Shown here: piece by piece, positions 1 through 64,000 of the stretch | How positions within the stretch are numbered: position 1 is the stretch's first letter | Layout of the letters: every line of letters starts with the position of its first letter | NCBI GenBank assembly: GCA_023511725.1 | Contig: JAIMAY010000008.1 | Coordinates: forward strand, 1 to 64,000 | DNA from: Alicyclobacillus sp. | Lineage (GTDB): Bacteria; Bacillota; Bacilli; Alicyclobacillales; Alicyclobacillaceae | DNA: 64,000 nucleotides | Direction: 5' to 3' | Translations under genes and position numbers: made by a program | The notes under the pieces: model-generated | The model's input: only the letters and a program-made list of their open reading frames with translations | Databases searched by the model: none | Told to the model about the DNA's origin: nothing

Positions 1-642
<642 letters not shown>

Positions 643-688
643 GAAGAGACCTCCTCCGCAAAACGTCCAGCTGGACCGCGTGTCCGAA

Positions 689-715
689 TTAGCACTCAAA
701 AAAAGGGAGTGCTGA
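689..715. promoter_or_regulatory. CIRCE operator (HrcA binding site)
   Basis: TTAGCACTC, nine bases, then GAGTGCTGA form the inverted repeat known as CIRCE, with one mismatch to the consensus. It sits just downstream of the groES -10 box, in the 5' untranslated region, where the HrcA repressor normally blocks class I heat-shock operons. This indicates HrcA control of groESL. HrcA itself is not in the window. Confidence 0.95.
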
Positions 716-727
716 CACACTCCCCTT

Positions 728-756
728 ATCATAGCGACGGGTGGTTCCATTTGCAA
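728..756 (-). promoter_or_regulatory. Sigma-A promoter of groES-groEL
   Basis: On the minus strand TTGCAA (756-751) and TATGAT (733-728) are separated by 17 bases. Transcription would start near 721, immediately upstream of CIRCE, the standard class I heat-shock architecture. The -35 box lies between the tatC stop and groES. Confidence 0.8.
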
Positions 757-783
757 GGCGCACAGGCGGACGGGCGAATGGCC

Positions 784-1533
784 TTATACCGTGCCGTCGG
801 CATGCGCGGCGCGCAGCGCCTCGCGTTTGCGATACGCCACGGCGGAGAGCAATATGCTGCACTCGTAGAGAAGGATCATCGGCACCACGACGCTCAGGTG
901 CGCCACCAACTCGGGCGGCGAGATCATGACGCCGGCGACAACGATGATGAGATAAGCCCAGCGGCGCATCCGCCGCAGCCAGGCGGGGGTCACAAGACCA
1001 ATGCGCGTGAGAAACACCACCACGATGGGCAGTTCAAACACAAAGCCGAACGGCAGGCAGAGCCCAGTGAGAAACGAGAAATAGGCGTCTGCGCGGATCA
1101 TCACCGTGAACTGCTGGCTGGCCAGCGTCACCAGCACCTTCAACACCATCGGAAACACCACGAACCACGCGAAAGCGACGCCCGCCAAAAACATCACCAC
1201 GAGAAGTGGCAGCAGCCGCACGGCAAACCGCCGCTCGCTCGGCGTCAGGCCCGGCCGAACGAACAACCACAGTTGGTGCAGCGCCACCGGCAGCGTCAAT
1301 CCGGCAGCAACGAGCCCCGCCATGGAGAGGTACACCGTCACGACCTCCCCGGGGGACACCACCACCAGATGATAACCGGTTCGCGTCAGCGGCTGCACCA
1401 GGTAATTGTAAATCCGCGACACCAGCGAAAGACAAACCACCAGCAGGACGATGAAAACCGCCAGCGTGATCAGGAACCGACGCCGAAGTTCCGACAGGTG
1501 GTCCGCCCAGCCCATGCGCCGGTCCGTCATCAC
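784..1533 (-). CDS. tatC: Sec-independent protein translocase TatC
   Basis: TatC is the six-helix membrane receptor that binds twin-arginine signal peptides and, with TatA, exports folded proteins. The roughly 249-residue product has the cytoplasmic N-terminal signature WADHLSELRRRFL, the loop FVRPGLTPSERR after the second helix, and the conserved FxxxF...E region FGFVFELPIVVVFL. Start choice is GTG at 1533 or ATG at 1530; an AAGGAGGGGAGG stretch serves either. It is the last gene of the operon shared with tatA and the molybdenum-cofactor genes, so the pathway likely exports molybdoenzymes among other folded proteins. Confidence 0.96.
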   Translation of the reverse strand: MMTDRRMGWADHLSELRRRFLITLAVFIVLLVVCLSLVSRIYNYLVQPLTRTGYHLVVVSPGEVVTVYLSMAGLVAAGLTLPVALHQLWLFVRPGLTPSERRFAVRLLPLLVVMFLAGVAFAWFVVFPMVLKVLVTLASQQFTVMIRADAYFSFLTGLCLPFGFVFELPIVVVFLTRIGLVTPAWLRRMRRWAYLIIVVAGVMISPPELVAHLSVVVPMILLYECSILLSAVAYRKREALRAAHADGTV

Positions 1534-1570
1534 AGCCTCCCCTCCTTGGCCCAGCGTGCCCGCAGAGTGT

Positions 1571-1828
1571 TCAGACGCCGGGCTCCTCGTCCTTCAGGGG
1601 GATGGGCTCGACGTGCGCCCCCTGCATCTGGCCGGACGCCGTCTGCACCTGCCTCTGCGCAGCTTCCGCCGGTGTATCCTCCGTCAGCCCGCGCGTTGCC
1701 TCCTTGAACTCGCGCAGGGATTTACCAAACGCACGCCCCAACTCGGGCAGTTTGTTCGGGCCAAACAGCAACAGCAGCACCACCAGGATGAGCAGCAGAC
1801 CGGACAAACCGATGTTGCCCAGATTCAC
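1571..1828 (-). CDS. tatA: Sec-independent translocase protein TatA
   Basis: TatA forms the variable-size pore of the twin-arginine export machine. The 85-residue protein has one N-terminal membrane helix ([17 protein letters not shown]), the hinge [16 protein letters not shown], and an amphipathic helix followed by a polar, Gln/Glu-rich tail, as in the TatA/E family. I choose the GTG at 1828 because it overlaps the mobB stop as GTGA and has acaggag ten bases upstream; this implies translational coupling. It precedes tatC by 37 bp. The membrane-segment spacing fits TatA better than TatB. Confidence 0.93.
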
Positions 1829-2430
1829 TGTGTCCACACTCCTGTCCGCAGGCGTAGATGCGGGTCCGTGCGCAACTTCTCGCACAATTCGGCCACGTCA
1901 TGTTCATCATACACCCTGGGCACCAGCCCGGCAAGGCACCGCGCCGCCTCACCCTTACTCAGCCCGTCCCCGCACAGAACGCCCCACACGTTGCGCAGCA
2001 CGCCCCCGGCCAGCCCATTCCGAAGCCACACCGCGTCGTCCAGCGTGCGAAGAGCCACCAACTTCGGCCACATGGTGGACTTGCCGCCTTCCAGGATGAC
2101 GGCGTCGATCCGCTCGCCCCCCGCGCACAGCACCTTCAGCAGCCGCTGCGCTGCCGCCTCCACAGCCTCGTCCGCTTCCGGCCACATCAGCATCATCGCA
2201 CCGCCGCCAAACACCGCGGCCGCGGCGGCGCCGGCGCTCACCGCCCGGTCCGTATCCGATCCCGCCTTCTGCCACAGCCGCAGCACCTGCGCCCCCGGCC
2301 CGTCGGCGTGACCGTCGTGCTTCAACACGGCGGCGCGGAGCCCCTGTGCACGCCACCGTGCCACAATGCGCTCCACCCAGTAGGTCTTGCCGCTGTTCTG
2401 GCGGCCCATCACGGCGATGCCGACGGTCAT
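1825..2430 (-). CDS. mobB: Molybdopterin-guanine dinucleotide biosynthesis protein MobB
   Basis: MobB is a GTP-binding protein thought to help MobA attach GMP to molybdopterin. The 201-residue product starts [18 protein letters not shown], in which GRQNSGKT is the P-loop. [13 protein letters not shown] segment corresponds to the conserved KH motif of the family, and VILEGGKST to the EG.K motif. Start ATG at 2430 overlaps the upstream stop as ATGA. It lies between the MoeA-like gene and tatA, all coupled by four-base overlaps. The C-terminal 80 residues are more divergent. Confidence 0.9.
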
Positions 2431-3416
2431 GATCCCAGCCAACCGCCCGCACCGTGCCGGGCGATGTCCTGCTTGGTCAAGCGGATACCGGCAAGCACGC
2501 GCGGGAGCAGGATGTCGAAGCTGGTGATGGGGTCATGCAGTACTGCCCCCGGCAGGCCGAAGATGGCCGCCTCACTCCGGTATGCCAGCATCAACATGGA
2601 ACCGGGCAGCATCGGCGTGCCGTACGTCACCACATCGTCCGCCGCCCGCCGGATGGCCGCCGGAGATCTGTCATCCGGGTCGACCGACATACCGCCGGTC
2701 ACCAGCACCAGCGTCGCGCCCGCCGCGATGGCGTCGAGAATGGCCGCCGTGATGGCCTCCGCCTCGTCGCCCGGGAACACCTGGCTCTGCACGGGCACGC
2801 CGAACCTGGCCAGCTTTGCCCGCAACACCGGCCCCGACTTGTCCTCGATGCGACCGCTCTGCAACTCGCTTCCCGTGGTCACCAGCGCCGCGCGGTGCGC
2901 CCGGTAGGCGAGGACGTCAATCACAGCCCGCTCCCCCGCCGCACCGGCCAGCGCCTCCACACGCCGCACCTTGTCCTCTGAGATGACGAGAGGGATGGGC
3001 CGCACGGATGCCACCGACGTACCCGCCTCGACATGCTGGAACGGTGTGCGGGTGGCGATGGAGATGTCATCGATGCAGTTCATCTCGTACACGCGCTCTG
3101 TATCCACCCACAGCACGCCGCTGCGCGCGGCCTTCAGCACCACCTTGCCTTCGTGCACCTCGCTGAGGCTCACGCCCGCGCCCGCCACGGCCTTGGCCAT
3201 GCGCTCCGCCGCGTCATTTTCGTGCAGCTCCCCGGGCTCCAGCTCCAACACCCACACGTAGCGTTTGCCCATGTCGAGCAGCACCGGCACATCCTCCGGT
3301 CGAATGATGTGTCCCTTCGCGAATTGCCGACCCTTGAACACGCCCGGCACAATCCGCGTCAGATCATGGGCGAGGGGCATGCCAATCGCCTGCTCCACGG
3401 GAATCTCCCGGCGCAT
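2427..3416 (-). CDS. MoeA-like molybdopterin-binding protein
   Basis: The 329-residue protein belongs to the MoeA/MogA-like molybdopterin-binding group (cd03522-type). Residues about 170-300 form the MoaB/Mog fold with VTTGSELQSGRIEDKSGP and the characteristic VTGGMSVDPDDRSP loop, which binds molybdopterin. The N-terminal half lacks the full MoeA domain set, so it may be a molybdopterin sensor or insertion factor rather than canonical MoeA. The ATG at 3416 follows GAGAGGAG at nine bases and lies 6 bp past the mobA stop. It sits in the mobA-mobB cluster, supporting a role in molybdenum cofactor maturation. Confidence 0.85.
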   Translation of the reverse strand: MRREIPVEQAIGMPLAHDLTRIVPGVFKGRQFAKGHIIRPEDVPVLLDMGKRYVWVLELEPGELHENDAAERMAKAVAGAGVSLSEVHEGKVVLKAARSGVLWVDTERVYEMNCIDDISIATRTPFQHVEAGTSVASVRPIPLVISEDKVRRVEALAGAAGERAVIDVLAYRAHRAALVTTGSELQSGRIEDKSGPVLRAKLARFGVPVQSQVFPGDEAEAITAAILDAIAAGATLVLVTGGMSVDPDDRSPAAIRRAADDVVTYGTPMLPGSMLMLAYRSEAAIFGLPGAVLHDPITSFDILLPRVLAGIRLTKQDIARHGAGGWLGS

Positions 3417-3421
3417 CCGCG

Positions 3422-4072
3422 TCAACTCCTCTCTCCGTGCCCTGGGGCGTAATGGCGAAACCATGTCAACCACTGCTCGTAATCCGCCGGGGTGTGGACG
3501 GGGCGCAGCACCCAATCCGGCACCCCCATGGCCGCTGCGTCCAGCCCTTCCAGGCGAAGCCCGTCCATCGCTGCCAACAGCCGCCGCTTACCCGCGGATG
3601 CGGCGCGCCGCAGCGCCTCACCGGCGCCCGGCCGGTAGCAGCCGAGCAGCGGCTGCCAGTGCCCATCGCGGACCGCCAGCACCGCATCCGCCCATGGCCG
3701 CTGCTGGAGCGCGTCCGCCAGCGAGGTCAGCACGTGCGGTACCAGCCCTGGCAGGTCTCCAGCCAACACCCACACCCGCTCGGCCTCGTCTCCGTCGGGC
3801 CAGGCGTGGGCCAGCGCGCGCAGCGGACCCTCGTGCCACGCCGCATCGGGGATGATGCGCAGCCGTCCACCGGCTTTCTCCGCCAGCGCAGTCCAGGCGC
3901 CCGCGTCCGGCGGGGTCAGCAACCACGCCTCCGCGCAGACCGCCAGCCCTGTCTGCACAACGTGGTGAAGGATGGACGGCCCACACGGATACCGCGGCAG
4001 AGACAGCTTGTCCATCCCCATGCGCCGGCTGGCCCCACCGGCGAGGATCAGGCAGACGCCCCGCACCGCCAT
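3422..4072 (-). CDS. mobA: Molybdenum cofactor guanylyltransferase MobA
   Basis: MobA transfers GMP from GTP to Mo-molybdopterin, making the dinucleotide cofactor of DMSO-reductase family enzymes. The 216-residue protein starts MAVRGVCLILAGGASRRMG, with the nucleotidyltransferase signature LAGGxSRRMG and lysine of MDKLSL. VLAGDLPGLVP is the metal-binding DxP region (usually DMP; here DLP). GCYRPGAGEALRR matches the family's substrate region. It overlaps the preceding cyclo-ligase gene by 25 bp. A related nucleotidyltransferase of the CoxI/MocA group is possible, but mobB next door favours MobA. Confidence 0.87.
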   Translation of the reverse strand: MAVRGVCLILAGGASRRMGMDKLSLPRYPCGPSILHHVVQTGLAVCAEAWLLTPPDAGAWTALAEKAGGRLRIIPDAAWHEGPLRALAHAWPDGDEAERVWVLAGDLPGLVPHVLTSLADALQQRPWADAVLAVRDGHWQPLLGCYRPGAGEALRRAASAGKRRLLAAMDGLRLEGLDAAAMGVPDWVLRPVHTPADYEQWLTWFRHYAPGHGERS

Positions 4073-4665
4073 GCACCCGCCTCTGTGATCACCCATTGCA
4101 TGGGCACATCCCACGGATCCGACGGAAGATGCGGGACACGCTGGCACTCGTAGCACACGCCGATGCGCACCGCGCGCACCCCCGGCCGGTTCAGCCACGC
4201 GTCGTAATACCCGGCACCAAAACCCAGCCGCGTCCCGTCGTGGGCGAAACCGAGCCCGGGCACCACGACGGCGGCCAACCCATTCGGCGGGATCACACAC
4301 GCGCTTGGCGGCGGCTCGGGGATGCCGAATCGTCCGCGCACCAGCGCCGCATCCTCCGACCATACCGCAAACACCATCTCGCGCGGCCCCGTCACCCTTG
4401 GCAGCGCCGGTGTCCAGCCCAGTTCGCGCAACTTGGGCAGGAGTGGCGTCAGATCCACCTCGCCGCGCACGGGCCAGTACAGGGCCACCGCCGTCTCGCC
4501 GACCTCCCGCGGCAGCGCCCGCAGCAGCGTCAACAGCCGCGCCTGAATTGCGGCGTCCGCGGCGCTCCGCTCCGTCGGCGACAGGTTGCGACGGGCGGTG
4601 AGGAGACGGGATCGCCAGATGGATTTGCCGTCGCTATCGGAACCTTCCGTGCTCTTGACCGTCAA
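4048..4665 (-). CDS. 5-formyltetrahydrofolate cyclo-ligase
   Basis: This enzyme converts 5-formyl-THF to 5,10-methenyl-THF using ATP, clearing an inhibitory folate storage form. The 205-residue product has the N-terminal SRLLTARRNLSP basic region, YWPVRGEVDLTPLL (substrate loop), and the strongly conserved PGLGFAHDGTRLGFGAGYYD, the ATP and folate-binding signature. The probable start is a TTG at 4665 that overlaps the PAP2 stop as TTGA, with GGAGGA upstream. Co-transcription with mobA is seen by overlap. No functional link to the Mo genes is obvious. Confidence 0.94.
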   Translation of the reverse strand: MTVKSTEGSDSDGKSIWRSRLLTARRNLSPTERSAADAAIQARLLTLLRALPREVGETAVALYWPVRGEVDLTPLLPKLRELGWTPALPRVTGPREMVFAVWSEDAALVRGRFGIPEPPPSACVIPPNGLAAVVVPGLGFAHDGTRLGFGAGYYDAWLNRPGVRAVRIGVCYECQRVPHLPSDPWDVPMQWVITEAGAWRCGASA

Positions 4666-5567
4666 TCCTCCGTCCTCCGTTCATACAGCCCGCACAACCA
4701 GAACAGCGCCGGCGCCAGGCAGGCGGCCCAGAGGCCATCCAGCAGCGGATACACCACGCTCCACCAGTCGCCCAGCGGCCACCTGTTCAACGCCCATTGT
4801 ACCGCAACCAACCCCGCGATGCCGATCACGGCCGCACACACCCGCTGCCACAGCTGCTCGCCCATGGTCAGCCGCAGGTAGCGCTCCTCCGCCAGCCAGC
4901 CGAGCCCCAGCCCCAGCGCCAGCGCCGCCGCGCGCGCCGCACCGGGGTGTGGATGAATCACCACCATCGCCGCCGGCGCGAGCAGCGCGAGAAGCAGGCG
5001 CAACCGGTACGGGATCTCGCGATACGTCCACCACCGCCCGAGCGCCCAGCCGACGAGACCGACCACGAGCCCCACGGCCCAGCCGATGAGCACATCGAGC
5101 GGCCAGTGAAGCCCGAGGTACACGCGCGAGATGCCAATCAGCAGCACCAGCACCAAGACGACGGCGCCGACGTCACGGCGCCTGAACCAACGGACCACCA
5201 GCGTCCCGAGGGTGGCCGCGCTCTGCGCGTGACCGCTGGGCAGTGCATAGCCGCCCGCCTCATGCGGGGACCAGGTGAGGATGCCGGGGATCCCCACCGG
5301 ACGCTGCAATCCGAGTGAGGACTTGCCGAAATCGTTCAGCCAAAACGACACGCTCAGCACATACAGCACGCGAAAGCCAAGGGTCCTGTGGACCGACCAC
5401 ATCAGGACGCACCCGGCGATGAGCAGAAAGGTCACGCCGCCGAGCCAGGAGATCCACTCGGCCAGCCGCACCACCACGGGATGCACGAACTGCTGCAGCC
5501 AGCGGATGCACACGTATTGCCAAAGGTAACCGCTCGGCATCGGAAAATCGGGCGCCAAAGACGACAC
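4662..5567 (-). CDS. PAP2 (type 2 phosphatidic acid phosphatase) membrane phosphatase
   Basis: A multi-span membrane phosphatase of the PAP2 superfamily, likely acting on lipid phosphates such as undecaprenyl diphosphate or phosphatidic acid. The three catalytic motifs are visible: KSSLGLQRP, YALPSGHAQ and SRVYLGLHWPLDVLIG. About six or seven membrane helices surround them, and the C-terminal third carries extra hydrophobic segments. The frame stays open farther upstream, but GTG at 5567 has GGAGGGGGAG seven bases before it, giving 301 residues. It is the first gene of the operon that ends with tatC. The substrate is not known. Confidence 0.88.
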   Translation of the reverse strand: MSSLAPDFPMPSGYLWQYVCIRWLQQFVHPVVVRLAEWISWLGGVTFLLIAGCVLMWSVHRTLGFRVLYVLSVSFWLNDFGKSSLGLQRPVGIPGILTWSPHEAGGYALPSGHAQSAATLGTLVVRWFRRRDVGAVVLVLVLLIGISRVYLGLHWPLDVLIGWAVGLVVGLVGWALGRWWTYREIPYRLRLLLALLAPAAMVVIHPHPGAARAAALALGLGLGWLAEERYLRLTMGEQLWQRVCAAVIGIAGLVAVQWALNRWPLGDWWSVVYPLLDGLWAACLAPALFWLCGLYERRTED

Positions 5568-5678
5568 GTCGCTTCTCCCCCTCCGGCGCCGTTCACCCGA
5601 CGGCACCACCGTCAGGCCAAGCCCGGCCCGTCCGCTGTATGTATATGAGGGAGGAGACGGATGCTATGCCGCCATGCG

Positions 5679-5796
5679 TTATCCACAATATACACAGGGT
5701 TATCCACAAGCTGTGCACAGCGTGACGCCCAGTTCCGACGCGGTTCGACACCGGTTATCCACACAACCCACAGCGATGCGCGACGCGTTATCCACA
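5679..5796 (+). promoter_or_regulatory. DnaA-box cluster (four perfect TTATCCACA plus one near-match)
   Basis: The intergenic stretch between the PAP2 gene and tsaD holds TTATCCACA at 5679, 5700, 5755 and 5788, all on the plus strand, plus ATATACACA at 5688 (one mismatch to TTATACACA). Start-to-start distances of the perfect boxes are 21, 55 and 33 bp, near whole helical turns. No dnaA or dnaN is nearby, so this is unlikely to be oriC; it resembles the DnaA-box clusters that titrate DnaA or regulate initiation in Bacilli. It could also regulate the flanking operons. Confidence 0.85.
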
Positions 5797-5815
5797 ACGC
5801 CATGCCCGGCCGAGG

Positions 5816-6838
5816 TCAGACTCGCCCTGCCTGCCAATCCTCGAGCGACAGCACCGCATGGGCATTGAGCGTAAGGTCTGCACGCTGCCCGCGCGACCAT
5901 GCGAAATACGCGGCGGCGGCAATCATCGCACCATTATCCGTACACAGCGCCAACGGCGGCGCCTGAACCCGGAAACCGTCCGCTTCCGCTCGAGCCGCGA
6001 GGGCGCGACGCAGCCCCTGATTGGCGGCCACGCCCCCCGCCAGCACCACCGTGCGCAGACCCGTCGCGGCCACAGCGCGCGCCGTCTTCTCCACCAGCAC
6101 GTCGATCACGGCCTGCTGAAAGCTGGCGCACACATCTTCCACCGCCACCGTCTCGCCGCTGCGCCGGCAGCGCTCCAGCTCGTGCCAGACCGCAGTTTTG
6201 AGACCGCTGAAGCTGAAGTCGAAGTTGTCCTCGTCGAGCATGGATCGGGGAAATGCAAAGGCGTCGGGCCGGCCCCGCTGCGCCAGCGCGTCCACCTTCG
6301 GCCCTCCGGGATAGCGCAGCCCGAGCAGGCGCGCCACCTTGTCGTACGCTTCACCGGCCGCGTCGTCCTTGGTGCCGCCCAGGCGTTCAAAGCGAAACTG
6401 CTCGTCCACCCTCAGGATCTCGGTGTGGCCACCGGACACGACGAGGGCGAGCACCGGCGGCCTAAGGTCCGTTCCGATGAAGGCGGCCGCCACGTGCCCT
6501 GCGATGTGGTGCACGCCAATCAGCGGCAATCCCGTCGCGAGCGCGTAGCCTTTGGCGGCTGACACCCCCACCAAAAGCGCCCCGAGCAGGCCCGGGCCAC
6601 AGGTGACCGCGATGGCGTCGAGCTGATGCCATTCCAACCCCGCCTCGCGCATCGCCTGCTCGGTGACGCGCGTCACCACCTCCGTATGGCGGCGCGATGC
6701 CACCTCCGGCACAACGCCCCCGAACCGCGCGTGCACCTCCACCTGTGAGGCCAGCGCCTGGGCACAAAGGCGGCGGCCGTCTTCCACGATGGCCGCCGCT
6801 GTTTCGTCACAGCTTGTTTCAATGCCGAGAATTCTCAC
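5816..6838 (-). CDS. tsaD: tRNA N6-adenosine threonylcarbamoyltransferase TsaD
   Basis: TsaD transfers threonylcarbamoyl to A37 of ANN-decoding tRNAs (t6A) as part of the TsaBDE complex. The 340-residue protein begins VRILGIETSCDETAAAIV, the Kae1/TsaD signature, and has the metal-binding HHIAGHVAA motif, VSGGHTEI and GGTKDDAAGEAYDK. C-terminal LAGGVAANQGLR and CTDNGAMIA are ATP-site motifs. The GTG at 6838 overlaps the rimI stop as GTGA and has GGAGG nine bases before it. It ends the thiL-tsaE-tsaB-rimI-tsaD operon and is followed by the DnaA-box cluster. Confidence 0.97.
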   Translation of the reverse strand: MRILGIETSCDETAAAIVEDGRRLCAQALASQVEVHARFGGVVPEVASRRHTEVVTRVTEQAMREAGLEWHQLDAIAVTCGPGLLGALLVGVSAAKGYALATGLPLIGVHHIAGHVAAAFIGTDLRPPVLALVVSGGHTEILRVDEQFRFERLGGTKDDAAGEAYDKVARLLGLRYPGGPKVDALAQRGRPDAFAFPRSMLDEDNFDFSFSGLKTAVWHELERCRRSGETVAVEDVCASFQQAVIDVLVEKTARAVAATGLRTVVLAGGVAANQGLRRALAARAEADGFRVQAPPLALCTDNGAMIAAAAYFAWSRGQRADLTLNAHAVLSLEDWQAGRV

Positions 6839-7344
6839 GCGCCAAACCCTCCAATGCGCTCCCGCTGCACGTCCGGCGGCAGCGTGACCCACATGATCAG
6901 CGCGTCCTCATGGTTGTCTGTGTAGTAACCGCGCCGAATGCCCGCCGGCTGAAACCCCAGCTTGCGGTACAGATTCTGCGCCACGTGGTTGGTGACGCGC
7001 ACCTCGAGCGTCATCCGCGTGATGCCCTGATCCGCGCAGATGGTCATGAGCGCCCGCATCAGACGTTCGCCGAGGTGGCGGCCGCGATAGGCCGGATCGA
7101 CCGCGACATTGGTCACATGGCCCTCGTCGAGAATCAGCCAGATGCCGGCATATCCGACGATGCGCCCCGCGTCCTCCGCGACGATGTAACGGGCGAACTG
7201 GTTGTCCACCAACTCGGTCAGAAACGCGTGGCGCGACCACGGCGCGGAAAACGACCTGCGTTCGATTTGCATCACCTGGTCCAGGTCCTTCACCGTCATC
7301 CGCCGCAGCCGAATCTCCTCCGCCGCGGACGCTGCGTCATTCAC
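6835..7344 (-). CDS. rimI: Ribosomal-protein-alanine N-acetyltransferase RimI
   Basis: A GNAT-fold N-acetyltransferase; RimI acetylates the N-terminal alanine of ribosomal protein S18 and perhaps other proteins. The 169-residue product carries the acetyl-CoA motif VDPAYRGRHLGERLM and the NLYRKLGFQPAGIRRGYY segment diagnostic of RimI. The GTG at 7344 has GGGAGG eight bases upstream and overlaps the tsaB end by 8 bp. Position between tsaB and tsaD is conserved in many Bacillota. The partner protein is inferred from the family. Confidence 0.94.
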   Translation of the reverse strand: MNDAASAAEEIRLRRMTVKDLDQVMQIERRSFSAPWSRHAFLTELVDNQFARYIVAEDAGRIVGYAGIWLILDEGHVTNVAVDPAYRGRHLGERLMRALMTICADQGITRMTLEVRVTNHVAQNLYRKLGFQPAGIRRGYYTDNHEDALIMWVTLPPDVQRERIGGFGA

Positions 7345-8119
7345 CCGGTTTCCCTCCCGGTCCTCCGGATTCGCGGCCTCCGTCACCCGCCATCCCGTCC
7401 TTCTCTTCCCATTTGACCTCCGCCTGTGCGCGTAGAGTGTACTCCGGCGCCACATCGTGCACCGCATCGCCGACGACAGGGGCCACCTCCCCGCGCGCGG
7501 CCACCTGGAGCAGCGCGGGAGCGATGCCACCGGCCACCTCGGCGAGCGTCATCCGCCGTGCCTCACCAAAGCCGCTGATCAGCCCTTGATCCTGCGGGCG
7601 AAAGTCGTGAACCAGCAGCAGTGGCCCTCCGCTTTCCGCACCCTCCGCCGCATGCACGTGCTCCCGCCATGCCTCCACCGCCTCGACCCGCGGCGGGATG
7701 CGGCACACCCAGCCCGCCGCCGACACTTCGTAGAGGGCGCCGAACGCCCGCCCGCGGCGCGCGAACAGCAGAGGTAGGACGCGCACGGATGCGCTGGGGC
7801 GCCCTGGACATGCGGCGCCGGCCACGGCCCGCAGCGTCGACACCGGCACCAGCGGCAAGCCAAGCGCTGTGGCCATCGCCTTCGCGGTGCTGACCGCGAG
7901 CCGCACGCCCGTGTACGATCCCGGCCCAACACCGACAGCGACCAACTCGACGTCGCGCGGATTCAGCCCGCACATGCGGAGCAGGTCCAGCACCGTCGGC
8001 TGCAGCAGGCGGGAATGCCCGCGCGGCACGCGCACAGCCGCACCCGCCAGCGGTTCTTCACCTCGGCCCACGGCCACGGCGAGCACCTCGGTCGCCGTGT
8101 CCATCGCTAAAACAACCAT
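7337..8119 (-). CDS. tsaB: tRNA threonylcarbamoyladenosine biosynthesis protein TsaB
   Basis: TsaB is the catalytically inactive paralogue that dimerises with TsaD to form the t6A synthase. The protein (about 260 residues) starts VVLAMDTATEVLAVAV and has the family hallmark GVGPGSYTGVRLAVSTAKAMA. The C-terminal 40 residues are low-complexity and charged (ending GDGGRESGGPGGKPGE), longer than usual. ATG at 8119 is preferred; an in-frame GTG lies four codons upstream. It overlaps tsaE by 13 bp. Confidence 0.94.
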   Translation of the reverse strand: MVVLAMDTATEVLAVAVGRGEEPLAGAAVRVPRGHSRLLQPTVLDLLRMCGLNPRDVELVAVGVGPGSYTGVRLAVSTAKAMATALGLPLVPVSTLRAVAGAACPGRPSASVRVLPLLFARRGRAFGALYEVSAAGWVCRIPPRVEAVEAWREHVHAAEGAESGGPLLLVHDFRPQDQGLISGFGEARRMTLAEVAGGIAPALLQVAARGEVAPVVGDAVHDVAPEYTLRAQAEVKWEEKDGMAGDGGRESGGPGGKPGE

Positions 8120-8637
8120 CGTTTCACCCACTCGTCCAGCCGATCCCGCCCGCGCGGCCCCGTCGGCCGGGTGTGAAACGTCCGCTCATCGATACGCGGC
8201 AACGGCGCCGGCTGGATCCGCACCTGCAGCACGTCGCTGAACGCCTCCCCGGCGTCGCCCGGCCACTCCACCAACCACGCGGCGTCCTCCAGGCCACCCT
8301 CCCAGCCCGCCGCCTCCAGCGCTTCCTCCAGCGACAGCGCGCCTCCGGCAGCCTGCGGCGCACCTTCCTCCGCGGCGGCAAAGCGGTACAGGTCCATGTG
8401 GATCAACCGAATGCGCCCCTCGTATTCCGCCGCCAGGACGAACGTGGGGCTGGTCACATCCGCCGTCACGCCCAACCCCGCGGCCACACCCTGGCAAAAG
8501 GTGGTCTTGCCCGCGCCGACAGGGCCCGCCAACAGCACCACGTCGCCGGGTTGCAGCAGTTCCCCCAGGCAGCGTCCCAGCCGCCTTGTCTCGGCCGGCG
8601 ATCTCGTTGTGAACACCGTCTCCCGGCTCATCGTCAT
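8107..8637 (-). CDS. tsaE: tRNA threonylcarbamoyladenosine biosynthesis ATPase TsaE
   Basis: TsaE is the small P-loop ATPase that resets the TsaBD complex. The product has RLGRCLGELLQPGDVVLLAG, the Walker A GPVGAGKTT, TSPTFVLAAEY and the Walker B-like HMDLYRF motif in family order. The N-terminal start is uncertain among ATGs at 8646, 8637 and 8631, none with a strong ribosome site. An insertion rich in Ala and Gly (around EEGAPQAAGGAL) lengthens the middle. It overlaps the thiL stop only if a longer start is used. Confidence 0.92.
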   Translation of the reverse strand: MTMSRETVFTTRSPAETRRLGRCLGELLQPGDVVLLAGPVGAGKTTFCQGVAAGLGVTADVTSPTFVLAAEYEGRIRLIHMDLYRFAAAEEGAPQAAGGALSLEEALEAAGWEGGLEDAAWLVEWPGDAGEAFSDVLQVRIQPAPLPRIDERTFHTRPTGPRGRDRLDEWVKRWLF

Positions 8638-8672
8638 CCCCGCCATCCGCCGACGGCGGCCGCCCCGCCACC

Positions 8673-9668
8673 TCAGGCAAAGTGATTGAAACCACGCGGC
8701 TGTATCAAGTCCAGTCGTCCATCCGGCCGCTCGCCGATCACGCCATCGCCCGCCTCCACACGCCCGATGGCACTGAGCCGGATGCCGAGCGCCTCGCACG
8801 CCGCCAGCGCCCGCGCAAACGCCACCGGCGGCGCCGTGCCCACCAATTGGTAGTCCTCGCCGCCGTACAGCGCGTAATCGGTCGCATCCTCACCGCGGCG
8901 CCGCGCAAAGTTGCGGACCGCAGGCGGGATGGGCAAACGTGCCAACTCGACGCGCAGGCGGACACGGCTGGCCCCCGCAATCTCATTGAGCTCGCTGGCC
9001 AGTCCATCGCTGATGTCGTCGCACGCCGTCGCCCCCGCCTCGCGCAGGATGCGTCCCGCCGCGACCGGAGGCCGTGGCCTGCGGTGCGCCTGCGCCAGCG
9101 GCTGCAGTTCATCCCCAGGCAGATGCGGGTCAAGTTCCAGCAGCGCGCGCAGACCTGCCCCGGCGGCGCCCAGCCAGCCCGTGACAAACAACACATCGCC
9201 CGGCCGCGCCCCGGACCTGCGAAGTGCCGTCCCTGGCGGGACGCTGCCCAGCAGCGTGCTCGTGACGACCAGCGGCCCATCGGTCTTCGTCACATTCCCG
9301 CCGATCACGCCACAACCAAACGCCCGGCACGCCTCTGCGACACCGTCATACAGCGCCATCAGCCGGTTTGCAGGCCAGTGCGGCGGGATGGAGAGGGACA
9401 ACAGCGCGTGCAGCGGCTCCCCGCCCATGGCGGCGATGTCGCTGACGGAGACCGCCACGCTCTTGAAGCCCACGTCCTCCGGCGCGCACGTGGCGTCGGT
9501 GAAATGAACACCCTCCACCAGGGCGTCGCACGTGGCCACCAGCTGCGCTCCCGCTGGCCAGGCGGTCACGGCGGCGTCGTCGCCCGGCCCCACCTCGACC
9601 TCTTCCCGCGGAGCCGGCAGGCGGCCGAGCAGCTCGGCAATCAGACCGAATTCGTCCAATTTCTCCAT
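8673..9668 (-). CDS. thiL: Thiamine-monophosphate kinase ThiL
   Basis: ThiL phosphorylates thiamine monophosphate to the active diphosphate. The 331-residue protein starts MEKLDEFGLI and shows the family order: GPGDDAAV metal and nucleotide site, VEGVHFT, GFKSVAVSVSDIAAMGG, GGNVTKTDG, and DDISDGLASEL. The ATG at 9668 has AAGGAG seven bases upstream. It opens the operon with the tsa genes, an arrangement common in Bacilli. No thiamine riboswitch is present in the short leader. Confidence 0.96.
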   Translation of the reverse strand: MEKLDEFGLIAELLGRLPAPREEVEVGPGDDAAVTAWPAGAQLVATCDALVEGVHFTDATCAPEDVGFKSVAVSVSDIAAMGGEPLHALLSLSIPPHWPANRLMALYDGVAEACRAFGCGVIGGNVTKTDGPLVVTSTLLGSVPPGTALRRSGARPGDVLFVTGWLGAAGAGLRALLELDPHLPGDELQPLAQAHRRPRPPVAAGRILREAGATACDDISDGLASELNEIAGASRVRLRVELARLPIPPAVRNFARRRGEDATDYALYGGEDYQLVGTAPPVAFARALAACEALGIRLSAIGRVEAGDGVIGERPDGRLDLIQPRGFNHFA

Positions 9669-9730
9669 GGCACCGCTCCTTGGCTGACGGAACGAGCGTG
9701 CCAAACCGTCCCATCAGCGCCTTCAGGGCT

Positions 9731-9759
9731 ATCATATCAGCTTTGCCGGGAAAGCCCAA
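9731..9759 (-). promoter_or_regulatory. Putative promoter of the thiL-tsaEB-rimI-tsaD operon
   Basis: Minus-strand TTGGGC (9759-9754) and TATGAT (9736-9731) are 17 bases apart, 63 bp before the thiL ATG. The -35 matches the consensus only at its TTG. Divergent dedA begins about 85 bp away on the other side. Confidence 0.5.
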
Positions 9760-9843
9760 ACCCTTACCAGCCGCGGCATGGCTCGGGCCCGGGACGCGTA
9801 GACATGAGAGGGACGGGCCGCGATATCGGGGAGGGAGATCAGG

Positions 9844-10446
9844 GTGTGGGAGATGCTGGGCGGGTGGGCGCAGGCGGTGATCAGCCTTGGCGCGCTGGGT
9901 GTGATGGTGGCCATGGTGGTGGAGGGGCTGGGGCTGCCGTTTCCCGGCGACGCGGTGCTGGTGCTGTTCGGGTTCGGCGCGGCGCGCGGCGACCACAGCG
10001 CCATCAGCCTTGTCGCCGCGGCGGTGGCCGGCTACGTGGTGGGATCCGTGATCTCCTGGCGTATCGGCGGAACCGCGGCCGCCAGCGCCCGGGGTGCCGC
10101 AGTTCGCCGCTGGCTGCTGATCTCCGACCGACAGTGGGAACGCGCGCAGGCGTGGCTCCGTCGCCATGATGCCTGGCTGCTGATCCCGGGCCGCTTCCTC
10201 CCGGGCGTCCGATCCGTCAGCGGCTACGCCGCAGGGGCCGCCGGCATGCCGCTCGACCGATTCCTCCTGTGCACCGTGATGGGCGCCGTGCTGTGGTGCG
10301 GGACGTGGGTGGCGGTGGGGTTGTGGTTTGGGGAGCACGCGCACGAGGTGCTGCACGCCCTGCGCTCGGCGCTGACGTGGGTGGCGGTGGCGGCCGCCCT
10401 GATCCTCGGCCTGCTGTGGTACAGGCGACGCCGGGTCCGGACGTGA
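9844..10446 (+). CDS. DedA family membrane protein
   Basis: DedA proteins are inner-membrane transporters, some of which flip undecaprenyl phosphate or phosphatidylethanolamine. The 200-residue product has the re-entrant region GLGLPFPGDAVLVLFG, the conserved FLPGVRSVSGYAAGAAGM motif and four to five hydrophobic helices, ending with the basic tail YRRRRVRT. GTG at 9844 has GGGAGG nine bases upstream. It is divergent from thiL and convergent with the DUF2922 gene. Substrate is not determined. Confidence 0.9.
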   Translation: MWEMLGGWAQAVISLGALGVMVAMVVEGLGLPFPGDAVLVLFGFGAARGDHSAISLVAAAVAGYVVGSVISWRIGGTAAASARGAAVRRWLLISDRQWERAQAWLRRHDAWLLIPGRFLPGVRSVSGYAAGAAGMPLDRFLLCTVMGAVLWCGTWVAVGLWFGEHAHEVLHALRSALTWVAVAAALILGLLWYRRRRVRT

Positions 10447-10473
10447 AAAAAGCGCCGTCCACATGGACGGCGC
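10446..10473 (-). terminator. Rho-independent terminator after the DUF2922 gene
   Basis: GCGCCGTCC, loop ACAT, GGACGGCGC forms a perfect 9-bp stem. Read on the minus strand it is followed by six T residues, so it terminates the DUF1659-DUF2922 transcript. On the plus strand it lies just past the dedA stop and may act weakly there. Confidence 0.9.
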
Positions 10474-10496
10474 CCGGCCGGCCTTGGCTCTCCGGC

Positions 10497-10715
10497 TCAA
10501 CCCACGGTGTTGGAATCGGTCTGGACCAACGTCGCGCCAATCCGCTTGACCACCTGGCCCTGCGGGAAGGCGAAGATGTTCTTGGCGACGATGGTGTCCA
10601 TCGCCTGCTGGACCGCCGTGCTCTCGAGCGGTTGTTTGGGGTTGGGGATGTTCACCCGCACCTTCTTGTTCTGATCCGTCAGGAACTGGAGCTGCAGCGT
10701 CACTTTGCCCGCCAT
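10497..10715 (-). CDS. DUF2922 family small protein
   Basis: A 72-residue protein starting MAGKVTLQLQFLTDQNKKV, with IPNPKQPLESTAVQQAMDTIVAKNIF and a C-terminal GQVVKRIGATLVQTDSNTV. These fit the DUF2922 family, found almost only in spore-forming Bacillota, where it is usually paired with DUF1659. No function is known. ATG at 10715 follows GGAGG at eight bases. A strong terminator follows. Confidence 0.85.
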   Translation of the reverse strand: MAGKVTLQLQFLTDQNKKVRVNIPNPKQPLESTAVQQAMDTIVAKNIFAFPQGQVVKRIGATLVQTDSNTVG

Positions 10716-10760
10716 CCGACTCACCTCCGCAAGATCTCGTGGTGCTCACCGTGCAGCTTG

Positions 10761-10997
10761 TCAGTTGCCCGAACTGCTGGCTGCGGTCATGCCCGTCTGG
10801 TCCACGCGATTGATGCTGTACAGGGAGTCCGCGCAGAGAGCGGCGATGGCCTGGCCGACGGCGAGTACATCGTCGTCCGCAGCGTCGGGCCGCACGTGCG
10901 CCCAGTTCCGGTTGCGCAACTTGGGACGGCCGTCCGCCATCGTGCCGTTCAGGAACTGGAGTTGCAGCGTTCGCGCGAGCGGGGTCAACTGTGCCAT
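10761..10997 (-). CDS. DUF1659 family small protein
   Basis: A 78-residue protein with LARTLQLQFLNGTMADGRPKLRNRNW, then VRPDAADDDVLAVGQAIAAL and SLYSINRVDQTGM, the DUF1659 pattern. The product shares the beta-strand start TLQLQF with its DUF2922 neighbour, suggesting the two small domains may be related or interact; that is inference. ATG at 10997 has GAGGAGG eight bases upstream. The pair forms a two-gene operon. Function unknown. Confidence 0.85.
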   Translation of the reverse strand: MAQLTPLARTLQLQFLNGTMADGRPKLRNRNWAHVRPDAADDDVLAVGQAIAALCADSLYSINRVDQTGMTAASSSGN

Positions 10998-11143
10998 GTC
11001 TGGCGCCTCCTCTCTTGTCGCGCCTCGGTGGCGCGCACCCCTCTGAATGCAGGAAAGGTGCCTGTGGGGGGACACGCAAGGCCAGGTCACGCACCCCTTG
11101 AGGAAAACGTTATCCTTCAGACGCGGAAAGGGCACAGATGGTA

Positions 11144-11172
11144 TTGACGCCTCGAGCACGAAACTCTACCAT
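11144..11172 (+). promoter_or_regulatory. Putative promoter of the histidine kinase gene
   Basis: TTGACG (11144-11149) and TACCAT (11167-11172) are 17 bases apart on the plus strand, about 100 bp before the kinase ATG. The -10 box matches four of six consensus bases. No other good candidate lies between the divergent DUF1659 gene and the kinase. Confidence 0.4.
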
Positions 11173-11272
11173 AGTTCGCATGTGCATGGTGGTGTATGAC
11201 GCACGAGAGGCAGCCTTCCAGACGCCATGCGGAAGTTGATGATTTGCGGCGGAAGGACGTCTGGCCCAACCC

Positions 11273-13168
11273 ATGAAAACACACCATCCCATGGCGATTG
11301 CGGAACAAAGCGAGATTCTGGCGGACGTGGTCGAGCACTTGGCGGAGGAGCTTCCGGGCTACACCGTGTGCGGTATGACGTGGGAGCCCGGTCGCGCAGC
11401 CATCGTCCCTGGCCCAGGCACTTCCGCCCTGGCCGAGCCCTATCAACAGGCACTGACCGATTTGGCGAGCCATGCGGGGCCGTGGTCAGAGGTTCGGGAG
11501 ACCGGCCAACCCGTGTGGATAGAGGACACGCGTTGCGACGAGCGCTGGCGACCACTGTTGTGGGCGAGTGAGCAGGCCGGGATCCGGGCCCTGCTGTGCG
11601 TCCCGGTGATGGCTGGGAACGAGTGGATCGGCACGCTCGACGTGTACAGTGGCGAACCAGGGCCGTTGCCCGAAGTTGTGAAACAGGTGGTACGCTGGGC
11701 GGCGCGTTATGCCGGGGCCGCCAGCGCCGAGGCCAGCGCGGAGCATGGGGCGCGAACGCTGCAGATGCTGTTCGACGGCCTGCCGGTGATGTTGTACGCG
11801 GCGGACCAGGCGGGGCGGTTCGTCTTTGTCAACCGGGCCGCGGAGCGGCTGACGGGCTACTCGCGGGAAGCGCTTGCGGGCCTCGCAGTCACGCAACTGC
11901 CTGAACCGGAAGATGTGCCGAAACTGTTGGAGCACCTGCATGCCACCGTGCGCGGGCAGGGCGAACCGGTACAGATCCGGATCGGCCACCGCGACGGTCT
12001 GATCATTCCTGTCGAATGGCAGGCGGCGCCACTCACGTCGGAGGGACGGATGGTCGGGCTGGCCGGCAGTGTGCGCCAACCGTCTCCGCCGAGTCCGGAG
12101 TTGGAGAGGATGCGCTGCGCGCTCGAGATTGCCGGGCTGGCTGTGCTCGACTGGGACATCGCGCGGGACCAGATGTACTGGTCCCCGGAACACCTGCGCA
12201 TCCTCGGACTATCGGAGGCCGATGTGCCGCCAAGCTGGGAAGTGCTGCTGGGCATGACCGTCGAGGATGACCGCGCGGCGCTGCGCGCGGCGGTGCAGAC
12301 GTGTCTGACGAGCGGACAGGCCGAAGTGCGTTACCGCATCCGCCACCCGGACGGGAGCATGCGCACCCTGCGCAGCCGAGGCCGGACGCTGTTCGGCGGC
12401 GGCGGTCGCGCAGTCCGCATGATCAGCGTGACGGAGGACGTCACCGAACAGGAGCAAGCGGACCAACTGCTGCGGCGGACGGAGCGGCTCGCCGTCGTTG
12501 GGCAATTGGCCGCGGGTGTGGCGCACGAGTTGCGCAATCCGCTGACCACCGTGAAGGGGTTCGTCCACCTGCTCAAGGTGTCGCCGAGCGAGGAGACGCG
12601 CGGCCGCTACCTTGACATCATCCAAGGCGAGCTGCAGCGGATTGAGCAGACCATCAACGAATTTCTGCTGCTGGGCTCGCCCTCCGGACAGCCCCTCGCG
12701 CCCTGCCAATTGACCGCGCTTGTGCAGGATGTGGTGCAGTTGATGAAGGCGGAGGCCGCGTTGCACAAGGTGGAGATCCGGCTGGAGGGAGAGGGCGCAT
12801 TCGTGGTGCGCTGCGATGCACCCCGGCTCAAACAGGTGTTTGTACACGTGCTGAAGAATGCCATCGAAGCGATGCCAGACGGGGGAACGGTGGAAGTACG
12901 TACTCACGCGGTCGATGGAGAAGCCGTGGTGGAGGTGGTGGATCACGGCCGCGGCATCGACAGCGCCCGCCTCAAGACGCTGGGTGAGCCGTCCTACGAC
13001 ACACGCGAGAAGGGGACCGGTCTCGGGCTGATGATCAGCCGCCGCATCCTTGAGGCGCACGGCGGCCAACTGGAGATCCACAGCGAGGTGGACGAGGGCA
13101 CCACCGTGCGCATCCACCTGCCGCTGGCGGACGACGGCCCCGGGCCGGAGGCGGAGCATTCATCGTGA
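11273..13168 (+). CDS. GAF-PAS-PAS sensor histidine kinase, sporulation-kinase type
   Basis: A soluble 631-residue sensor kinase with no membrane helix. Residues about 20-150 look like a GAF domain, about 160-270 a PAS domain (VFVNRAAERLTGYSREAL), and about 280-400 a second PAS/PAC unit. The HisKA H-box is AHELRNPLTTVKGF; the ATPase domain shows VLKNAIEAM (N), DHGRGID (G1) and KGTGLGLMIS (G2). The VAHELRNPLTTVKGF signature is typical of KinA-E kinases that feed the Spo0F-Spo0A phosphorelay, and no response regulator is adjacent, as for those kinases. The start is uncertain (ATG 11273 or 11291) because no clear ribosome site is present. Confidence 0.88.
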   Translation: MKTHHPMAIAEQSEILADVVEHLAEELPGYTVCGMTWEPGRAAIVPGPGTSALAEPYQQALTDLASHAGPWSEVRETGQPVWIEDTRCDERWRPLLWASEQAGIRALLCVPVMAGNEWIGTLDVYSGEPGPLPEVVKQVVRWAARYAGAASAEASAEHGARTLQMLFDGLPVMLYAADQAGRFVFVNRAAERLTGYSREALAGLAVTQLPEPEDVPKLLEHLHATVRGQGEPVQIRIGHRDGLIIPVEWQAAPLTSEGRMVGLAGSVRQPSPPSPELERMRCALEIAGLAVLDWDIARDQMYWSPEHLRILGLSEADVPPSWEVLLGMTVEDDRAALRAAVQTCLTSGQAEVRYRIRHPDGSMRTLRSRGRTLFGGGGRAVRMISVTEDVTEQEQADQLLRRTERLAVVGQLAAGVAHELRNPLTTVKGFVHLLKVSPSEETRGRYLDIIQGELQRIEQTINEFLLLGSPSGQPLAPCQLTALVQDVVQLMKAEAALHKVEIRLEGEGAFVVRCDAPRLKQVFVHVLKNAIEAMPDGGTVEVRTHAVDGEAVVEVVDHGRGIDSARLKTLGEPSYDTREKGTGLGLMISRRILEAHGGQLEIHSEVDEGTTVRIHLPLADDGPGPEAEHSS

Positions 13169-13272
13169 CGCGACGCGGGCACCCAGGGGACGACGCGTCC
13201 CGCCCTCCGGTGCGCCTATCGCTCCGGCCCGCGCCGCTCAGACTCGCACCGCTTAGGGCCGCTCGGCCACGC

Positions 13273-14010
13273 TCAGGCCCGCTCCGCCGCAGCCTCCACC
13301 AAGCCCCGGAACACGCCGAGATGCACGGGGTCATCGCGCCACAGATTCTCGGGATGCCACTGCACCGCCACCAGGAACGGATACGTCTCGTGTTCCACCG
13401 CTTCGACCAATCCTTCCTCATCCCATGCCACCGCGCGCAGCCCCTGACCGAGCTGCTTCACCGCCTGATGATGGAACGAGTTGGAGCGAAGCGTCTGCGG
13501 GCGGCCGAGCAGGTCATACAACCGGCTGTCCGGCGCCACGCGGATGGCGTGCGTCTCGTGATTGCGGCGCGCACGCTGGCTGTGCTGGATGCCCCCGCGC
13601 CATTCGCGCGGCAGGTCCTGATACAGCGTGCCGCCGAGCAGCGCGTTGATCATCTGGATGCCGCGGCAGATGCCGAGGATGGGTTTGCCCTGCGCCATCA
13701 CCCGCCGAAACAACCGCGCCTCGAGCATATCCCGCTCCGGGATCACGCTGCCGAGGCCGATGTGCGGGGGTTCGCCGTAGAGGGCGGGATCGACATCCTC
13801 GCCGCCGGCGAGCAGCAGCCCGTCCAGCCGATCCGCCAGCGCATCCGTCTCGGCCTCACCCTCGAGAAACGGGATCACCACCGGCAGCCCACCTGCAGCG
13901 GCGACGCCGTGCGCGTAATCATCGCTGAGCGCCACGCCCAGCAGGGCCGGACCCGTGCTCTGCAGCGGGAAGCTGTGCCGGTGCCCGGTGATGCCAATCA
14001 ACGGCCGCAT
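13273..14010 (-). CDS. Class I glutamine amidotransferase-like hydrolase (peptidase C26, PuuD type)
   Basis: The 245-residue protein belongs to the gamma-glutamyl-gamma-aminobutyrate hydrolase group. It has LLLAGGEDVDPALYGE, the nucleophile motif GICRGIQMINALLGG with catalytic Cys, and the His-Glu pair in VAVQWHPE. It probably hydrolyses a gamma-glutamyl amide in polyamine or GABA-type metabolism. It lies 18 bp downstream of adenosylhomocysteinase on the same strand and may be co-transcribed. Substrate is inferred from family only. Confidence 0.88.
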   Translation of the reverse strand: MRPLIGITGHRHSFPLQSTGPALLGVALSDDYAHGVAAAGGLPVVIPFLEGEAETDALADRLDGLLLAGGEDVDPALYGEPPHIGLGSVIPERDMLEARLFRRVMAQGKPILGICRGIQMINALLGGTLYQDLPREWRGGIQHSQRARRNHETHAIRVAPDSRLYDLLGRPQTLRSNSFHHQAVKQLGQGLRAVAWDEEGLVEAVEHETYPFLVAVQWHPENLWRDDPVHLGVFRGLVEAAAERA

Positions 14011-14028
14011 CGGCCTCTCCCCCTTTCG

Positions 14029-15312
14029 TCACTCGGTGCGCCAGCTCTGCAGGTAGCGCGCCTGCTCCGGCGTGAGCTGGTCGATCTCGATCCCCCACGC
14101 CCGCAGCCTCATCCGCGCCACCTCTTCATCGAGCGCCTCTGGTATTCTGTGCACGCCAGGCGTCAGAGCGTGCTGCGCGACGTGACGTAGCCCCAACGCC
14201 TGCAGAGCGAACGTCAGATCCATCACCTCAACCGGATGACCGTCGCCCGCGGCCAGATTGACCAGGCGGCCTTCCGCGAGCAGGAAGACGCGGCGTCCGT
14301 CGGCGAAACGGTACTCCTCGATATTGCGCCGCACCGTGCGTACCGAGACCGCAAGCGCGCGCAGATCCGGCTTCGAGATCTCGACATCGAAGTGGCCGGC
14401 GTTGGCCAGCACCGCGCCGTCTTTGAGCGACTCGATGGCATCCCGCACGACGCAGTCCCGATTGCCGGTGACAGTGACCAAAAAGTCAGCGTGCCGTGCC
14501 GCCTCGCGCACCGGCATCACCTCAAAGCCATCCATCACCGCTTCGAGCGCCTTGATGGGATCCACCTCGCAGATGATCACGCGCGCCCCCAGCCCCTTCG
14601 CTCGCATGGCCACGCCCTTGCCGCACCAGCCGTAGCCCACGACGACCGCGGTTTTGCCGGCGACGACCAGGTTGGTGGTGCGCATGATGCCGTCCCACAC
14701 CGACTGCCCCGTGCCGTAGCGGTTGTCGAACAGGTATTTGCACTGCGCGTCGTTCACGGCAAGCATCGGGAAGCGCAGCGTACCTTCCTTCGCCATCGCC
14801 TGCAGGCGCAGGACCCCCGTCGTGGTCTCCTCACAGCCGCCCCGGATCTCGGTCGTCTGCTCGGGGCGTTTCTCATGCAGCATGGAAACCAAGTCCCCGC
14901 CGTCGTCGATGATCAGGTCAGGCCGGGTGTCCAAAAGCGCCTCCAGGTGTCCTCGGTACTGCTCGGGGGTCGCGCCATGCACCGCAAACGCCGTGACCCC
15001 CCTGTCCACCAGCGCCGCCACCACATCGTCCTGCGTCGACAGCGGATTGCTGGCGGCGACCGCCACCTCCGCACCGCCCGCCTGAATGGTGAGCGCGAGG
15101 TTCGCCGTCTTAGCCTCGAGGTGTAGACAGATGGCGACACGCTTGCCTGCGAACGGCCGCTCCTGCTGGAACCGCTCGCGGAGTTGCCGCAGCAAGGGCA
15201 TGTGCTGCGCCGCCCAGTCCAGCTTCAGGGCACCCTCCTCCGCCAGCGCCAGATTGCGAATCTGTGAATCACGAACGGGATCCAGTGTCGGTTTGATGGG
15301 TGTTGTTGCCAC
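14029..15312 (-). CDS. ahcY: Adenosylhomocysteinase
   Basis: S-adenosylhomocysteine hydrolase splits SAH to adenosine and homocysteine with bound NAD. The 427-residue protein has CLHLEAKTANL, ASNPLSTQDDVVAAL, the catalytic GGCEETTTGVLRL, the NAD-binding VVVGYGWCGKGVAMRAKGLGA and TGNRDCV. The length is typical of the shorter bacterial and archaeal form without the 40-residue insertion. GTG at 15312 has GGAG eight bases upstream, so in-frame upstream codons are excluded. Many Bacilli instead use the Pfs/LuxS route, so this is a lineage trait. No SAH riboswitch or S-box is seen in the short leader. Confidence 0.95.
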   Translation of the reverse strand: MATTPIKPTLDPVRDSQIRNLALAEEGALKLDWAAQHMPLLRQLRERFQQERPFAGKRVAICLHLEAKTANLALTIQAGGAEVAVAASNPLSTQDDVVAALVDRGVTAFAVHGATPEQYRGHLEALLDTRPDLIIDDGGDLVSMLHEKRPEQTTEIRGGCEETTTGVLRLQAMAKEGTLRFPMLAVNDAQCKYLFDNRYGTGQSVWDGIMRTTNLVVAGKTAVVVGYGWCGKGVAMRAKGLGARVIICEVDPIKALEAVMDGFEVMPVREAARHADFLVTVTGNRDCVVRDAIESLKDGAVLANAGHFDVEISKPDLRALAVSVRTVRRNIEEYRFADGRRVFLLAEGRLVNLAAGDGHPVEVMDLTFALQALGLRHVAQHALTPGVHRIPEALDEEVARMRLRAWGIEIDQLTPEQARYLQSWRTE

Positions 15313-15415
15313 AATCCATGCTCCTTTGTCTGCAAAGTCACCTGAGTCTGAAACGGGCGCTTGAACGAAACGGCGCCGCCAGAACCATCGCTCTCGCATG
15401 ATTCCGACAGCGCCG

Positions 15416-15766
15416 TCAGAAGTCCACCAAACCCAGGCTGATCTGAAGTCCCTCGTTGACCATCTTCATCAGGTGGTCATCCAGGTGCGCCACCTTCTCC
15501 GTCAGCCGCTGCTTGTCGATGGTGCGGATCTGTTCCAGCAGAATCACGGAGTCTCGCTCCAACCCATAGCGCTGCGCCGGGATCTCGACGTGCGTCGGCA
15601 GCTTGGCCTTCTGGATCTGTGCGGTGATGGCCGCCACAATCACGGTGGGGCTGAAGCGGTTGCCAATGTCGTTCTGGATCACGAGCACGGGCCGGAAACC
15701 GCCCTGCTCGGAACCGACCACCGGTGAGAGATCCGCGAAAAACACATCCCCGCGTCGGACAATCAA
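15416..15766 (-). CDS. ndoA: Endoribonuclease toxin EndoA (MazF/PemK family)
   Basis: EndoA is an mRNA interferase cutting single-stranded RNA at UACAU-type sites in the cytoplasm. The 116-residue protein is close to the B. subtilis one: [54 protein letters not shown] and the [10 protein letters not shown] segment are all present. It starts with TTG at 15766, four bases after the antitoxin stop, so translation is coupled. Together with ndoAI it forms a toxin-antitoxin module conserved next to alr in Bacilli. Confidence 0.96.
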
Positions 15767-15770
15767 GCGC

Positions 15771-16043
15771 CTACACCCCGCTTACCAAGCGCTCGACCGT
15801 GCCACCCGCCTCTTGCTCCAGAGGAAATGCCTCGGACGCCAGGCGCAGGTTGATGCGCGCCATCTCCATGTACCCCTGCTGCATCATGGTCCGGATGTCC
15901 CGCCTGCGCTGTTCCGCGAGATACAGCTGCATGGCTTCCCGAATCACCTCGCTGCGACCCTTGCGCTGCTTCTGCGCAATCCCATCCACCTCATCGAGCA
16001 GTTGATCCGGGAGATACACCACGACTCGCCGTTTGTCGGACAC
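15771..16043 (-). CDS. ndoAI: Antitoxin EndoAI (ribbon-helix-helix)
   Basis: The antitoxin binds and inhibits EndoA and normally represses its own operon. The 90-residue product has a ribbon-helix-helix start ([21 protein letters not shown]) and the conserved toxin-binding tail [16 protein letters not shown]...[11 protein letters not shown] at 16043 with GGAGG eight bases upstream is preferred; a TTG at 16085 is in frame but would lie only a few bases past the predicted transcription start. It is encoded directly upstream of ndoA. Confidence 0.92.
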
Positions 16044-16099
16044 CCGCCGCACCTCCAGCTGATTCGGTTTCCAATCCCGTTCCAACGAGTTCCTCGGAT

Positions 16100-16129
16100 A
16101 TTATAACGAGCCCGAAGCGAGGGTGTCAA
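16100..16129 (-). promoter_or_regulatory. Strong sigma-A promoter of ndoAI-ndoA
   Basis: Minus-strand TTGACA (16129-16124) and TATAAT (16105-16100) are both perfect, 18 bases apart. Transcription should start near 16093, about 50 bases before the antitoxin GTG. Confidence 0.85.
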
Positions 16130-16187
16130 AGACATCGCCGGCGCGCCGCGGGCTGCCGGCTCATAACGCCCTCGCCCCGGTTCGCCT

Positions 16188-17399
16188 CTAGCCGATCACG
16201 ATCCGCGGCACCCGCGCGGCGAGTGCGCACAGGATTTCGTAGGAGATGGTCTCCGCGTGCTGCGCCAATTCATCCACGCTGAGCAGCGGTGCATCCGCCG
16301 CCTCCGCGCGCCACGAGGATTGCAGCCAGCCCTCCTGCCCCGCCGGTGGCTGCTGCCACAGCGCGCGCGCCGTCCACGACAGCGGCGCGCGGCGGCCGTA
16401 GAGCGTGACCGGGCTGCCTACGGTCGCCTCGGGGATGTCCGTCACATCCAGCATCAGTTGATCCATGCACACCCGCCCAATCACGCGCGCATCCTTCCCC
16501 GCTGCCCACGCACGGGCCCGGTTGGACAGAAGCCGCGGGTAGCCATCGGCGTATCCCACGGGCACGGTGGCCACCCGCGTCGGCCGCGTTGCCGTGAAGG
16601 TGGCGCCGTAACCGACCGTCTCACCGGGGGTGATCCAGCGCACCCGCGTGATGAAGCTGTACAGGTGCAGTGCGGGACGGAGCGGGATGGGCACAGGAAA
16701 GTCGGGCGATGGCGGCAGGCCATAGGCGCTGATGCCGATGCGCACCATGTCGAAGTGCCAGGCGGGGTTGCGGAGGGTGCCCGCGCTGTTCGCCGCGTGC
16801 GCCACGGGCGGGCGCAGACCCTCCGCCTGCAGCGCCCCCAGCGCCTCGTGGAAGCGCCGGATCTGAGCGTCGGCGTGAGCGGGATTCGGCGCGTCCGCGC
16901 AGGCCAGGTGTGTGAACACACCTTCGACCCTCACATCCCCTCGCGCCGCCAGGTATCGCGCCGCCGCCAACAGCGATGGTGCGTCGGCAAAGCCGAGCCG
17001 CGTCATGCCCGTGTCCACCTTGAGATGCACGCGCAGCGGCGGATCAAAGGTGAGGCCGTCCATCCAGCGCGGATCATCGGTGAGTGTCATGCTGACACCG
17101 TGCGCGGCGGCCGCCTGCGCATTCCCGGGATGAACCGGCCCAAAGACGAGCATGGGCGCCTTGATGCCCGCCTCACGCAGCGCCAGCGCCTCCTCCAGTG
17201 AAGCCACCCCGAGTGCATCGGCCCCACCGGCGAGCGCCGCGCGCGCGGCCGTCAAGGCACCATGTCCATAGCCGTTGGCCTTGACGGCGACCAGCAGCCG
17301 CGCGCCGGGTCGCAGCAAACGCTTGAATTGGCGGATATTGAACGTGATGGCTTCGGCATCCACGATGGCAAACGTACCACGATACATGGGCTTGTCCAT
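16188..17399 (-). CDS. alr: Alanine racemase
   Basis: Alr interconverts L- and D-alanine for peptidoglycan, using PLP. The roughly 403-residue protein has the PLP-lysine motif VAVKANGYGHG, the catalytic tyrosine region GETVGYGATF and RVCMDQLMLDVTD. Between about 305 and 350 there is an insertion (WTARALWQQPPAGQEGWLQSSW) not usual for the family. A TACAAT box lies 7-12 bases upstream of the ATG at 17399, so transcripts may be nearly leaderless or use the ATG four codons later (17387). The alr gene sits between the YdcC-like lipoprotein gene and ndoAI as in B. subtilis. Confidence 0.95.
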   Translation of the reverse strand: MDKPMYRGTFAIVDAEAITFNIRQFKRLLRPGARLLVAVKANGYGHGALTAARAALAGGADALGVASLEEALALREAGIKAPMLVFGPVHPGNAQAAAAHGVSMTLTDDPRWMDGLTFDPPLRVHLKVDTGMTRLGFADAPSLLAAARYLAARGDVRVEGVFTHLACADAPNPAHADAQIRRFHEALGALQAEGLRPPVAHAANSAGTLRNPAWHFDMVRIGISAYGLPPSPDFPVPIPLRPALHLYSFITRVRWITPGETVGYGATFTATRPTRVATVPVGYADGYPRLLSNRARAWAAGKDARVIGRVCMDQLMLDVTDIPEATVGSPVTLYGRRAPLSWTARALWQQPPAGQEGWLQSSWRAEAADAPLLSVDELAQHAETISYEILCALAARVPRIVIG

Positions 17400-17447
17400 A
17401 CCTGCATTGTAGCGCAAGGGCGCCCATACGGGAGCGCCCTCGCGCGT

Positions 17448-18449
17448 TCATTTGCCGACCTGACCCAGGGTGGAGATGGCAATCTGGCGCATCTGATCCA
17501 GCGTGAGCTGGGAACTGATGAGGTCAAACTCGACGCCGTTGGCCAGCCACACGAGACGATGTGCCGCATCCCCCATGTAGAGCGCCGGGACGCCGTACAG
17601 GTCCACGAGTTGGACGGTGTCCGTGACCGGCCAGCCGTCCACGCCCGGCGAGGGCCGGAATTCGTCCAACGTGAAGCTCAGGTCGCCGCTGTACCGCAGC
17701 ACCGTGCTATCATCCGTACCCTGCTGCAGAATCGTCAGCTTGTTGTCGAAGGTCTGCGTCGGCAGGATGTAGCCGAAACTTTCCTCCTCGTCGCTGGCGA
17801 GCGTCGCCTTCGTGCCGGATTGGGCGAGCTGTTGCGGATCGAAATCCGCGTCTTTGAAGCTCACGCCCGTGTCAAACGACTTGAACTCGACCACCACCAC
17901 GGCCTTGCCGTTCTTGTCGAGGAGTTGCACCGTCTTCGGCTGCATCGTCTTGGCGTCGACCTGGACCCGCTGCTTCACCACCACATCGTTTGAGGGTGAC
18001 ACCGGCACCTCGAACATGTACAGGCCGCCGCTCTTGTTGACCGACAGATTCTGGCTGTTCGCGAGCTGCTGCAGCACCTGGTCATAGAGATAGATGTGGC
18101 CCTGGTTCTGCGCCCAGTTGCCGTTGAACCGGAACACCTTCTGGAGCTGCGGGCTGACCACGAACATCCCGTTCTTATTGCGTACGATGATTTGATTGAT
18201 ATTCTTGTTCGCGTCCCCAAGCAGGATCTTGTACTGGTCCGGCCCGTCGAAGTCGGTTTCGATGTAGTAGACCTGCGATGTGTTGTCCATCTGCACCGTC
18301 ATCATCGCGGTGCTGCGGTAGTTCTGCTGCTCGAGCTTCACCGCTTCATTCTTGAGCGTGTCCTTCATGTTCCCCGAAGGCGACAGGGAGCACCCGGCCA
18401 AGGCCGCCGTCAGCCCGACTGCCAGCACCCAACCAGCGAACTTTCGCAT
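17448..18449 (-). CDS. ydcC: LolA/YdcC-like sporulation lipoprotein
   Basis: A 333-residue exported lipoprotein: the signal peptide MRKFAGWVLAVGLTAALAG ends in the lipobox LAGC. The mature part is beta-rich, resembling the LolA/LppX fold of the YdcC (germination/sporulation) family, with repeated strand patterns such as STAMMTVQMDNTSQVYYIETDF. It is placed between nnrD and alr; in B. subtilis ydcC lies between acpS and alr, so synteny supports the assignment. A hairpin just past the stop (AGGGCGCTC/GGGCGCCCT) lacks a T run. Confidence 0.82.
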   Translation of the reverse strand: MRKFAGWVLAVGLTAALAGCSLSPSGNMKDTLKNEAVKLEQQNYRSTAMMTVQMDNTSQVYYIETDFDGPDQYKILLGDANKNINQIIVRNKNGMFVVSPQLQKVFRFNGNWAQNQGHIYLYDQVLQQLANSQNLSVNKSGGLYMFEVPVSPSNDVVVKQRVQVDAKTMQPKTVQLLDKNGKAVVVVEFKSFDTGVSFKDADFDPQQLAQSGTKATLASDEEESFGYILPTQTFDNKLTILQQGTDDSTVLRYSGDLSFTLDEFRPSPGVDGWPVTDTVQLVDLYGVPALYMGDAAHRLVWLANGVEFDLISSQLTLDQMRQIAISTLGQVGK

Positions 18450-18480
18450 AGCCCACCTCGCCTTTCCGTCGACGAACGCC

Positions 18481-19950
18481 TCACCTGGAGTCCTCCCCGG
18501 GAGATGGGTGCAGACACGCCCGCAGCGCGTTCGGCAAAGCCGCCACCACGTCCGACGCCATGACGGCGGCCATCGTTAACGCCTCACCCGCCAACTCGCC
18601 GGCCCGGCCGTGCAGCCATGCGCCGAGCGCGGCGGCGTCGAATGGAGCCAACCCTTGCCCCATCAGGCTGCCGATCACGCCCGCCAACACATCCCCGCTT
18701 CCCGCCGTCGCGAGGGATGCGTCGCCGCTGCCGATGATGCGGAGCCGGCCGTCCGGCGCTGCTACGATGGTCCGGTAGCCCTTCAGCACCGTCACCGCAC
18801 CCGTGCGTTCCACCAAGGCTCGCGCCGCCTCCACCCGCTCCGCCTGCACCCAGGCGGTGGAGGCACCGAGCAGCCGTGCGGCCTCCTTGGGATGCGGCGT
18901 GATCACCCAGGGGCGCCCGGGTAGCGGTCCATCCGCGAACACGGCAAGTGCCTCCGCGTCGATCACGGCCGGCCCCTCGTACGCCCGCAGCCGCCCCCGC
19001 CACGCCTCGGCATGTTGGCCGAACCCGGGGCCCGCAATCACGACATCGAGCCTCGCGAAGACGGCCTCGTCGTCCGGCGAGCAGGAGGCGAGAACCATCT
19101 CCGCCGGGGCCGGTGGTACGCGGCCCGGCTCGTGGAGCAGCGCGACCCAACCCGCGCCAGACCGCGCCGCGCCGAGGGCCGCCAGCACCGCCGCGCCGTG
19201 CATCTCGCCGCAGACGATGCCGACGCGGCCATAGCTGCCCTTGTGTGAATCGGGCACCCGCCGTGGCACCCGCTGCCGGGCCCACGCCTCGTCAATCCAC
19301 TCGCACACAGGTTCGTGGGCCGCGACAGTGGCGGGATGGACCGGAATGCCGACATCCGCGACGCGCCAGCGACCGCTGTACATCGCCCCGGGTGTCACGC
19401 ACAGACCGAGCTTCGGGGCGGCCATCGTCACGGTCTCCTCGGCGCGGATGGCCGGGCCCGGCACGCGGCCGGTGTCGGCGTCCACGCCGGTGGGAAGATC
19501 GCACGCCACCACCGGCCGGCCCGTGTCGTTCACGGCCCGAATCAGGGCTGCGAGCGCACCCTCCGGCGGCCGGCTGGCGCCGGTCCCCAGCAGCGCGTCG
19601 ACGTACAGGTCTGCTTCGGGCAGCGTCCCGTCCCAGACGCGGTACAGCACACCGCTGCGCTGCGCGGCCTGCGCCATGAGGGCGGCGTCGCCTTGGAGAA
19701 GTGTGGGATCCACCAGCGACAGCACCTCCACGCGAAGGCCCCACTGGTGCAGCCAGCGGGCGGCGGACCAGCCATCTCCGCCGTTGTTGCCCTTGCCGCA
19801 GAGCACGACAATTTGCCCCGGCGCCCTCTCCCGCACACACGCCGCCACTGCGCGTCCGGCGTGGTCCATCAGCACCGCACCGGGGATCCCCAGGTGTTCG
19901 ATGGTTCGTCGGTCCAACTCCCGCATCTGCTTGCTGGTGACAAGAATCAC
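18481..19950 (-). CDS. nnrD: Bifunctional NAD(P)H-hydrate epimerase / ADP-dependent dehydratase
   Basis: This repair enzyme restores hydrated NADH and NADPH. The 489-residue protein joins an N-terminal YjeF epimerase domain (about 1-210; GKGNNGGDGW, CDLPTGVDADTG) and a C-terminal ADP/ATP-dependent dehydratase (about 220-480; HKGSYGRVGIV, PHPKEAARLL, ATAGSGDVLAGVIGSLMGQG). GTG at 19950 is preceded by GGGAGG seven bases away. It lies between acpS and ydcC in the same direction. Confidence 0.94.
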   Translation of the reverse strand: MILVTSKQMRELDRRTIEHLGIPGAVLMDHAGRAVAACVRERAPGQIVVLCGKGNNGGDGWSAARWLHQWGLRVEVLSLVDPTLLQGDAALMAQAAQRSGVLYRVWDGTLPEADLYVDALLGTGASRPPEGALAALIRAVNDTGRPVVACDLPTGVDADTGRVPGPAIRAEETVTMAAPKLGLCVTPGAMYSGRWRVADVGIPVHPATVAAHEPVCEWIDEAWARQRVPRRVPDSHKGSYGRVGIVCGEMHGAAVLAALGAARSGAGWVALLHEPGRVPPAPAEMVLASCSPDDEAVFARLDVVIAGPGFGQHAEAWRGRLRAYEGPAVIDAEALAVFADGPLPGRPWVITPHPKEAARLLGASTAWVQAERVEAARALVERTGAVTVLKGYRTIVAAPDGRLRIIGSGDASLATAGSGDVLAGVIGSLMGQGLAPFDAAALGAWLHGRAGELAGEALTMAAVMASDVVAALPNALRACLHPSPGEDSR

Positions 19951-20083
19951 TCGGCACCCTCCCGAGGATTGGTATACGTATATTCCGCTTGTCTCTCCGA
20001 TATGAACAGGCTCTGCCCGTCCGCTGTAGACGAGCGCGGCCGCCTACCCAGGGCTGGTGGCAGGGCCGAGGGGTGACGAGGCA

Positions 20084-20461
20084 TCAGCGCTCCCACACCG
20101 CAACGGCGAAAGCGCTCTCCCGCGTATGCGTGATGGCGACGTGCCAGCGGCCGTCGGTCCACGCCGGGTCCCCCTCCGTTCCGCCGCTGTGCCAGACCAC
20201 GCGCAGGCCGCCGGTCCCCTCGACGATGGCCACGGCGTGCAGGCCCATCCGGCCGAGGCCGCATCCGGCCGCCTTCGCGATGGCTTCCTTGGCCGCGAAG
20301 CGCCCAGCCACAAACTCCACCTTCCTATCTGGCGCCATGCGCACATAGCGCTGCCACTCGTCATCCGCCAGGATGCGGCGTGCAAACGCATCGCCGCGGC
20401 GGCCCAGCGCCGCGCGGATCCGCGCGAGTTCCACCGCGTCGCAGCCGAGGCCGAAGATCAC
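20084..20461 (-). CDS. acpS: Holo-[acyl-carrier-protein] synthase AcpS
   Basis: AcpS transfers 4'-phosphopantetheine from CoA to acyl carrier protein. The 125-residue product starts VIFGLGCDAVELARI with the metal-binding Asp, and has VAGRFAAKEAIAKAAG, the second signature, and WHVAITHTRESAFAVAV at the end. GTG at 20461 follows GAGGAG at nine bases. It begins a run acpS-nnrD-ydcC-alr-ndoAI-ndoA, all on one strand. Confidence 0.94.
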   Translation of the reverse strand: MIFGLGCDAVELARIRAALGRRGDAFARRILADDEWQRYVRMAPDRKVEFVAGRFAAKEAIAKAAGCGLGRMGLHAVAIVEGTGGLRVVWHSGGTEGDPAWTDGRWHVAITHTRESAFAVAVWER

Positions 20462-20515
20462 GCGCCATCGCTCCTCTCCGTCAGGTACAATCAAAGCAAT
20501 GAAAGGGGGCTGTCC

Positions 20516-21283
20516 ATGGTCCGTCGCTTCTGGCAAACCTATGCAGCCATCGCCAGCGCCAGCGTCGCCGTGTCTCTGCTCTCCTGGCTCGCGGTATGGC
20601 TGTGCGGATTGTCGATCCGGACACTGCCGCCGCTGACCGCTGCGCTCACGCTCCCCATGGGCTTTCCTTCGCTATCCGACTTCGCGGTCCCTGCCACCGC
20701 GGGGCCGTGGTTACTGTGGGTTGTGCTGTTCCTGGTGAAGGTCTGGCTCACCGGAGGCACGTACGGTGCTTTCGCGCGCGTGTACGCGGATCTGCCGGGC
20801 GGTCCCGCGGCATTCATCCGCGACGGTGGACGCGCCTTTTGGCGTCTGCTCGGTTGGTATGTGCTGTGGGACAGCGTCGGTTTGGCGGGAGCACTGTGGC
20901 TGGGGGACATCCGGGTGACGATTCCGCTGTGGTGCGTGCGCTGGGTGTTCCTCTACGCCGGCCCCGCGTTGGTCTGCGAAACGCAGGACAGCGCACGGCG
21001 CGCACTCGGCCGCGCGGGTCGCGTGTGGCTGCGGGATTGGGCCGCCTCGCTGGGCTTGGCCATCGCCGTGGCCGTCACGGCGGCGGTGTGTGCCGGGATA
21101 GGCAAGCCCGTCGCGCCAGGTCCGCTGGGCCTATGGCTCACGCTTGCCATCATCATCGACGGGCTCGCCGGGGCTTGGTGGATGCACATGACGTGTGCCC
21201 GCTACGCGCATCTGTCCGGCTGGGTGGAGGGCGTCCGGGCGGATCGCGTCACTGCGGCCGATACAGCGTCACCTCGGCGCTGA
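20516..21283 (+). CDS. Uncharacterised multi-span membrane protein
   Basis: I do not recognise a family. The 255-residue product has about six hydrophobic segments: ASVAVSLLSWLAVWLCGL, the LLWVVLFLVKVWL stretch, WYVLWDSVGLAGALWL, a segment around IPLWCVRWVFLYAG, LGLAIAVAVTAAVCAG and LGLWLTLAIIIDGLAG, with polar loops between. It diverges from acpS; ATG at 20516 has AAGGGGG six bases upstream. Its last 35 bases overlap the end of the convergent DUF190 gene. It may be a transport or stress membrane protein, but nothing in the sequence decides. Confidence 0.7.
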   Translation: MVRRFWQTYAAIASASVAVSLLSWLAVWLCGLSIRTLPPLTAALTLPMGFPSLSDFAVPATAGPWLLWVVLFLVKVWLTGGTYGAFARVYADLPGGPAAFIRDGGRAFWRLLGWYVLWDSVGLAGALWLGDIRVTIPLWCVRWVFLYAGPALVCETQDSARRALGRAGRVWLRDWAASLGLAIAVAVTAAVCAGIGKPVAPGPLGLWLTLAIIIDGLAGAWWMHMTCARYAHLSGWVEGVRADRVTAADTASPRR

Positions 21284-22010
21284 CCACGAGCGCCGCACTG
21301 CCCAGCAGCGCTTGGAACTCGGGGAGCCAGGCGATGGCGTGATCATGCAGATCCAGGATGGTCATGACGACCGGCGCATCCTGCCGGAACGGGAGCACAC
21401 CGGCACGGCGGAACATTCCGTCGCCGCCGTAGCCCGCGGCGGCGCGCGTGGTCGCGAACCACAGGACGCCGCGCCTGCGCAACCACTCGGCCACAGCCTG
21501 GTAGATGGGCTTTCCGTTCAGAAACACGCCCTCATGGGTGTAGACGCGGATCTCCAGTCCGGGTACGCCGGATACCGTTCGCCGGTCTTCCGTGGTGTAA
21601 GTGGCGGGCCGCACGTCCGCTCGCTGGCCCGCACGCCCCCCGACGCGCACCACCGGCTGTGAAGTCCCGGCTACCTGCAATCCCGTGCTCCACAAGGTAA
21701 CCTCCGCCATCGCACACACCCCTTCCCCACGTAGTTCCGACAGGGCGCGCGGCAACCAGGCGGCAATGCGCGCCCGCTCATCCATCCATTCCAACCAGAT
21801 GGGCAGGGCGTTGGAAGCGGCTTCATTCTCGATGCTCCGAAACACACGTCCGCCTCCGCTTCCCTCCACCTGAAGGATGGCCGTACCACCGCGAATACCC
21901 TCCGCCCGCGCGGATTCCATCAGGCGCCGGTACAGCAGGGCGCCCTCGCGCATCGCTGCGCCATTCCAAAGCCCGATTTTGAGTGCCGCCCCGTCCAACC
22001 GGGCGTCCAT
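21249..22010 (-). CDS. Tandem DUF190 (PII-like) protein
   Basis: The 253-residue protein contains two copies of the DUF190 ferredoxin-like fold. Copy one spans about 8-105 (LKIGLWNGAAMREGALLYRR, a Gly-Gly-Gly loop in the usual GYG position, LPIWLEWMDERARI). Copy two spans about 150-250 (LEIRVYTHEGVFLNGKPIYQ, AAAGYGGDGMFRR, PVVMTILDLHDHAI). Single-domain DUF190 proteins resemble PII trimers and often accompany fluoride exporters; none is seen here. ATG at 22010 has GGAGG five bases upstream. Copy one has lost the YG residues, hinting at a pseudo-dimer with one active site. Confidence 0.78.
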   Translation of the reverse strand: MDARLDGAALKIGLWNGAAMREGALLYRRLMESARAEGIRGGTAILQVEGSGGGRVFRSIENEAASNALPIWLEWMDERARIAAWLPRALSELRGEGVCAMAEVTLWSTGLQVAGTSQPVVRVGGRAGQRADVRPATYTTEDRRTVSGVPGLEIRVYTHEGVFLNGKPIYQAVAEWLRRRGVLWFATTRAAAGYGGDGMFRRAGVLPFRQDAPVVMTILDLHDHAIAWLPEFQALLGSAALVVSAEVTLYRPQ

Positions 22011-22143
22011 GACACCCTCCATCCTTTCGATCCCGCCCCAACACCGGCCGACCCTCACCCATCCCCAGGGTGCATGCGCGCACAATGTGTGGCACAATGA
22101 ACCCAGCGAGGCTCGACGAACCCGCACGGAAGGAGGCGACGGG

Positions 22144-22344
22144 GTGAGCGGTACCATGCTGTGGTTGCTGCGCGCCGTGTTCATCGTCGCGGCATGCGCC
22201 TTTTTCACCACCGCCATGCGTGCGCGGCCCGGTGCAGAGGCGGAACCTCGCCGGATGATCTGGGTTTGGCTGGTACTCGGCTTGGTCATTTCCATCGCGA
22301 TGCTGTCTACGGATACATTGTATGTACCAAATCCATCCGTTTAG
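22144..22344 (+). CDS. Small two-helix membrane protein
   Basis: A 66-residue product starting with GTG at 22144, preceded by GGAGG seven bases away. It has two hydrophobic segments, MLWLLRAVFIVAACAFFTT and MIWVWLVLGLVISIAMLS, linked by a basic/acidic loop (MRARPGAEAEPRR). No family is recognised. It diverges from the DUF190 gene. Confidence 0.6.
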   Translation: MSGTMLWLLRAVFIVAACAFFTTAMRARPGAEAEPRRMIWVWLVLGLVISIAMLSTDTLYVPNPSV

Positions 22345-22456
22345 ACAACGCATGACAGCCGAGACGAAGAAATGGTACAGATGTCCAGGGGTGTGATCAC
22401 GCCGCTGGCCGCAGGGGCCGGCCAGTCGCCGTGAGAGAGGACGGCAGCGGGATGAC

Positions 22457-22477
22457 CGCGCCGCGAAGCGCGGCGCG
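22457..22477. terminator. GC-rich hairpin between convergent genes
   Basis: CGCGCCGCG, loop aag, CGCGGCGCG forms a perfect 9-bp stem. It lies in the roughly 200-bp gap between the small membrane protein (plus) and the zinc-ribbon gene (minus). No T run follows on either strand, so terminator function is uncertain. The rest of this gap shows nothing else. Confidence 0.4.
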
Positions 22478-22540
22478 AGGTTCATGTGGAGACCGGCCGG
22501 CGGTGTGCCGACGCGCCCTAGGAGGTGTGCGGCACGGGCA

Positions 22541-22729
22541 TTATGTGCGCAGCCAATACTTCACATACCTGCCGATGATGGGGTCCTTCGCCAGGTTGAT
22601 GTTGTTGCGCTCATCGCGCAGATTCGGCGGGATGACAATCTCGCCGCATGTCGGACACGTCCACGGCTCCTCGAAGCCTGCGCTGGAATACGCTTCTTCG
22701 TGGCAATATGGGCAAATGGCCATTTGCAT
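22541..22729 (-). CDS. Small zinc-ribbon protein
   Basis: A 62-residue protein MQMAICPYCHEEAYS...WTCPTCGE, with two CPxC knuckles 19 residues apart that should bind one zinc. The C-terminal half (IIGRYVKYWLRT) is charged and helical. ATG at 22729 follows GGAGG at nine bases. No specific family is recognised; such ribbons are often nucleic-acid or protein adaptors. It diverges from map. Confidence 0.72.
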   Translation of the reverse strand: MQMAICPYCHEEAYSSAGFEEPWTCPTCGEIVIPPNLRDERNNINLAKDPIIGRYVKYWLRT

Positions 22730-22828
22730 CGTAGACGGCCTCCGTTCCTGAGACGCGGTGTACAATTCTGACTCTTACTGTAAAGGACTTTGGCGTCGCC
22801 GTCAAACATTTTTTCAGGAGGGTGTCGC

Positions 22829-23575
22829 ATGATAACCACCAAAAGCCGATACGAGATCTCGCTCATGCGCGAAGCCGGCAAGGTCGTCGCCGCGTGCCAC
22901 GACGCCCTCTCGCGGATGATCCGGCCGGGGGTGAGCACGCTCGAGATCGACCGATTTGTCGAGGAGTTCATCACCCGCCACAAGATGGAGCCGGCGCAAA
23001 AGGGCTACAAAGGCTATCCGTTCGCCGCCTGCACATCCGTCAACGACGTGATCTGCCACGGGTTCCCGAGCGAGTACCGGTTGCAGGAAGGCGACATCAT
23101 CACCGTCGACATGGTGGCTGTGTACAAGGGGCTGCACGCCGATTCGGCTTGGAGCTATGCGGTGGGAGAGATCAGCGAAACAGCGCGAAAGCTGATGGAG
23201 GTCACGCATCGGGCGCTGTTCGTGGGGATTGAACAAGCAGTGATTGGGAATCACATCTCCGACATCGGCCACGCCATTCAGACCTATGTGGAAGCGCAGG
23301 GATTCTCGGTGGTGCGCGATTTCATCGGCCATGGCATCGGCCGGCGCATGCACGAAAGCCCCGAGGTGCTGCACTATGGGCCGCCGCATCGGGGACCGAA
23401 GATCAAGCGCGGCATGACGTTCACCATCGAGCCCATGGTGAACGTGGGCAGCTACGAGGTGAAGATGGACGATGATGGCTGGACGGCCCGCACGGCGGAC
23501 GGGAGCCTCAGCTGCCAGTTCGAACACACCCTCGCCATCACCGACAACGGGCCGGAGATCCTGACCCAGTTGTGA
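22829..23575 (+). CDS. map: Methionine aminopeptidase, type I
   Basis: Removes initiator methionine from nascent proteins. The 248-residue protein has the five metal ligands in order: Asp in CTSVNDVICHG, Asp in ITVDMV, His in GHGIGRRMHESP, Glu in IEPMV and Glu in CQFEHT. GGAGG lies seven bases before ATG 22829. It stands outside the ribosomal-protein cluster where the main map gene usually lies, so it may be a second, MapB-like copy. It is convergent with the MbfA-like gene 13 bp away. Confidence 0.95.
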   Translation: MITTKSRYEISLMREAGKVVAACHDALSRMIRPGVSTLEIDRFVEEFITRHKMEPAQKGYKGYPFAACTSVNDVICHGFPSEYRLQEGDIITVDMVAVYKGLHADSAWSYAVGEISETARKLMEVTHRALFVGIEQAVIGNHISDIGHAIQTYVEAQGFSVVRDFIGHGIGRRMHESPEVLHYGPPHRGPKIKRGMTFTIEPMVNVGSYEVKMDDDGWTARTADGSLSCQFEHTLAITDNGPEILTQL

Positions 23576-23588
23576 TGGGCGCCGGGCT

Positions 23589-24716
23589 TCATAGCAGCTT
23601 GGCGCCGAACAGGCCGAGCACGTACGACACCACACCGACGAGGATGCCGACGAACATCATCTCCAGGCCGCTCGCCCACCAACTGCGCAGCGTCATCGTG
23701 CTCTTCGCCGCTCCCACCACGAAGTGCGCGATGATGCTGACCACCGCGGCGGTCACCATCGCCGGCAGGCCGGTGAGGAAAAAGAACGGCACCAGTGGGA
23801 TCAGACCGCCGACCAGCGTGCTGGCGCCGCCGAACAGGGCGGACCGCCATGGATTACCCCGGCTGACCTCGTGGATCCCGAGCTCCTCCTGCGCCATCGT
23901 CTTGAGAAACTGCTCCTCGTCCTGCGCGATGTGATCCGCGATACGGCGCGCCTCATCCGGGCTGAAACCCTTTAACTCGTACAGCAGCGCGAGCTCCTCC
24001 ACCTCATGCGCCGGGTCGGCCTGAATCTCGCGCCGCTCGGCCTCCAGCTCGCCCTCCATCAACTCGTTCTCGGATTTCGTCGCCAGCCAGGCGCCCGCGC
24101 CCATCGACAGCGTGCTCGCAAGCGCGCCGAACACGCCGCTGATCAGAATGGTGCGGCTGTCCGCGGTGTACCCAGCGACACCGGCGATGATCCCGAAGAT
24201 GGCGCCGAGACCGTCGTTGACGCCGTAGATGGCGTCTCCGACCCAGCCACCCGTCTCCTGCTTGTGCCAGCGCTCCTCCCGCCACATCCGGCGCAGGCGC
24301 TTGGCCGGACTTGACTCGCGCGACCACATCTCACCGATGTCTTGATGACTCTGCTCATCCCGGTCAATGCGGTCGAGGATGGCCAACAACTCCGCATCGT
24401 CGCCCAGCACACGCCGCAGGGAGTCGTACCAGGCGGCGTTGCCTTGTTCGATGGCCTCGATGCGCTGCACCAAGTCGCGCCCCGCGAGCCCTTCCACGCG
24501 CACCTCAGGCGGTGTCAGTTCGGCGGTGTTCACGCCCGCTTTCGCCAGCCGCTCCGCCCACAGCTGCGCATGCTCACCCTCGAGTCGGGCCAGCTTCTCG
24601 AGAATCTCCCGCCGACGCGGGTCTTTCTCCTTCCGGGCCGCGGCTTCGTACAACGCGCGCGCCTCCATCTCGCGTCGCCAGTTCTCCATCAGCGTTTTTT
24701 GCAGCCACGGATTCAT
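23589..24716 (-). CDS. Ferritin-like/VIT fusion membrane transporter (MbfA type)
   Basis: The 375-residue protein fuses an N-terminal rubrerythrin/ferritin-like four-helix domain (about 1-150) to a C-terminal CCC1/VIT1 membrane domain (about 170-375). The first part has the Glu/His-rich helices expected of a di-iron site (EMEARALYEAAARKE, EGEHAQLWAERL, DRDEQSHQDIGE). The second has the VIT signature DAIYGVNDGLGAIFGIIAG and STLSMGAGAWLATKSENE. MbfA of rhizobia exports iron and protects from iron and peroxide stress; the same is likely here. ATG at 24716 has GGGAGG ten bases upstream. Confidence 0.88.
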   Translation of the reverse strand: MNPWLQKTLMENWRREMEARALYEAAARKEKDPRRREILEKLARLEGEHAQLWAERLAKAGVNTAELTPPEVRVEGLAGRDLVQRIEAIEQGNAAWYDSLRRVLGDDAELLAILDRIDRDEQSHQDIGEMWSRESSPAKRLRRMWREERWHKQETGGWVGDAIYGVNDGLGAIFGIIAGVAGYTADSRTILISGVFGALASTLSMGAGAWLATKSENELMEGELEAERREIQADPAHEVEELALLYELKGFSPDEARRIADHIAQDEEQFLKTMAQEELGIHEVSRGNPWRSALFGGASTLVGGLIPLVPFFFLTGLPAMVTAAVVSIIAHFVVGAAKSTMTLRSWWASGLEMMFVGILVGVVSYVLGLFGAKLL

Positions 24717-24943
24717 CGCGGTCGTCCCTCCCATCCACGCGGCCTCTTGTGTCGCGCACCGACGGCTTGCACTTGGCCGCGGTGGGTCGTGCATCAACCC
24801 GAGTATGACGAAGGCCGGCCGAATTCGTCAATGATGCGGGCGACCGTTCACGCGTGCAAACCCCGCAGCTTCGCCGAACCTCGCAGCGACGTGAGCAAGC
24901 GGCGCGGGTCGACCGCACACGCACGCGCCGGTAACAACACGTC
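24717..24943. other. Non-coding gap between selW-like gene and mbfA-like gene
   Basis: From 24717 to 25057 I see no gene with a ribosome site. The stretch holds the leader of the MbfA-like gene and the hairpin at 24944-24979 annotated separately. Open frames here on both strands are antisense shadows or lack start signals. Confidence 0.5.
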
Positions 24944-24979
24944 GGGCGATCCCGCCCCTGGCGCGAGGCGGGATCGCCC
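24944..24979 (-). terminator. Long GC hairpin downstream of the SelW-like gene
   Basis: GGGCGATCCCGCC, a 10-base loop, and GGCGGGATCGCCC form a perfect 13-bp stem. On the minus strand it follows the selW-like gene by 78 bases and precedes TGTTGTT, so it probably terminates that transcript. It also insulates the downstream iron transporter gene. Confidence 0.55.
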
Positions 24980-25057
24980 GTATGGCCGGACCGGGTGACC
25001 GGCGCTCGCGGCGTATGCGCCCGCTTTGGCGGACGCCGGCCCGGCCGCGCAGCCCGG

Positions 25058-25309
25058 TCAGCCCAGCTTGCGCTCGACTTCCTGTGCGATTTCGCCTTCC
25101 TCCGGGAAACGGCCGAGCGCCTTCTTGGAGAAGACCAGCTCCTCCCCGACGCTCACCTCAAACACACCGCCGCTGGAAGGCACCAGTTTAAACTCGGAGA
25201 TCTTGGGATGGAACTTCGACAGCACTTCTTCCGCCACCCGGGCGGCTCTTGGCAAGTAGCCTCAAGACGTACAGTACTCGATGCGAACGGGCACCTTCGT
25301 CTCGGCCAT
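25058..25309 (-). CDS. SelW/Rdx-family selenoprotein with in-frame UGA (Sec at residue 16)
   Basis: The gene is read from ATG 25309 through TGA at 25264-25262 to the stop at 25058, giving 83 residues. Before the TGA stands METKVPVRIEYCTS-like sequence (MAETKVPVRIEYCTS); after it GYLPRAARVAEEVLSKF. The TGA occupies the second redox position of the family's CxxU/CxxC motif, giving CTSU. Downstream LVPSSGGVFEV and LVFSKKALGRFPE are SelT/SelW/SelH (Rdx) thioredoxin-fold motifs. An excellent AAGGAGG lies eight bases before the ATG, so translation starts upstream of the TGA. Standard annotation would truncate it to begin after the TGA. Rdx proteins are thought to act on glutathione or other thiols. 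Needs selA, selB, selC and selD elsewhere. Confidence 0.85.
25231..25245 (-). promoter_or_regulatory. Candidate bacterial SECIS hairpin
   Basis: On the mRNA strand CCGCC, loop CGGGU, GGCGG forms a small stem-loop inside the coding region. The stem begins 17 nt after the UGA and the loop about 22 nt after it, within the distance used by bacterial SECIS elements, and the loop is G-rich near its start. This fits recognition by SelB but is too short to prove it. Confidence 0.5.
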
Positions 25310-25417
25310 GCTGCAGACCTCCTTCAGGCTGAGCCCGGTATTGGATGCGCACCGCGTACGGCGGCACGTCCCACGCCTACAGTGTACGCCGGCGGAGCGC
25401 GGGATGCCAAACTGCCG

Positions 25418-25798
25418 CTACGGGCGCGGATCACCCTCGTCGCGTACGGGCAGCAGCCAATGTTCGTCCACCTCAAAGTGGGCGTCCCACAGCACCTTCG
25501 CCAAGACGTCCAAGGGTGTTGTCGCCACCTCGCGGTACATCCGGCGCGTGTAGAGGTGGCGTGCGCGAGGCAACTCGCGCCGCAGGGCGGCGCGGAGGCG
25601 GTTCCCCGAATCATCCGCATCCACGAGGATGTAGACATCGTCGTCCTGGAGCTCAGCCGCCCAATCCTCCAGCGTGTCGTAGCGAAGCGTGCCCTGCGTG
25701 CAGAGGATGCGGACCGGCTCCGCCAGTACCTTGAGCAACCGATCTCTGTCCGTCTTACCCTCGACGATGATCACCTTTCTCGGCTCGCTCCCGTCCAT
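25418..25798 (-). CDS. Toprim-domain protein (YusF / RNase M5-like)
   Basis: The 126-residue product is essentially one Toprim domain: PRKVIIVEGKTDRDRLLKVL contains the catalytic Glu, and DDDVYILVDADDSGNRLR the DxD pair. These motifs occur in RNase M5, primases and the uncharacterised Bacillus YusF; size and lack of a C-terminal 5S-rRNA-binding domain favour YusF. Starts at ATG 25798 or TTG 25828, neither with a strong ribosome site. It lies downstream of thrB on the same strand. Enzymatic role unknown. Confidence 0.75.
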   Translation of the reverse strand: MDGSEPRKVIIVEGKTDRDRLLKVLAEPVRILCTQGTLRYDTLEDWAAELQDDDVYILVDADDSGNRLRAALRRELPRARHLYTRRMYREVATTPLDVLAKVLWDAHFEVDEHWLLPVRDEGDPRP

Positions 25799-25852
25799 CG
25801 GCCTGCTTTCACCCGCCTTGCCCGACAACTCGGCCGATCCCGGCTTCCTCCG

Positions 25853-26797
25853 CTATTCTTCCCGCATCTCCACCGTCGTCTCGCGCCGGCACACGCGGTG
25901 CACCTCGGTCCGGCACGGCACACCATGCTCGCGCCAGGTCAGCGTCATCTGGTCCGCCACCTGCCAGGCCACCGTCTCCGTATCGCACCACGCCAGCATC
26001 GACGGACCCGCGCCGCTGAGCGTGGTCGTGATGGCCCCGGCCCGGCTGGCGGCCCTCTTCACCTCATGGTACCCCGGGATCAGCGACAGCCGGTACGGCT
26101 CGTGGAGCTTGTCCCCGAAGCCGCCGCGCAACAGGTCCAGATTGCCCGTCACCAAGGCCAGGGTGAGACGCGACGCCTGCGCGATGTTGTGGATGGCGTC
26201 CGCGCGCGACACCTGCGTCGGCACCACCGTCCGCGACTCCTCGGTGCGCAGGGTAAAGTACGGCACCGCCACGACGAAGCAGAGGTGATCAGGCACGGGG
26301 ATGGAGAAGGTGTGGAGGCCGTGATCGTCCTGACACGTGAGGATGGCCCCGCCCAGCAGAGCAGGTGCGACATTGTCTGGATGGCCCTCCAGTTCCACCG
26401 CCAGCGCCAGCACGTCCGCCTGGCGCAGGGCTCGCACGGGATCATAGTGGGCGACCACCGCATTGGCCAGCAGCAGCCCGCCAACGATGGCCGAAGCGCT
26501 GGAGCCGAGACCCGCGGCCACGGGGATGCGGTTGTGCAGATGCAGCTCGAACTCCCGCGGCACCCGCTCGCTGCCGCAGCGTTCCCACAGGTATTCCATC
26601 GCCTGCACCACGGCGTTCTTTCGATCCCGCGGCAACAGCGACGCCGACTCTCCGCTGATGTGCAGTGCGAAAGGGCGGCCGGGCCGTAGGGTCATCTCGT
26701 TGAACAGCGCCAGGGCGATGCCCATGCAGTCGAAGCCGGGCCCAAGGTTGGCGGAGGTGGCGGGGACCCGGACCGTGAACACCGGCTGCCCCATCAC
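25853..26797 (-). CDS. thrB: Homoserine kinase
   Basis: ThrB phosphorylates homoserine on the way to threonine. The 314-residue GHMP kinase has [19 protein letters not shown], the ATP-binding [29 protein letters not shown] and the C-terminal GAGPSMLAW motif. It overlaps the thrC end by four bases (GTGA, GTG at 26797), with an ATG one codon later as an alternative. It forms a thrC-thrB operon; hom is absent from the window. Confidence 0.95.
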
Positions 26798-27870
26798 GCA
26801 TCCCCGCCTGCTAGCGCCGTTTCCACGGCTGCCAGGTTGCAGTCCACCACGCGCGGCGTCGCCTGACCGAGGCGGATGGCCGAATCGGGGTCCTTCAGGC
26901 CGTTGCCGGTCAGCACGCAGACCACGGTGGCGCCGGGCGGCACACGACCGGACCGGGCTAGCTTGAGCAGCCCCGCGACCGATGCCGCCGACGCCGGCTC
27001 GCAGAACACTCCTTCGCGCGCCACGCGCAGATACGCCTCGGCGATCTCATCATCCGTCACCGCATCCATGGCCCCGCCGGAGCTCTCCACCGCCTCCACC
27101 GCCAGCGTCCACGACGCCGGGTTGCCGATGCGGATGGCCGTGGCGAACGTCTCCGGCTTGGCGATGGGCTCACCGCGGACGATGGCCGCTGCGCCCTCCG
27201 CCTCAAACCCGAACATGCGCGGTGTGCGCCGGATTTTACCCGCCTCGTGGTAGCGCACGAAACCGCGCCACCACGCCGAGATGTTGCCCGCGTTGCCGAC
27301 CGGAATGCAGACCATGTCGGGCGCGTCGCCGAGCGCATCGCACACCTCAAACGCCGCCGTCTGCTGACCCTCCAGCCGGTACGGGTTGATGGAGTTGACC
27401 ACCGTCACCGGCAAACGCTGCGCCACCTCGCGCACCAGCGCCAGCGCCTCGTCAAAGTTGCCGCGCACCGCCAGGATCTCCGCGCCGTACATGCGCGCCT
27501 GCGCCAGTTTCCCGAGCGCCACATACCCGTCCGGGATCAGGATCACAGCCCGCATCCCTGCTCGCGCCGCGTACGCGGCCGCCGAAGCCGAGGTGTTGCC
27601 CGTGGACGCGCAGATCACCGTCTGGCTGCCTTCCTCCAGCGCCTTGGCCACCGCCAGCACCATGCCCCTATCTTTAAATGAACCCGTGGGGTTGCACCCC
27701 TCCAGCTTCAACCACACCGACGCGCCGATCTCGCGGCTGAGCCCCGGCGCCGCCACCAGCGGCGTGTTGCCCTCGCAGAGCGAGAGCGGCGGGGTGTGAT
27801 CCGTGATCGGCAAAAAACGGCGATACGCCTCAAGGATGCCCGGCCACCTGGTGTGGACCGCTGCTGTCAT
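26794..27870 (-). CDS. thrC: Threonine synthase
   Basis: PLP enzyme converting O-phosphohomoserine to threonine. The 358-residue protein is of the short type, with GNTPLV, the PLP-lysine motif [29 protein letters not shown], and the phosphate cup [16 protein letters not shown] at 27870 has a GAGGGAGAGAG purine tract at the right distance. A weak -10 TATGAT lies at 27961-27956. No T-box or threonine attenuator is evident in the 86-base leader. It is translationally coupled to thrB. Confidence 0.95.
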
Positions 27871-28068
27871 GTGTGATCTCTCTCCCTCCGTCGCAACGCC
27901 CGATGCCGCCAGCCATCGCGAATGCCCGAGCTTCTCGCATTTGCATGATGAGTCTATCATAGCCGGAAGGGCTCGGCGCATCCAGTGCGAAGAGGTGGCA
28001 GCGCCGCAGCCGCGGTGGGAGCGGATCGGCGGCAGGGGTGGCCCCCGCGGCGGCGCCGCCCGGGCGCC

Positions 28069-29520
28069 TCAACCCCAGCGGTGGCGCGCGGTGACCATCT
28101 TGCGCCGCGTGTAGAACTCGACGCCGTCGCGGCCGTTGGCGTGGAGATCGCCGTAGAACGAGTTCTTCCAGCCGGAGAAGGGGAAGAACGCCATCGGCGC
28201 GGGCACGCCGACGTTGATGCCGAGCATCCCGGCGTCAATTTCCTCGCGGAAGCGGCGGATGGCGTCCGCGCGGTTGGTGAACAGGCAGGCGCCGTTGGCG
28301 AAGGGGGAGGCGTTGGCGATGCGGATGGCCTCGTCGAGATCGGCGGCGCGCACCACGCTCAGCACGGGCGCGAAGATCTCATCGCGCCAGAGGGTGGTGC
28401 CGATGCGGACGTGATCGAATATGGTGGGCCCGACGAAGTAGCCCTCGCCCTGGCACGCCGCGTCCTTGCGCCCGTCGCGCACCAGCACCGCGCCTTCCTC
28501 GACGCCCTTGTCGATGTAGCGCAGAGTCCGCTCCTGGTGCTCCTTCCGGATGACAGGGCCGAGCAGGACGGTGTCGTCCAAGCCGTTGCCGATGCGGATC
28601 TCATCGGCGGCCTTCACGAGCCGGTCGACCAAAGCGTCTGCGATCTCGCCCACCGGCACCACGACGGAGCAGGCCATGCAGCGTTCGCCCGCGGAGCCAA
28701 ACGCGGCGTGGATGATCTCGCGCGCGGCCAGATCGAGATCCGCGTCCGGCAGCACGATGGTGTGATTCTTTGCACCGGCCAGCGCCTGCACGCGCTTGCC
28801 GTGCGCCGCGGCGGTGCGATAGACGTGCTCCGCGACCGGCTGCGATCCGACGAACGACACCGCCCGGATGTCCGGGTGCTCGAGCAGCCGCTGCACGGCG
28901 TCGCGACCGCCGTGCACGATGTTGAACACGCCGTCTGGGACACTCGCCTCCCGCAGCAGTTCCGCGAGCCGGCAGGCCGTGAGCGGCGTACGCTCCGACG
29001 GCTTGAGCACGAACGTGTTGCCGCACACGATGGCCAGCGGAAACATCCAGCACGGCACCATCATCGGAAAATTGAACGGCGTGATGCCCGCGACAACGCC
29101 GAGCGGATAGCGGTACATGCCCGACTCCATGTCCGTCGCGATGTCCGGCAGCTGCGATCCCATCAGCAGCGTCGGCGCCCCACACGCAAACTCCACACAC
29201 TCGATGCCGCGCTGCACTTCCCCGTACGCGTCCTTGTAGGACTTGCCGTTCTCCAGGGTGATGAGGCGCGCCAGCTCGTCCCAGTGCTCGACCAGCAGCT
29301 GCTGGAAGCGGAACATGATGCGCGCCCGCTTCGGCACCGGCGTCCGCCGCCAGCTGTCATACGCCTCGCGCGCCGCGGCCACCGCCGCGTCCACGTCCGC
29401 CGCCGGCGACAGCGGCACCTCGGCGAGCACCTCCTCCGTCGCGGGATTGGGCACGGTGAGCACGTCACTGGTGCTCGCCTCCACCCACCGGCCGCCTATC
29501 CAGTTCTTCAGTCGCTGCAT
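28069..29520 (-). CDS. mmsA: CoA-acylating methylmalonate-semialdehyde dehydrogenase
   Basis: MmsA/IolA converts methylmalonate or malonate semialdehyde to propionyl- or acetyl-CoA in valine, beta-alanine and inositol breakdown. The 483-residue protein has [33 protein letters not shown], the nucleophile Cys in GSAGERCMA, and the family-specific [18 protein letters not shown] at 29520 has GGGGAGG eight bases upstream. It lies downstream of a class III aminotransferase gene that is broken, so the two once formed a beta-alanine/amino-acid catabolic operon. Confidence 0.95.
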
Positions 29521-29602
29521 GTCCACATCCTCCCCCGCACGTGGCGGCGGGGCTCCCCTCCGCCCCGCGCCGATTTCTGCGTGATGTCCCGCCAATCCCG
29601 CC

Positions 29603-30651
29603 TCAGCCTCGCCCGGCGTCAGCCGCCACCTCATCCAGCGCCGCCCCCAGCGTATCGACCATCAGCCGGATCTCGTCCTCACTGATGACGAGCGGTGGCG
29701 CCAATGTCAGCACGTTGCTCATGCCGGGCACCGTGTCGCTGTTCTTGCCGATGATGACGCCGCGCTGGCGGCAGAGGGCCACCGTGCGAGTGGCGAGATC
29801 GTCCGAAGGTGGCGTTTTCTCCGTCCCCGGCTTCCTCAGCTCAATGCCCGCCATCAGCCCGAACGTCCGCACATCGCTGACCAGCGGATGCCCCCGCAGT
29901 TCGGCCAGTGCAGCCGCCAAGAACTCACCGCGCGCGGCCGCCTGTTCGACGATGCCCCGCTCCTCCATCAGCGTCAGCGTCTTCAGCCCCACGGCGCTCG
30001 CCGCCGGATGCCCGCCGAAGGTGTTGATGTGGCGGAGGTGAGCCAGCGGATCATCGCCCGTGAACGCCTCGTACAAATCGGCGCGCACCGCCGTCGCGGA
30101 CAGCGGCAGATAGGCGCTGGTGATGCCCTTCGCCATCGTCACAATGTCCGGCACAACGCCGAAGTGCTGGTGACCAAAGCGCTTTCCCGTACGGCCAAAG
30201 CCGCAGATCACCTCATCGACAATCAGCAGCACCCCGTAGCGCCGGCAGATCTCCTGCACGCGCTGAAGGCGACCTCATTCGCCTCGGATCCACTATTGGA
30301 GAAAAACACCCGATACCCGCCGCCCAGCCACGCGCTCAGCCGCTCCGCCAGCTCAATCGCCGGTGGATGGCTGTGACTCAGCGGATAGTACGGCATCTCC
30401 CGTAGCTGCCTCGCCGCCTCCTCCGCGAGCTCAGGCACCGAGTAGCCGAGATTCACGCACCACAGGCCCGACATCCCGTCCAGGTACCGCCGGCCCTCCG
30501 CGTCCTCCACCCAGCAGCCCTCGCCCTTGACCATGATCAGCGGCTGCTGCGCAGCCCGATGCGGCGTCATATGGTGCCACATGTACTGCCTGTCCCGTTC
30601 CAGCAGTTCCGATGCCGTTCCTCGCGGCCCCATGTTGTCCAGCTCCGACAT
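29603..30651 (-). pseudogene. Class III aminotransferase, internal deletion and frameshift
   Basis: Two halves of one gene are adjacent. The 5' half from ATG 30651 (AAGGAGG nine bases upstream) encodes about 131 residues up to SNSGSEANEVAF. The sequence then jumps to a different frame that reads QRVQEICRRYGVLLIVDEVICGFGRTG and runs with the PLP-lysine region TMAKGITSAYLPL to 29603. About 100 codons between them, normally encoding the helix after GSEANEVAFK and the loop before the Asp, are gone, and the loss is not a multiple of three. The breakpoint lies near 30270-30275. Family members use beta-alanine or other omega-amino acids with pyruvate. An assembly error is possible but no sign of one is visible. 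Confidence 0.85.
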
Positions 30652-30897
30652 CGCTGCGAGCCTCCTTTTACCTCATGCGCGCCGGTTTTCACGGGCTTCA
30701 GCGCGTCGTTCAGGTGCGCCTGCATGCCGCGACAACTCGCAGCTTCCACCCCTCTCCATCATATCGAAATTGTCCAGCAGCATGTTTGAATAGAAATTGG
30801 AAGAGAAATGGGAAAGCACCACGCGGGTGACCCGTCCAGTCGCCGGCCTTCCCGCTGGCATACACTGGTGCATCCCGAAGTGGGAGGTGGCGGAAAC

Positions 30898-31407
30898 GTG
30901 ACACAGGACAAGCGTCAGCGCGCGCGCAGGCATAGCGCCACGAAGCCGGGGCGAGGCGGGGCACGCGCAGGGCTCCAGGCACCCGGCGGCGGGCGCCGCC
31001 CCGCGGATATTCGACTCGCAGCGATGCGCCGATGGGCGGCGGCGGATGCGTCGATTCAATTGCTGCCGGGGCATCGGGCGGGATCGGAGAAAGCGGAGCC
31101 TTGCTTCCTGCCACTGCTGCTTCTGCTCGGCCTGTGGGGAGCAGGTCGCGCTGGGCGGCGACCGGATCCCCCGGCGGCCGGCATGGTTCCCGGTGGACTC
31201 GGCGGACCAGGCGCGCCAGGGCTCGGTGGGCTCGGAGGCTGGGGACCGGGCTCCGGGCTGTTTGGCGGTGCTCCGGCGTGGGGCGCCGGCCCCATGGCAG
31301 CCCCGGGTGGAGGATGGTACGGCTCGGGCGGCTGGGCCCGCATCCCGCGCGGTCCAGGCGCATGGGGCGGACTGGGCGGCGGTATGGGCTTCCCCCTCTG
31401 GTTCTGA
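30898..31407 (+). CDS. Glycine-rich protein with one membrane segment
   Basis: A 169-residue product from GTG 30898, with GGGAGG ten bases upstream. The N-terminus is strongly basic, followed by one hydrophobic stretch (FLPLLLLLGLWGAG) at about 100-113 and a Gly/Pro/Trp-rich tail ending WGGLGGGMGFPLWF. No known family; similar tails occur in spore-surface or secreted proteins of Bacillota, which is only an analogy. CATACACT at 30859 resembles a sigma-E -10 box but lacks a matching -35. Antisense open frames overlap it, so coding status is moderate. Confidence 0.5.
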   Translation: MTQDKRQRARRHSATKPGRGGARAGLQAPGGGRRPADIRLAAMRRWAAADASIQLLPGHRAGSEKAEPCFLPLLLLLGLWGAGRAGRRPDPPAAGMVPGGLGGPGAPGLGGLGGWGPGSGLFGGAPAWGAGPMAAPGGGWYGSGGWARIPRGPGAWGGLGGGMGFPLWF

Positions 31408-31540
31408 GAAGGATGCTCATCGAGCATGGTGTCGGGCGAGACGTGGCGGTCGGCGGGTGAACCCGGGATCGCCACGTCCTCGTTGCAGGGGTTGTTGGGA
31501 CAGCTTCGCACGAAGGGCAGGATGATGGGCGCGCTCATAT

Positions 31541-31564
31541 AACACAAAAGGCGGCCTGAGCCGC
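31541..31564 (-). terminator. Terminator of the tiny membrane protein gene
   Basis: GCGGC, loop CTGA, GCCGC forms a short stem. On the minus strand it is followed by CTTTTGTGTT, located 28 bases after the stop of the 41-residue gene. Confidence 0.6.
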
Positions 31565-31591
31565 GTCCCCGCGAATCACGTGCGGCGCGTG

Positions 31592-31717
31592 TCAGGGCGC
31601 CACCGGCGTCGTGGTGCAAGTGGTCGTGTACGCGGGAACGAGCAGGAAGAACAGCACGAAGATGATCAGGAACACCACCGCCCAGCGGGTGTATCCTCCG
31701 AACACGCCGTACACCAT
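31592..31717 (-). CDS. Tiny membrane protein, YjcZ-like
   Basis: A 41-residue protein, MVYGVFGGYTRWAVVFLIIF followed by VLFFLLVPAY and a Thr-rich tail. A Gly/Tyr-rich start followed by a single hydrophobic helix is the pattern of the YjcZ/tiny-TM sporulation proteins of Bacilli. GGAGG stands eight bases before ATG 31717, and a terminator follows. It is shorter than most gene callers' limits. Function unknown. Confidence 0.65.
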   Translation of the reverse strand: MVYGVFGGYTRWAVVFLIIFVLFFLLVPAYTTTCTTTPVAP

Positions 31718-31752
31718 GCGGATCGCCTCCTTGCAAAGAATGTCACACTGCA

Positions 31753-32238
31753 TTGAAATGCACCGCGGCAATGACCTGCGCCGGCGCTATTACGGTGCTG
31801 GGGCATCCGGCGCCGTGGGGCGTGATCGAGCGGGCGTTGGAAGGTTACAGTTTCGCACTGCGCCGGATCTGCGCGGTGCTGCGGGAGGCCGAGGTGCTGT
31901 GCGTGGTCCTGGGCACCCTCTACAACCCGGTGCCAAGATCCCCGCTGGCCATGCGAGCGTTCAACCGCCTGAACGAGATCATCCGCGACACCGCGCAGCG
32001 TGAACAGTTCGGGTTGGCGCGAGTCGACGCGGTGTTCAGCGGCTTGGAGCCGGCCCTGATCCACCGCTACCGAACCGGTCGGCTGGAGGATCTGTCGCTG
32101 CCCTTCGGCCGTCCCGTTCACCCGAACGATCTCGGCCACGCCCACATCGCCGACGCCTTCTGGGAAGCCATCGCCAAGGCGCCGCCCGCTGCGCAGCCTG
32201 CTCCCCTCGCCCAGCGGCGCCGCGCGCAGGACGGTTGA
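31753..32238 (+). pseudogene. C-terminal relic of an SGNH/GDSL hydrolase
   Basis: The frame encodes the last part of a GDSL esterase/lipase: VLCVVLGTLYNPVP, AMRAFNRLNEIIRD, and the catalytic Asp-His block FGRPVHPNDLGHAHIADAFW. The N-terminal GDS nucleophile block and oxyanion Gly/Asn blocks are missing. The first ATG has no ribosome site and lies only 36 bp past the start of the tiny membrane gene. It is most likely a 5'-truncated remnant, though translation of the fragment cannot be excluded. Confidence 0.65.
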
Positions 32239-32250
32239 GCACAGAGGCGG

Positions 32251-32256
32251 TATAAT
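32251..32256 (+). promoter_or_regulatory. Probable -10 box of panC
   Basis: A perfect TATAAT lies 26 bases before the panC ATG. A clear -35 at 17 bases is missing; TTGAGC is only 10 bases upstream. The promoter is therefore likely activator-aided or weak. Confidence 0.45.
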
Positions 32257-32281
32257 GAGGGGCAGCAAGGAGGTTGTCCGC

Positions 32282-33163
32282 ATGCAGCAGTTCACCACCA
32301 TCGCTGATCTCCGCGCCGCCCTCGCCCCCGCCCGCCGCGCAGGCCGGAGCATCGGTTTCGTGCCCACCATGGGCTACCTGCACGAGGGTCACCTGGCACT
32401 CGTCGAGGCGGCCCGCCGCGACAATGACGTGACTGTCGTCAGCATCTTCGTCAACCCGCTGCAATTCGGCCCGAACGAGGACTTCGACCGCTATCCGCGC
32501 GATCTCGCCCGCGACCTGTCCATGCTCTCACAGGCCGGGGTTGATTACGTCTTCACGCCTTCCGTGGAAGAGATGTATCCACGCCCCATCCTGACACGCG
32601 TGATCCAGCCCGCGCTGTCGGACAAGCTGTGCGGGAAATCGAGACCCGGCCACTTCGATGGCGTGGCCACCGTTGTCGCCAAGCTGCTCCACATCGTCGG
32701 ACCGGACAGGGCGTATTTCGGCCAGAAGGATGGCCAACAGGTGGTACTGGTGCGGCGGATGGTGGAGGACCTGAACTTCCCCGTGGAGATCATCACGGTG
32801 CCCACCGTGCGCGAAGCGGACGGTTTGGCCAAGAGCTCACGCAACGTGTACCTGACACCGGAGGAGCGACCGCACGCCACCGTGCTGTACCGCGCCCTGC
32901 AGGACGCGAAGGCGGCCATTGAGGCCGGTGAGCGGTCTGCGCAACGGATCCGTGATCGTATGGTGAAGATGATCAGCGCCGAGCCGATGGTGCGCCTCGA
33001 CTATGCCGAAGTGGTGTCTGCGGACACGCTGGAACCGCTGACCGATATTGAGGGGCGCGTGATGCTCGCCGTCGCCGCTTACGTTGGAAGGGCGAGACTC
33101 ATTGACAACGAACAAATTGTCAGCCCTGTGCTTGAGAGGATGCATGATCCCCAGCCGCGTTAA
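32282..33163 (+). CDS. panC: Pantothenate synthetase
   Basis: PanC condenses pantoate with beta-alanine using ATP. The 293-residue protein has FVPTMGYLHEGHLALVEAA (HxGH), VSIFVNPLQFGPNEDFDRYPR, GVATVVAKLLHIV, YFGQKDGQQ and the KSSRNVYL loop equivalent to KMSKS. AAGGAGG is eight bases before ATG 32282. panB and panD are not nearby, so it stands alone here. A GC hairpin follows the stop. Confidence 0.96.
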   Translation: MQQFTTIADLRAALAPARRAGRSIGFVPTMGYLHEGHLALVEAARRDNDVTVVSIFVNPLQFGPNEDFDRYPRDLARDLSMLSQAGVDYVFTPSVEEMYPRPILTRVIQPALSDKLCGKSRPGHFDGVATVVAKLLHIVGPDRAYFGQKDGQQVVLVRRMVEDLNFPVEIITVPTVREADGLAKSSRNVYLTPEERPHATVLYRALQDAKAAIEAGERSAQRIRDRMVKMISAEPMVRLDYAEVVSADTLEPLTDIEGRVMLAVAAYVGRARLIDNEQIVSPVLERMHDPQPR

Positions 33164-33188
33164 CAAAAGGTTCTCGCGCTCCCATCAA

Positions 33189-33212
33189 CCCCCGGCTCTC
33201 GAAAGCCGGGGG
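33189..33212. terminator. Hairpin between convergent panC and efeU
   Basis: CCCCCGGCT, loop CTCGAA, AGCCGGGGG forms a perfect 9-bp stem between two convergent genes. T tracts are short on both sides. It probably serves both transcripts. Confidence 0.6.
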
Positions 33213-33234
33213 AGAGTATTACCACAGCTCCACC

Positions 33235-34710
33235 TCAGACGGTGTGTTCGGTCCGCATAGCGCGCAGGCCGCGAACCCACCGCACGACCGTCACAACGAG
33301 AGCACCTGTAAGCAGAAAGACTTGCGGCAGAGCACTTTGCCAGGACGGATAGAACGCGAGCGCATCCACGCTTGGCAGCCACGGTACAACGGTAGAGGGT
33401 AGGACACCGGCGAGTTGCAAACTGTGAATCCCCATACCCGTGAACTTCAAGCACAGGTAGAACACTATCAAGCTCGAGACGAGGAAAAAGGGCCGCAGTG
33501 GCAGCCTCACACCAAGATACAGCATGAAAAGGGAAATCGCCACCAGCACAGCACATCCCAGTCCCAATCCAAGTAGGAGTTTGCTTATGCTGATCTGATT
33601 GATCATGCCGATGATGAACAGGACCGTCTCGGTTCCCTCTCGAAACACTGCGAGGAACGACAGCAGCGCTAGGGAAAGCATGCTTCCCGTGCCGAGTGCC
33701 TGGGTCGTCTGCGTGCGGATAAACTGGTTCCAGTCGGCGATGTGGGACTTGCCGTGCAGCCAGTAGCTCATGTACAGGAGCATCCCCGCGGCGATGACCC
33801 CCGTCCACCCGCCGATGAGGAAGTTATTGTGACCAAATGCGCCCGTCGAAAAGACCCATCGGACCAGGATGGCCAGCAGGATACTGATGCCCAGCCCCGT
33901 CCCCACGCCGGCCCACACCCATGCACGTCCCCTGCGCGCTCCGGACTTTGTCACGAGGGCAAGCAAGGCTGTGACGATGAGCAGCGCCTCCAAACCCTCA
34001 CGAATCGGAATCATCGCGGCATCCCACACCGTGTAGCCTGTCTGCGCCGCCAACGGCGACAGGTAGCTGATCATGTCGTCCAGGAGCGCCGTCGCACCGC
34101 GTGTATCCGGTGGATGGGCGGCCAACATCGCGTTGACCGTCACCATATCACGCTCTGCCCTGTTGTAGACCGTGCTGGATTGGGCAATCACCTGCCCCTC
34201 CACACTGATCCAATTCTGGCGAACCTTCGCAACGTCGGAGAGGGCCTGCTGGACATCTCCACGCGCTGCGGCAGACCTGGTTTCTTGCAGCATGGCGATG
34301 TACTGAGCCAGCGATATATCCTGCCGATCCCCCGGCTGATCCGTTGCATATTGCCCGGTGGCAAAGGCATCGCAGACCTCATCGAGTTCGGTGAGAGCTC
34401 TGACCACCGCTTGCGTGTCCTTCTGCACGAAGGCGACGTCGACCTCGCCCATGGCGTTCTCTATGTCCGCGTACGCTTTGCCGGATTGCTGTTTGACACC
34501 GTCCTCCATCTGGAACCAGCGCTGATGAAATTGGTCGTACGCCTTCTGCGCGTCATCAAGGCGATGCTGTTGTGCCGCCTGCAACGCCTGCTCCAACTGC
34601 TCGGCCGCCACTCCCACGTCATGCTCCGCCTGCGTGTCGGCCCATGCCGGCTGGATGAGACCCAACCAGAGTGCAAACGCCAACAGCAACCCCATCATTC
34701 GGGCTGTCAC
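33235..34710 (-). CDS. efeU: FTR1-family iron permease (EfeU) with N-terminal extracytoplasmic domain
   Basis: An iron uptake permease of 491 residues. A signal peptide (MMGLLLAFALWLGLIQPAWA) is followed by about 200 helical, Gln/Glu-rich extracytoplasmic residues, then a seven-helix FTR1 domain from about 230. The two iron-binding REXXE motifs are REGLE (about 236) and REGTE (about 358). GTG at 34710 has GAGGAGG seven bases upstream. EfeO/M and EfeB partners, common in Bacilli, are not adjacent. Its base composition is less GC-rich than the neighbours, suggesting a different history. Confidence 0.9.
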   Translation of the reverse strand: MTARMMGLLLAFALWLGLIQPAWADTQAEHDVGVAAEQLEQALQAAQQHRLDDAQKAYDQFHQRWFQMEDGVKQQSGKAYADIENAMGEVDVAFVQKDTQAVVRALTELDEVCDAFATGQYATDQPGDRQDISLAQYIAMLQETRSAAARGDVQQALSDVAKVRQNWISVEGQVIAQSSTVYNRAERDMVTVNAMLAAHPPDTRGATALLDDMISYLSPLAAQTGYTVWDAAMIPIREGLEALLIVTALLALVTKSGARRGRAWVWAGVGTGLGISILLAILVRWVFSTGAFGHNNFLIGGWTGVIAAGMLLYMSYWLHGKSHIADWNQFIRTQTTQALGTGSMLSLALLSFLAVFREGTETVLFIIGMINQISISKLLLGLGLGCAVLVAISLFMLYLGVRLPLRPFFLVSSLIVFYLCLKFTGMGIHSLQLAGVLPSTVVPWLPSVDALAFYPSWQSALPQVFLLTGALVVTVVRWVRGLRAMRTEHTV

Positions 34711-34789
34711 CGGTCTTCCTCCTCCACCCGTGTAGGACTATCCAGACACGGCTGTCGGGCCCCCAGATGACATCCACCGTGTCGCCCCG

Positions 34790-34822
34790 ATTCTACGCGA
34801 TGATAATTGACTTCTCAAGTCA
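34790..34822 (-). promoter_or_regulatory. Promoter of efeU with overlapping dyad
   Basis: Minus-strand TTGAGA (34818-34813) and TAGAAT (34795-34790) are 17 bases apart. The dyad TGACTT-ctc-AAGTCA (34808-34822) covers the -35 box, and TGATAAT (34801-34807), a Fur half-site sequence, lies in the spacer. An operator for an iron regulator is plausible, but only one Fur half-site is clear. Confidence 0.55.
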
Positions 34823-34943
34823 TGTTTTTGGTGCATGTTATGAAGAATTTATGAACGATAATACATATGGTTAGGTCTATCTAATTCAACACGCAGGGAT
34901 AGGGCACCCCGGCCCTCTCGCGTTGCGTCCGGACCGCGCCCCC

Positions 34944-35540
34944 TTACGACAAAGTGAACTGGATCATGTCCCCCGCTCCGATGGCAGTGGAAACCTTGCT
35001 GTAGCCGGGTTTCAGTGTGATGTCGAACACCAACTCGTCGCCCGTCTGCCGAATGACCATCTGCTTGGCCCACTGCGAATCCGTCACGATGGTCTGGTTC
35101 AGCGGATACTTGCCGGGCAACGCCCGATGCAGCCCGAACACAAAGTGCGCCGGATTCCCAGCCTCAACGTGCGGATTGTCGAGTATGCTCTGGATGTTGG
35201 TGTGGGTTGTGGTCACAATCAGCGCGTTGTCCACAAACTGAAGGCTCTCCAACACGGGCCGGTCGGCCGCAGTGCCCACCGTCTGGTTCCCCGTGGTGAC
35301 GTTGCCTGCCGTCACGTTGCCGGTTGTGTCGTTGGCCGTCAAGACGTGGTTGCCTCCCGGCGCGGCCATGTTGGCCGCACTGTTGGTGGCGGGCGCCATG
35401 CGCGCAGCCGTGCCGTTTCCCGGCGGTGCCGCGGAGTTCCCTTCCAGACGGTTGCAGCCTGACACCCCGGCCAGTGTGGTGAACAACAGCAGTGCTGTCG
35501 CCACCTTGCACGGCAGGCGATGCTGACGCTTTTCGAACAT
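34944..35540 (-). CDS. Uncharacterised lipoprotein with N-x-T-rich linker
   Basis: A 198-residue exported lipoprotein; the signal ends in the lipobox VSGC (Cys29). Residues 30-90 are a disordered linker rich in Asn, Thr, Ala and Gly, with N-x-T sequons at 42, 70, 75, 80 and 85. The C-terminal 105 residues (from PVLESLQFVDNALIVTTT) form a beta-rich domain that resembles AMIN-like domains in general pattern, but I cannot assign a family. ATG at 35540 has GAGGAGG ten bases upstream, buried in a hairpin. It lies between a GH130 gene and efeU on one strand. Confidence 0.75.
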   Translation of the reverse strand: MFEKRQHRLPCKVATALLLFTTLAGVSGCNRLEGNSAAPPGNGTAARMAPATNSAANMAAPGGNHVLTANDTTGNVTAGNVTTGNQTVGTAADRPVLESLQFVDNALIVTTTHTNIQSILDNPHVEAGNPAHFVFGLHRALPGKYPLNQTIVTDSQWAKQMVIRQTGDELVFDITLKPGYSKVSTAIGAGDMIQFTLS

Positions 35541-35545
35541 GCAAA

Positions 35546-35587
35546 ACGTCCCTCCTCGTCCTTTTCAGGATACACGAGGAGGGACGT
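35546..35587 (-). promoter_or_regulatory. 14-bp hairpin burying the lipoprotein ribosome site
   Basis: ACGTCCCTCCTCGT, a 14-base loop and ACGAGGAGGGACGT form a perfect stem. On the minus strand the 3' arm contains the AGGAGG ribosome site of the lipoprotein gene, and TTTTGC follows before the ATG. It may act as the terminator of the upstream GH130 gene and as a translational switch for the lipoprotein. Confidence 0.75.
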
Positions 35588-35656
35588 CATCATGCATCGT
35601 GCGAAGACGCGTACTGACGAGCGAACCCCGGATGGCTCGGAAGCGCATTGCGGAGG

Positions 35657-36700
35657 TCAGAGCCCCGCAGCCGCCACCGCCATGTCGTCTTCGTCCAGGT
35701 CTCCATCGAGGTGTACCACCCGCGGCGTCTCCAACGCTTTCTCGGCCGCAGGGTCGTAGATGGCGACGCCGATTTTGGAGTCCGCCATACCGTAATACAG
35801 ATACCAGGCGCCGCGGAACTCCACGAGACCCTCGACGAATACCACATGATCCACCTGACCGACGCACTCATCCACCGTACCCGGCGTCAAGAACGGTTCC
35901 TCGGTGCGCTGCAACACGCGCGTTGGATCCTCGCGGTCCAAGAGCACCTGGCCGGCACTGTAGCGGAGCTTGCCGAAGGCCGGATCCGCCGGATCCGTGA
36001 TCCGACGCGCCGCATTGTAGAGCAGAAGAATCCCGTCATCCGTGAGCACCGGTTGCGGACCGGGCTCGATGAGAGCGCTGTCAAACGCTTCCGGGTGGAT
36101 GCGAGGGCGGAGCACCGGCTCCTCGCGCGGGGTCCAGTGAATCAGGTCTTCGGACTCCGCCAGCCAAATGCACGTGTCACCGAAGTACATGATATACTTG
36201 CCGTTCACCTTCTCCGGCAGGATGGCGCCGGACTTGGACCAGATGGTCGGATTGTCACCCTTCCAAGACGGAAACAGCATCCCGTGCTTGGTCCAATGCA
36301 GCAGGTCCCGAGACGTCGCCAGGCACAGGTAGGCATTTTGCCCGTCGAACGCCGTGTAGGTCATGTAAAATGTATCGTCAATGAGCGTCACGCGCGGGTC
36401 CTCGCACCCACCCGGATGCTCGTACGGTTCTGTCGGGTACAACACCGGTTCCGGGAATCGATCAAAATGGACGCCGTCCCGGCTCACCGCCAGACCAATA
36501 CGGGACGTGCCGTTCCACCGACCCATGCCCTCGTAATCCTCCGCGCGATACAGCATCCAGACCTGGTCCCGCCACACCACGGTGGCCGGGTTGAACAGAT
36601 CCTTCGCTTCCCAAGTCTCGCCCCGAGGGCCGAGAATCGGGTTGTACGCGTACTTGCGAAACGGACCGAGGGGGTATTTCACCGGCTGCGAACACTTCAT
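35657..36700 (-). CDS. GH130 family glycoside phosphorylase/hydrolase
   Basis: A 347-residue five-bladed beta-propeller enzyme. It has YNPILGPRG, LFNPATVVWRDQVWMLYRAED, the catalytic-acid region GGCEDPRVTLIDD, LIEPGPQPVLTDDGILLLYN and VEFRGAWYLYYGMADSKIG, all GH130 hallmarks. Members phosphorolyse or hydrolyse beta-mannosides. No sugar transporter is adjacent, so the substrate could be an internal or cell-surface glycan. ATG at 36700 has GGGGG nine bases upstream and lies inside an inverted repeat. Confidence 0.9.
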   Translation of the reverse strand: MKCSQPVKYPLGPFRKYAYNPILGPRGETWEAKDLFNPATVVWRDQVWMLYRAEDYEGMGRWNGTSRIGLAVSRDGVHFDRFPEPVLYPTEPYEHPGGCEDPRVTLIDDTFYMTYTAFDGQNAYLCLATSRDLLHWTKHGMLFPSWKGDNPTIWSKSGAILPEKVNGKYIMYFGDTCIWLAESEDLIHWTPREEPVLRPRIHPEAFDSALIEPGPQPVLTDDGILLLYNAARRITDPADPAFGKLRYSAGQVLLDREDPTRVLQRTEEPFLTPGTVDECVGQVDHVVFVEGLVEFRGAWYLYYGMADSKIGVAIYDPAAEKALETPRVVHLDGDLDEDDMAVAAAGL

Positions 36701-36907
36701 CGGATGAACCCCCCATGTTTGCGAGACAAGCTAGATTCGTACTGACATCATCGCCGCAAACACGCCTTCGCCGCAAGGCACAATGCATGGCATGGTTGCC
36801 CCCTGCTGGCAAGCCAGCATCAGCCCCGGATCCGCCGCGGCCCCGGTCCATCGTATGCCGGCCCCGGTTCTGGCGTCGCGGCGAAGGCCCAGGTTCATCC
36901 GATGAAG
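36695..36907. repeat. Nested inverted repeats in the lutC-GH130 gap
   Basis: CTTCATCGGATGAACC (36695-36710) recurs inverted and exact at 36892-36907. Inside lies a second exact inverted pair, GCCTTCGCCGC (36764-36774) and GCGGCGAAGGC (36878-36888). The outer left arm covers the GH130 start codon. No target-site duplication or transposase is seen. A structured leader RNA or a small non-autonomous element are both possible. Confidence 0.8.
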
Positions 36908-36930
36908 ACCGTATTTCCCACAACCGCTTG

Positions 36931-37602
36931 CTACAGATTCCGGACAATCACAGCCAGCACGGCCGCTGGCCCATGGACACCGATGGCCAGGTCATTCTCG
37001 ATGTCGGAGGAACGGCTCGGCCCTGTGATGAAGTGGATGGCGGACGGCATATCAGGCCCTCTGGTCAGCGCCTCGAGCGCCTCGCCCAAGCGCGTGTACA
37101 GCCGAGATGCCGGAATGATCACGATGTGCGTCGGCGGCAACAGGCTCACGCCGCGCCCCTGCGTCGGCGACGCACACACCGCCACGGTGCCGGTATCGGC
37201 GATGGCCGCATCGCATCCGGTGATCCCCACATCCGCCGCGGCCGTCTCGGGTACGCCGGCTTGGCCTGCCCCCCACACCACCGTCTCGTAAGGCGCCAGC
37301 ACGGCCTGCAACCCGAGTTCCTGCAGCCAACTGTCACCCCACACCGCCACGCGCGCAGGACGCAGTGCAGCCAGCCGATCCCGCAGCCACCCCTGCAGCC
37401 CCGGCACGTCCTCCACCATCACTGCCTCGCCGCCAAGATCCGACCATTCTCGACAAAACCTATGCATGCGCTCCTCCGCCCCGAGCGTGTAGGACCTCCA
37501 GAACGCCGGCACACCCTCCACGTCACGAGGCGGCGGAGATGTCTGCGGTGATGATCTCCCCAAGCGATTCGCCACGCGCTGCAAAAATTCCTGCTCGTCC
37601 AC
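36931..37602 (-). CDS. lutC: Lactate utilisation protein LutC
   Basis: LutC is the LUD-domain subunit of the LutABC L-lactate oxidase. The roughly 223-residue product has VAVWGDSWLQELGL, DVGITGCDAAIADTGTVAVC and LLPPTHIVIIPASRL, matching the DUF162/LUD fold. GTG at 37602 has GGAGG seven bases upstream; a GTG six bases earlier overlaps the lutB stop but is too near its ribosome site. It is the last gene of lutABC, and nested inverted repeats follow its stop. Confidence 0.92.
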   Translation of the reverse strand: MDEQEFLQRVANRLGRSSPQTSPPPRDVEGVPAFWRSYTLGAEERMHRFCREWSDLGGEAVMVEDVPGLQGWLRDRLAALRPARVAVWGDSWLQELGLQAVLAPYETVVWGAGQAGVPETAAADVGITGCDAAIADTGTVAVCASPTQGRGVSLLPPTHIVIIPASRLYTRLGEALEALTRGPDMPSAIHFITGPSRSSDIENDLAIGVHGPAAVLAVIVRNL

Positions 37603-37604
37603 CG

Positions 37605-39020
37605 TCACACCTCCCCCCTGTTCTTGAGCCGCGCGTACCGTTCGCGGAAGGACTCCCGCGCGAGTGCGGGGAAGTCCCGGCTCACGGTCCAACCGGCAAG
37701 TGGGCCCAGCCTGCTACGGATGACATCACCCCGCCGAACGAGGACCTGTCCACGACGCGCGGTGCGCATGGCGATCCGGTAACGGCCCGGCCGGGCGAAC
37801 GCCCAGGCAAAGGCGCGGAACGCGGATCGCTCGCCCGCCTTCACCCAGCCCCGCTCCACATTGCGCCTGCGAAGCGCGACCAGCATGTCGTGAAGCGGGA
37901 TCTTTACGGGGCACGCTTCGTCGCACGCGCCGCACAAGCTGGAGGCATAGGGGAGTTCGGCGTAGGTTGGATCGTCCCACAGCAGGGGACTCAGCACCGC
38001 CCCAATGGGACCCGGATAGACGGAGCCGTAGGCATGGCCGCCGATGTGCCGGTAGACCGGACATACGTTGAGACACGCGCCGCAGCGGATGCAGTGGAGG
38101 ATGGGTTGGAATTCGGGATCGCCCAAGGGCTTGGAACGGCCATTGTCGATGATCACCACATGCAGCTCCTCCGGGCCGTCCACCTCACCGGGCCGGCGCG
38201 GGCCGGTGATCACGCTCATGTAGGCCGTGAGCTTTTGGCCCGTGGCGCTGCGCGGCAGGAGGTTGGCCATAACCTCGAGGTCCGCGAAGGTCGGCAGGAT
38301 GCGCTCCATGCCCATGGTCACGATGTGCGTGCGCGGCAGCGACGACACCATCCGCCCATTGCCCTCGTTGGTGAACAGGACAATGGATCCCGTCTCGGCA
38401 ATTGCGAAGTTGCAGCCAGTCATCCCGACATCCGCCGTCAGGAACTTCTCGCGCAGACGACGTCGCGCGTAGGCCAGCAGTTCCTGCGTATCTGTGCCGA
38501 GCGAGGGATCCGCACCGTCCCGTACGAACAGCTCGCGGATCTGCTGACGGTTCTTGTGGATGCACGGCATGATGATGTGCGATGGCATCTCCCCAGCGAG
38601 CTGGATGATGAACTCACCCAGGTCCGTCTCCACCACCTCAACGCCGCGCTGGGCCAGTCGCGCGTTGATGTGAATCTCCTCGGAGACCATCGACTTCGAC
38701 TTCACCACCCGGCGTGCGGATTGCTCCGCCACGATACGCTCGATGATCCCCGCGGCCTCTTCGCCATCTCGCGCGAAGTGAACCTGCCCGCCGCGTTCCC
38801 GCACGCGCTGCGCGAACTGGCTGAGGTAGTAATCCAGATGCTGAATCGTGTGTTCCCGGATGGCTCGGGCCTGCTCACGCCACGCCTCCCAGTGACCGAG
38901 CTGGTCCGACGCGGCGCGCTTTCGTCCCTTCAGCCGATCCGTCGTAAACCGCACCGCCGCCCTCAGGAATTCATCCTGCAGCGCCTGGCGACTGCGCGCC
39001 ACCAGACCGCCGTCCGTCAT
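37605..39020 (-). CDS. lutB: Lactate utilisation iron-sulfur protein LutB
   Basis: LutB carries electrons in lactate oxidation. The 471-residue protein joins a LUD domain (about 60-300; VKSKSMVSEEIHINARL, DVGMTGCNFAIAETGSIVLF, SLPRTHIVTMG) with two 4Fe-4S sites, CIRCGACLNVCPVY and CGACDEACPVKIP, and a C-terminal helical tail. ATG at 39020 overlaps the lutA stop as ATGA and has GGGAGG nine bases upstream. Assembly of LutABC at the membrane side of the cytoplasm is family knowledge. Confidence 0.95.
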   Translation of the reverse strand: MTDGGLVARSRQALQDEFLRAAVRFTTDRLKGRKRAASDQLGHWEAWREQARAIREHTIQHLDYYLSQFAQRVRERGGQVHFARDGEEAAGIIERIVAEQSARRVVKSKSMVSEEIHINARLAQRGVEVVETDLGEFIIQLAGEMPSHIIMPCIHKNRQQIRELFVRDGADPSLGTDTQELLAYARRRLREKFLTADVGMTGCNFAIAETGSIVLFTNEGNGRMVSSLPRTHIVTMGMERILPTFADLEVMANLLPRSATGQKLTAYMSVITGPRRPGEVDGPEELHVVIIDNGRSKPLGDPEFQPILHCIRCGACLNVCPVYRHIGGHAYGSVYPGPIGAVLSPLLWDDPTYAELPYASSLCGACDEACPVKIPLHDMLVALRRRNVERGWVKAGERSAFRAFAWAFARPGRYRIAMRTARRGQVLVRRGDVIRSRLGPLAGWTVSRDFPALARESFRERYARLKNRGEV

Positions 39021-39760
39021 GCCACGCCGCCTCCCTTCTGCATGCCAGCCCACAGCAGCTCTGCCAAGTGCATCACCCGCACCGGCGCGCCACGCCGCCG
39101 CAGCCGGCCGCCGATGTTCATCAGGCAGCCCATGTCCGTGCCGACAAGGATGGGGGCGTCCGTTTCGAGGACGTGATCAGCCTTTTCATCGACCATGGCC
39201 GTCGAGATCTCCCCCAGCTTCACCGAGAAGGTGCCGCCGAACCCACAGCAGTCCTGCGCGTGCGGCAACTCCACCAACTCCAACCCGCGCACGGCCCGCA
39301 ACAGCAGCTCAGGCTCGTCCCGCACCCCCAGCAGGCGCATGCCGTGGCAGGAGGGATGATACGTGACGCGCGCCGGATACTCGGCGCCGAGGTCAGTCAC
39401 GCCGAGCACACGCACGAGAAACTGCGAGAATTCGTAGGTTTTGCTCGCCAGCGCCTCCGCCTTGGCCAACGCCGCCGGGCTCGAGGCGAACAGGCGACGG
39501 TAGTCGTGGTGGATCATCCCGGCGCATGAGCCGGACGGGGTCACCACATAGTCGGCATCCTCGCAGTTCTCGAGCAGCGTCTGCGCCACCGCCTGTGCCT
39601 CGGGCCAATACCCGCTGTTGTACGCCGGTTGCCCGCAGCACGTCTGCCCTTCCGGCAGATACGTCTCCACGCCCAGCCGATGCAGGATCCGAACCATGGC
39701 CTCCCCGACATCCGGGAAGAAGTTGTCCATCAAACACGTGGCGAAGATCGCGGCGCGCAC
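39017..39760 (-). CDS. lutA: Lactate utilisation protein LutA
   Basis: LutA is the cysteine-rich (CCG-domain) subunit of the L-lactate oxidation complex. The 247-residue protein contains the two Cys-rich motifs, GQTCCGQPAYNSGY and HAQDCCGFGGTFSVK, and the linked TPSGSCAGM and YHPSCHGMR segments. GTG at 39760 follows GGGAGG at seven bases. The lutABC genes are coupled by ATGA-type overlaps. No LutR-type regulator is adjacent. Confidence 0.95.
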   Translation of the reverse strand: MRAAIFATCLMDNFFPDVGEAMVRILHRLGVETYLPEGQTCCGQPAYNSGYWPEAQAVAQTLLENCEDADYVVTPSGSCAGMIHHDYRRLFASSPAALAKAEALASKTYEFSQFLVRVLGVTDLGAEYPARVTYHPSCHGMRLLGVRDEPELLLRAVRGLELVELPHAQDCCGFGGTFSVKLGEISTAMVDEKADHVLETDAPILVGTDMGCLMNIGGRLRRRGAPVRVMHLAELLWAGMQKGGGVA

Positions 39761-39812
39761 CCCAGCGCCTCCCTCTGTGTTCTATCCTCACATGCAAGCA
39801 TACACCGCGCGC

Positions 39813-39866
39813 AAAAAAAGCTACAGCCCATGGCGACTGCGCATGCGTCACCACGGGCTGCAGCTT
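39813..39866 (-). terminator. Rho-independent terminator of ahpC-ahpF
   Basis: On the minus strand GCTGCAGCCCGTGG pairs, with G-U wobbles, to CCATGGGCTGTAGC and is followed by seven T residues. It lies 16 bases after the ahpF stop and separates it from lutA. Confidence 0.85.
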
Positions 39867-39881
39867 CGATATCAGTGCGCC

Positions 39882-41411
39882 TCAGTGTCGGATCAGGTAA
39901 TCGAATGCGCTCAGCGCCGCTGTGGCACCTGATCCCATCGAGATGATGATCTGCTTGTACGGACTGTTGGTGCAGTCGCCGGCGGCGAACACACCGGGTA
40001 CGCTGGTCGCGCCGCGCGAGTCCACGATGATCTCCCCCAGCCGCGTTCGCTCCAGCACATCTCCAACCCACTCGGTGTTGGGCACGAGCCCAATCTGCAC
40101 GAACACGCCATCCAACTTGATGTGGTGGGTTTCCTCCGTGTCCCTGTCCTTGTAGGTCAGACCCGTGACCCGGTCGGTACCGTGGATCTCGGTGGTGGCC
40201 ACGTTGGTCAGCAGCGTCACATTGGGCAGGCTGAACAGCCGCTTTTGCAACACGTCGTCCGCCTTGAGCTGCGGCAAGAACTCGAGGACGGTGACGTGGC
40301 GCGCGAGGCCGGCCAGATCAATGGCGGCTTCGATGCCCGAGTTTCCGCCGCCAATCACGGCCACATCCTTACCTTCAAACAACGGGCCGTCACAATGCGG
40401 ACAATAGGCCACGCCACGGGTCTTGAACTCCGCCTCTCCCGGCACACCGAGCTCACGCCAACGGGCACCGGTCGCGATGATCACCGTCTTCCCCTTCAAG
40501 ACCGCGCCGCTCTCCAGCTCGACCTCCACAAGATCACCGGGACGCAGACTCTGTGCGCGCTGCCCCTTGATGATGTCGACGTCGTACTGGCGGACATGTT
40601 CCTCGAGGTTGGCGGCGAGCTTCGTCCCTTCCGTGTATTTGACGCCAATCAGGTTCTCAATCCCGAGCGTGTCCAGAACCTGTCCACCGAATCGATCCGT
40701 CACGATGCCCGTACGGATCCCTTTGCGCGCCGCATAGATGGCCGCGCTGGCAGCGGCCGGGCCGCCGCCCACGATGAGGACATCGTACGGATCCCGCTGG
40801 TTCAAGTCAGACACGTCCGGCGAGCTACCGAGTTTCGCCAGAATCTCCTCGACATCCATGCGCCCGCTTGCAAAGGGCTCCCCGTTGAGATACACGGTCG
40901 GCACGGCCATGATCTGCTTGGCTTCCACTTCCGCCTTGAATACGGCCCCGTCAATCATGGTGTGTCGCACGGAGGGATTCAGCACGCTCATCAGGTTCAG
41001 TGCCTGCACCACGTCCGGGCAGTTGTTGCAACTGAGGCTCACGTACGTCTCGAAGTTGTATTCACCGCGCAGATTCTGAATTTGCCGGATCACCGCAGCG
41101 CTCACCTTCGGCGGGCGACCGCTCACCTGCAACAGCGCCAACACGAGGGATGAGAACTCGTGACCGAGGGGCACGCCGGCGAACACAATCCCGGTGTCTT
41201 CTCCGGGCCGGTTGACGCTGAAGCTGGGTGTCCTCGGCAGTGAGCCGCGCTCCACGGTGATCTTGGAAGACATGCTGGTGAGCTCATCGAGCAACGCCAG
41301 CATGTTCCTCGATACCTCATCGGTGCCGGCGCTGACGCGAATCTGCACCGGCCCCTCCATCAACGCAAGATACTGTCGCAACTGCGTGCGAATCTCTTCC
41401 TCGAGAAGCAG
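39882..41411 (-). CDS. ahpF: Alkyl hydroperoxide reductase subunit F
   Basis: AhpF is the FAD-NADH reductase that recycles AhpC. The 509-residue protein has an N-terminal double-thioredoxin domain with CNNCPDV, FAD-binding [25 protein letters not shown]-binding [14 protein letters not shown], and the redox CPHC. I place the start at CTG 41411: its AGGAGG is nine bases upstream, the next in-frame upstream codon is a stop after two codons, and the resulting [15 protein letters not shown] aligns residue for residue with the start of Bacillus AhpF. The first conventional start, TTG 41381, would lose 10 conserved residues. It lies 14 bp after ahpC. Confidence 0.95.
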
Positions 41412-41425
41412 AGCGTCTCACCTCC

Positions 41426-41989
41426 TCAGATCTTGCCGACGAGGTCCAGGCTCGGCTTCAACGTCTGCTCACCTTCGCGCCACTTGGCCGGGCAGACCTC
41501 ACCTGGATGATTGCGGACATACTGCGCCGCCTTGATCTTGTTGATCAGCGTGCTGGCATCACGGCCGATGCCGTCGGCGTTGATCTCGAGTGCCTGGATC
41601 ACGCCGTCGGGGTCAATGATGAACGTGGCACGCTCGGCCACACCTTGCGATTCAATCAGAACGCCGAAGTTGCGCGACAACACATGGGCGGCATCGCTGA
41701 TCATGGGATACGTGATCTTGCGGATAGCCGGCGAGGTGTCATGCCATGCTTTGTGTGTGTAATGGGTATCGGTGGAGACGGCGTACACCTCGACCCCCAA
41801 TTGCTTCAGGGTCTCGTACTGCGCCTGCAGGTCCTCCAGCTCGGTCGGACACACGAAGGAAAAGTCAGCAGGATAGAAGCACAGGACCGTCCACCGACCC
41901 TTCAGGTCCTGGTCGGTGACCTCGATGAACTCACCGTTGTGAAACGCCATCGCCTTGAACGGTTGTACCTGCGTGCCAATCAGCGACAT
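41426..41989 (-). CDS. ahpC: Alkyl hydroperoxide reductase subunit C (peroxiredoxin)
   Basis: AhpC reduces hydroperoxides and is recycled by AhpF. The 187-residue typical 2-Cys peroxiredoxin has the peroxidatic motif [30 protein letters not shown] and the resolving Cys in [11 protein letters not shown] at 41989 has GGGAGG ten bases upstream. A PerR-type box lies between it and the divergent perR gene. Confidence 0.97.
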
Positions 41990-42101
41990 GTGTCTGGTTC
42001 CTCCCCAATCCTTAGGTTTCGACCCATTCCCATCGCTGCACCGCAGCGATAGAATGGTGACAAAGCTTGATACGGATTCCGTGATGATAACCACATCTAA
42101 T

Positions 42102-42116
42102 TTGTAATGATTATCA
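42102..42116. promoter_or_regulatory. PerR box between ahpC and perR
   Basis: TTGTAATGATTATCA matches the palindromic Per box TTATAAT-n-ATTATAA at 13 of 15 positions. It overlaps a candidate -35 (TTGTAA) of perR and lies upstream of ahpC, so PerR probably represses both. The sequence also resembles a Fur box. Confidence 0.8.
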
Positions 42117-42199
42117 TCTAGGACGGATTATAAGATGTTCCATTGTCTTTGTCAAAGGCGGTCTGTTACAGTGGGGAAGGAATGAGGAGGGAACCTCCC

Positions 42200-42631
42200 A
42201 TGGATCCGGGAAAACTCAATGTGGTAGCCATGTTGAAGCAGGCAGGTCTCCGGGTGACCCCGCAACGGGAAGCCATCCTACAGTACCTGGTCGACACCGG
42301 GGGTCACGCCACCGTCGAGGAGATCTACCAAGGGGTCCAACCGTGTTTTCCGCACATGAGTGTGTCCACGGTGTACAACACGGTGAAGCACCTGGCGCAG
42401 GTCGGTTTGATCAAAGAGATTCACGTGGGGGACGGTCCCAGCCGCTTTGACATGAACGTGCGGCCGCACCACCACCTGATCTGCAGGAAGTGCGGCATCC
42501 TTTTCGATTTTTACATCGACGAGCCGCCGCGGTTCCATCTGCCCCCCGAGGCTCAGGGATTTCAGATTGAAGACTATCACGTCGAGGTGCAGGGCATCTG
42601 CCCCGCCTGTCGGGCTGCGTCCGGTGAATGA
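42200..42631 (+). CDS. perR: Peroxide-responsive repressor PerR (Fur family)
   Basis: A 143-residue Fur-family repressor. The winged helix includes RVTPQREAILQYLVDTGGHAT and SVSTVYNTVKHLAQVGL. The five regulatory-metal ligands of PerR can be placed: His in GHAT, Asp in SRFD, two His in PHHHLIC and Asp in LFDF; the last Asp, not Glu, marks PerR over Fur. The structural zinc site is CRKC...CPAC. ATG at 42200 has GGAGG nine bases upstream. It is divergent from ahpCF, which it should repress. Confidence 0.93.
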   Translation: MDPGKLNVVAMLKQAGLRVTPQREAILQYLVDTGGHATVEEIYQGVQPCFPHMSVSTVYNTVKHLAQVGLIKEIHVGDGPSRFDMNVRPHHHLICRKCGILFDFYIDEPPRFHLPPEAQGFQIEDYHVEVQGICPACRAASGE

Positions 42632-42634
42632 AAA

Positions 42635-42659
42635 AGAGGGGAGAACACGTCTCCCCTCT
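42635..42659. terminator. Bidirectional terminator between perR and a small gene
   Basis: AGAGGGGAGA, loop ACACG, TCTCCCCTCT is a 10-bp stem. On the minus strand it is followed by CTTTTTCATT, ending the small acidic gene; on the plus strand it follows perR by a few bases. Confidence 0.75.
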
Positions 42660-42721
42660 CTCCCATGGCGCGCGATGCGCCGCCCGGGTGGCGCTCGGTA
42701 CCACCGCCGCGCCGCACGTCT

Positions 42722-42928
42722 TCACTCGGACGGCATGCCGTCGCTGATGGCTTCCGGTGGATTGTATCCGCCCGGCCGATGCGGGATCTCCGTCGCCACG
42801 CCGCCTTCGCCAGCCATGCGCGCCACCTGATCCTCAATGCTCATCTCTTCGTAGGCTTCTGTTTCATTCGTTGCCTGATCATACGCCTCGTCCCAAGCCG
42901 CCGGTGTGCGCTTCGGATCCTGCGCCAT
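42722..42928 (-). CDS. Small acidic protein, function unknown
   Basis: A 68-residue hydrophilic protein, starting MAQDPKRTPAAWDEAYDQA, rich in Glu, Ala and Pro, without hydrophobic segments or motifs I recognise. ATG at 42928 has an AAGGGAGGGGAG ribosome site. A shared terminator follows its stop. Expression seems likely from these signals; a role cannot be given. Confidence 0.65.
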   Translation of the reverse strand: MAQDPKRTPAAWDEAYDQATNETEAYEEMSIEDQVARMAGEGGVATEIPHRPGGYNPPEAISDGMPSE

Positions 42929-43036
42929 ACTGCGCTCCCCTCCCTTGAGATCAGCGCCTAGTATGACGCACGCCAGCGCACCTTATGCGCGGTGCGGACC
43001 TCAGCGATGCCCGCGAGCATGTTCACACAGGGCGGC

Positions 43037-43837
43037 TCACTGCGAGAACCATTTCTCCGCCAGCTTCTGCAGTTCGCCGTCCTTCTTCATCTCGTCGATG
43101 GCCGCATTGAACTTGCTCACCCACGGTGACCCCTTGGGGAAGGCAATCGCAGAGCCGTTCGACTTAATGCCCGGGATGCGGTTGATCTGCAGGTTCGGGT
43201 TGTTCTTCACGTATCCCGTGGCCACCGTGTCTTCGATGATGGCGGCATCCACGCGGCCCGTCACCACTTCCTGTACAACGTTAGGAATGGTGGTGAGCGA
43301 CTCGAGCTGAACACCAGGGATGCTCTTGGCCGCGTCCTCCTGCACCGATCCGAGCTGCGCCGCCACCTTCTTGCCCTTGAGATCATTCAGGCTGGTGACG
43401 GTGAAGCCTTTGCGCGTGAGCACGACGTTCGTCGCCTGGTAGTAGATCTCCGAGAAATCCACACTTTTCTCGCGTTCTGGTGTCGGCGTCATCCCGGCAA
43501 TGACGAAGTCCGCCCGATGCGCCTGCAGCGCACCGATGAGCGAGTCGAAGTCCATATCCTCTATGGTGAACTTGAAATGGAGCTTCTGCGCGATGGCATT
43601 GGCCACATCGATGTCAAACCCCACGATTTTGTCCTGGCCGCCCGACGTATCGTGGAACTCGTACGGCTTGTAATCGGCGGACGTCGCCATGATCAGCGTG
43701 GGTTCGGCCGCTCCGGCGGTGGTGTTGTTCCCCGTGGCCGCCGTGTTGTTGCCGCCTGCGCCGGCACCGCAACCGGCCAAGGCTGCGGTCAGCACCATGG
43801 CGGCAAGGCCGCTCGTCAACCATCCCATCCGTTTCAT
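43037..43837 (-). CDS. Amino acid ABC transporter substrate-binding lipoprotein
   Basis: A family 3 extracellular solute-binding protein, about 266 residues. The signal peptide ends in LAGC, followed by an Asn/Thr/Gly linker with several N-x-T sequons. The binding domain shows GFDIDVANAIAQKLH, DSLIGALQAHRADFVIAGMTPTPEREKSVDFS and the C-terminal AIAFPKG...KDGELQKLAEKWF. Polar amino acids are the usual ligands. Permease and ATPase genes are not adjacent, so it is an orphan here. Start ATG 43837 or 43858. Confidence 0.9.
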   Translation of the reverse strand: MKRMGWLTSGLAAMVLTAALAGCGAGAGGNNTAATGNNTTAGAAEPTLIMATSADYKPYEFHDTSGGQDKIVGFDIDVANAIAQKLHFKFTIEDMDFDSLIGALQAHRADFVIAGMTPTPEREKSVDFSEIYYQATNVVLTRKGFTVTSLNDLKGKKVAAQLGSVQEDAAKSIPGVQLESLTTIPNVVQEVVTGRVDAAIIEDTVATGYVKNNPNLQINRIPGIKSNGSAIAFPKGSPWVSKFNAAIDEMKKDGELQKLAEKWFSQ

Positions 43838-43978
43838 CTGTGTTGTGACCCCCTTCATCCCTCAGGATGTCCCGCTACAACGTCCATCACTATAGCAATG
43901 TCGCTGCATAAAGACAAGGCGTTTGTGTATAGACATGAGAGATAACAATCCCCAGACAGGTCCGGCGAGTCTCATCTT

Positions 43979-45187
43979 TCACCGCACGGACCGCAAGACC
44001 GCGGCCAGCCGGCGCACGCCCTCGGCCAGGTCAGGTTCCGGCACGTGGCTGAAGGACAGACGAAGGTGTGTCGTGCCGAGGGCGGGATCGACATAGAAGT
44101 GGCGGCCTGGGATGTACGCCACGCCCTGCGCCAGGGCCACGGCCAAACAGGCGGCCGTGTCCACCCCCGGGACGGTGACCCACACGAAGTAGCCCCCCTG
44201 CGGCCGCGTCCAATGCACGCCCTCCGGCATCCACGACGCAAGCGCCCCCAACAGCACATCGCGGCGACGTCGATAGACTCGCCGCAGCGCGCCCACGTGT
44301 GCCTCAAAGTCGAGCTGCGCCAGGTATTCCCCCACCACCGCCTCGCTGAACGGATGATCCAGGTCTTTTTTGAACCAGCCGCAGGCGCGCACCAGTTCCG
44401 CAGGACCGGCTATCCAACCTACGCGTAATCCCGGGCCGACCACCTTGCTCAAGGATCCCAAATACACCACCCGCTCCGGCGCCAACGTGCGCAACGTGGG
44501 CAACGGCTCATCGAACCACAGTTCGCCGTACGCGTCGTCCTCGACGAGGATCAGATCATAGCGGCGTGCCAGTTCCACCAACGCGTGCCGCCGCTCGAGC
44601 GACAACAGCACACCGGTGGGATTCTGGAAGTTGGGGATGACATAGAGAAATGCGGGCATCGGCCGGCCCGCCGCCGCCTGCGCCTCCAAGCGCGCCGCGA
44701 GCGCATCCGTGTCCATGCCGTGATGGTCCACCGGGATTGCCTCGATGTCCGAGGTGTAATTGCGGAACATCTCCAGCGCCTCCATGTACGTCGGCGCTTC
44801 CACCCATACGGGCCGAGCGCGGTCCAGCAAGACCCGTGCCACCAGATCGATGGCCTGGCAGCTGCCAGCGGTGACCAGCAACTCGCTATCCTGCAGCGGC
44901 ATGCCGCGCATCGCCATCCGATCCCGGATCCACCCCCGCAACGCCTCCATCCTCGGGCTGCCCAGGTAGCGCAGCGGCAGATCCCGCTCCCGCGCAAGCA
45001 GGCGCTGGCACGCCTGCGCGATGGCGTCCACGGGCACCAGTGCAGGGTCTGGGTAGCCGGCGCTGAGACGGATGCAGCCCGGCGGCAGCGGCGGCATCCA
45101 CTGGCCGGGCTCGGGCTGCGCGAGCGCCGCGCGGATGGCCGCTGGAAAGCGAGAGGCAAACTCCGGACCTGGTTTGACTTGGGTCAT
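43979..45187 (-). CDS. PLP-dependent fold-type I aminotransferase (2-aminoadipate type)
   Basis: The 402-residue protein is of the LysN/ARO8-like aminotransferase group. It has the substrate-loop LSAGYPDPALVP, VTAGSCQAIDLVARVL, VIPNFQNPTGVLLSLERR, DDAYGELWFD and the PLP-lysine region YLGSLSKVVGPGLRVGW. No N-terminal GntR DNA-binding domain is present, so it is an enzyme rather than a MocR regulator. ATG at 45187 has GAGGAG eight bases upstream. It is divergent from an EamA exporter, suggesting that amino-acid metabolism and export are linked. Confidence 0.9.
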   Translation of the reverse strand: MTQVKPGPEFASRFPAAIRAALAQPEPGQWMPPLPPGCIRLSAGYPDPALVPVDAIAQACQRLLARERDLPLRYLGSPRMEALRGWIRDRMAMRGMPLQDSELLVTAGSCQAIDLVARVLLDRARPVWVEAPTYMEALEMFRNYTSDIEAIPVDHHGMDTDALAARLEAQAAAGRPMPAFLYVIPNFQNPTGVLLSLERRHALVELARRYDLILVEDDAYGELWFDEPLPTLRTLAPERVVYLGSLSKVVGPGLRVGWIAGPAELVRACGWFKKDLDHPFSEAVVGEYLAQLDFEAHVGALRRVYRRRRDVLLGALASWMPEGVHWTRPQGGYFVWVTVPGVDTAACLAVALAQGVAYIPGRHFYVDPALGTTHLRLSFSHVPEPDLAEGVRRLAAVLRSVR

Positions 45188-45278
45188 GTCGCACGCTCCT
45201 CTGGTTGAAGGCTCCAATCGAAATGTCGACCGACCCTATGGTATCATTCGTGGCGTGCGAGAGGAGAGAACCCACGTC

Positions 45279-46247
45279 ATGTCCTCGGCAGCCATGTCTC
45301 CCCACCAGGTGCCCAGCTGGGCGGCCAATAGCCTGCTCCTGCTGATCACTTTGATCTGGGGCGCCACCTTCACCCTGACCAAGAACGCGCTCGCGCGCGT
45401 CGACGTGTACACCCTGATGACCATGCGCTTCATCCTCGCTGGCTTGGCGCTGCTGGTGATCCTGGCCGCCACCAGGCGTCTGCACCACCTGGCAAGGCGA
45501 CGAACGTGGACGGTGGGCGTCGCGCTGGGCATCATCTTGTGGGCGAGTTACGTCACGCAGACGATGGGGCTTGAGACCATCTCGCCGTCGCTGAGCGGTT
45601 TTGTCACGGGGCTGAACGTGGTGCTGGTGCCGCTGCTGGCCGTACCAATCGTAGGCAGCCGCCTGCACAGACGTGTCCTGATAGCCGCATGGATGGCCTT
45701 GGCGGGACTGACCCTGCTCAGCGGCCTCGACTTCCGCGGCCTCGTCTCTCCGGGCAGCCTGGAGACCATCTTGTGCGCCGTCTTTGTGGCCTTGCAGATT
45801 GTCCTGGTGGAGAAGTGGGGCAGGGCGTTTGACAGCTTGGTGCTGGCGGCCGTCGAGGTGTGGGTAGTGGCGGTGTGCTGCGCGGTGACGTCGGCGGCGA
45901 CGGGATCAGCCGGGGCACTGATGACGCGGCATACTTGGACCGCGCCACCCGTACTGTGGGCGACGCTGATCAACGGCCTGCTCGCCACCTCGTTCGCGCT
46001 GTGGGTGCAGAACGCCATGCAGCGCTTCACCTCCGCCGCACAAGCAGCCATCATCTTTTCGATGGAGCCGGTGTTTGCCGCCATCATCGCCTGGCTCGTG
46101 CGCGGCGACGCCATGACCGGACAGCAGATGCTCGGCGGCTTGTTGGTCCTCGGGGGCATGTTTGCGGCCGACCCCCAGATCCGCATCGGTCGCCGCAGGC
46201 CGCGCCCGCCGCTGCAGCGCGGCGTTCCGGACGGGGCGGGGCGGTGA
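45279..46247 (+). CDS. EamA/DMT family metabolite exporter
   Basis: A 322-residue membrane protein with about ten helices in two EamA repeats, the first starting LLLLITLIWGATFTLTKNAL and the second after LLSGLDFRGLVSPGSLETIL. The C-terminal signature FTSAAQAAIIFSMEPVFAAIIAWL is typical. The family exports amino acids, nucleosides or drugs. It is divergent from the aminotransferase gene. ATG at 45279 is 12 bases after GAGGAG. A G/C hairpin follows the stop. Confidence 0.87.
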   Translation: MSSAAMSPHQVPSWAANSLLLLITLIWGATFTLTKNALARVDVYTLMTMRFILAGLALLVILAATRRLHHLARRRTWTVGVALGIILWASYVTQTMGLETISPSLSGFVTGLNVVLVPLLAVPIVGSRLHRRVLIAAWMALAGLTLLSGLDFRGLVSPGSLETILCAVFVALQIVLVEKWGRAFDSLVLAAVEVWVVAVCCAVTSAATGSAGALMTRHTWTAPPVLWATLINGLLATSFALWVQNAMQRFTSAAQAAIIFSMEPVFAAIIAWLVRGDAMTGQQMLGGLLVLGGMFAADPQIRIGRRRPRPPLQRGVPDGAGR

Positions 46248-46265
46248 GGGGGACGAGCCCCCGCG

Positions 46266-46505
46266 TCACTCCCGCTCCTGCCGCCAGAACACGATGGCCC
46301 ACGCTATCCAGACGAGAAGATCCAGGGTGGTCACCCAATTGAGGTAGGCGTATATCACGTTGGCGTTGACAAAGAAGACAGGAATGAATAAAAGATACCC
46401 CATCATCAACCCGGTCGGTACGAGGCCAGCGCACCCGACGATGTAGAGCAAGAACACAGTGAGGAGGATGCCGATAATCAACAGGAACTTGGCTGGTTTG
46501 CTCAA
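46266..46505 (-). CDS. Small membrane protein
   Basis: A 79-residue product with three hydrophobic stretches (FLLIIGILLTVFLLYIVGCA, MMGYLLFIPVFFVN, LDLLVWIAWAIVFW) and a charged end. It starts with TTG at 46505 and has AGGTG upstream. No family is recognised. It is convergent with the EamA gene. Confidence 0.6.
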   Translation of the reverse strand: MSKPAKFLLIIGILLTVFLLYIVGCAGLVPTGLMMGYLLFIPVFFVNANVIYAYLNWVTTLDLLVWIAWAIVFWRQERE

Positions 46506-46652
46506 ACATTATCACCTGCTCAATACCAACGACATGACATGCGGCAACCCTATTCAGCTTACATACCAGGAAGATCGGGCGCGATGACCCGCTCCAGCCG
46601 ATTGGGGCGCGGGGGGTGGGCTGTGGGGCGGGATCGCGCCGGCTCTTCTGCG

Positions 46653-47840
46653 TCATACCCCGAGCAGCCGCAGCGTCGCGAACACCAGCGCGCGCAGGCC
46701 GATGGGTAGGGCGTCCTCGTCCACAGTGAAACGCGGGTGGTGGTGCGGGTAGACGATACCCTTCGCGGCGTTGCCTGCGCCGACGAAGTAGAACGTCCCC
46801 GGCACCGCCGCCTGATACGCGGAGAAATCCTCGCCGCCCATGGTGGGCTCCGTCTCGACGATCACGTCCTCGCCGAACGCCTCGACGAGCGCCGCGCGGA
46901 CGCGCGCCGTGACCTCGGCATCGTTGAGCACCGCCCGGTAGCCGCGCTGATACTCGAAGGTGTAGGACGCGCCGTGCGCTTCGGTGATCCCTTTGACTAT
47001 CCGCTCCATCCACTGGGGAACCTGGGCGCGGAGGGTTTCGTCGAAGGATCGGACCGTACCGATGAGCTCCACCGAGCCGGGGATGACGTTATCGGCGGTA
47101 CCGCCGGAGATTTTCGTTACGGATAGCACCAGCGGGCGGAGCGGATCGTTGTAGCGCGACACGATGTGCTGGAGGTTGGTGACCACCTGGGCGGCAATGA
47201 CGATGCTGTCCACGGTCAGGTGCGGCTGCGCTGCATGGCCACCCTTACCGAGGATGCAGATGCGGAACGTGTCCGGCGCGGCCATGAGGGCACCGCTGCG
47301 GATGCCGATGCGGCCGGTCTCCATGGGTGCCCACAGGTGCTGGCCAATTGCGGCATCCACGCCATCCAGCACGCCCGCGTTGACGAGTTCCTGCGCGCCT
47401 CCGGGGAACAGCTCTTCCGCGTGCTGGAACAAAAAACGCACCTCGCCGACCAGATGGTCGCGCAGCGCCACCAGCACCTTCGCCGCGGCCAGCAGCATGG
47501 CCGTGTGGCCATCGTGGCCGCAGGCGTGCATCACACCGGATCGGGTCGATTTGAATTCGAAGTCGTTCTCCTCCTCGATGGGGAGCGCATCCATGTCCGC
47601 CCGCACCGCGATGGTCGGACCCGGCCGCCCGGTGACGAGGCGCGCCACCACGCTGGTCGGCATCGGACGCGACAGTTCTAGGTGGCCAAACGACTGCAGC
47701 GTATTGTACACAAACTGCGCCGTCTCGTGTTCCTCAAACGAGAGCTCCGGGTGTGCGTGGAGGTGGCGCCGCCACCGCACCACATCCTCGCGTACCGATG
47801 CCAGCAGGCTCTCCAACCTCTCCGTTTCGATCCGGCTCAC
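46653..47840 (-). CDS. M20 family amidohydrolase
   Basis: A 395-residue metal-dependent amidohydrolase of the M20D type (N-acyl amino acid or hippurate hydrolase). It has [65 protein letters not shown] with the catalytic Glu pair, and the C-terminal MGGEDFSAY metal ligand. GTG at 47840 overlaps the upstream gene's stop as GTGA and has GGAGG seven bases before. Co-translation with the HyuC-like gene suggests joint use on N-carbamoyl or N-acyl compounds; this is inference. Confidence 0.93.
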
Positions 47841-49195
47841 TCCGCATCCTCCCCCTGATTCGCCAAACTCCACAGTGTGCGCAGCAGCACCTGCACGCCC
47901 GCGACGCAATCCTCCGGTGTGCTGTACTCCTCCGGCTGGTGGCTGATGCCGCGCTGGCTGCGCACGAAGATCATGCCGATGGGGCACAGCCCGGCCAATT
48001 GCATCCCGTCGTGCCCGGCGCCGCTGGGCAGCTCGGGCGCCTTGAGCCCTTCAGCGGCTGCCGCCTGCCTGATGGCCCCCATCACCAAAGGGGCACACGG
48101 TACCGGCGGGATGCGCTGTAGATCAGTCATCTCAAAGCGCACGCCGCGCGCCTTCGCAATCCTATCCGCCGCCGCCCGAATCTCCCGCTCCACCTCGTCC
48201 CGCACCGCCTCGTCGATGTCGCGCAGGTCCAGCGTCAGATCCACCCGCCCCGGGATGATGTTGACGCCTCCAGGAGAAAGGTGCAGTTGGCCCACCGTCG
48301 CCACCGTGTGCGGCCTTCGCGCCGCCGCCCGCTCCACCTCCAGCATCCACTCGGCCGCCGCTGCCAGCGCATCGTGGCGCAGGCGCATCGGGGTGGCGCC
48401 TGCGTGGCCAGGTTCGCCGGAGATCGAGATCGACAGCCAGAGCGGCCCCGCAATGCCGGTCACCACGCCCACCGGCTGGCCGGCATCCTCCAGCACCTTG
48501 CCCTGCTCGATATGCAGCTCTACATACGCGTGCACCGAGCCGGGCTTCCGCGCTGCCATCCCGTACGCCTCCGGGTCGAGGCCCGCCTTGCGCATCGCCT
48601 CGGCCACGCTCACACCGTCTGCATCGCGCGCCTCCAGCTCCTCGCGCGTCAGCGTCCCCGCCAGGCCGCGGCTGCCAATCATGCCGAACCGGAAGCGCGC
48701 CCCCTCCTCGTCCGTGAACGCAATCACCTCGATGGGCCGCAGCGGCCGCAGCCCCGCCTCGTGCAGCGTCTGCACCGCCTCCACCGCGCCGATCACGCCC
48801 AGCGGCCCATCGAACCGCCCGCCGGACGGCACCGAATCCACGTGCGATCCCGCCAGCACCACCGCCGCCTCCGGCCGCCGCCCCTCGTACCGGCCGATGA
48901 GGTTCCCCACCGCATCCTCGCGCACCGTCATCCCCGCCTCGCGCATCCACGCCGCCACCGTATCTTTTGCGGCGCGCTCCTCCGGCGTGAACGACAGCCG
49001 CGTGATGCCGCCATCCGCACCCCGCCCAATCTCGCCCAGCGTCAGCAATCGCTGCCACAGCCTGTCGCCGCGGATGCGCAGCGGAGGCAGCGGGGACTGC
49101 GCCGGCAGGCCGCCGGCGGAGGCACGACGCTGCGCGCCCCCGTCACGGTGGTCGACCGTCGGTCGAGTGTTACGCTCCGGTGTATCGCTTGTCAC
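47837..49195 (-). CDS. M20 family Zn-dependent hydrolase (N-carbamoyl-amino acid hydrolase / AllC type)
   Basis: A 452-residue hydrolase of the hydantoinase/carbamoylase group. The metal ligands are in [29 protein letters not shown] and [13 protein letters not shown]; the end has the conserved [14 protein letters not shown] and [11 protein letters not shown]. Members remove N-carbamoyl groups from amino acids or ureidoglycolate-type compounds. The N-terminal 40 residues are a non-conserved extension (Arg/Pro/Gly-rich). GTG at 49195 has GGAGG ten bases upstream. The 52-bp tandem repeats begin just upstream. Confidence 0.92.
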
Positions 49196-49234
49196 GGTAC
49201 CGTCGCCTCCTCGTGTGAACGCGGTTGATCCGCC

Positions 49235-49520
49235 TGATGTGGCGCGATCCCGGCCCCAGCGCGGCGGATAAGCCGGTTTTCCCGCCTTATGCGGCGCGAT
49301 CGCGGCCCCAGCGCGGCGGATAAGCCGGTTTTCCCGCCTTATGCGGCGCGATCCCGGCCCCAGCGCGGCGGATAAGCCGGTTTTCCCGCCTTATGTGGCG
49401 CGATCCCGGCCCCAGCGCGGCGGATAAGCCGGTTTTCCCGCCTTATGTGGCGCGATCGCCACCCCAGCGCGCCGGATAAGCCGGTTTTCCCGCCTTATGG
49501 GGCGCCGCGGTGGCCCCAGC
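49235..49520. repeat. 52-bp tandem repeat array
   Basis: The anchor GGATAAGCCGGTTTTCCCGC recurs at 49266, 49318, 49370, 49422 and 49474, exactly 52 bp apart, with a degraded unit on each side. Units differ at a few positions (gatcccg, gatcgcg or gatcgcc; atgc or atgt). Each unit holds an imperfect inverted repeat centred on the GGTTTTCCC. The array occupies the gap between the E2 gene and the HyuC-like gene. No coding frame can run through it, because 52 is not a multiple of three. Confidence 0.9.
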
Positions 49521-49600
49521 GTCCCGGTGCCCCTGCCCCCGCCCCACGCGTCCGCCCCACGCGACCCGGCTTGTCCAACGCGTATCCTCCTTAACCATAC

Positions 49601-49629
49601 CAAAACCGGGCGCCGAAGGGACGCCCGGT
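49601..49629 (-). terminator. Terminator downstream of the dehydrogenase operon
   Basis: ACCGGGCG, a 9-base loop and CGCCCGGT form an 8-bp stem; on the minus strand TTTTGG follows. It lies about 215 bp past the E2 stop, the first good stop signal after that gene. Confidence 0.5.
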
Positions 49630-49755
49630 GAAACAGGCCAGCCTATCCGCTGTGCACCGATGTTCCACAACACGCGGATCCGTTGTCAAGCCCCGCAGAC
49701 GCCGGGAGCAGCCCGCTGGAACGGCTCACCCGGGCTGGCTGCGGGGCGCCGCCTG

Positions 49756-49825
49756 ACCGGCTCATCGCGCCCGGCCGCCAGACCCGCTCATCGCACCTGG
49801 CCGCCGGACCGGCTCATGGGGGGCC
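49756..49825. repeat. 26-bp direct repeats past the E2 gene
   Basis: ACCGGCTCATCGCGCCCGG... recurs with period 26 at 49756, 49782 and, partly, 49808. The units differ by a few bases. They lie between the E2 stop and the terminator at 49601. The period is half that of the nearby 52-bp array, but the sequences are not similar. Confidence 0.6.
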
Positions 49826-49843
49826 AGCGCGCCCGCGGCGAGG

Positions 49844-51106
49844 CTACACGAGCGACTCAGGTTCACGCAGCAAGCTGCACACCGTCGCCAGGAAGCGGGC
49901 GGCGGGGGCGCCGTCGAGGATGCGGTGGTCAAACGTGAGACTGAGCGGCAGGCGCCAGCCGGGGCGAAATGCCGTGCCGTCCCACGACGGGTACGACTCC
50001 AACGCACCGATGCCCAGGATGCCTGCCTGCGGAGGCTGCAGGATGGGCGTGAAGAACACCACGCCAAAGCCGCCGAGATTGGTCACGGTGAAGGTGCCGC
50101 CGCTCTGTTCCTCCGGCGACAACGCGTGCCGGCGCGCCGCCTCTGCCAACGTGTCGATCCGCTCCTGCAACGCCGCCACGCCCAGGGCGGTCGCCTCGCG
50201 AATCACCGGAACCCACAGCCCGTCGGGTGTGTCCACAGCGATGCCCAGGTGAATGGCCGGCTGCGGCACAACCCGTTCGTCCTGCCACACGGCGTTCATC
50301 TCCGGATGGCGGTGCAAGGCGAGAACGGCCGCGCGCGCCACCCATGCCGTCCACGATGCCCCCGGCGCAAGCGCGGCGCGTCGCTGGTGCAGCGCGGTGA
50401 CGTCCGCCCACGCGGTCAGCGTCAGTTGCGCCGACTCCTGCAGGCTCTGCACCATCCGCCGCGCGATGGTCCGCCGGGTCATGGCGCGGATGCTGTCCAT
50501 CACGTCCCCCTGCGGCAACGCGCCACCCGGCGCAGCATGCCCGCCGCCCGGCAGCGCGGCCGACAAATCCCCGGCTCCCGCCTTCGTCGCGGCCGCGCGA
50601 CGGATGTCCTCCTCCGTGATGCGGCCGCCGGGGCCGGTGCCGTGGAGAGAGGCGGGATCGACACCCAGTTCTTGGGCCAGCCGGCGCAGGCGTGGGGCCA
50701 TGGCGACGAACCCGTCGCGCTGGCCGCTGGCAGCGCCGGACGCCACACCACCCTCGCGCCCGGCAGCGCCCCCGGCCACTCCCGCACCGGCCACACCCGC
50801 ACCGGATTGTTCAGCCTCAGCCCCCGGCGCAGCGCCCGCACCCGCGTCGGCCGCCTCCACCGGCAGCAGCGTGCACAATACGTCGCCGACGCGCGCCACC
50901 TCGCCGCGCTTCACCCGGATGCCGGACACCACGCCGTCTACCGGGGCCTCCACCTCGTACGTGGCCTTCTCCGTCTGCACCTCCACGAGCACCTCGCCGG
51001 CGCGGACCCGGTCGCCCTCGCCGCGGTACCAGAACACAATCACGCTTTCGTCCATCGTCTGCGACGTTCTGGGCAACCGGAGTTCCACCGCGTCCATGGG
51101 CGCCAT
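49844..51106 (-). CDS. Dihydrolipoamide acyltransferase E2 of a 2-oxoacid/acetoin dehydrogenase
   Basis: The E2 core of the complex, about 420 residues. An N-terminal lipoyl domain (about 5-80, lysine in VQTEKATYEV) is followed by an Ala/Gly linker, a peripheral-subunit-binding domain (MAPRLRRLAQELGVDPASL...GGRITEEDI), a second linker and the catalytic domain ending with LTFDHRILDGAPAARFL. The active-site His is present; the usual DHRxxDG motif is intact. Start ATG 51106 shares its A with the E1-beta stop (TGATG). E3 is not in the window. Confidence 0.94.
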   Translation of the reverse strand: MAPMDAVELRLPRTSQTMDESVIVFWYRGEGDRVRAGEVLVEVQTEKATYEVEAPVDGVVSGIRVKRGEVARVGDVLCTLLPVEAADAGAGAAPGAEAEQSGAGVAGAGVAGGAAGREGGVASGAASGQRDGFVAMAPRLRRLAQELGVDPASLHGTGPGGRITEEDIRRAAATKAGAGDLSAALPGGGHAAPGGALPQGDVMDSIRAMTRRTIARRMVQSLQESAQLTLTAWADVTALHQRRAALAPGASWTAWVARAAVLALHRHPEMNAVWQDERVVPQPAIHLGIAVDTPDGLWVPVIREATALGVAALQERIDTLAEAARRHALSPEEQSGGTFTVTNLGGFGVVFFTPILQPPQAGILGIGALESYPSWDGTAFRPGWRLPLSLTFDHRILDGAPAARFLATVCSLLREPESLV

Positions 51107-52131
51107 CAACCCTCCGCCATCAGCTGCCGCACCGCAGCCGCAATTTTGTCCGGATTCGGCAGGACGAACTGCTCCAGGGGCCGGCTGTACGGGATGGGCA
51201 CGTCCGGTACAGCCAGGCGGCGAATCGGCGCAGCCAGCTCATACAGCGCCTGCTCCGCCACCGTGGCGGCCACCTCGGCCGTTATGCCGTAGGACAGATA
51301 GTCCTCGTCGACGACCAGCAGGCGGTGCGTCTTGCGCACGCTGTCCACGATGGTCTGTCTATCCAGGGGCACCAGCGAGCGCAGGTCAATCACCTCCGCC
51401 TCAATCCCCTCGGCCGCAAGCTGCTCTGCCGCCGCCAGCGCGTGGTGCACCATCATCTGCACGGCAACGATGGTGACGTCCCGCCCCTCGCGGGCGATGC
51501 GCGCCTTGCCGATGGGCACGGTGTACGGCTCCTCCGGTACGTGGCCGACGGCCGCGTCGATGGGCGCCATCCATCCGAGCCCCTGCAGCGACTTGTGGAA
51601 CATGAAGAGCACCGGGTTGTCGTCGCGGATGGCGGAGATCATCATGCCCTTCAGATCATAGGGGGTCGAAGGCGCCACCACCTTGAGACCCGGCAGATGC
51701 GCGAAGGTGGCGTACAGGGTCTGCGAGTGCTGTGCCGCGTCGTTGTACCCACCGCCCACCGCCGTCATCAGCACCAAGGGGAGCTTCACGCTGCCACCCG
51801 ACATGTAATGGATCTTCGCCATGTGGTTGTAGATCTGGTCCATGCACACGCCGAAGAAGTCAACGAACATCAGCTCGACAATCGGCCGCATCCCTTCCGC
51901 CGCCGCGCCGATGGCCGCCCCGATGAAGGCGGTTTCAGAGATGGGCGTGTCGATCACGCGCTCCGACCCAAACTTCTCATAAAGCCCCTCGGTCGCGCCG
52001 AAGATGCCGCCGTACCGGCCCACGTCTTCGCCCATGACGAACACGGACGGATCGCGCGTCATCTCCTGCGCAATGGCCTCCGCCATCGCCTTATTGCCGG
52101 TCAGCAACCGCTGCTTAAGTTCCGTGGCCAT
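51106..52131 (-). CDS. acoB: 2-oxoacid/acetoin dehydrogenase E1 component, beta subunit
   Basis: The transketolase-like beta half of the thiamine diphosphate E1. The 341-residue protein has MGEDVGRYGGIFGATEGLYEKFG, DTPISETAFIGAAIGAAAEGMRP, ELMFVDFFGVCMDQIYNH and VVDEDYLSYGITAEV. The high similarity of this pattern to acetoin dehydrogenase AcoB, and the gene order alpha-beta-E2, suggest acetoin; branched-chain or pyruvate substrates cannot be excluded. ATG at 52131 has GGGGGAG six bases upstream. Confidence 0.92.
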   Translation of the reverse strand: MATELKQRLLTGNKAMAEAIAQEMTRDPSVFVMGEDVGRYGGIFGATEGLYEKFGSERVIDTPISETAFIGAAIGAAAEGMRPIVELMFVDFFGVCMDQIYNHMAKIHYMSGGSVKLPLVLMTAVGGGYNDAAQHSQTLYATFAHLPGLKVVAPSTPYDLKGMMISAIRDDNPVLFMFHKSLQGLGWMAPIDAAVGHVPEEPYTVPIGKARIAREGRDVTIVAVQMMVHHALAAAEQLAAEGIEAEVIDLRSLVPLDRQTIVDSVRKTHRLLVVDEDYLSYGITAEVAATVAEQALYELAAPIRRLAVPDVPIPYSRPLEQFVLPNPDKIAAAVRQLMAEG

Positions 52132-52146
52132 GAAAAGCTCCCCCTC

Positions 52147-53142
52147 TCAGACCTCGCTGGCGGCGAACACATCTTCCAGTGCCGCCTCCGGAGCCGGGTA
52201 TTCGCTGTCCCGCGCGAATGCGAACGCCTCATCCACCGCCGCCTTGGCACGTGCCTCCCATGCCGCCATGTCCTGCTCCGCCACGCCCTGCGCCAACAGG
52301 TGCTCGCGCAGCCTGCGGATGGGGTCCTTCTCTCGCAGGCCCGGGACCTCCTCCTTGGCGCGGTAGACCTCCGGGTCACCCTGGAAGTGGCCAAGGTAGC
52401 GGTACGTTTCAATCTCAATCAGCGACGGCCCCTCGCCGCGCCGTGCCCGCTCCACCGCCTCGCGGCTGACGCGATACATCTCCAGCACATCGTTGTCCGC
52501 CACGTAGTAGCCCGGGATGCCGTAGGCCGCCGCACGCGCATCGTTGCGCTCCACCGCTGTCGAGAGCGCTTTCGGCACGGAGATGCCATACCGGTTATCC
52601 TCGATCACGACCACCAACGGCAGCTTCCACAGCGCCGCGAGGTTCAGCGTCTCGTGGAACGCGCCCTGGTTGGCCGCACCCTCGCCGATGAACGCCACCG
52701 CCACCCAGTCCTTGCCTCGCATCTTCGACGCCAGGGCCGCGCCCGCCGCGTGCGGCATCCCCGCCGCGATGATGCCGCCGCAGGAGAACTTGGTGGCGGG
52801 ATCGAACAGATGCATGTGACCCCCCTTGCCCTTGCCCAGCCCCGTCGCTTTACCGTAGATCTCCGCCGTCATCCGGCGCAGGTCCACGCCTTTGGCGATG
52901 GCGTGGTGATGCGGACGATGCGGCGCTGTCACCGTGTCCTCCGGCTTCAGGTGCACGCAGATGCCCACCGCCGCCGGCTCCTGCCCGGCCGCCAGGTGCA
53001 TCTCCCCCGGCACCGGGCCCGCACCGATGTTGAACACCGGGTACTTGCCCTCCGCGTACGCCTCCACCAATCGCTCCTCGTACGTGCGAATCTTCACCAT
53101 CGTCTCGTACATCCACTGCAGATGCTCGAACGGGATACTCAA
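52147..53142 (-). CDS. acoA: 2-oxoacid/acetoin dehydrogenase E1 component, alpha subunit
   Basis: The alpha half of E1 binds thiamine diphosphate. The 331-residue protein has YAEGKYPVFNIGAGPVPGE, HRPHHHAIAKGVDL, KGGHMHLFD and the TPP motif IGEGAANQGAFHETLNLAALWKLPLVVVIEDN. It begins with TTG at 53142, with AGGAGG eight bases upstream; the open frame before that has no family similarity. First gene of the acoA-acoB-acoC-like operon. Confidence 0.92.
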   Translation of the reverse strand: MSIPFEHLQWMYETMVKIRTYEERLVEAYAEGKYPVFNIGAGPVPGEMHLAAGQEPAAVGICVHLKPEDTVTAPHRPHHHAIAKGVDLRRMTAEIYGKATGLGKGKGGHMHLFDPATKFSCGGIIAAGMPHAAGAALASKMRGKDWVAVAFIGEGAANQGAFHETLNLAALWKLPLVVVIEDNRYGISVPKALSTAVERNDARAAAYGIPGYYVADNDVLEMYRVSREAVERARRGEGPSLIEIETYRYLGHFQGDPEVYRAKEEVPGLREKDPIRRLREHLLAQGVAEQDMAAWEARAKAAVDEAFAFARDSEYPAPEAALEDVFAASEV

Positions 53143-53371
53143 CGCCGTGGCCTCCTTTCGACTCACCGTGTGACCAAAGATTTTGACATCGTATGCAAGT
53201 CCATTGTATGTATCTTCGGACCATTTCATCCATCGCGATCCGTGACGAATCTCGTCACCACCCGGCGCAGCATAGGGGGCCATCGTTTTGTAAACACCAG
53301 GACGCTTTGGCAGGTGCTCTTGGAAGAGCGTCGAAACCAGATACATCTCCGCTGAACGGGAGGGGTTCGGG

Positions 53372-53668
53372 ATGACGCTCGAGGCAAGCATCAAGCAAAT
53401 CCACGACATGGTGGCGCAGTTGATCCATCTGGTTGGTGGCACCAATCAACGGATGATCGACCTGTCTCAAAAGATGGAGGAACACTTTTCAAGAGTAGAC
53501 AAGCGGCTCACCGCCCTCGAGGAACAGGTCAGCTCGATGGACAAGAGACTCTGTGGCATCGAACATGAACTGCACCGGGTTCATGTACTGGAAAAACGCC
53601 AGGATATCTCCGCCGGACGGATGGAGGCGCTCGAGGCGCAGCTCCAACTGTTGCGGGAGCAGCAGTGA
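53372..53668 (+). CDS. Coiled-coil protein, 98 residues
   Basis: A highly helical protein with heptad patterns from about residue 5 to the end (IKQIHDMVAQLIHLVGG, RLTALEEQVSSMDKRL, GRMEALEAQLQLLREQQ). No domain is recognised. ATG at 53372 has GGAGG eight bases upstream. It is divergent from acoA and convergent with the helix-turn-helix gene. It may pair with the coiled coil of that neighbour, but that is a guess. Confidence 0.7.
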   Translation: MTLEASIKQIHDMVAQLIHLVGGTNQRMIDLSQKMEEHFSRVDKRLTALEEQVSSMDKRLCGIEHELHRVHVLEKRQDISAGRMEALEAQLQLLREQQ

Positions 53669-53768
53669 CAGGCAATCATCGCCCAGGCACACCGATGTCT
53701 CTCACCGGCACATGGTGCTACGTGCTCCGGCCCGCAGGGTCACCTGGCTGTCATCTACGTCCAGCGGC

Positions 53769-54473
53769 TCACCACCAACGCCACCACGCCCTACGCCGTA
53801 CACGGGCGCGCCGACGCTGCCCCTGCCCATCGTCCGGCTCGGTATGCACTGAAGCAGAAACTCCGCTCGCGCGCTCGCAGGAGACTGTCGCCGCAGCCTC
53901 GGCCTTGGCCTTGCGCACCTCGGTCCAAGCCGCTTCAGGCGCGCTGGTCACCGAGACGTCCGCTGTTACCGTCGTCTCCGGCTGGCCGGCTTGGGGCCCC
54001 GTGCGCCTCTCGGGGGCCAGTGCAGCCTGCACTTGTTGCAGCCGGCGCTCGACCTGATCCAGGCGTACCTTCAGCTCCATCGTTTCCCGCACCAACTCGG
54101 CCCGGCGCTGGCGTTCCTCGGCGGCGAACCGCTCGAACGCTTCCAGCAGTGCGCGTACCACGGACTGATCCACAGCCTTCAGAACGCTTCGCTGAATCTC
54201 TTCCTGCCATCCCCGGTCCAGACCTGGCTTGTCGGGTGCGTTGGCCTGCCCAGCGGCATGCGGGACCAGCGTCTCGGTCGCCGACTCGGTCGCCGCCGCT
54301 GCTTCCGCGCCCAGCGACGCCATCGAGACGGTGTGGATCCACTGCGGGGGAATGTCGTAGCGGATAGCGGAACCTTCGCGGTACGCCGTGGCGGGGACCT
54401 TGCCGCTGCGGATCCAGCGACGTACCGTGCTGGGATGGATGCCGAGCAAAGCCGCCGCTTCCTTCACATCCAT
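53769..54473 (-). CDS. Helix-turn-helix (excisionase-type) protein with coiled coil
   Basis: A 234-residue protein. The N-terminal 45 residues are a MerR/excisionase-type HTH (MDVKEAAALLGIHPSTVRRW followed by IRSGKVPATAYR). Residues about 90-160 form a long coiled coil (EAFERFAAEERQRRAELVRE...LDQVERRLQQVQAAL), and the last 15 are very basic and Trp-rich (RRRARVRRRAWWRWW). The design resembles chromosome-binding proteins such as RacA, which join an HTH to a coiled coil. No close family is certain. ATG at 54473 has a GAGCGAGG ribosome site. Confidence 0.65.
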   Translation of the reverse strand: MDVKEAAALLGIHPSTVRRWIRSGKVPATAYREGSAIRYDIPPQWIHTVSMASLGAEAAAATESATETLVPHAAGQANAPDKPGLDRGWQEEIQRSVLKAVDQSVVRALLEAFERFAAEERQRRAELVRETMELKVRLDQVERRLQQVQAALAPERRTGPQAGQPETTVTADVSVTSAPEAAWTEVRKAKAEAAATVSCERASGVSASVHTEPDDGQGQRRRARVRRRAWWRWW

Positions 54474-54556
54474 GTGAACCTCGCTCCCGTTTCACTGTGG
54501 TAGGGCCATTGTAGCCTGTGCAGCACGCGAAGGCTGTCGAGAGAGGGCGGCCACAC

Positions 54557-54636
54557 AAAAAAAAGGCCGCATCCGCGCCGCTGCGCACCGCCTGGCAATT
54601 CTGGCGGTACTCAGCAGAACCTTCGCGGATGCGGCC
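54557..54636 (-). terminator. Long terminator of galU with internal hairpin
   Basis: GGCCGCATCCGCG and CGCGGATGCGGCC form a perfect 13-bp stem enclosing 46 bases, inside which ACCGCC/GGCGGT can form a second stem. Read on the minus strand, eight T residues follow. It lies 74 bases after the galU stop and separates it from the HTH gene. Confidence 0.75.
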
Positions 54637-54709
54637 CAGGCCGCTGCCACGTGCCTCAACCATACGCTTGTCCAACAACACGCCGCCATCCGCGGCGTCA
54701 CCCGTACCA

Positions 54710-55591
54710 TCAACGACCCGGTGTGCGTTCCAATTCGCGATAGAGAATACGGCGCACGCCATCCCCCAGGGCCGGGTCGGCGAGCGCCATCGCGACGGTC
54801 GCTTCAAGCCAGCCGAGCGGACTGCCGATGTCAAACGTCCGTCCCTGCACCGTCAGCCCGTACACGTCCGACTCCACCGCGAGTTGGGCCAGGGCATCCG
54901 TGAGTTGAATCTCACCGAGCGCGCCGGCACTCGCATGCTCCAGGTGCGTGAACACCTGTGGCGGTAGCACATAGCGGCCGAGAATGGCCAGATTCGATGG
55001 CGCTTCCTCCGGACGGGGCTTCTCCACCATACGTCGCACCCGGAACAGTCCCGGTTCCATCTCCACGCCGTCGATGATGCCGTACTTGTGCACGTCCGCC
55101 GCGGCCACCGGCTGGATGCCGATCACGGCCCCGCCCACGACCTCTCGCCGCCTCAAAAGCTGCACCAGCGCCGGTTCCTCCGATTGGATCAGGACGTCGC
55201 CGAGCAGCACCGCGAACGGTTCATCCCCGATGAAGCGCCGGGCGCACCACACCGCGTGGCCGAGTCCGAGCGGTTCCTTCTGGCGGATGTAATGAATGTT
55301 GGCCATCTCCGAGATGGCGCGGATGGTTTCCAATTCGTTGCGCTTCCCGCGGTCCTGCAAGAGCGCCTCAAGCTCCACGGATCTGTCGAAATGGTCCTCG
55401 ATGGCGCGCTTGCCCTTGCCGGTGACAATCAGGATGTCCTCGATGCCGGCGGCCACCGCTTCCTCGACGATGTACTGGATGACGGGCTTGTCGACGACAG
55501 GCAGCATCTCCTTGGGCATGGCCTTGGTCGCCGGCAACAGGCGCGTCCCGAGTCCCGCCGCAGGGATGACAGCCTTGCGCACTCTCTGCAT
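54710..55591 (-). CDS. galU: UTP-glucose-1-phosphate uridylyltransferase
   Basis: GalU makes UDP-glucose for cell-wall and capsule polymers. The 293-residue protein starts MQRVRKAVIPAAGLGTRLLP and has ATKAMPKEMLPVVDKPVIQY, PLGLGHAVWCAR, LGDVLIQ and VEKPRPEEAPSNLAILGRY. Start ATG 55591 has GAGGTG six bases upstream. It follows an LCP ligase gene by 15 bp, consistent with a wall-glycopolymer role for UDP-glucose. Confidence 0.95.
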   Translation of the reverse strand: MQRVRKAVIPAAGLGTRLLPATKAMPKEMLPVVDKPVIQYIVEEAVAAGIEDILIVTGKGKRAIEDHFDRSVELEALLQDRGKRNELETIRAISEMANIHYIRQKEPLGLGHAVWCARRFIGDEPFAVLLGDVLIQSEEPALVQLLRRREVVGGAVIGIQPVAAADVHKYGIIDGVEMEPGLFRVRRMVEKPRPEEAPSNLAILGRYVLPPQVFTHLEHASAGALGEIQLTDALAQLAVESDVYGLTVQGRTFDIGSPLGWLEATVAMALADPALGDGVRRILYRELERTPGR

Positions 55592-55606
55592 GTCCCACAC
55601 CTCGAT

Positions 55607-56650
55607 TCAGCCAGCCGCGCCGGTCGAGTTCATGGCCGCGGCGCTGCTCGGTAAGGTTGCCGACGGGTCAAACTCCTCGACGACCTGGCGGATCTCGCCC
55701 GGATCCAGCACAATCTGGTCATTGTACGCCCGAAGCACATCGTCGTACAGGCGCTCGCTTGCCCCTTGCAACTGGTAATATTTGACTTGATTCGGGTCAA
55801 ACGATTTCACGGCGAGCGCCAGGCTGAGCATGTCCTCGGTGGACATGTTGGTCGCCACCAGGAACTGCGGCACCGAGTTGACGAACGCCGGCAGCTTGGG
55901 CAGGTTCTGCGGCTCCAGCGCCGTGCGCGCCATCCCCAGAATGGCCTCCTCCTGCAACTTTTGCCGGCTGTAATCCCCCTGCGGCAGCGAGTCCCGCTCA
56001 TGCACCACCTCGGCGACCATCTGGCCGTTGAGGAAGTGTTCACCGGGCGTGATCACCTTGCCCTTATTCTGAGGGTACCAGGGATGCGTGAGCACGACGC
56101 GGAACGGCACATTCATGTCGATCCCGCCCAGCGCATTCACCATCGCCTGCAGACCGCTGTAGTTAGTCATGGCATAATAGTTGATGGTCAGCCCCGTCAG
56201 GTCCGACACCGTCTGGATGGTCATGCGCACACCCTCGTCAATGCCACCCTTGGCGTCACCGAGGAGGTTCACGCTCGTCAGCTTCGTGTAGCCGTACCCC
56301 TGCACGTACACCCGCGTATCCCGCGGCAGGCTGAGGACGCTGTACTGGTGCTTATTGAGATCCACGTGCACCACCATCATGGAGTCGGTGTGAAACACCG
56401 TGTCTCCAGGTCTGGCGTCGGAGCCAAGCAGGAGTACGTTGAACACATCCTGTTGCAACTGCGGTGTCGATGAGCCCTTCGGCTGCACCGCCACCTTCGG
56501 GGTTTGAAAGTGCTTCGCCGGCTGCAGCCGGTAGTACTCGTAGGCACCCACAGCCAGGAACCCAAGGATGAACACGCCCAACAGAATTAGCACCGTGCGT
56601 AGCACACGCCGGCCGCGACGTGGCCGCACGGAAGTCGAATTAGGTTTCAC
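55607..56650 (-). CDS. LytR-CpsA-Psr family ligase
   Basis: LCP proteins attach wall teichoic acid or other glycopolymers to peptidoglycan. The 347-residue protein has a basic N-terminus, one membrane helix (VLILLGVFILGFLAVGAY) and an extracellular LCP domain: LLGSDARPGDTVFHTDSMMVV, SLPRDTRVYVQGYGYTKL, GGIDMNVPFRV and the Arg region ERDSLPQGDYSRQKLQ. GTG at 56650 has GGGAGG seven bases upstream. It precedes galU in the same operon and is divergent from the YigZ-type gene. Confidence 0.93.
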   Translation of the reverse strand: MKPNSTSVRPRRGRRVLRTVLILLGVFILGFLAVGAYEYYRLQPAKHFQTPKVAVQPKGSSTPQLQQDVFNVLLLGSDARPGDTVFHTDSMMVVHVDLNKHQYSVLSLPRDTRVYVQGYGYTKLTSVNLLGDAKGGIDEGVRMTIQTVSDLTGLTINYYAMTNYSGLQAMVNALGGIDMNVPFRVVLTHPWYPQNKGKVITPGEHFLNGQMVAEVVHERDSLPQGDYSRQKLQEEAILGMARTALEPQNLPKLPAFVNSVPQFLVATNMSTEDMLSLALAVKSFDPNQVKYYQLQGASERLYDDVLRAYNDQIVLDPGEIRQVVEEFDPSATLPSSAAAMNSTGAAG

Positions 56651-56771
56651 ACCGTACCCTCCCTCGCCGGTGCCCTCGGGCGGCCGGCGCCTGCCGCGAG
56701 AGTTGTCGAATCTGCTCCATTTTACTTTAACGATGCGGACGGGGTGTGTAAAGGGAGAAGGGGGAACGCCG

Positions 56772-57467
56772 ATGATGGAGCACGCATCCGATGACCTTCT
56801 GTTTCCCGCCGCGCCGTGCGTGGTGGAGCAGACCATACGCAGATCCCGCTTCATTGGCCACGTGGTCCCCGTATTCTCGACGCAGGAAGCCGAACGGGAG
56901 TTGGAGCTCATTCGCGCGCGCCATGCGCAGGCCACGCACAATTGTTACGCCTGGCGCGTGGGTCTCGAGGTGCCGACCGAGCGCTATTCCGACGATGGGG
57001 AGCCCTCGGGCACCGCCGGGCGGCCCATCCTGGACGCGCTGCGCCACCGCGGCGTCACACAGTGCCTCGTCGTGGTCACGCGCTACTTTGGCGGCATCCT
57101 GCTCGGCGCGGGCGGCCTCGTGCACGCCTACAGCGGCACCACCGTGCAGGCGCTCGATGCCGCGTCCCTTCTTCGCTGTCAGAGGCTGCGGCGATTGCAT
57201 GTGCGCTGCGCGTACGACGCGTACGGGAAGATTGAGCACACCCTGAGCACGCTGGGGGTTGCGGTGGGCGAGCGGAACTTTGGGGTGGATGTGAGACTTG
57301 TGGCGTGGCCGAAGGCTGCGGAGGCGGGGCGCGTGATGGACATGCTGCGAGAGATCACAGCGGGGCAGGCGGAGGTGACCTGCGGCGAGGAGATTGTCAT
57401 GGGGGTGGATGAGGACGGCAAGCCGGTGACGCCTGCCGTCCGCGCCTTCGATGAAGATCGCGCGTGA
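56772..57467 (+). CDS. YigZ/IMPACT family protein
   Basis: The 231-residue protein contains the UPF0029 (IMPACT N) domain: VEQTIRRSRFIGHVVPV, HNCYAWRVG, YSDDGEPSGTAGRPILDAL, VVVTRYFGGILLGAGGLVHAYS and the small C-terminal domain of YigZ. Its homologues affect translation or ribosome stress; the molecular role is not established. GGGGG precedes ATG 56772 by seven bases. It is divergent from the LCP gene and convergent with comK. Confidence 0.92.
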   Translation: MMEHASDDLLFPAAPCVVEQTIRRSRFIGHVVPVFSTQEAERELELIRARHAQATHNCYAWRVGLEVPTERYSDDGEPSGTAGRPILDALRHRGVTQCLVVVTRYFGGILLGAGGLVHAYSGTTVQALDAASLLRCQRLRRLHVRCAYDAYGKIEHTLSTLGVAVGERNFGVDVRLVAWPKAAEAGRVMDMLREITAGQAEVTCGEEIVMGVDEDGKPVTPAVRAFDEDRA

Positions 57468-57487
57468 TGAGGTGCATCGCATGGGAT

Positions 57488-58030
57488 TCAGAGCAGACCT
57501 TCACCCGCCAGGTAATGCCGAAACACCCGGGCGCGCATGCGCTGTCCCTCAAACATCTGGCGCGACATCGGGAGCGTCAGCTCGCGGCCGGTCGTCAATT
57601 GTACCTGGATGGTACGGGCCGTGAGCGACTTCACCGTAGCCACGTGTGCGTCCGATACATAGCCAATCACGCCGTCATTTCGACCGTACGGACCGGAGCG
57701 AGACTTCACCGCGAAGAAGCTCAGATCGCGGGGCGCCACCGGAATGGGCGGTGACTGTGACAACTGCATGCAGTGCTGATACCAACGCCGCAGCGCGCTG
57801 ATATCCATCATGTAATGCGCGGCCAATTGCCGATAAACCCACCCGGCCGTCACCGGGAACCAGTGTTCCGTGCCGTCTTCCAGCAGCACCCGTGCGGCAT
57901 TGCCGCATTCCTCCGCATACACGGGCAGCCAAGCCACGACCTTGCTGATCCATCGCTCCGGGGCCGGCATCTCCCCCCGCTGCCGATACAGGATGACATC
58001 CGATGCCGGTTGCTGTGCTTCGTCCATCAC
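57488..58030 (-). CDS. comK: ComK-family competence transcription factor
   Basis: A 180-residue protein whose C-terminal half follows ComK: SPPIPVAPRDLSFFAVKSRS matches PPIMVDPSNQIFLFP of B. subtilis, GVIGYVSDAHVATV matches CGWISHVHV, and TTGRELTLPMSRQMFEGQRMRA matches the NGKTMELPISYNSFENQ motif. The N-terminal half also has a RVLLEDGTEHWFPVTAGWVY start. ComK binds AT boxes and switches on DNA uptake genes. The RNA leader carries a good promoter and AT boxes. GTG 58030 or ATG 58027 start. The assignment is by motif pattern only; key DNA-contact residues could not be checked. Confidence 0.75.
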   Translation of the reverse strand: MMDEAQQPASDVILYRQRGEMPAPERWISKVVAWLPVYAEECGNAARVLLEDGTEHWFPVTAGWVYRQLAAHYMMDISALRRWYQHCMQLSQSPPIPVAPRDLSFFAVKSRSGPYGRNDGVIGYVSDAHVATVKSLTARTIQVQLTTGRELTLPMSRQMFEGQRMRARVFRHYLAGEGLL

Positions 58031-58110
58031 GCCTTTTCGTCCTCTCCGCCGGTTGGCTCATGCTGCGTTGCGGGTCACTATGAAACATGGAGACAAAACT
58101 GGTTGTTTCG

Positions 58111-58148
58111 AGTATACAATCCATAAACGTAGAGCACAATAGCATTTT
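58111..58148 (-). promoter_or_regulatory. comK promoter with AT-box-like sites
   Basis: Minus-strand TTGTGC (58139-58134) and TATACT (58116-58111) are 17 bases apart, a good sigma-A promoter. ACAA-N5-TTTT at 58136-58148 overlaps the -35, and AAAA-N5-TGTT lies at 58095-58107; each matches the ComK box AAAA-N5-TTTT at 7 of 8 positions. Auto-regulation by ComK is possible, but the 28-base gap between boxes is not one of the usual spacings. Confidence 0.6.
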
Positions 58149-58405
58149 TCTATTTCTTCCTTGCGTTAACCATGATAGACTCTCTCCACAAAGCCCAAAT
58201 CAACCCACCCTGTCGTGGACTTGTCCCCTGGTCCGCGCCTATGAAATGCCTCCGCCCGCCACCGGAAGGGGACCGCTGCCCGAGACTCGCGGACTTGGCG
58301 GTGGATCTCGCCGCGCAGTCTTCCGTAGCGCGGCCCTTCAGCCGCTGCTAGGCTGACCTCAGCGCGCAAAACTCGGAGGGCCGGCCCCCGCCGGAGGCTC
58401 ACAAC

Positions 58406-59038
58406 ATGTCCACCGTGGTGTCGGATGGTCGACTTTTGTGGCTGGCAGAAAGACACGTTCCGGACGCGAACGATGCAGGTGGTGTCGCCGCGCTGTGCGC
58501 ACAGGCGGACCCGATGCTCCAGAGGATTGCCCGCCGCTATCGCCACCTCTCGTATGAAGATGCGCTTCAGGAAGCACGGCTTGCGTTTGTGGAGTGTATC
58601 CACCAATTCGATGCGGCGCTCGGCATCCCATTCGAGGCGTATGCGGTGATCCACGTGCGCGGTGCGGTGCGCACGGCGATGCGTCGTTGGTGGGTGCAGC
58701 GGGACAGGACCCGCCACCTGGAGGATGGCGCGGATAGATCCGATGCATTGGACCACTGGATGGGGAAGACGGCAGATCTGGCGGCTCTCGCCGAGGCAGC
58801 GCAGGCCATGGCCGAGTGGCCGCAGGTGTTCCAGGCGGCGGGGCTCAGCCCGCGTGAGACGCTGGCCATGCAGGCGCTGATGGCTGGTGTGACGATGCCG
58901 GAGTTGGCCACCGCCTGCGGCGTCTCCGCAGAGACCGCCAAGACGTGGCGGAAGCGCGCCATCGAAAAGCTGCGCAATGCCCTATCGGAAGAGGTGTCAA
59001 AACCAGCCCGTCACCGCCAGCCAGGCGAGCGTTGTTGA
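58406..59038 (+). CDS. Sigma-70 family RNA polymerase sigma factor
   Basis: A 210-residue sigma factor with regions 2 and 4 only. Region 2 is about 30-100 (RRYRHLSYEDALQEARLAFV and FDAALGIPFEAYAVIHVRGAV) and region 4 about 155-200 (LSPRETLAMQALMAGVTMPELATACGVSAETAKTWRKRAIEKL). The family resembles small sporulation or SigO/SigH-like factors, but the exact type is not clear. ATG at 58406 has GGAGG eight bases upstream. Its 3' end overlaps the convergent yabT by 42 bp. No anti-sigma gene is adjacent. Confidence 0.8.
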   Translation: MSTVVSDGRLLWLAERHVPDANDAGGVAALCAQADPMLQRIARRYRHLSYEDALQEARLAFVECIHQFDAALGIPFEAYAVIHVRGAVRTAMRRWWVQRDRTRHLEDGADRSDALDHWMGKTADLAALAEAAQAMAEWPQVFQAAGLSPRETLAMQALMAGVTMPELATACGVSAETAKTWRKRAIEKLRNALSEEVSKPARHRQPGERC

Positions 59039-60121
59039 CGCTGCAGCGAGCCCCAGGCTGACCCACATCACGCGCTCCGTCCAGTCCATGCGGCGGCGTG
59101 CCGTGACAGGTACCACCGCAGCCTGTCGCGCACGGCGCCCGGTGGTGGATGGGGTCAATCCCGCCACTGCCCCGGCTACCCCCGTCCCCATCGCGGCGGT
59201 GTGCGTTCGTCCGGCGACCGCCGTGCTGCGAGCCGGGGGCGGGACGGGGTTTCCGCTGCCGACCGTGTGGGCGGCACGGCGTTTCCCAGCACGGACCCCG
59301 GCCTCCCGCGGTGGTGCATCCGGCAGTGCCGACAGCGCCCGTGCCAGATCATCCGCGCCCACGCCTGAATCGGTCAGTGCCCATTCCATCACGGTGGCCA
59401 GATCTGACCACGGCAGGCGCGGGATGGCCCGCTGCAGCCAGCGCCTGCGCGCCGCCGGATCCTGGTGCGTGAGCTGCGCTGGGGGCGAGCCGGCATAGCT
59501 CTGCACCACCGCCAACGCCAGGCCGCACACGTCGTAGTGCGCCTCAGCGCGGCGCGACCCGAGGTCCCAGAAGGCTCTGTCGAAGTACGGTGTGAACTGG
59601 CGCACCGACCGCCCCATCGGCGTGATGCCACCTACGTCAATCAGGCGCGTTTGCAGTACCCGCGTATGGACGAGGATGTTCTGCGGCTTGATGTCGCCGA
59701 ACACGTGTCCGGTACGATGCAGCGCCGCCAAAGCTGAGGCCACCTGCGTCAGCACCGTGCGGACACCCACCCGGTTGAGCCGAGTCAGCGCGTGATGCAG
59801 CGGCTCCCCCTGCACCCATTCCATGACGTAGAAGAAGGCGCCGCTCTCCATGTCATCGTCTATCACGATCGGCCGCGGCAGCGGCGCCCCCGCACTGCGC
59901 AGGCGGTCAAGCAGCCCCCACTCCATGGCCGCCTCGCCGGCGGTGCGGCACACCTTAAGAGCGACCGGCCCGCTCACCGTCCGCGCCAGATACACGGCAC
60001 CGTTGGCCCCGGTGCCGAGGCGCCGCTCAATCATGAGGACCGTTCCCGACCACTTGCCCTTCAGCATGGTGCCGCTGGGCCACTCAGGCAGCGCCACGCC
60101 GCCATCCAATTGCCTCGCCAT
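58997..60121 (-). CDS. yabT: Serine/threonine protein kinase YabT
   Basis: A 374-residue membrane-anchored kinase of the YabT group, which in B. subtilis works in sporulation and is stimulated by DNA. The kinase domain (about 15-260) has the P-loop GTGANGAVY, VALKVC, MEWVQGEPLHHAL and the catalytic HVFGDIKPQNIL. The usual DFG reads DVGG and the APE loop is reduced. A linker and one C-terminal membrane helix (VMWVSLGLAAASTTLAWLAV) follow. ATG at 60121 has GGAGG seven bases upstream. It ends the spoIIE-yabS-yabT group, as in B. subtilis. Confidence 0.85.
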   Translation of the reverse strand: MARQLDGGVALPEWPSGTMLKGKWSGTVLMIERRLGTGANGAVYLARTVSGPVALKVCRTAGEAAMEWGLLDRLRSAGAPLPRPIVIDDDMESGAFFYVMEWVQGEPLHHALTRLNRVGVRTVLTQVASALAALHRTGHVFGDIKPQNILVHTRVLQTRLIDVGGITPMGRSVRQFTPYFDRAFWDLGSRRAEAHYDVCGLALAVVQSYAGSPPAQLTHQDPAARRRWLQRAIPRLPWSDLATVMEWALTDSGVGADDLARALSALPDAPPREAGVRAGKRRAAHTVGSGNPVPPPARSTAVAGRTHTAAMGTGVAGAVAGLTPSTTGRRARQAAVVPVTARRRMDWTERVMWVSLGLAAASTTLAWLAVTGWF

Positions 60122-60196
60122 CCGTCGCCCTCCGCTCAACGCTCCGCGCGCATCCCCTGCTGAGCGCCTTTACGCGCTGCATGGCGCAAGCGCCGC

Positions 60197-60952
60197 TCAG
60201 ATGGCGCTGCCACCCCAAGTGCGCCGCAGCGGCAGGTCCTCCTCGGCACCGGGCGGCAGCTCGCGGAGTTGATCAAACATCTGTACAGCGTATTCAATCG
60301 CCGGGCCCGTCGGTGTCCCGCCGCGCGCCGCCAGCTGCCGCTCGAGCGCTGTGACATCCACGTCCGCGCGGAACGGCTGGATGAGGCGGACGGGATCATC
60401 GTGATCGCCCGGGAAACCAATGACCGCCACCTCCGCCGCGCCTTGCCGGGCGTGCAGCGACAGCGCGAGATCCCGGATGGCCTCGCGCACGGTCGGCAGC
60501 TTGTCCTTCATGCTCGCGCTCATGTCCACGGCCACGACGAGCTGGATGCGCACCTCGTCCTCCAGCTTGTCGAGCACCTGCATCACCTTGGACCTGTCCA
60601 CGGGCGGCAGATCCTCCGCCGATTTGCCCATCACCTGCATGAGCTCCTCGTTGACCACCTCGTGCAGTGTGAGCTGCATCGTCTGCCGCGTCAGCATCTG
60701 CACCGTCGCCGACAGATCCGCCGGCTCCACGATGCGGCACATGCCGCCGCCCGCATCGGCGATGGAGTACGCCTCTTCGCGCCCCACCATGCCGATCTCG
60801 CCCTTGTCCACGACCCCTATCACATTCACCACAATCCGCCGCTGCTTGGCCTTTGCCGCCGCGTCGACGGGACTCACGCCGAGATTCGAACATCCGTCCG
60901 TGATCACGAGGATCTGCCGGAGGATGGCTTCTTTCCCTGCCAAAACTCTCAC
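60197..60952 (-). CDS. yabS: VWA-domain protein YabS
   Basis: A 251-residue protein close in pattern to YabS, the gene between spoIIE and yabT in B. subtilis. It has ILRQILVITDGCSNLGVSP near the N-terminus, VVNEELMQVMGKSAEDLPPVDR in the middle and a von Willebrand A segment (VVAVDMSASMKDKLPTVREAI), whose DxSxS is the MIDAS metal site. GTPTGPAI follows later. GTG at 60952 is chosen because the frame begins there like YabS; its ribosome site is weak. A sporulation role is inferred from synteny. Confidence 0.82.
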   Translation of the reverse strand: MRVLAGKEAILRQILVITDGCSNLGVSPVDAAAKAKQRRIVVNVIGVVDKGEIGMVGREEAYSIADAGGGMCRIVEPADLSATVQMLTRQTMQLTLHEVVNEELMQVMGKSAEDLPPVDRSKVMQVLDKLEDEVRIQLVVAVDMSASMKDKLPTVREAIRDLALSLHARQGAAEVAVIGFPGDHDDPVRLIQPFRADVDVTALERQLAARGGTPTGPAIEYAVQMFDQLRELPPGAEEDLPLRRTWGGSAI

Positions 60953-61061
60953 CCCCGCAGTATCGGTAGTAGCCAGTATGGACCGAACTGCGGAGGAACA
61001 AACGCCGGCGAGCACAGAGGAAGCCGTCGCCCAAGGGCCCACCGCCCTTGGGCGGGGTATT

Positions 61062-63551
61062 CTAGGCGCCGCGCCGCCGGGCCTGCTCGCCGCGGCGCAG
61101 CCCCACGACGCCCGGCACGGATATCACCGCCCATTCCGGCTGATGGCGACGAATGCGCGCCACCAGCACCGTCATATCATCCTGGATCTGGCCGTCGCCG
61201 ACGCGCACCGCCGCTTCGAGCAGGGTGTCGGCGATACCCTGCGGGTCCTCCGTCTCCAGCTGTTCAATCTGCGAACGCAACCACTCCTCCCGGTCATAGA
61301 CATGCATGGCGGCGTCGTAGACACCGTCCGATACAAGGATCAAGAGATCCCCGTCGCGCAGCGATTCCTCGATGGTCTGGACCTCGATGTCCTGAAGGAT
61401 ACCGATAGGCACCCCGGCGCCTGCGATGGTGCGCACCGTCTTGCCCCGCTTGATAAAGCTCGGCGCAGAGCCAATCTTCAGAAATTCGGTGCGCGCCGTG
61501 TACAGGTCGATGAGGGCGAGATCGAGCGTGGTGAACGACTCCTCCCGCGACCTGAGCAGCAGCGTGGAATTGACGGTGCGCACGGCCAGTTGCTCATCGA
61601 ATCCGGCGGCGAGCAGCTTCTTCAACAGCTCGATGGCCGCCTTCGATTGGCGTCGCGCCTGCTCGCCGTTGCCCATGCCGTCGCTGACGGCGATGGCGAA
61701 GCGGCCGTTGCCGAGATCGACCGCGGTGTGCGAATCGCCCGAGACCATGCGACCGCCACGGGCGACGCTGGCCACGGCGGTGTCCACGTCGAACTCGTGC
61801 GCGGAGGTGAACACGGTCGTACACGGGCCGGAATCGCCGCCGTTCAAGCGCGAGACGCGGATGTGCTCGCCAATCACGCCCGACAACAGCGGCGCAATCA
61901 CCCGCTCCGACGCCTCCGCCGCACCGGCCGCAGGCTGCACCACCTCAATCTCCACCTTGCCGGGGTCCAGACTCACGATGTGCACGTGGTCCACGTACAA
62001 CCCGAGCTGCTCCATCGCGGCCATGATCCGCTCCTCCCACTCCAGCGAATGGCGCCTGTCGCGCTCAATCTCAGCGGCAATCCCGCGGATCACGTGCGCC
62101 ACCCCGGAAAGCTGCGCCGCCACCAGCGTCTTCTGCTCATGCATCTTCTCCAACCATTTGGCGTCGCGCTGCGTGATCTCCAGATTGCGCCGGAGCACAG
62201 CCATCAGCGGATCAAGGCGGATGCAGCGCTCGCGCAGATCCGGGCTGGCGCCGGTCCCCGGCCCGGGCCGTGCCTCGAGCTTGGCGAGCGTGTTGGTCAT
62301 CGCGTTGTAGGTCGCAATGCCCTCCTGCTCCCAGCAGCGCTTGCGGCGAGCGCAACCCGCACAGACGCTGCGCGCCGCCGACCCTATCATCTGATCCAGC
62401 AGTTGCTGCGATGTGTGCAGCGGATTGTCGCCCGTGTCGGCGAAGGTCGCGGCCAGCTCATCGAAGACCTGGCTCATCTGCTCCATCTTTCCGGTGAGCA
62501 GTTGCTGGATACGCCGCACTCTATCTTGTTCCGACCGCCGGTGTTCCGCCGTCCCCGGCACCAGCAGCGCAATCTGATGGCGCAGCGAAGATGGTGTCAC
62601 CCACAACAGCGCGGTCGCCATCCCCGCAGCCGCCAGCGCGTAGAACAGGCTGCCCCAGTCCTGGCTGACGCTCAGCGTCAGCACCCCGAGGGCGAGCAGG
62701 AAGACGAGGCCCGTCAGCCATCGGCCCGCTTGTCGCATCACACCGGCCATCAGTCCCGCGAAGGCCAGGATGGCCACGCCGGCCAAGCCCTCGGCGTGGC
62801 TCAGCAGCGCCAGCACGCCAATCACAACCGCAGCCGCCGTGCCCGCCCCCACACCGCCGGCAAACGCTATCAGCAGCACGATGTAGTCCATCGCCGCCTG
62901 GCCAATCGACACGCCGTTCACCGCGAGCCCCGAGAGGCCCGACAGCACGGAGCCGAGCAGGATGGTGAAGCTGACCAGCTGCTCCTGGCGCATCGTGTAG
63001 AGGCCGGATCGGCCTGCGAGAAGCGGCAGGCACTGCAGGAAGATGAGCGAAAGGATCACGACCAGGGCGCCCTCCGCCGCGGCCAACAGCACGTCGTACC
63101 GCGTCCACACCGTACCGACGGCCAGCAGCCGGACCGCCAATCCGACTGCGCCGGCTATGAACGGCACCCAGTGCAGGTCCGGCGTCCGCCGCCGGAACAG
63201 GGCCTGCCGCAACGCCGCGTACAGCACGACTTCCACGCCAATGACGCCCGCCCCGTGCCAACCACCGGCCGTCAGTGCACCGGCGATGGCCAGCCACGCC
63301 GGCCAGCTCTTGCGCAGTCCTACCACCTCGCGCAAGACGGCGAAGTAGGCAAGCGCAAACGGCGTCACCGCATGCTCAATGTTGGCTCGCCCGAGCAAGA
63401 ATCCGAACACACTCAAAAGACCCACGCGCAGCCACAGATGCTGCGCCACCGTGCGCTGCACCTTGTCCGGCAGTCGCAGACGCGTCCACCTGCGCCCGCC
63501 CTGCATGGTCCAGGCATCTCCGACCGCGTGTTGCGTCGCTTGACGACCCAT
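61062..63551 (-). CDS. spoIIE: Stage II sporulation protein E (SpoIIE phosphatase)
   Basis: SpoIIE is the polar-septum PP2C phosphatase that activates sigma-F in the forespore. The 829-residue protein has about ten N-terminal membrane helices (about 40-320), a middle FtsZ-binding/dimer region with the Cys cluster CAGCARRKRCW, and a C-terminal PP2C domain (about 590-800; SGDSHTAVDLGNGRFAIAVSDGMGNGEQARR, DGDLLILVSDGVYDAA, DDMTVLVARI). ATG at 63551 has GGAGG seven bases upstream. It is the first gene of spoIIE-yabS-yabT and is divergent from comEB. Confidence 0.96.
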   Translation of the reverse strand: MGRQATQHAVGDAWTMQGGRRWTRLRLPDKVQRTVAQHLWLRVGLLSVFGFLLGRANIEHAVTPFALAYFAVLREVVGLRKSWPAWLAIAGALTAGGWHGAGVIGVEVVLYAALRQALFRRRTPDLHWVPFIAGAVGLAVRLLAVGTVWTRYDVLLAAAEGALVVILSLIFLQCLPLLAGRSGLYTMRQEQLVSFTILLGSVLSGLSGLAVNGVSIGQAAMDYIVLLIAFAGGVGAGTAAAVVIGVLALLSHAEGLAGVAILAFAGLMAGVMRQAGRWLTGLVFLLALGVLTLSVSQDWGSLFYALAAAGMATALLWVTPSSLRHQIALLVPGTAEHRRSEQDRVRRIQQLLTGKMEQMSQVFDELAATFADTGDNPLHTSQQLLDQMIGSAARSVCAGCARRKRCWEQEGIATYNAMTNTLAKLEARPGPGTGASPDLRERCIRLDPLMAVLRRNLEITQRDAKWLEKMHEQKTLVAAQLSGVAHVIRGIAAEIERDRRHSLEWEERIMAAMEQLGLYVDHVHIVSLDPGKVEIEVVQPAAGAAEASERVIAPLLSGVIGEHIRVSRLNGGDSGPCTTVFTSAHEFDVDTAVASVARGGRMVSGDSHTAVDLGNGRFAIAVSDGMGNGEQARRQSKAAIELLKKLLAAGFDEQLAVRTVNSTLLLRSREESFTTLDLALIDLYTARTEFLKIGSAPSFIKRGKTVRTIAGAGVPIGILQDIEVQTIEESLRDGDLLILVSDGVYDAAMHVYDREEWLRSQIEQLETEDPQGIADTLLEAAVRVGDGQIQDDMTVLVARIRRHQPEWAVISVPGVVGLRRGEQARRRGA

Positions 63552-63600
63552 CCTGATCCCTCCGCCTCATCATGGCCGTTCCTCGGCTTTTGGTAGCGCC

Positions 63601-63648
63601 ATTATACGGACAGGCCGGGGAAAGATTGTGTCAAACGGCGGTGTCGAA
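63601..63648 (-). promoter_or_regulatory. spoIIE promoter with long spacer and Spo0A boxes
   Basis: Minus-strand TTGACA (63634-63629) and TATAAT (63606-63601) are both perfect but 22 bases apart, the type of spacing seen in Spo0A-activated spoIIG and spoIIE promoters. TGTCGAA at 63642-63648 (plus strand) is a perfect 0A box eight bases upstream of the -35, and TGTCAAA overlaps the -35. This indicates activation by phosphorylated Spo0A. Confidence 0.8.
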
Positions 63649-63716
63649 CCAGAGAAGTTTCCGACAGCATTCCCGGGCATACGCGGTGCGGCCATCGTCC
63701 TGCGCGGACGAGCCGG

Positions 63717-63741
63717 TATAATGGGGAGAAAATGTGTCGAA
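63717..63741 (+). promoter_or_regulatory. comEB -10 box and 0A box
   Basis: TATAAT at 63717-63722 lies 33 bp before the comEB ATG, without a clear -35. A perfect 0A box TGTCGAA follows at 63735-63741 in the leader, where bound Spo0A would probably repress. Confidence 0.5.
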
Positions 63742-63754
63742 TGGGGAGACGAGG

Positions 63755-64000
63755 ATGCACGAGAGCGACAGGATTCCGCGCAGAATGACGTGGGATGAGT
63801 TCTTTGCATCGCAGAGCCGGGTGATGGCCATGCGCTCCACGTGCCCGCGGCTGGCGGTGGGTTGCGTCATTGTGCGGGACAAGCGCATCATCGCCGCCGG
63901 TTACAACGGTTCCATCAGCGGCGACGAGCACTGCACCGACGTCGGCTGCCTGATGGTCGATGGCCATTGCATCCGCGCCATTCACGCGGAGCAGAACGCG
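63755..64000 (+). CDS. comEB: ComE operon protein 2 / dCMP deaminase (N-terminal part)
   Basis: The first 82 residues of a dCMP/cytidine deaminase family enzyme, truncated by the window edge. MTWDEFFASQSRVMAMRSTCPRLAVGCVIVRDKRIIAAGYNG is the family start, and IRAIHAEQNA contains the catalytic His-Ala-Glu. The PCxxC zinc ligands lie outside. ATG at 63755 has GGGGAG six bases upstream. In B. subtilis comEB follows comEA; here it is divergent from spoIIE. Confidence 0.92.
   Translation, partial: MHESDRIPRRMTWDEFFASQSRVMAMRSTCPRLAVGCVIVRDKRIIAAGYNGSISGDEHCTDVGCLMVDGHCIRAIHAEQNA

Follow-up and report, generated by a model that had tools for sequence, protein, structure and literature searches.

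The SelT/W/H family has an established redox role. A bacterial selenoprotein family of SelW-like proteins was reported from the Sargasso Sea survey (PMC1088965) and also from sequenced genomes, where very few Cys homologues were found in Sec-containing organisms (PMC1794560). The early selenoprotein count for the Bacillales was small, comprising three families with three proteins (PMC1794560). SelW genes were overlooked in earlier genome annotation (PMC4607533). A text search of the literature for selenocysteine together with Alicyclobacillus gave nothing useful.

The stretch of Alicyclobacillus sp. DNA analyzed here (64,000 nt, hereafter the window) carries a gene which almost certainly encodes a SelW-like selenoprotein of the Rdx family, with selenocysteine predicted to be inserted at UGA codon 16 by means of SelB and a hairpin, so that a CxxU redox centre would result (Table 1). 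With the bacterial SelW-like selenoproteins (PF10262, NF041051, TIGR02174) it shares the CxxU motif, the size and the fold family, as well as a bSECIS element just 3' of the UGA and the co-occurrence with the Sec machinery. No essential difference was found; the window gene has CTSU-GY, whereas many homologues have CxxU-NY. The gene is therefore an ordinary one, belonging to a long-described family which is common in its bacterial class.

Table 1. Features of the selW-like locus; positions refer to the window.
Feature	Position	Strand	Remarks
Promoter-like site TTGGCA-18-TACACT	25381..25410	minus	weak, consensus only (9/12 matches); alone no evidence of function
Ribosome-binding site AAGGAGG	25318..25324	minus	8-nt spacer to ATG; based on the sequence
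Start codon ATG	25309-25307	minus
selW-like gene	25058..25309	minus	83 codons; Sec predicted at residue 16; final stop TGA 25060-25058
In-frame UGA, predicted selenocysteine codon (CTS-U)	25262..25264	minus	codon 16; TGA also in G010, G013 and G021
bSECIS hairpin CCGCC-CGGGU-GGCGG	25231..25245	minus	17-31 nt after UGA; fits the model of PMC13188914
Terminator-like hairpin, 16 pairs, poor T tail	24943..24980	minus	3' of the selW-like gene; weak (1 found vs 0.6 expected)

If the in-frame TGA is read as U, the gene yields an 83-residue protein (MAETKVPVRIEYCTSUGYLPRAARVAEEVLSKFHPKISEFKLVPSSGGVFEVSVGEELVFSKKALGRFPEEGEIAQEVERKLG) with the motif MAETKVPVRIEYCTS-U-GYLPRAARVAEEVL... around the UGA. 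The UGA takes the fourth position of C-T-S-U, which is the second redox residue of the CxxC/CxxU motif. The read-through protein is recognized by the models Rdx of Pfam (9e-26, 90.3 bits; cut-off 22.6) and SelTWH of NCBIfam (100.4 bits; cut-off 88), and the Rdx match spans about residues 8-79, on both sides of the UGA. The initial annotation had described an ATG with a perfect AAGGAGG upstream of an in-frame TGA, the position of this TGA at the second redox residue and SelW/Rdx homology on both sides of it, and all three observations were confirmed. A single Rdx gene was found in the genome. The solved Rdx structures 2fa8, 2obk and 2p0g and mammalian SelW (2npb) are sequence relatives of the protein (E 1.6e-15 to 0.002), but more distant ones. 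No relative turned up in a scan of viral contigs. From the membership in the SelT/W/H family, a thioredoxin-like fold and a redox role can be assumed for the product, which would probably be a small oxidoreductase of the thiol/selenol type serving in redox defence.

Bacterial SECIS elements are modelled as an upper stem of 4-16 bp with a loop of 3-9 nt, a G within the first two positions of this loop and a distance of 16-37 nt between UGA and loop (PMC13188914). The selW hairpin has a 5-bp stem, the 5-nt loop CGGGU with G at the second position, and 21 nt between UGA and loop. Among 30 distinct Bacilli genes with TGA, all 30 form the full stem, compared to 4.2 expected for the same peptides with random synonymous codons, and all 30 have a guanine within the first two loop positions. 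Across these homologues 150 of 150 stem pair cells are standard pairs; in 30 cells both sides differ, and these changes affect three of the five stem pairs. Of the three pairs that vary, two (18-30 and 21-27) link third codon positions on both sides. The observed covariation score was reached by none of 500 shuffles; since the compared genes are related, the shuffle counts are not to be read as probabilities. Sliding the partner strand of the hairpin destroyed the pairing, and RNAalifold recovered the same helix unaided. Three Bacilli Cys homologues were examined as well, and they keep 0, 2 or 3 of the five stem pairs, so none has the full stem. Calculated for the window sequence alone, the minimum free energy 3' of the UGA did not differ significantly from that of synonymous recodings of this peptide, since in so G+C-rich a stretch the recoded versions fold well, too. 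The argument for the hairpin is therefore a comparative one, based on covariation.

The initial annotation had tied its reading to selABCD genes in the complete genome, and the machinery was found over the respective cut-offs in the assembly to which the window belongs (2.66 Mb, 97.7% complete). A tRNA-Sec with the anticodon UCA is located on contig C46 (83281-83373; 64.6 bits, threshold 47), which also carries selA (565.6 bits), while selB lies on C50 (362.3 bits) and selD on C63 (400 bits), all three over the curated cut-offs. Rfam and tRNA scans of the 64,000-nt window itself gave no match, the Sec machinery being located on other contigs. SelB, loaded with Sec-tRNA-Sec, would bind the hairpin 3' of the UGA and deliver selenocysteine at codon 16, which would complete the CxxU redox centre.

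Alternatively, a suppressor tRNA or a general recoding could lead to Cys or Trp at the UGA, or the UGA could be read through without selenium. The few homologues with Cys at the UGA position would fit such a decoding. However, the selW-like gene itself ends with TGA as its stop, the tRNA-Sec(UCA) found together with selA, selB and selD is canonical, and the full hairpin is missing from the three Cys homologues examined. Decoding as another residue or without selenium is therefore very improbable, and selenocysteine is very probably the residue inserted at the UGA.

The selD gene of this genome (L017, C63:31396-32319, minus strand) is itself a predicted selenoprotein gene, with an in-frame TGA at GUGCK. 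An 8-bp hairpin, GATAGGTC-CGGGA-GACCTATC, is located 3' of this UGA, and its loop CGGGA is near-identical to the loop CGGGU of selW. Both formate dehydrogenase alpha genes found over the cut-off in the genome are free of TGA. For this reason a tiny selenoproteome appears conceivable, and the genome may, though this is rather doubtful, keep its Sec machinery for SelW and SelD only. SelW would then be the sole selenoprotein apart from the Sec-making enzyme itself.

In the same bacterial family, TGA occurs at the same codon in three genomes, which represent two other genera (g11 with G010 and G021, g14 with G013). The homologues in these genomes show 66-74% protein identity to the window protein, and all three genomes contain selA and tRNA-Sec. 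As in the window, each of the three has a toprim gene upstream of the selW homologue, and G010 and G021 also have a VIT/ferritin-like gene nearby. Two further relatives carry Cys forms of Rdx, which are similar to the selW-like gene in homology (50-59% identity) and are each located near a VIT/ferritin-like gene, but have TGC where the window gene has TGA and do not form the full bSECIS stem. One of these genomes (G012) has neither selA nor a tRNA-Sec over the threshold, whereas the other (G015) has kept both. Small frames rich in Gly and Pro, in which an N-terminal motif of the type CFLPLLLLLG(L/G)WG recurs, were also observed, in the window at 30808-31525 (plus strand) and in the relatives as L049, L050, L052 and L053. 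They lie about 1.5 kb or less from selW in the relatives and about 6 kb from it in the window.

A sample of 399 Bacilli genomes, including the one analyzed here, contained an Rdx gene in 55 genomes, and in 53 of these 55 an Rdx gene contains TGA. This agrees with the few Cys homologues described before (PMC1794560). The class name Bacilli was taken over from the initial annotation, and the homologues are in line with it. The gene selA was found in 85 of the 399 genomes. All 53 genomes with TGA-containing Rdx have selA, compared to 32 of the remaining 346 Bacilli (Fisher p 5.6e-44). The Sec form is thus nearly always the form of SelW found in Bacilli, and it tracks the Sec machinery strictly. 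The view of the initial annotation that selenoproteins are rare in Bacilli does not hold against these counts; it may go back to the small early count for the Bacillales. The usual occurrence of the Sec form in Bacilli and its strict link to the Sec machinery extend the earlier descriptions modestly.

It could also be assumed that selW is dead or of the Cys type here, with a TGA that arose by nonsense mutation or by misreading of TGC or TGG, and the family does include Cys members. Three independent assemblies of the family show TGA at this codon, so that neither chance nor a sequencing error explains it, and the recurrence of TGA-containing Rdx in the Bacilli sample points in the same direction. 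In addition, changes relative to the homologues fall mainly on third codon positions, both before and after the UGA, the hairpin covaries, and the link with selA is strict. A pseudogene or sequencing error is thus extremely improbable. Translation limited to the TTG-started fragment 25255-25058 (65 aa), which is the only frame that mechanical ORF calling lists at the locus, can be practically dismissed, as this fragment lacks the redox motif as well as the N-terminal portion of the match to the family, conservation extends to the codons 5' of the UGA and the AAGGAGG is that of the upstream ATG. The expected truncation by standard annotation did occur, but with an ORF caller it amounts to 18 codons instead of the 16 initially given. 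The local annotation is hereby corrected from a truncated frame to a full selenoprotein gene.

The selenoprotein reading of the initial annotation is strongly supported by the machinery, the covarying bSECIS element, the strict co-occurrence with selA and the UGA kept in other genera. Gene, family, machinery, hairpin covariation and UGA conservation were computed here, and from them we infer the insertion of selenocysteine in the cells.

In 13 other Bacilli genomes among the 53 with TGA-containing Rdx, selW is located directly 5' of selA on the same strand, at a distance of 49-689 bases (G132, G144, G232, G268, G288, G328, G348, G355, G363, G367, G371, G375 and G409), and this arrangement suggests that both genes form one operon there. 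In the genome analyzed here, selW and selA are located on different contigs. Related TGA-containing genes were also found in metagenome-assembled genomes of Chloroflexi, Planctomycetota, Gemmatimonadetes and other phyla. A second Rdx gene with two in-frame TGA codons occurs in G192 (C30:823-1038) and in G211 (C12:8288-8503); these genes possibly encode two Sec residues, or one Sec in combination with decay. Sec-type and Cys-type Rdx genes are carried together by G055 (C1:352220-352432 and C1:1322427-1322642).
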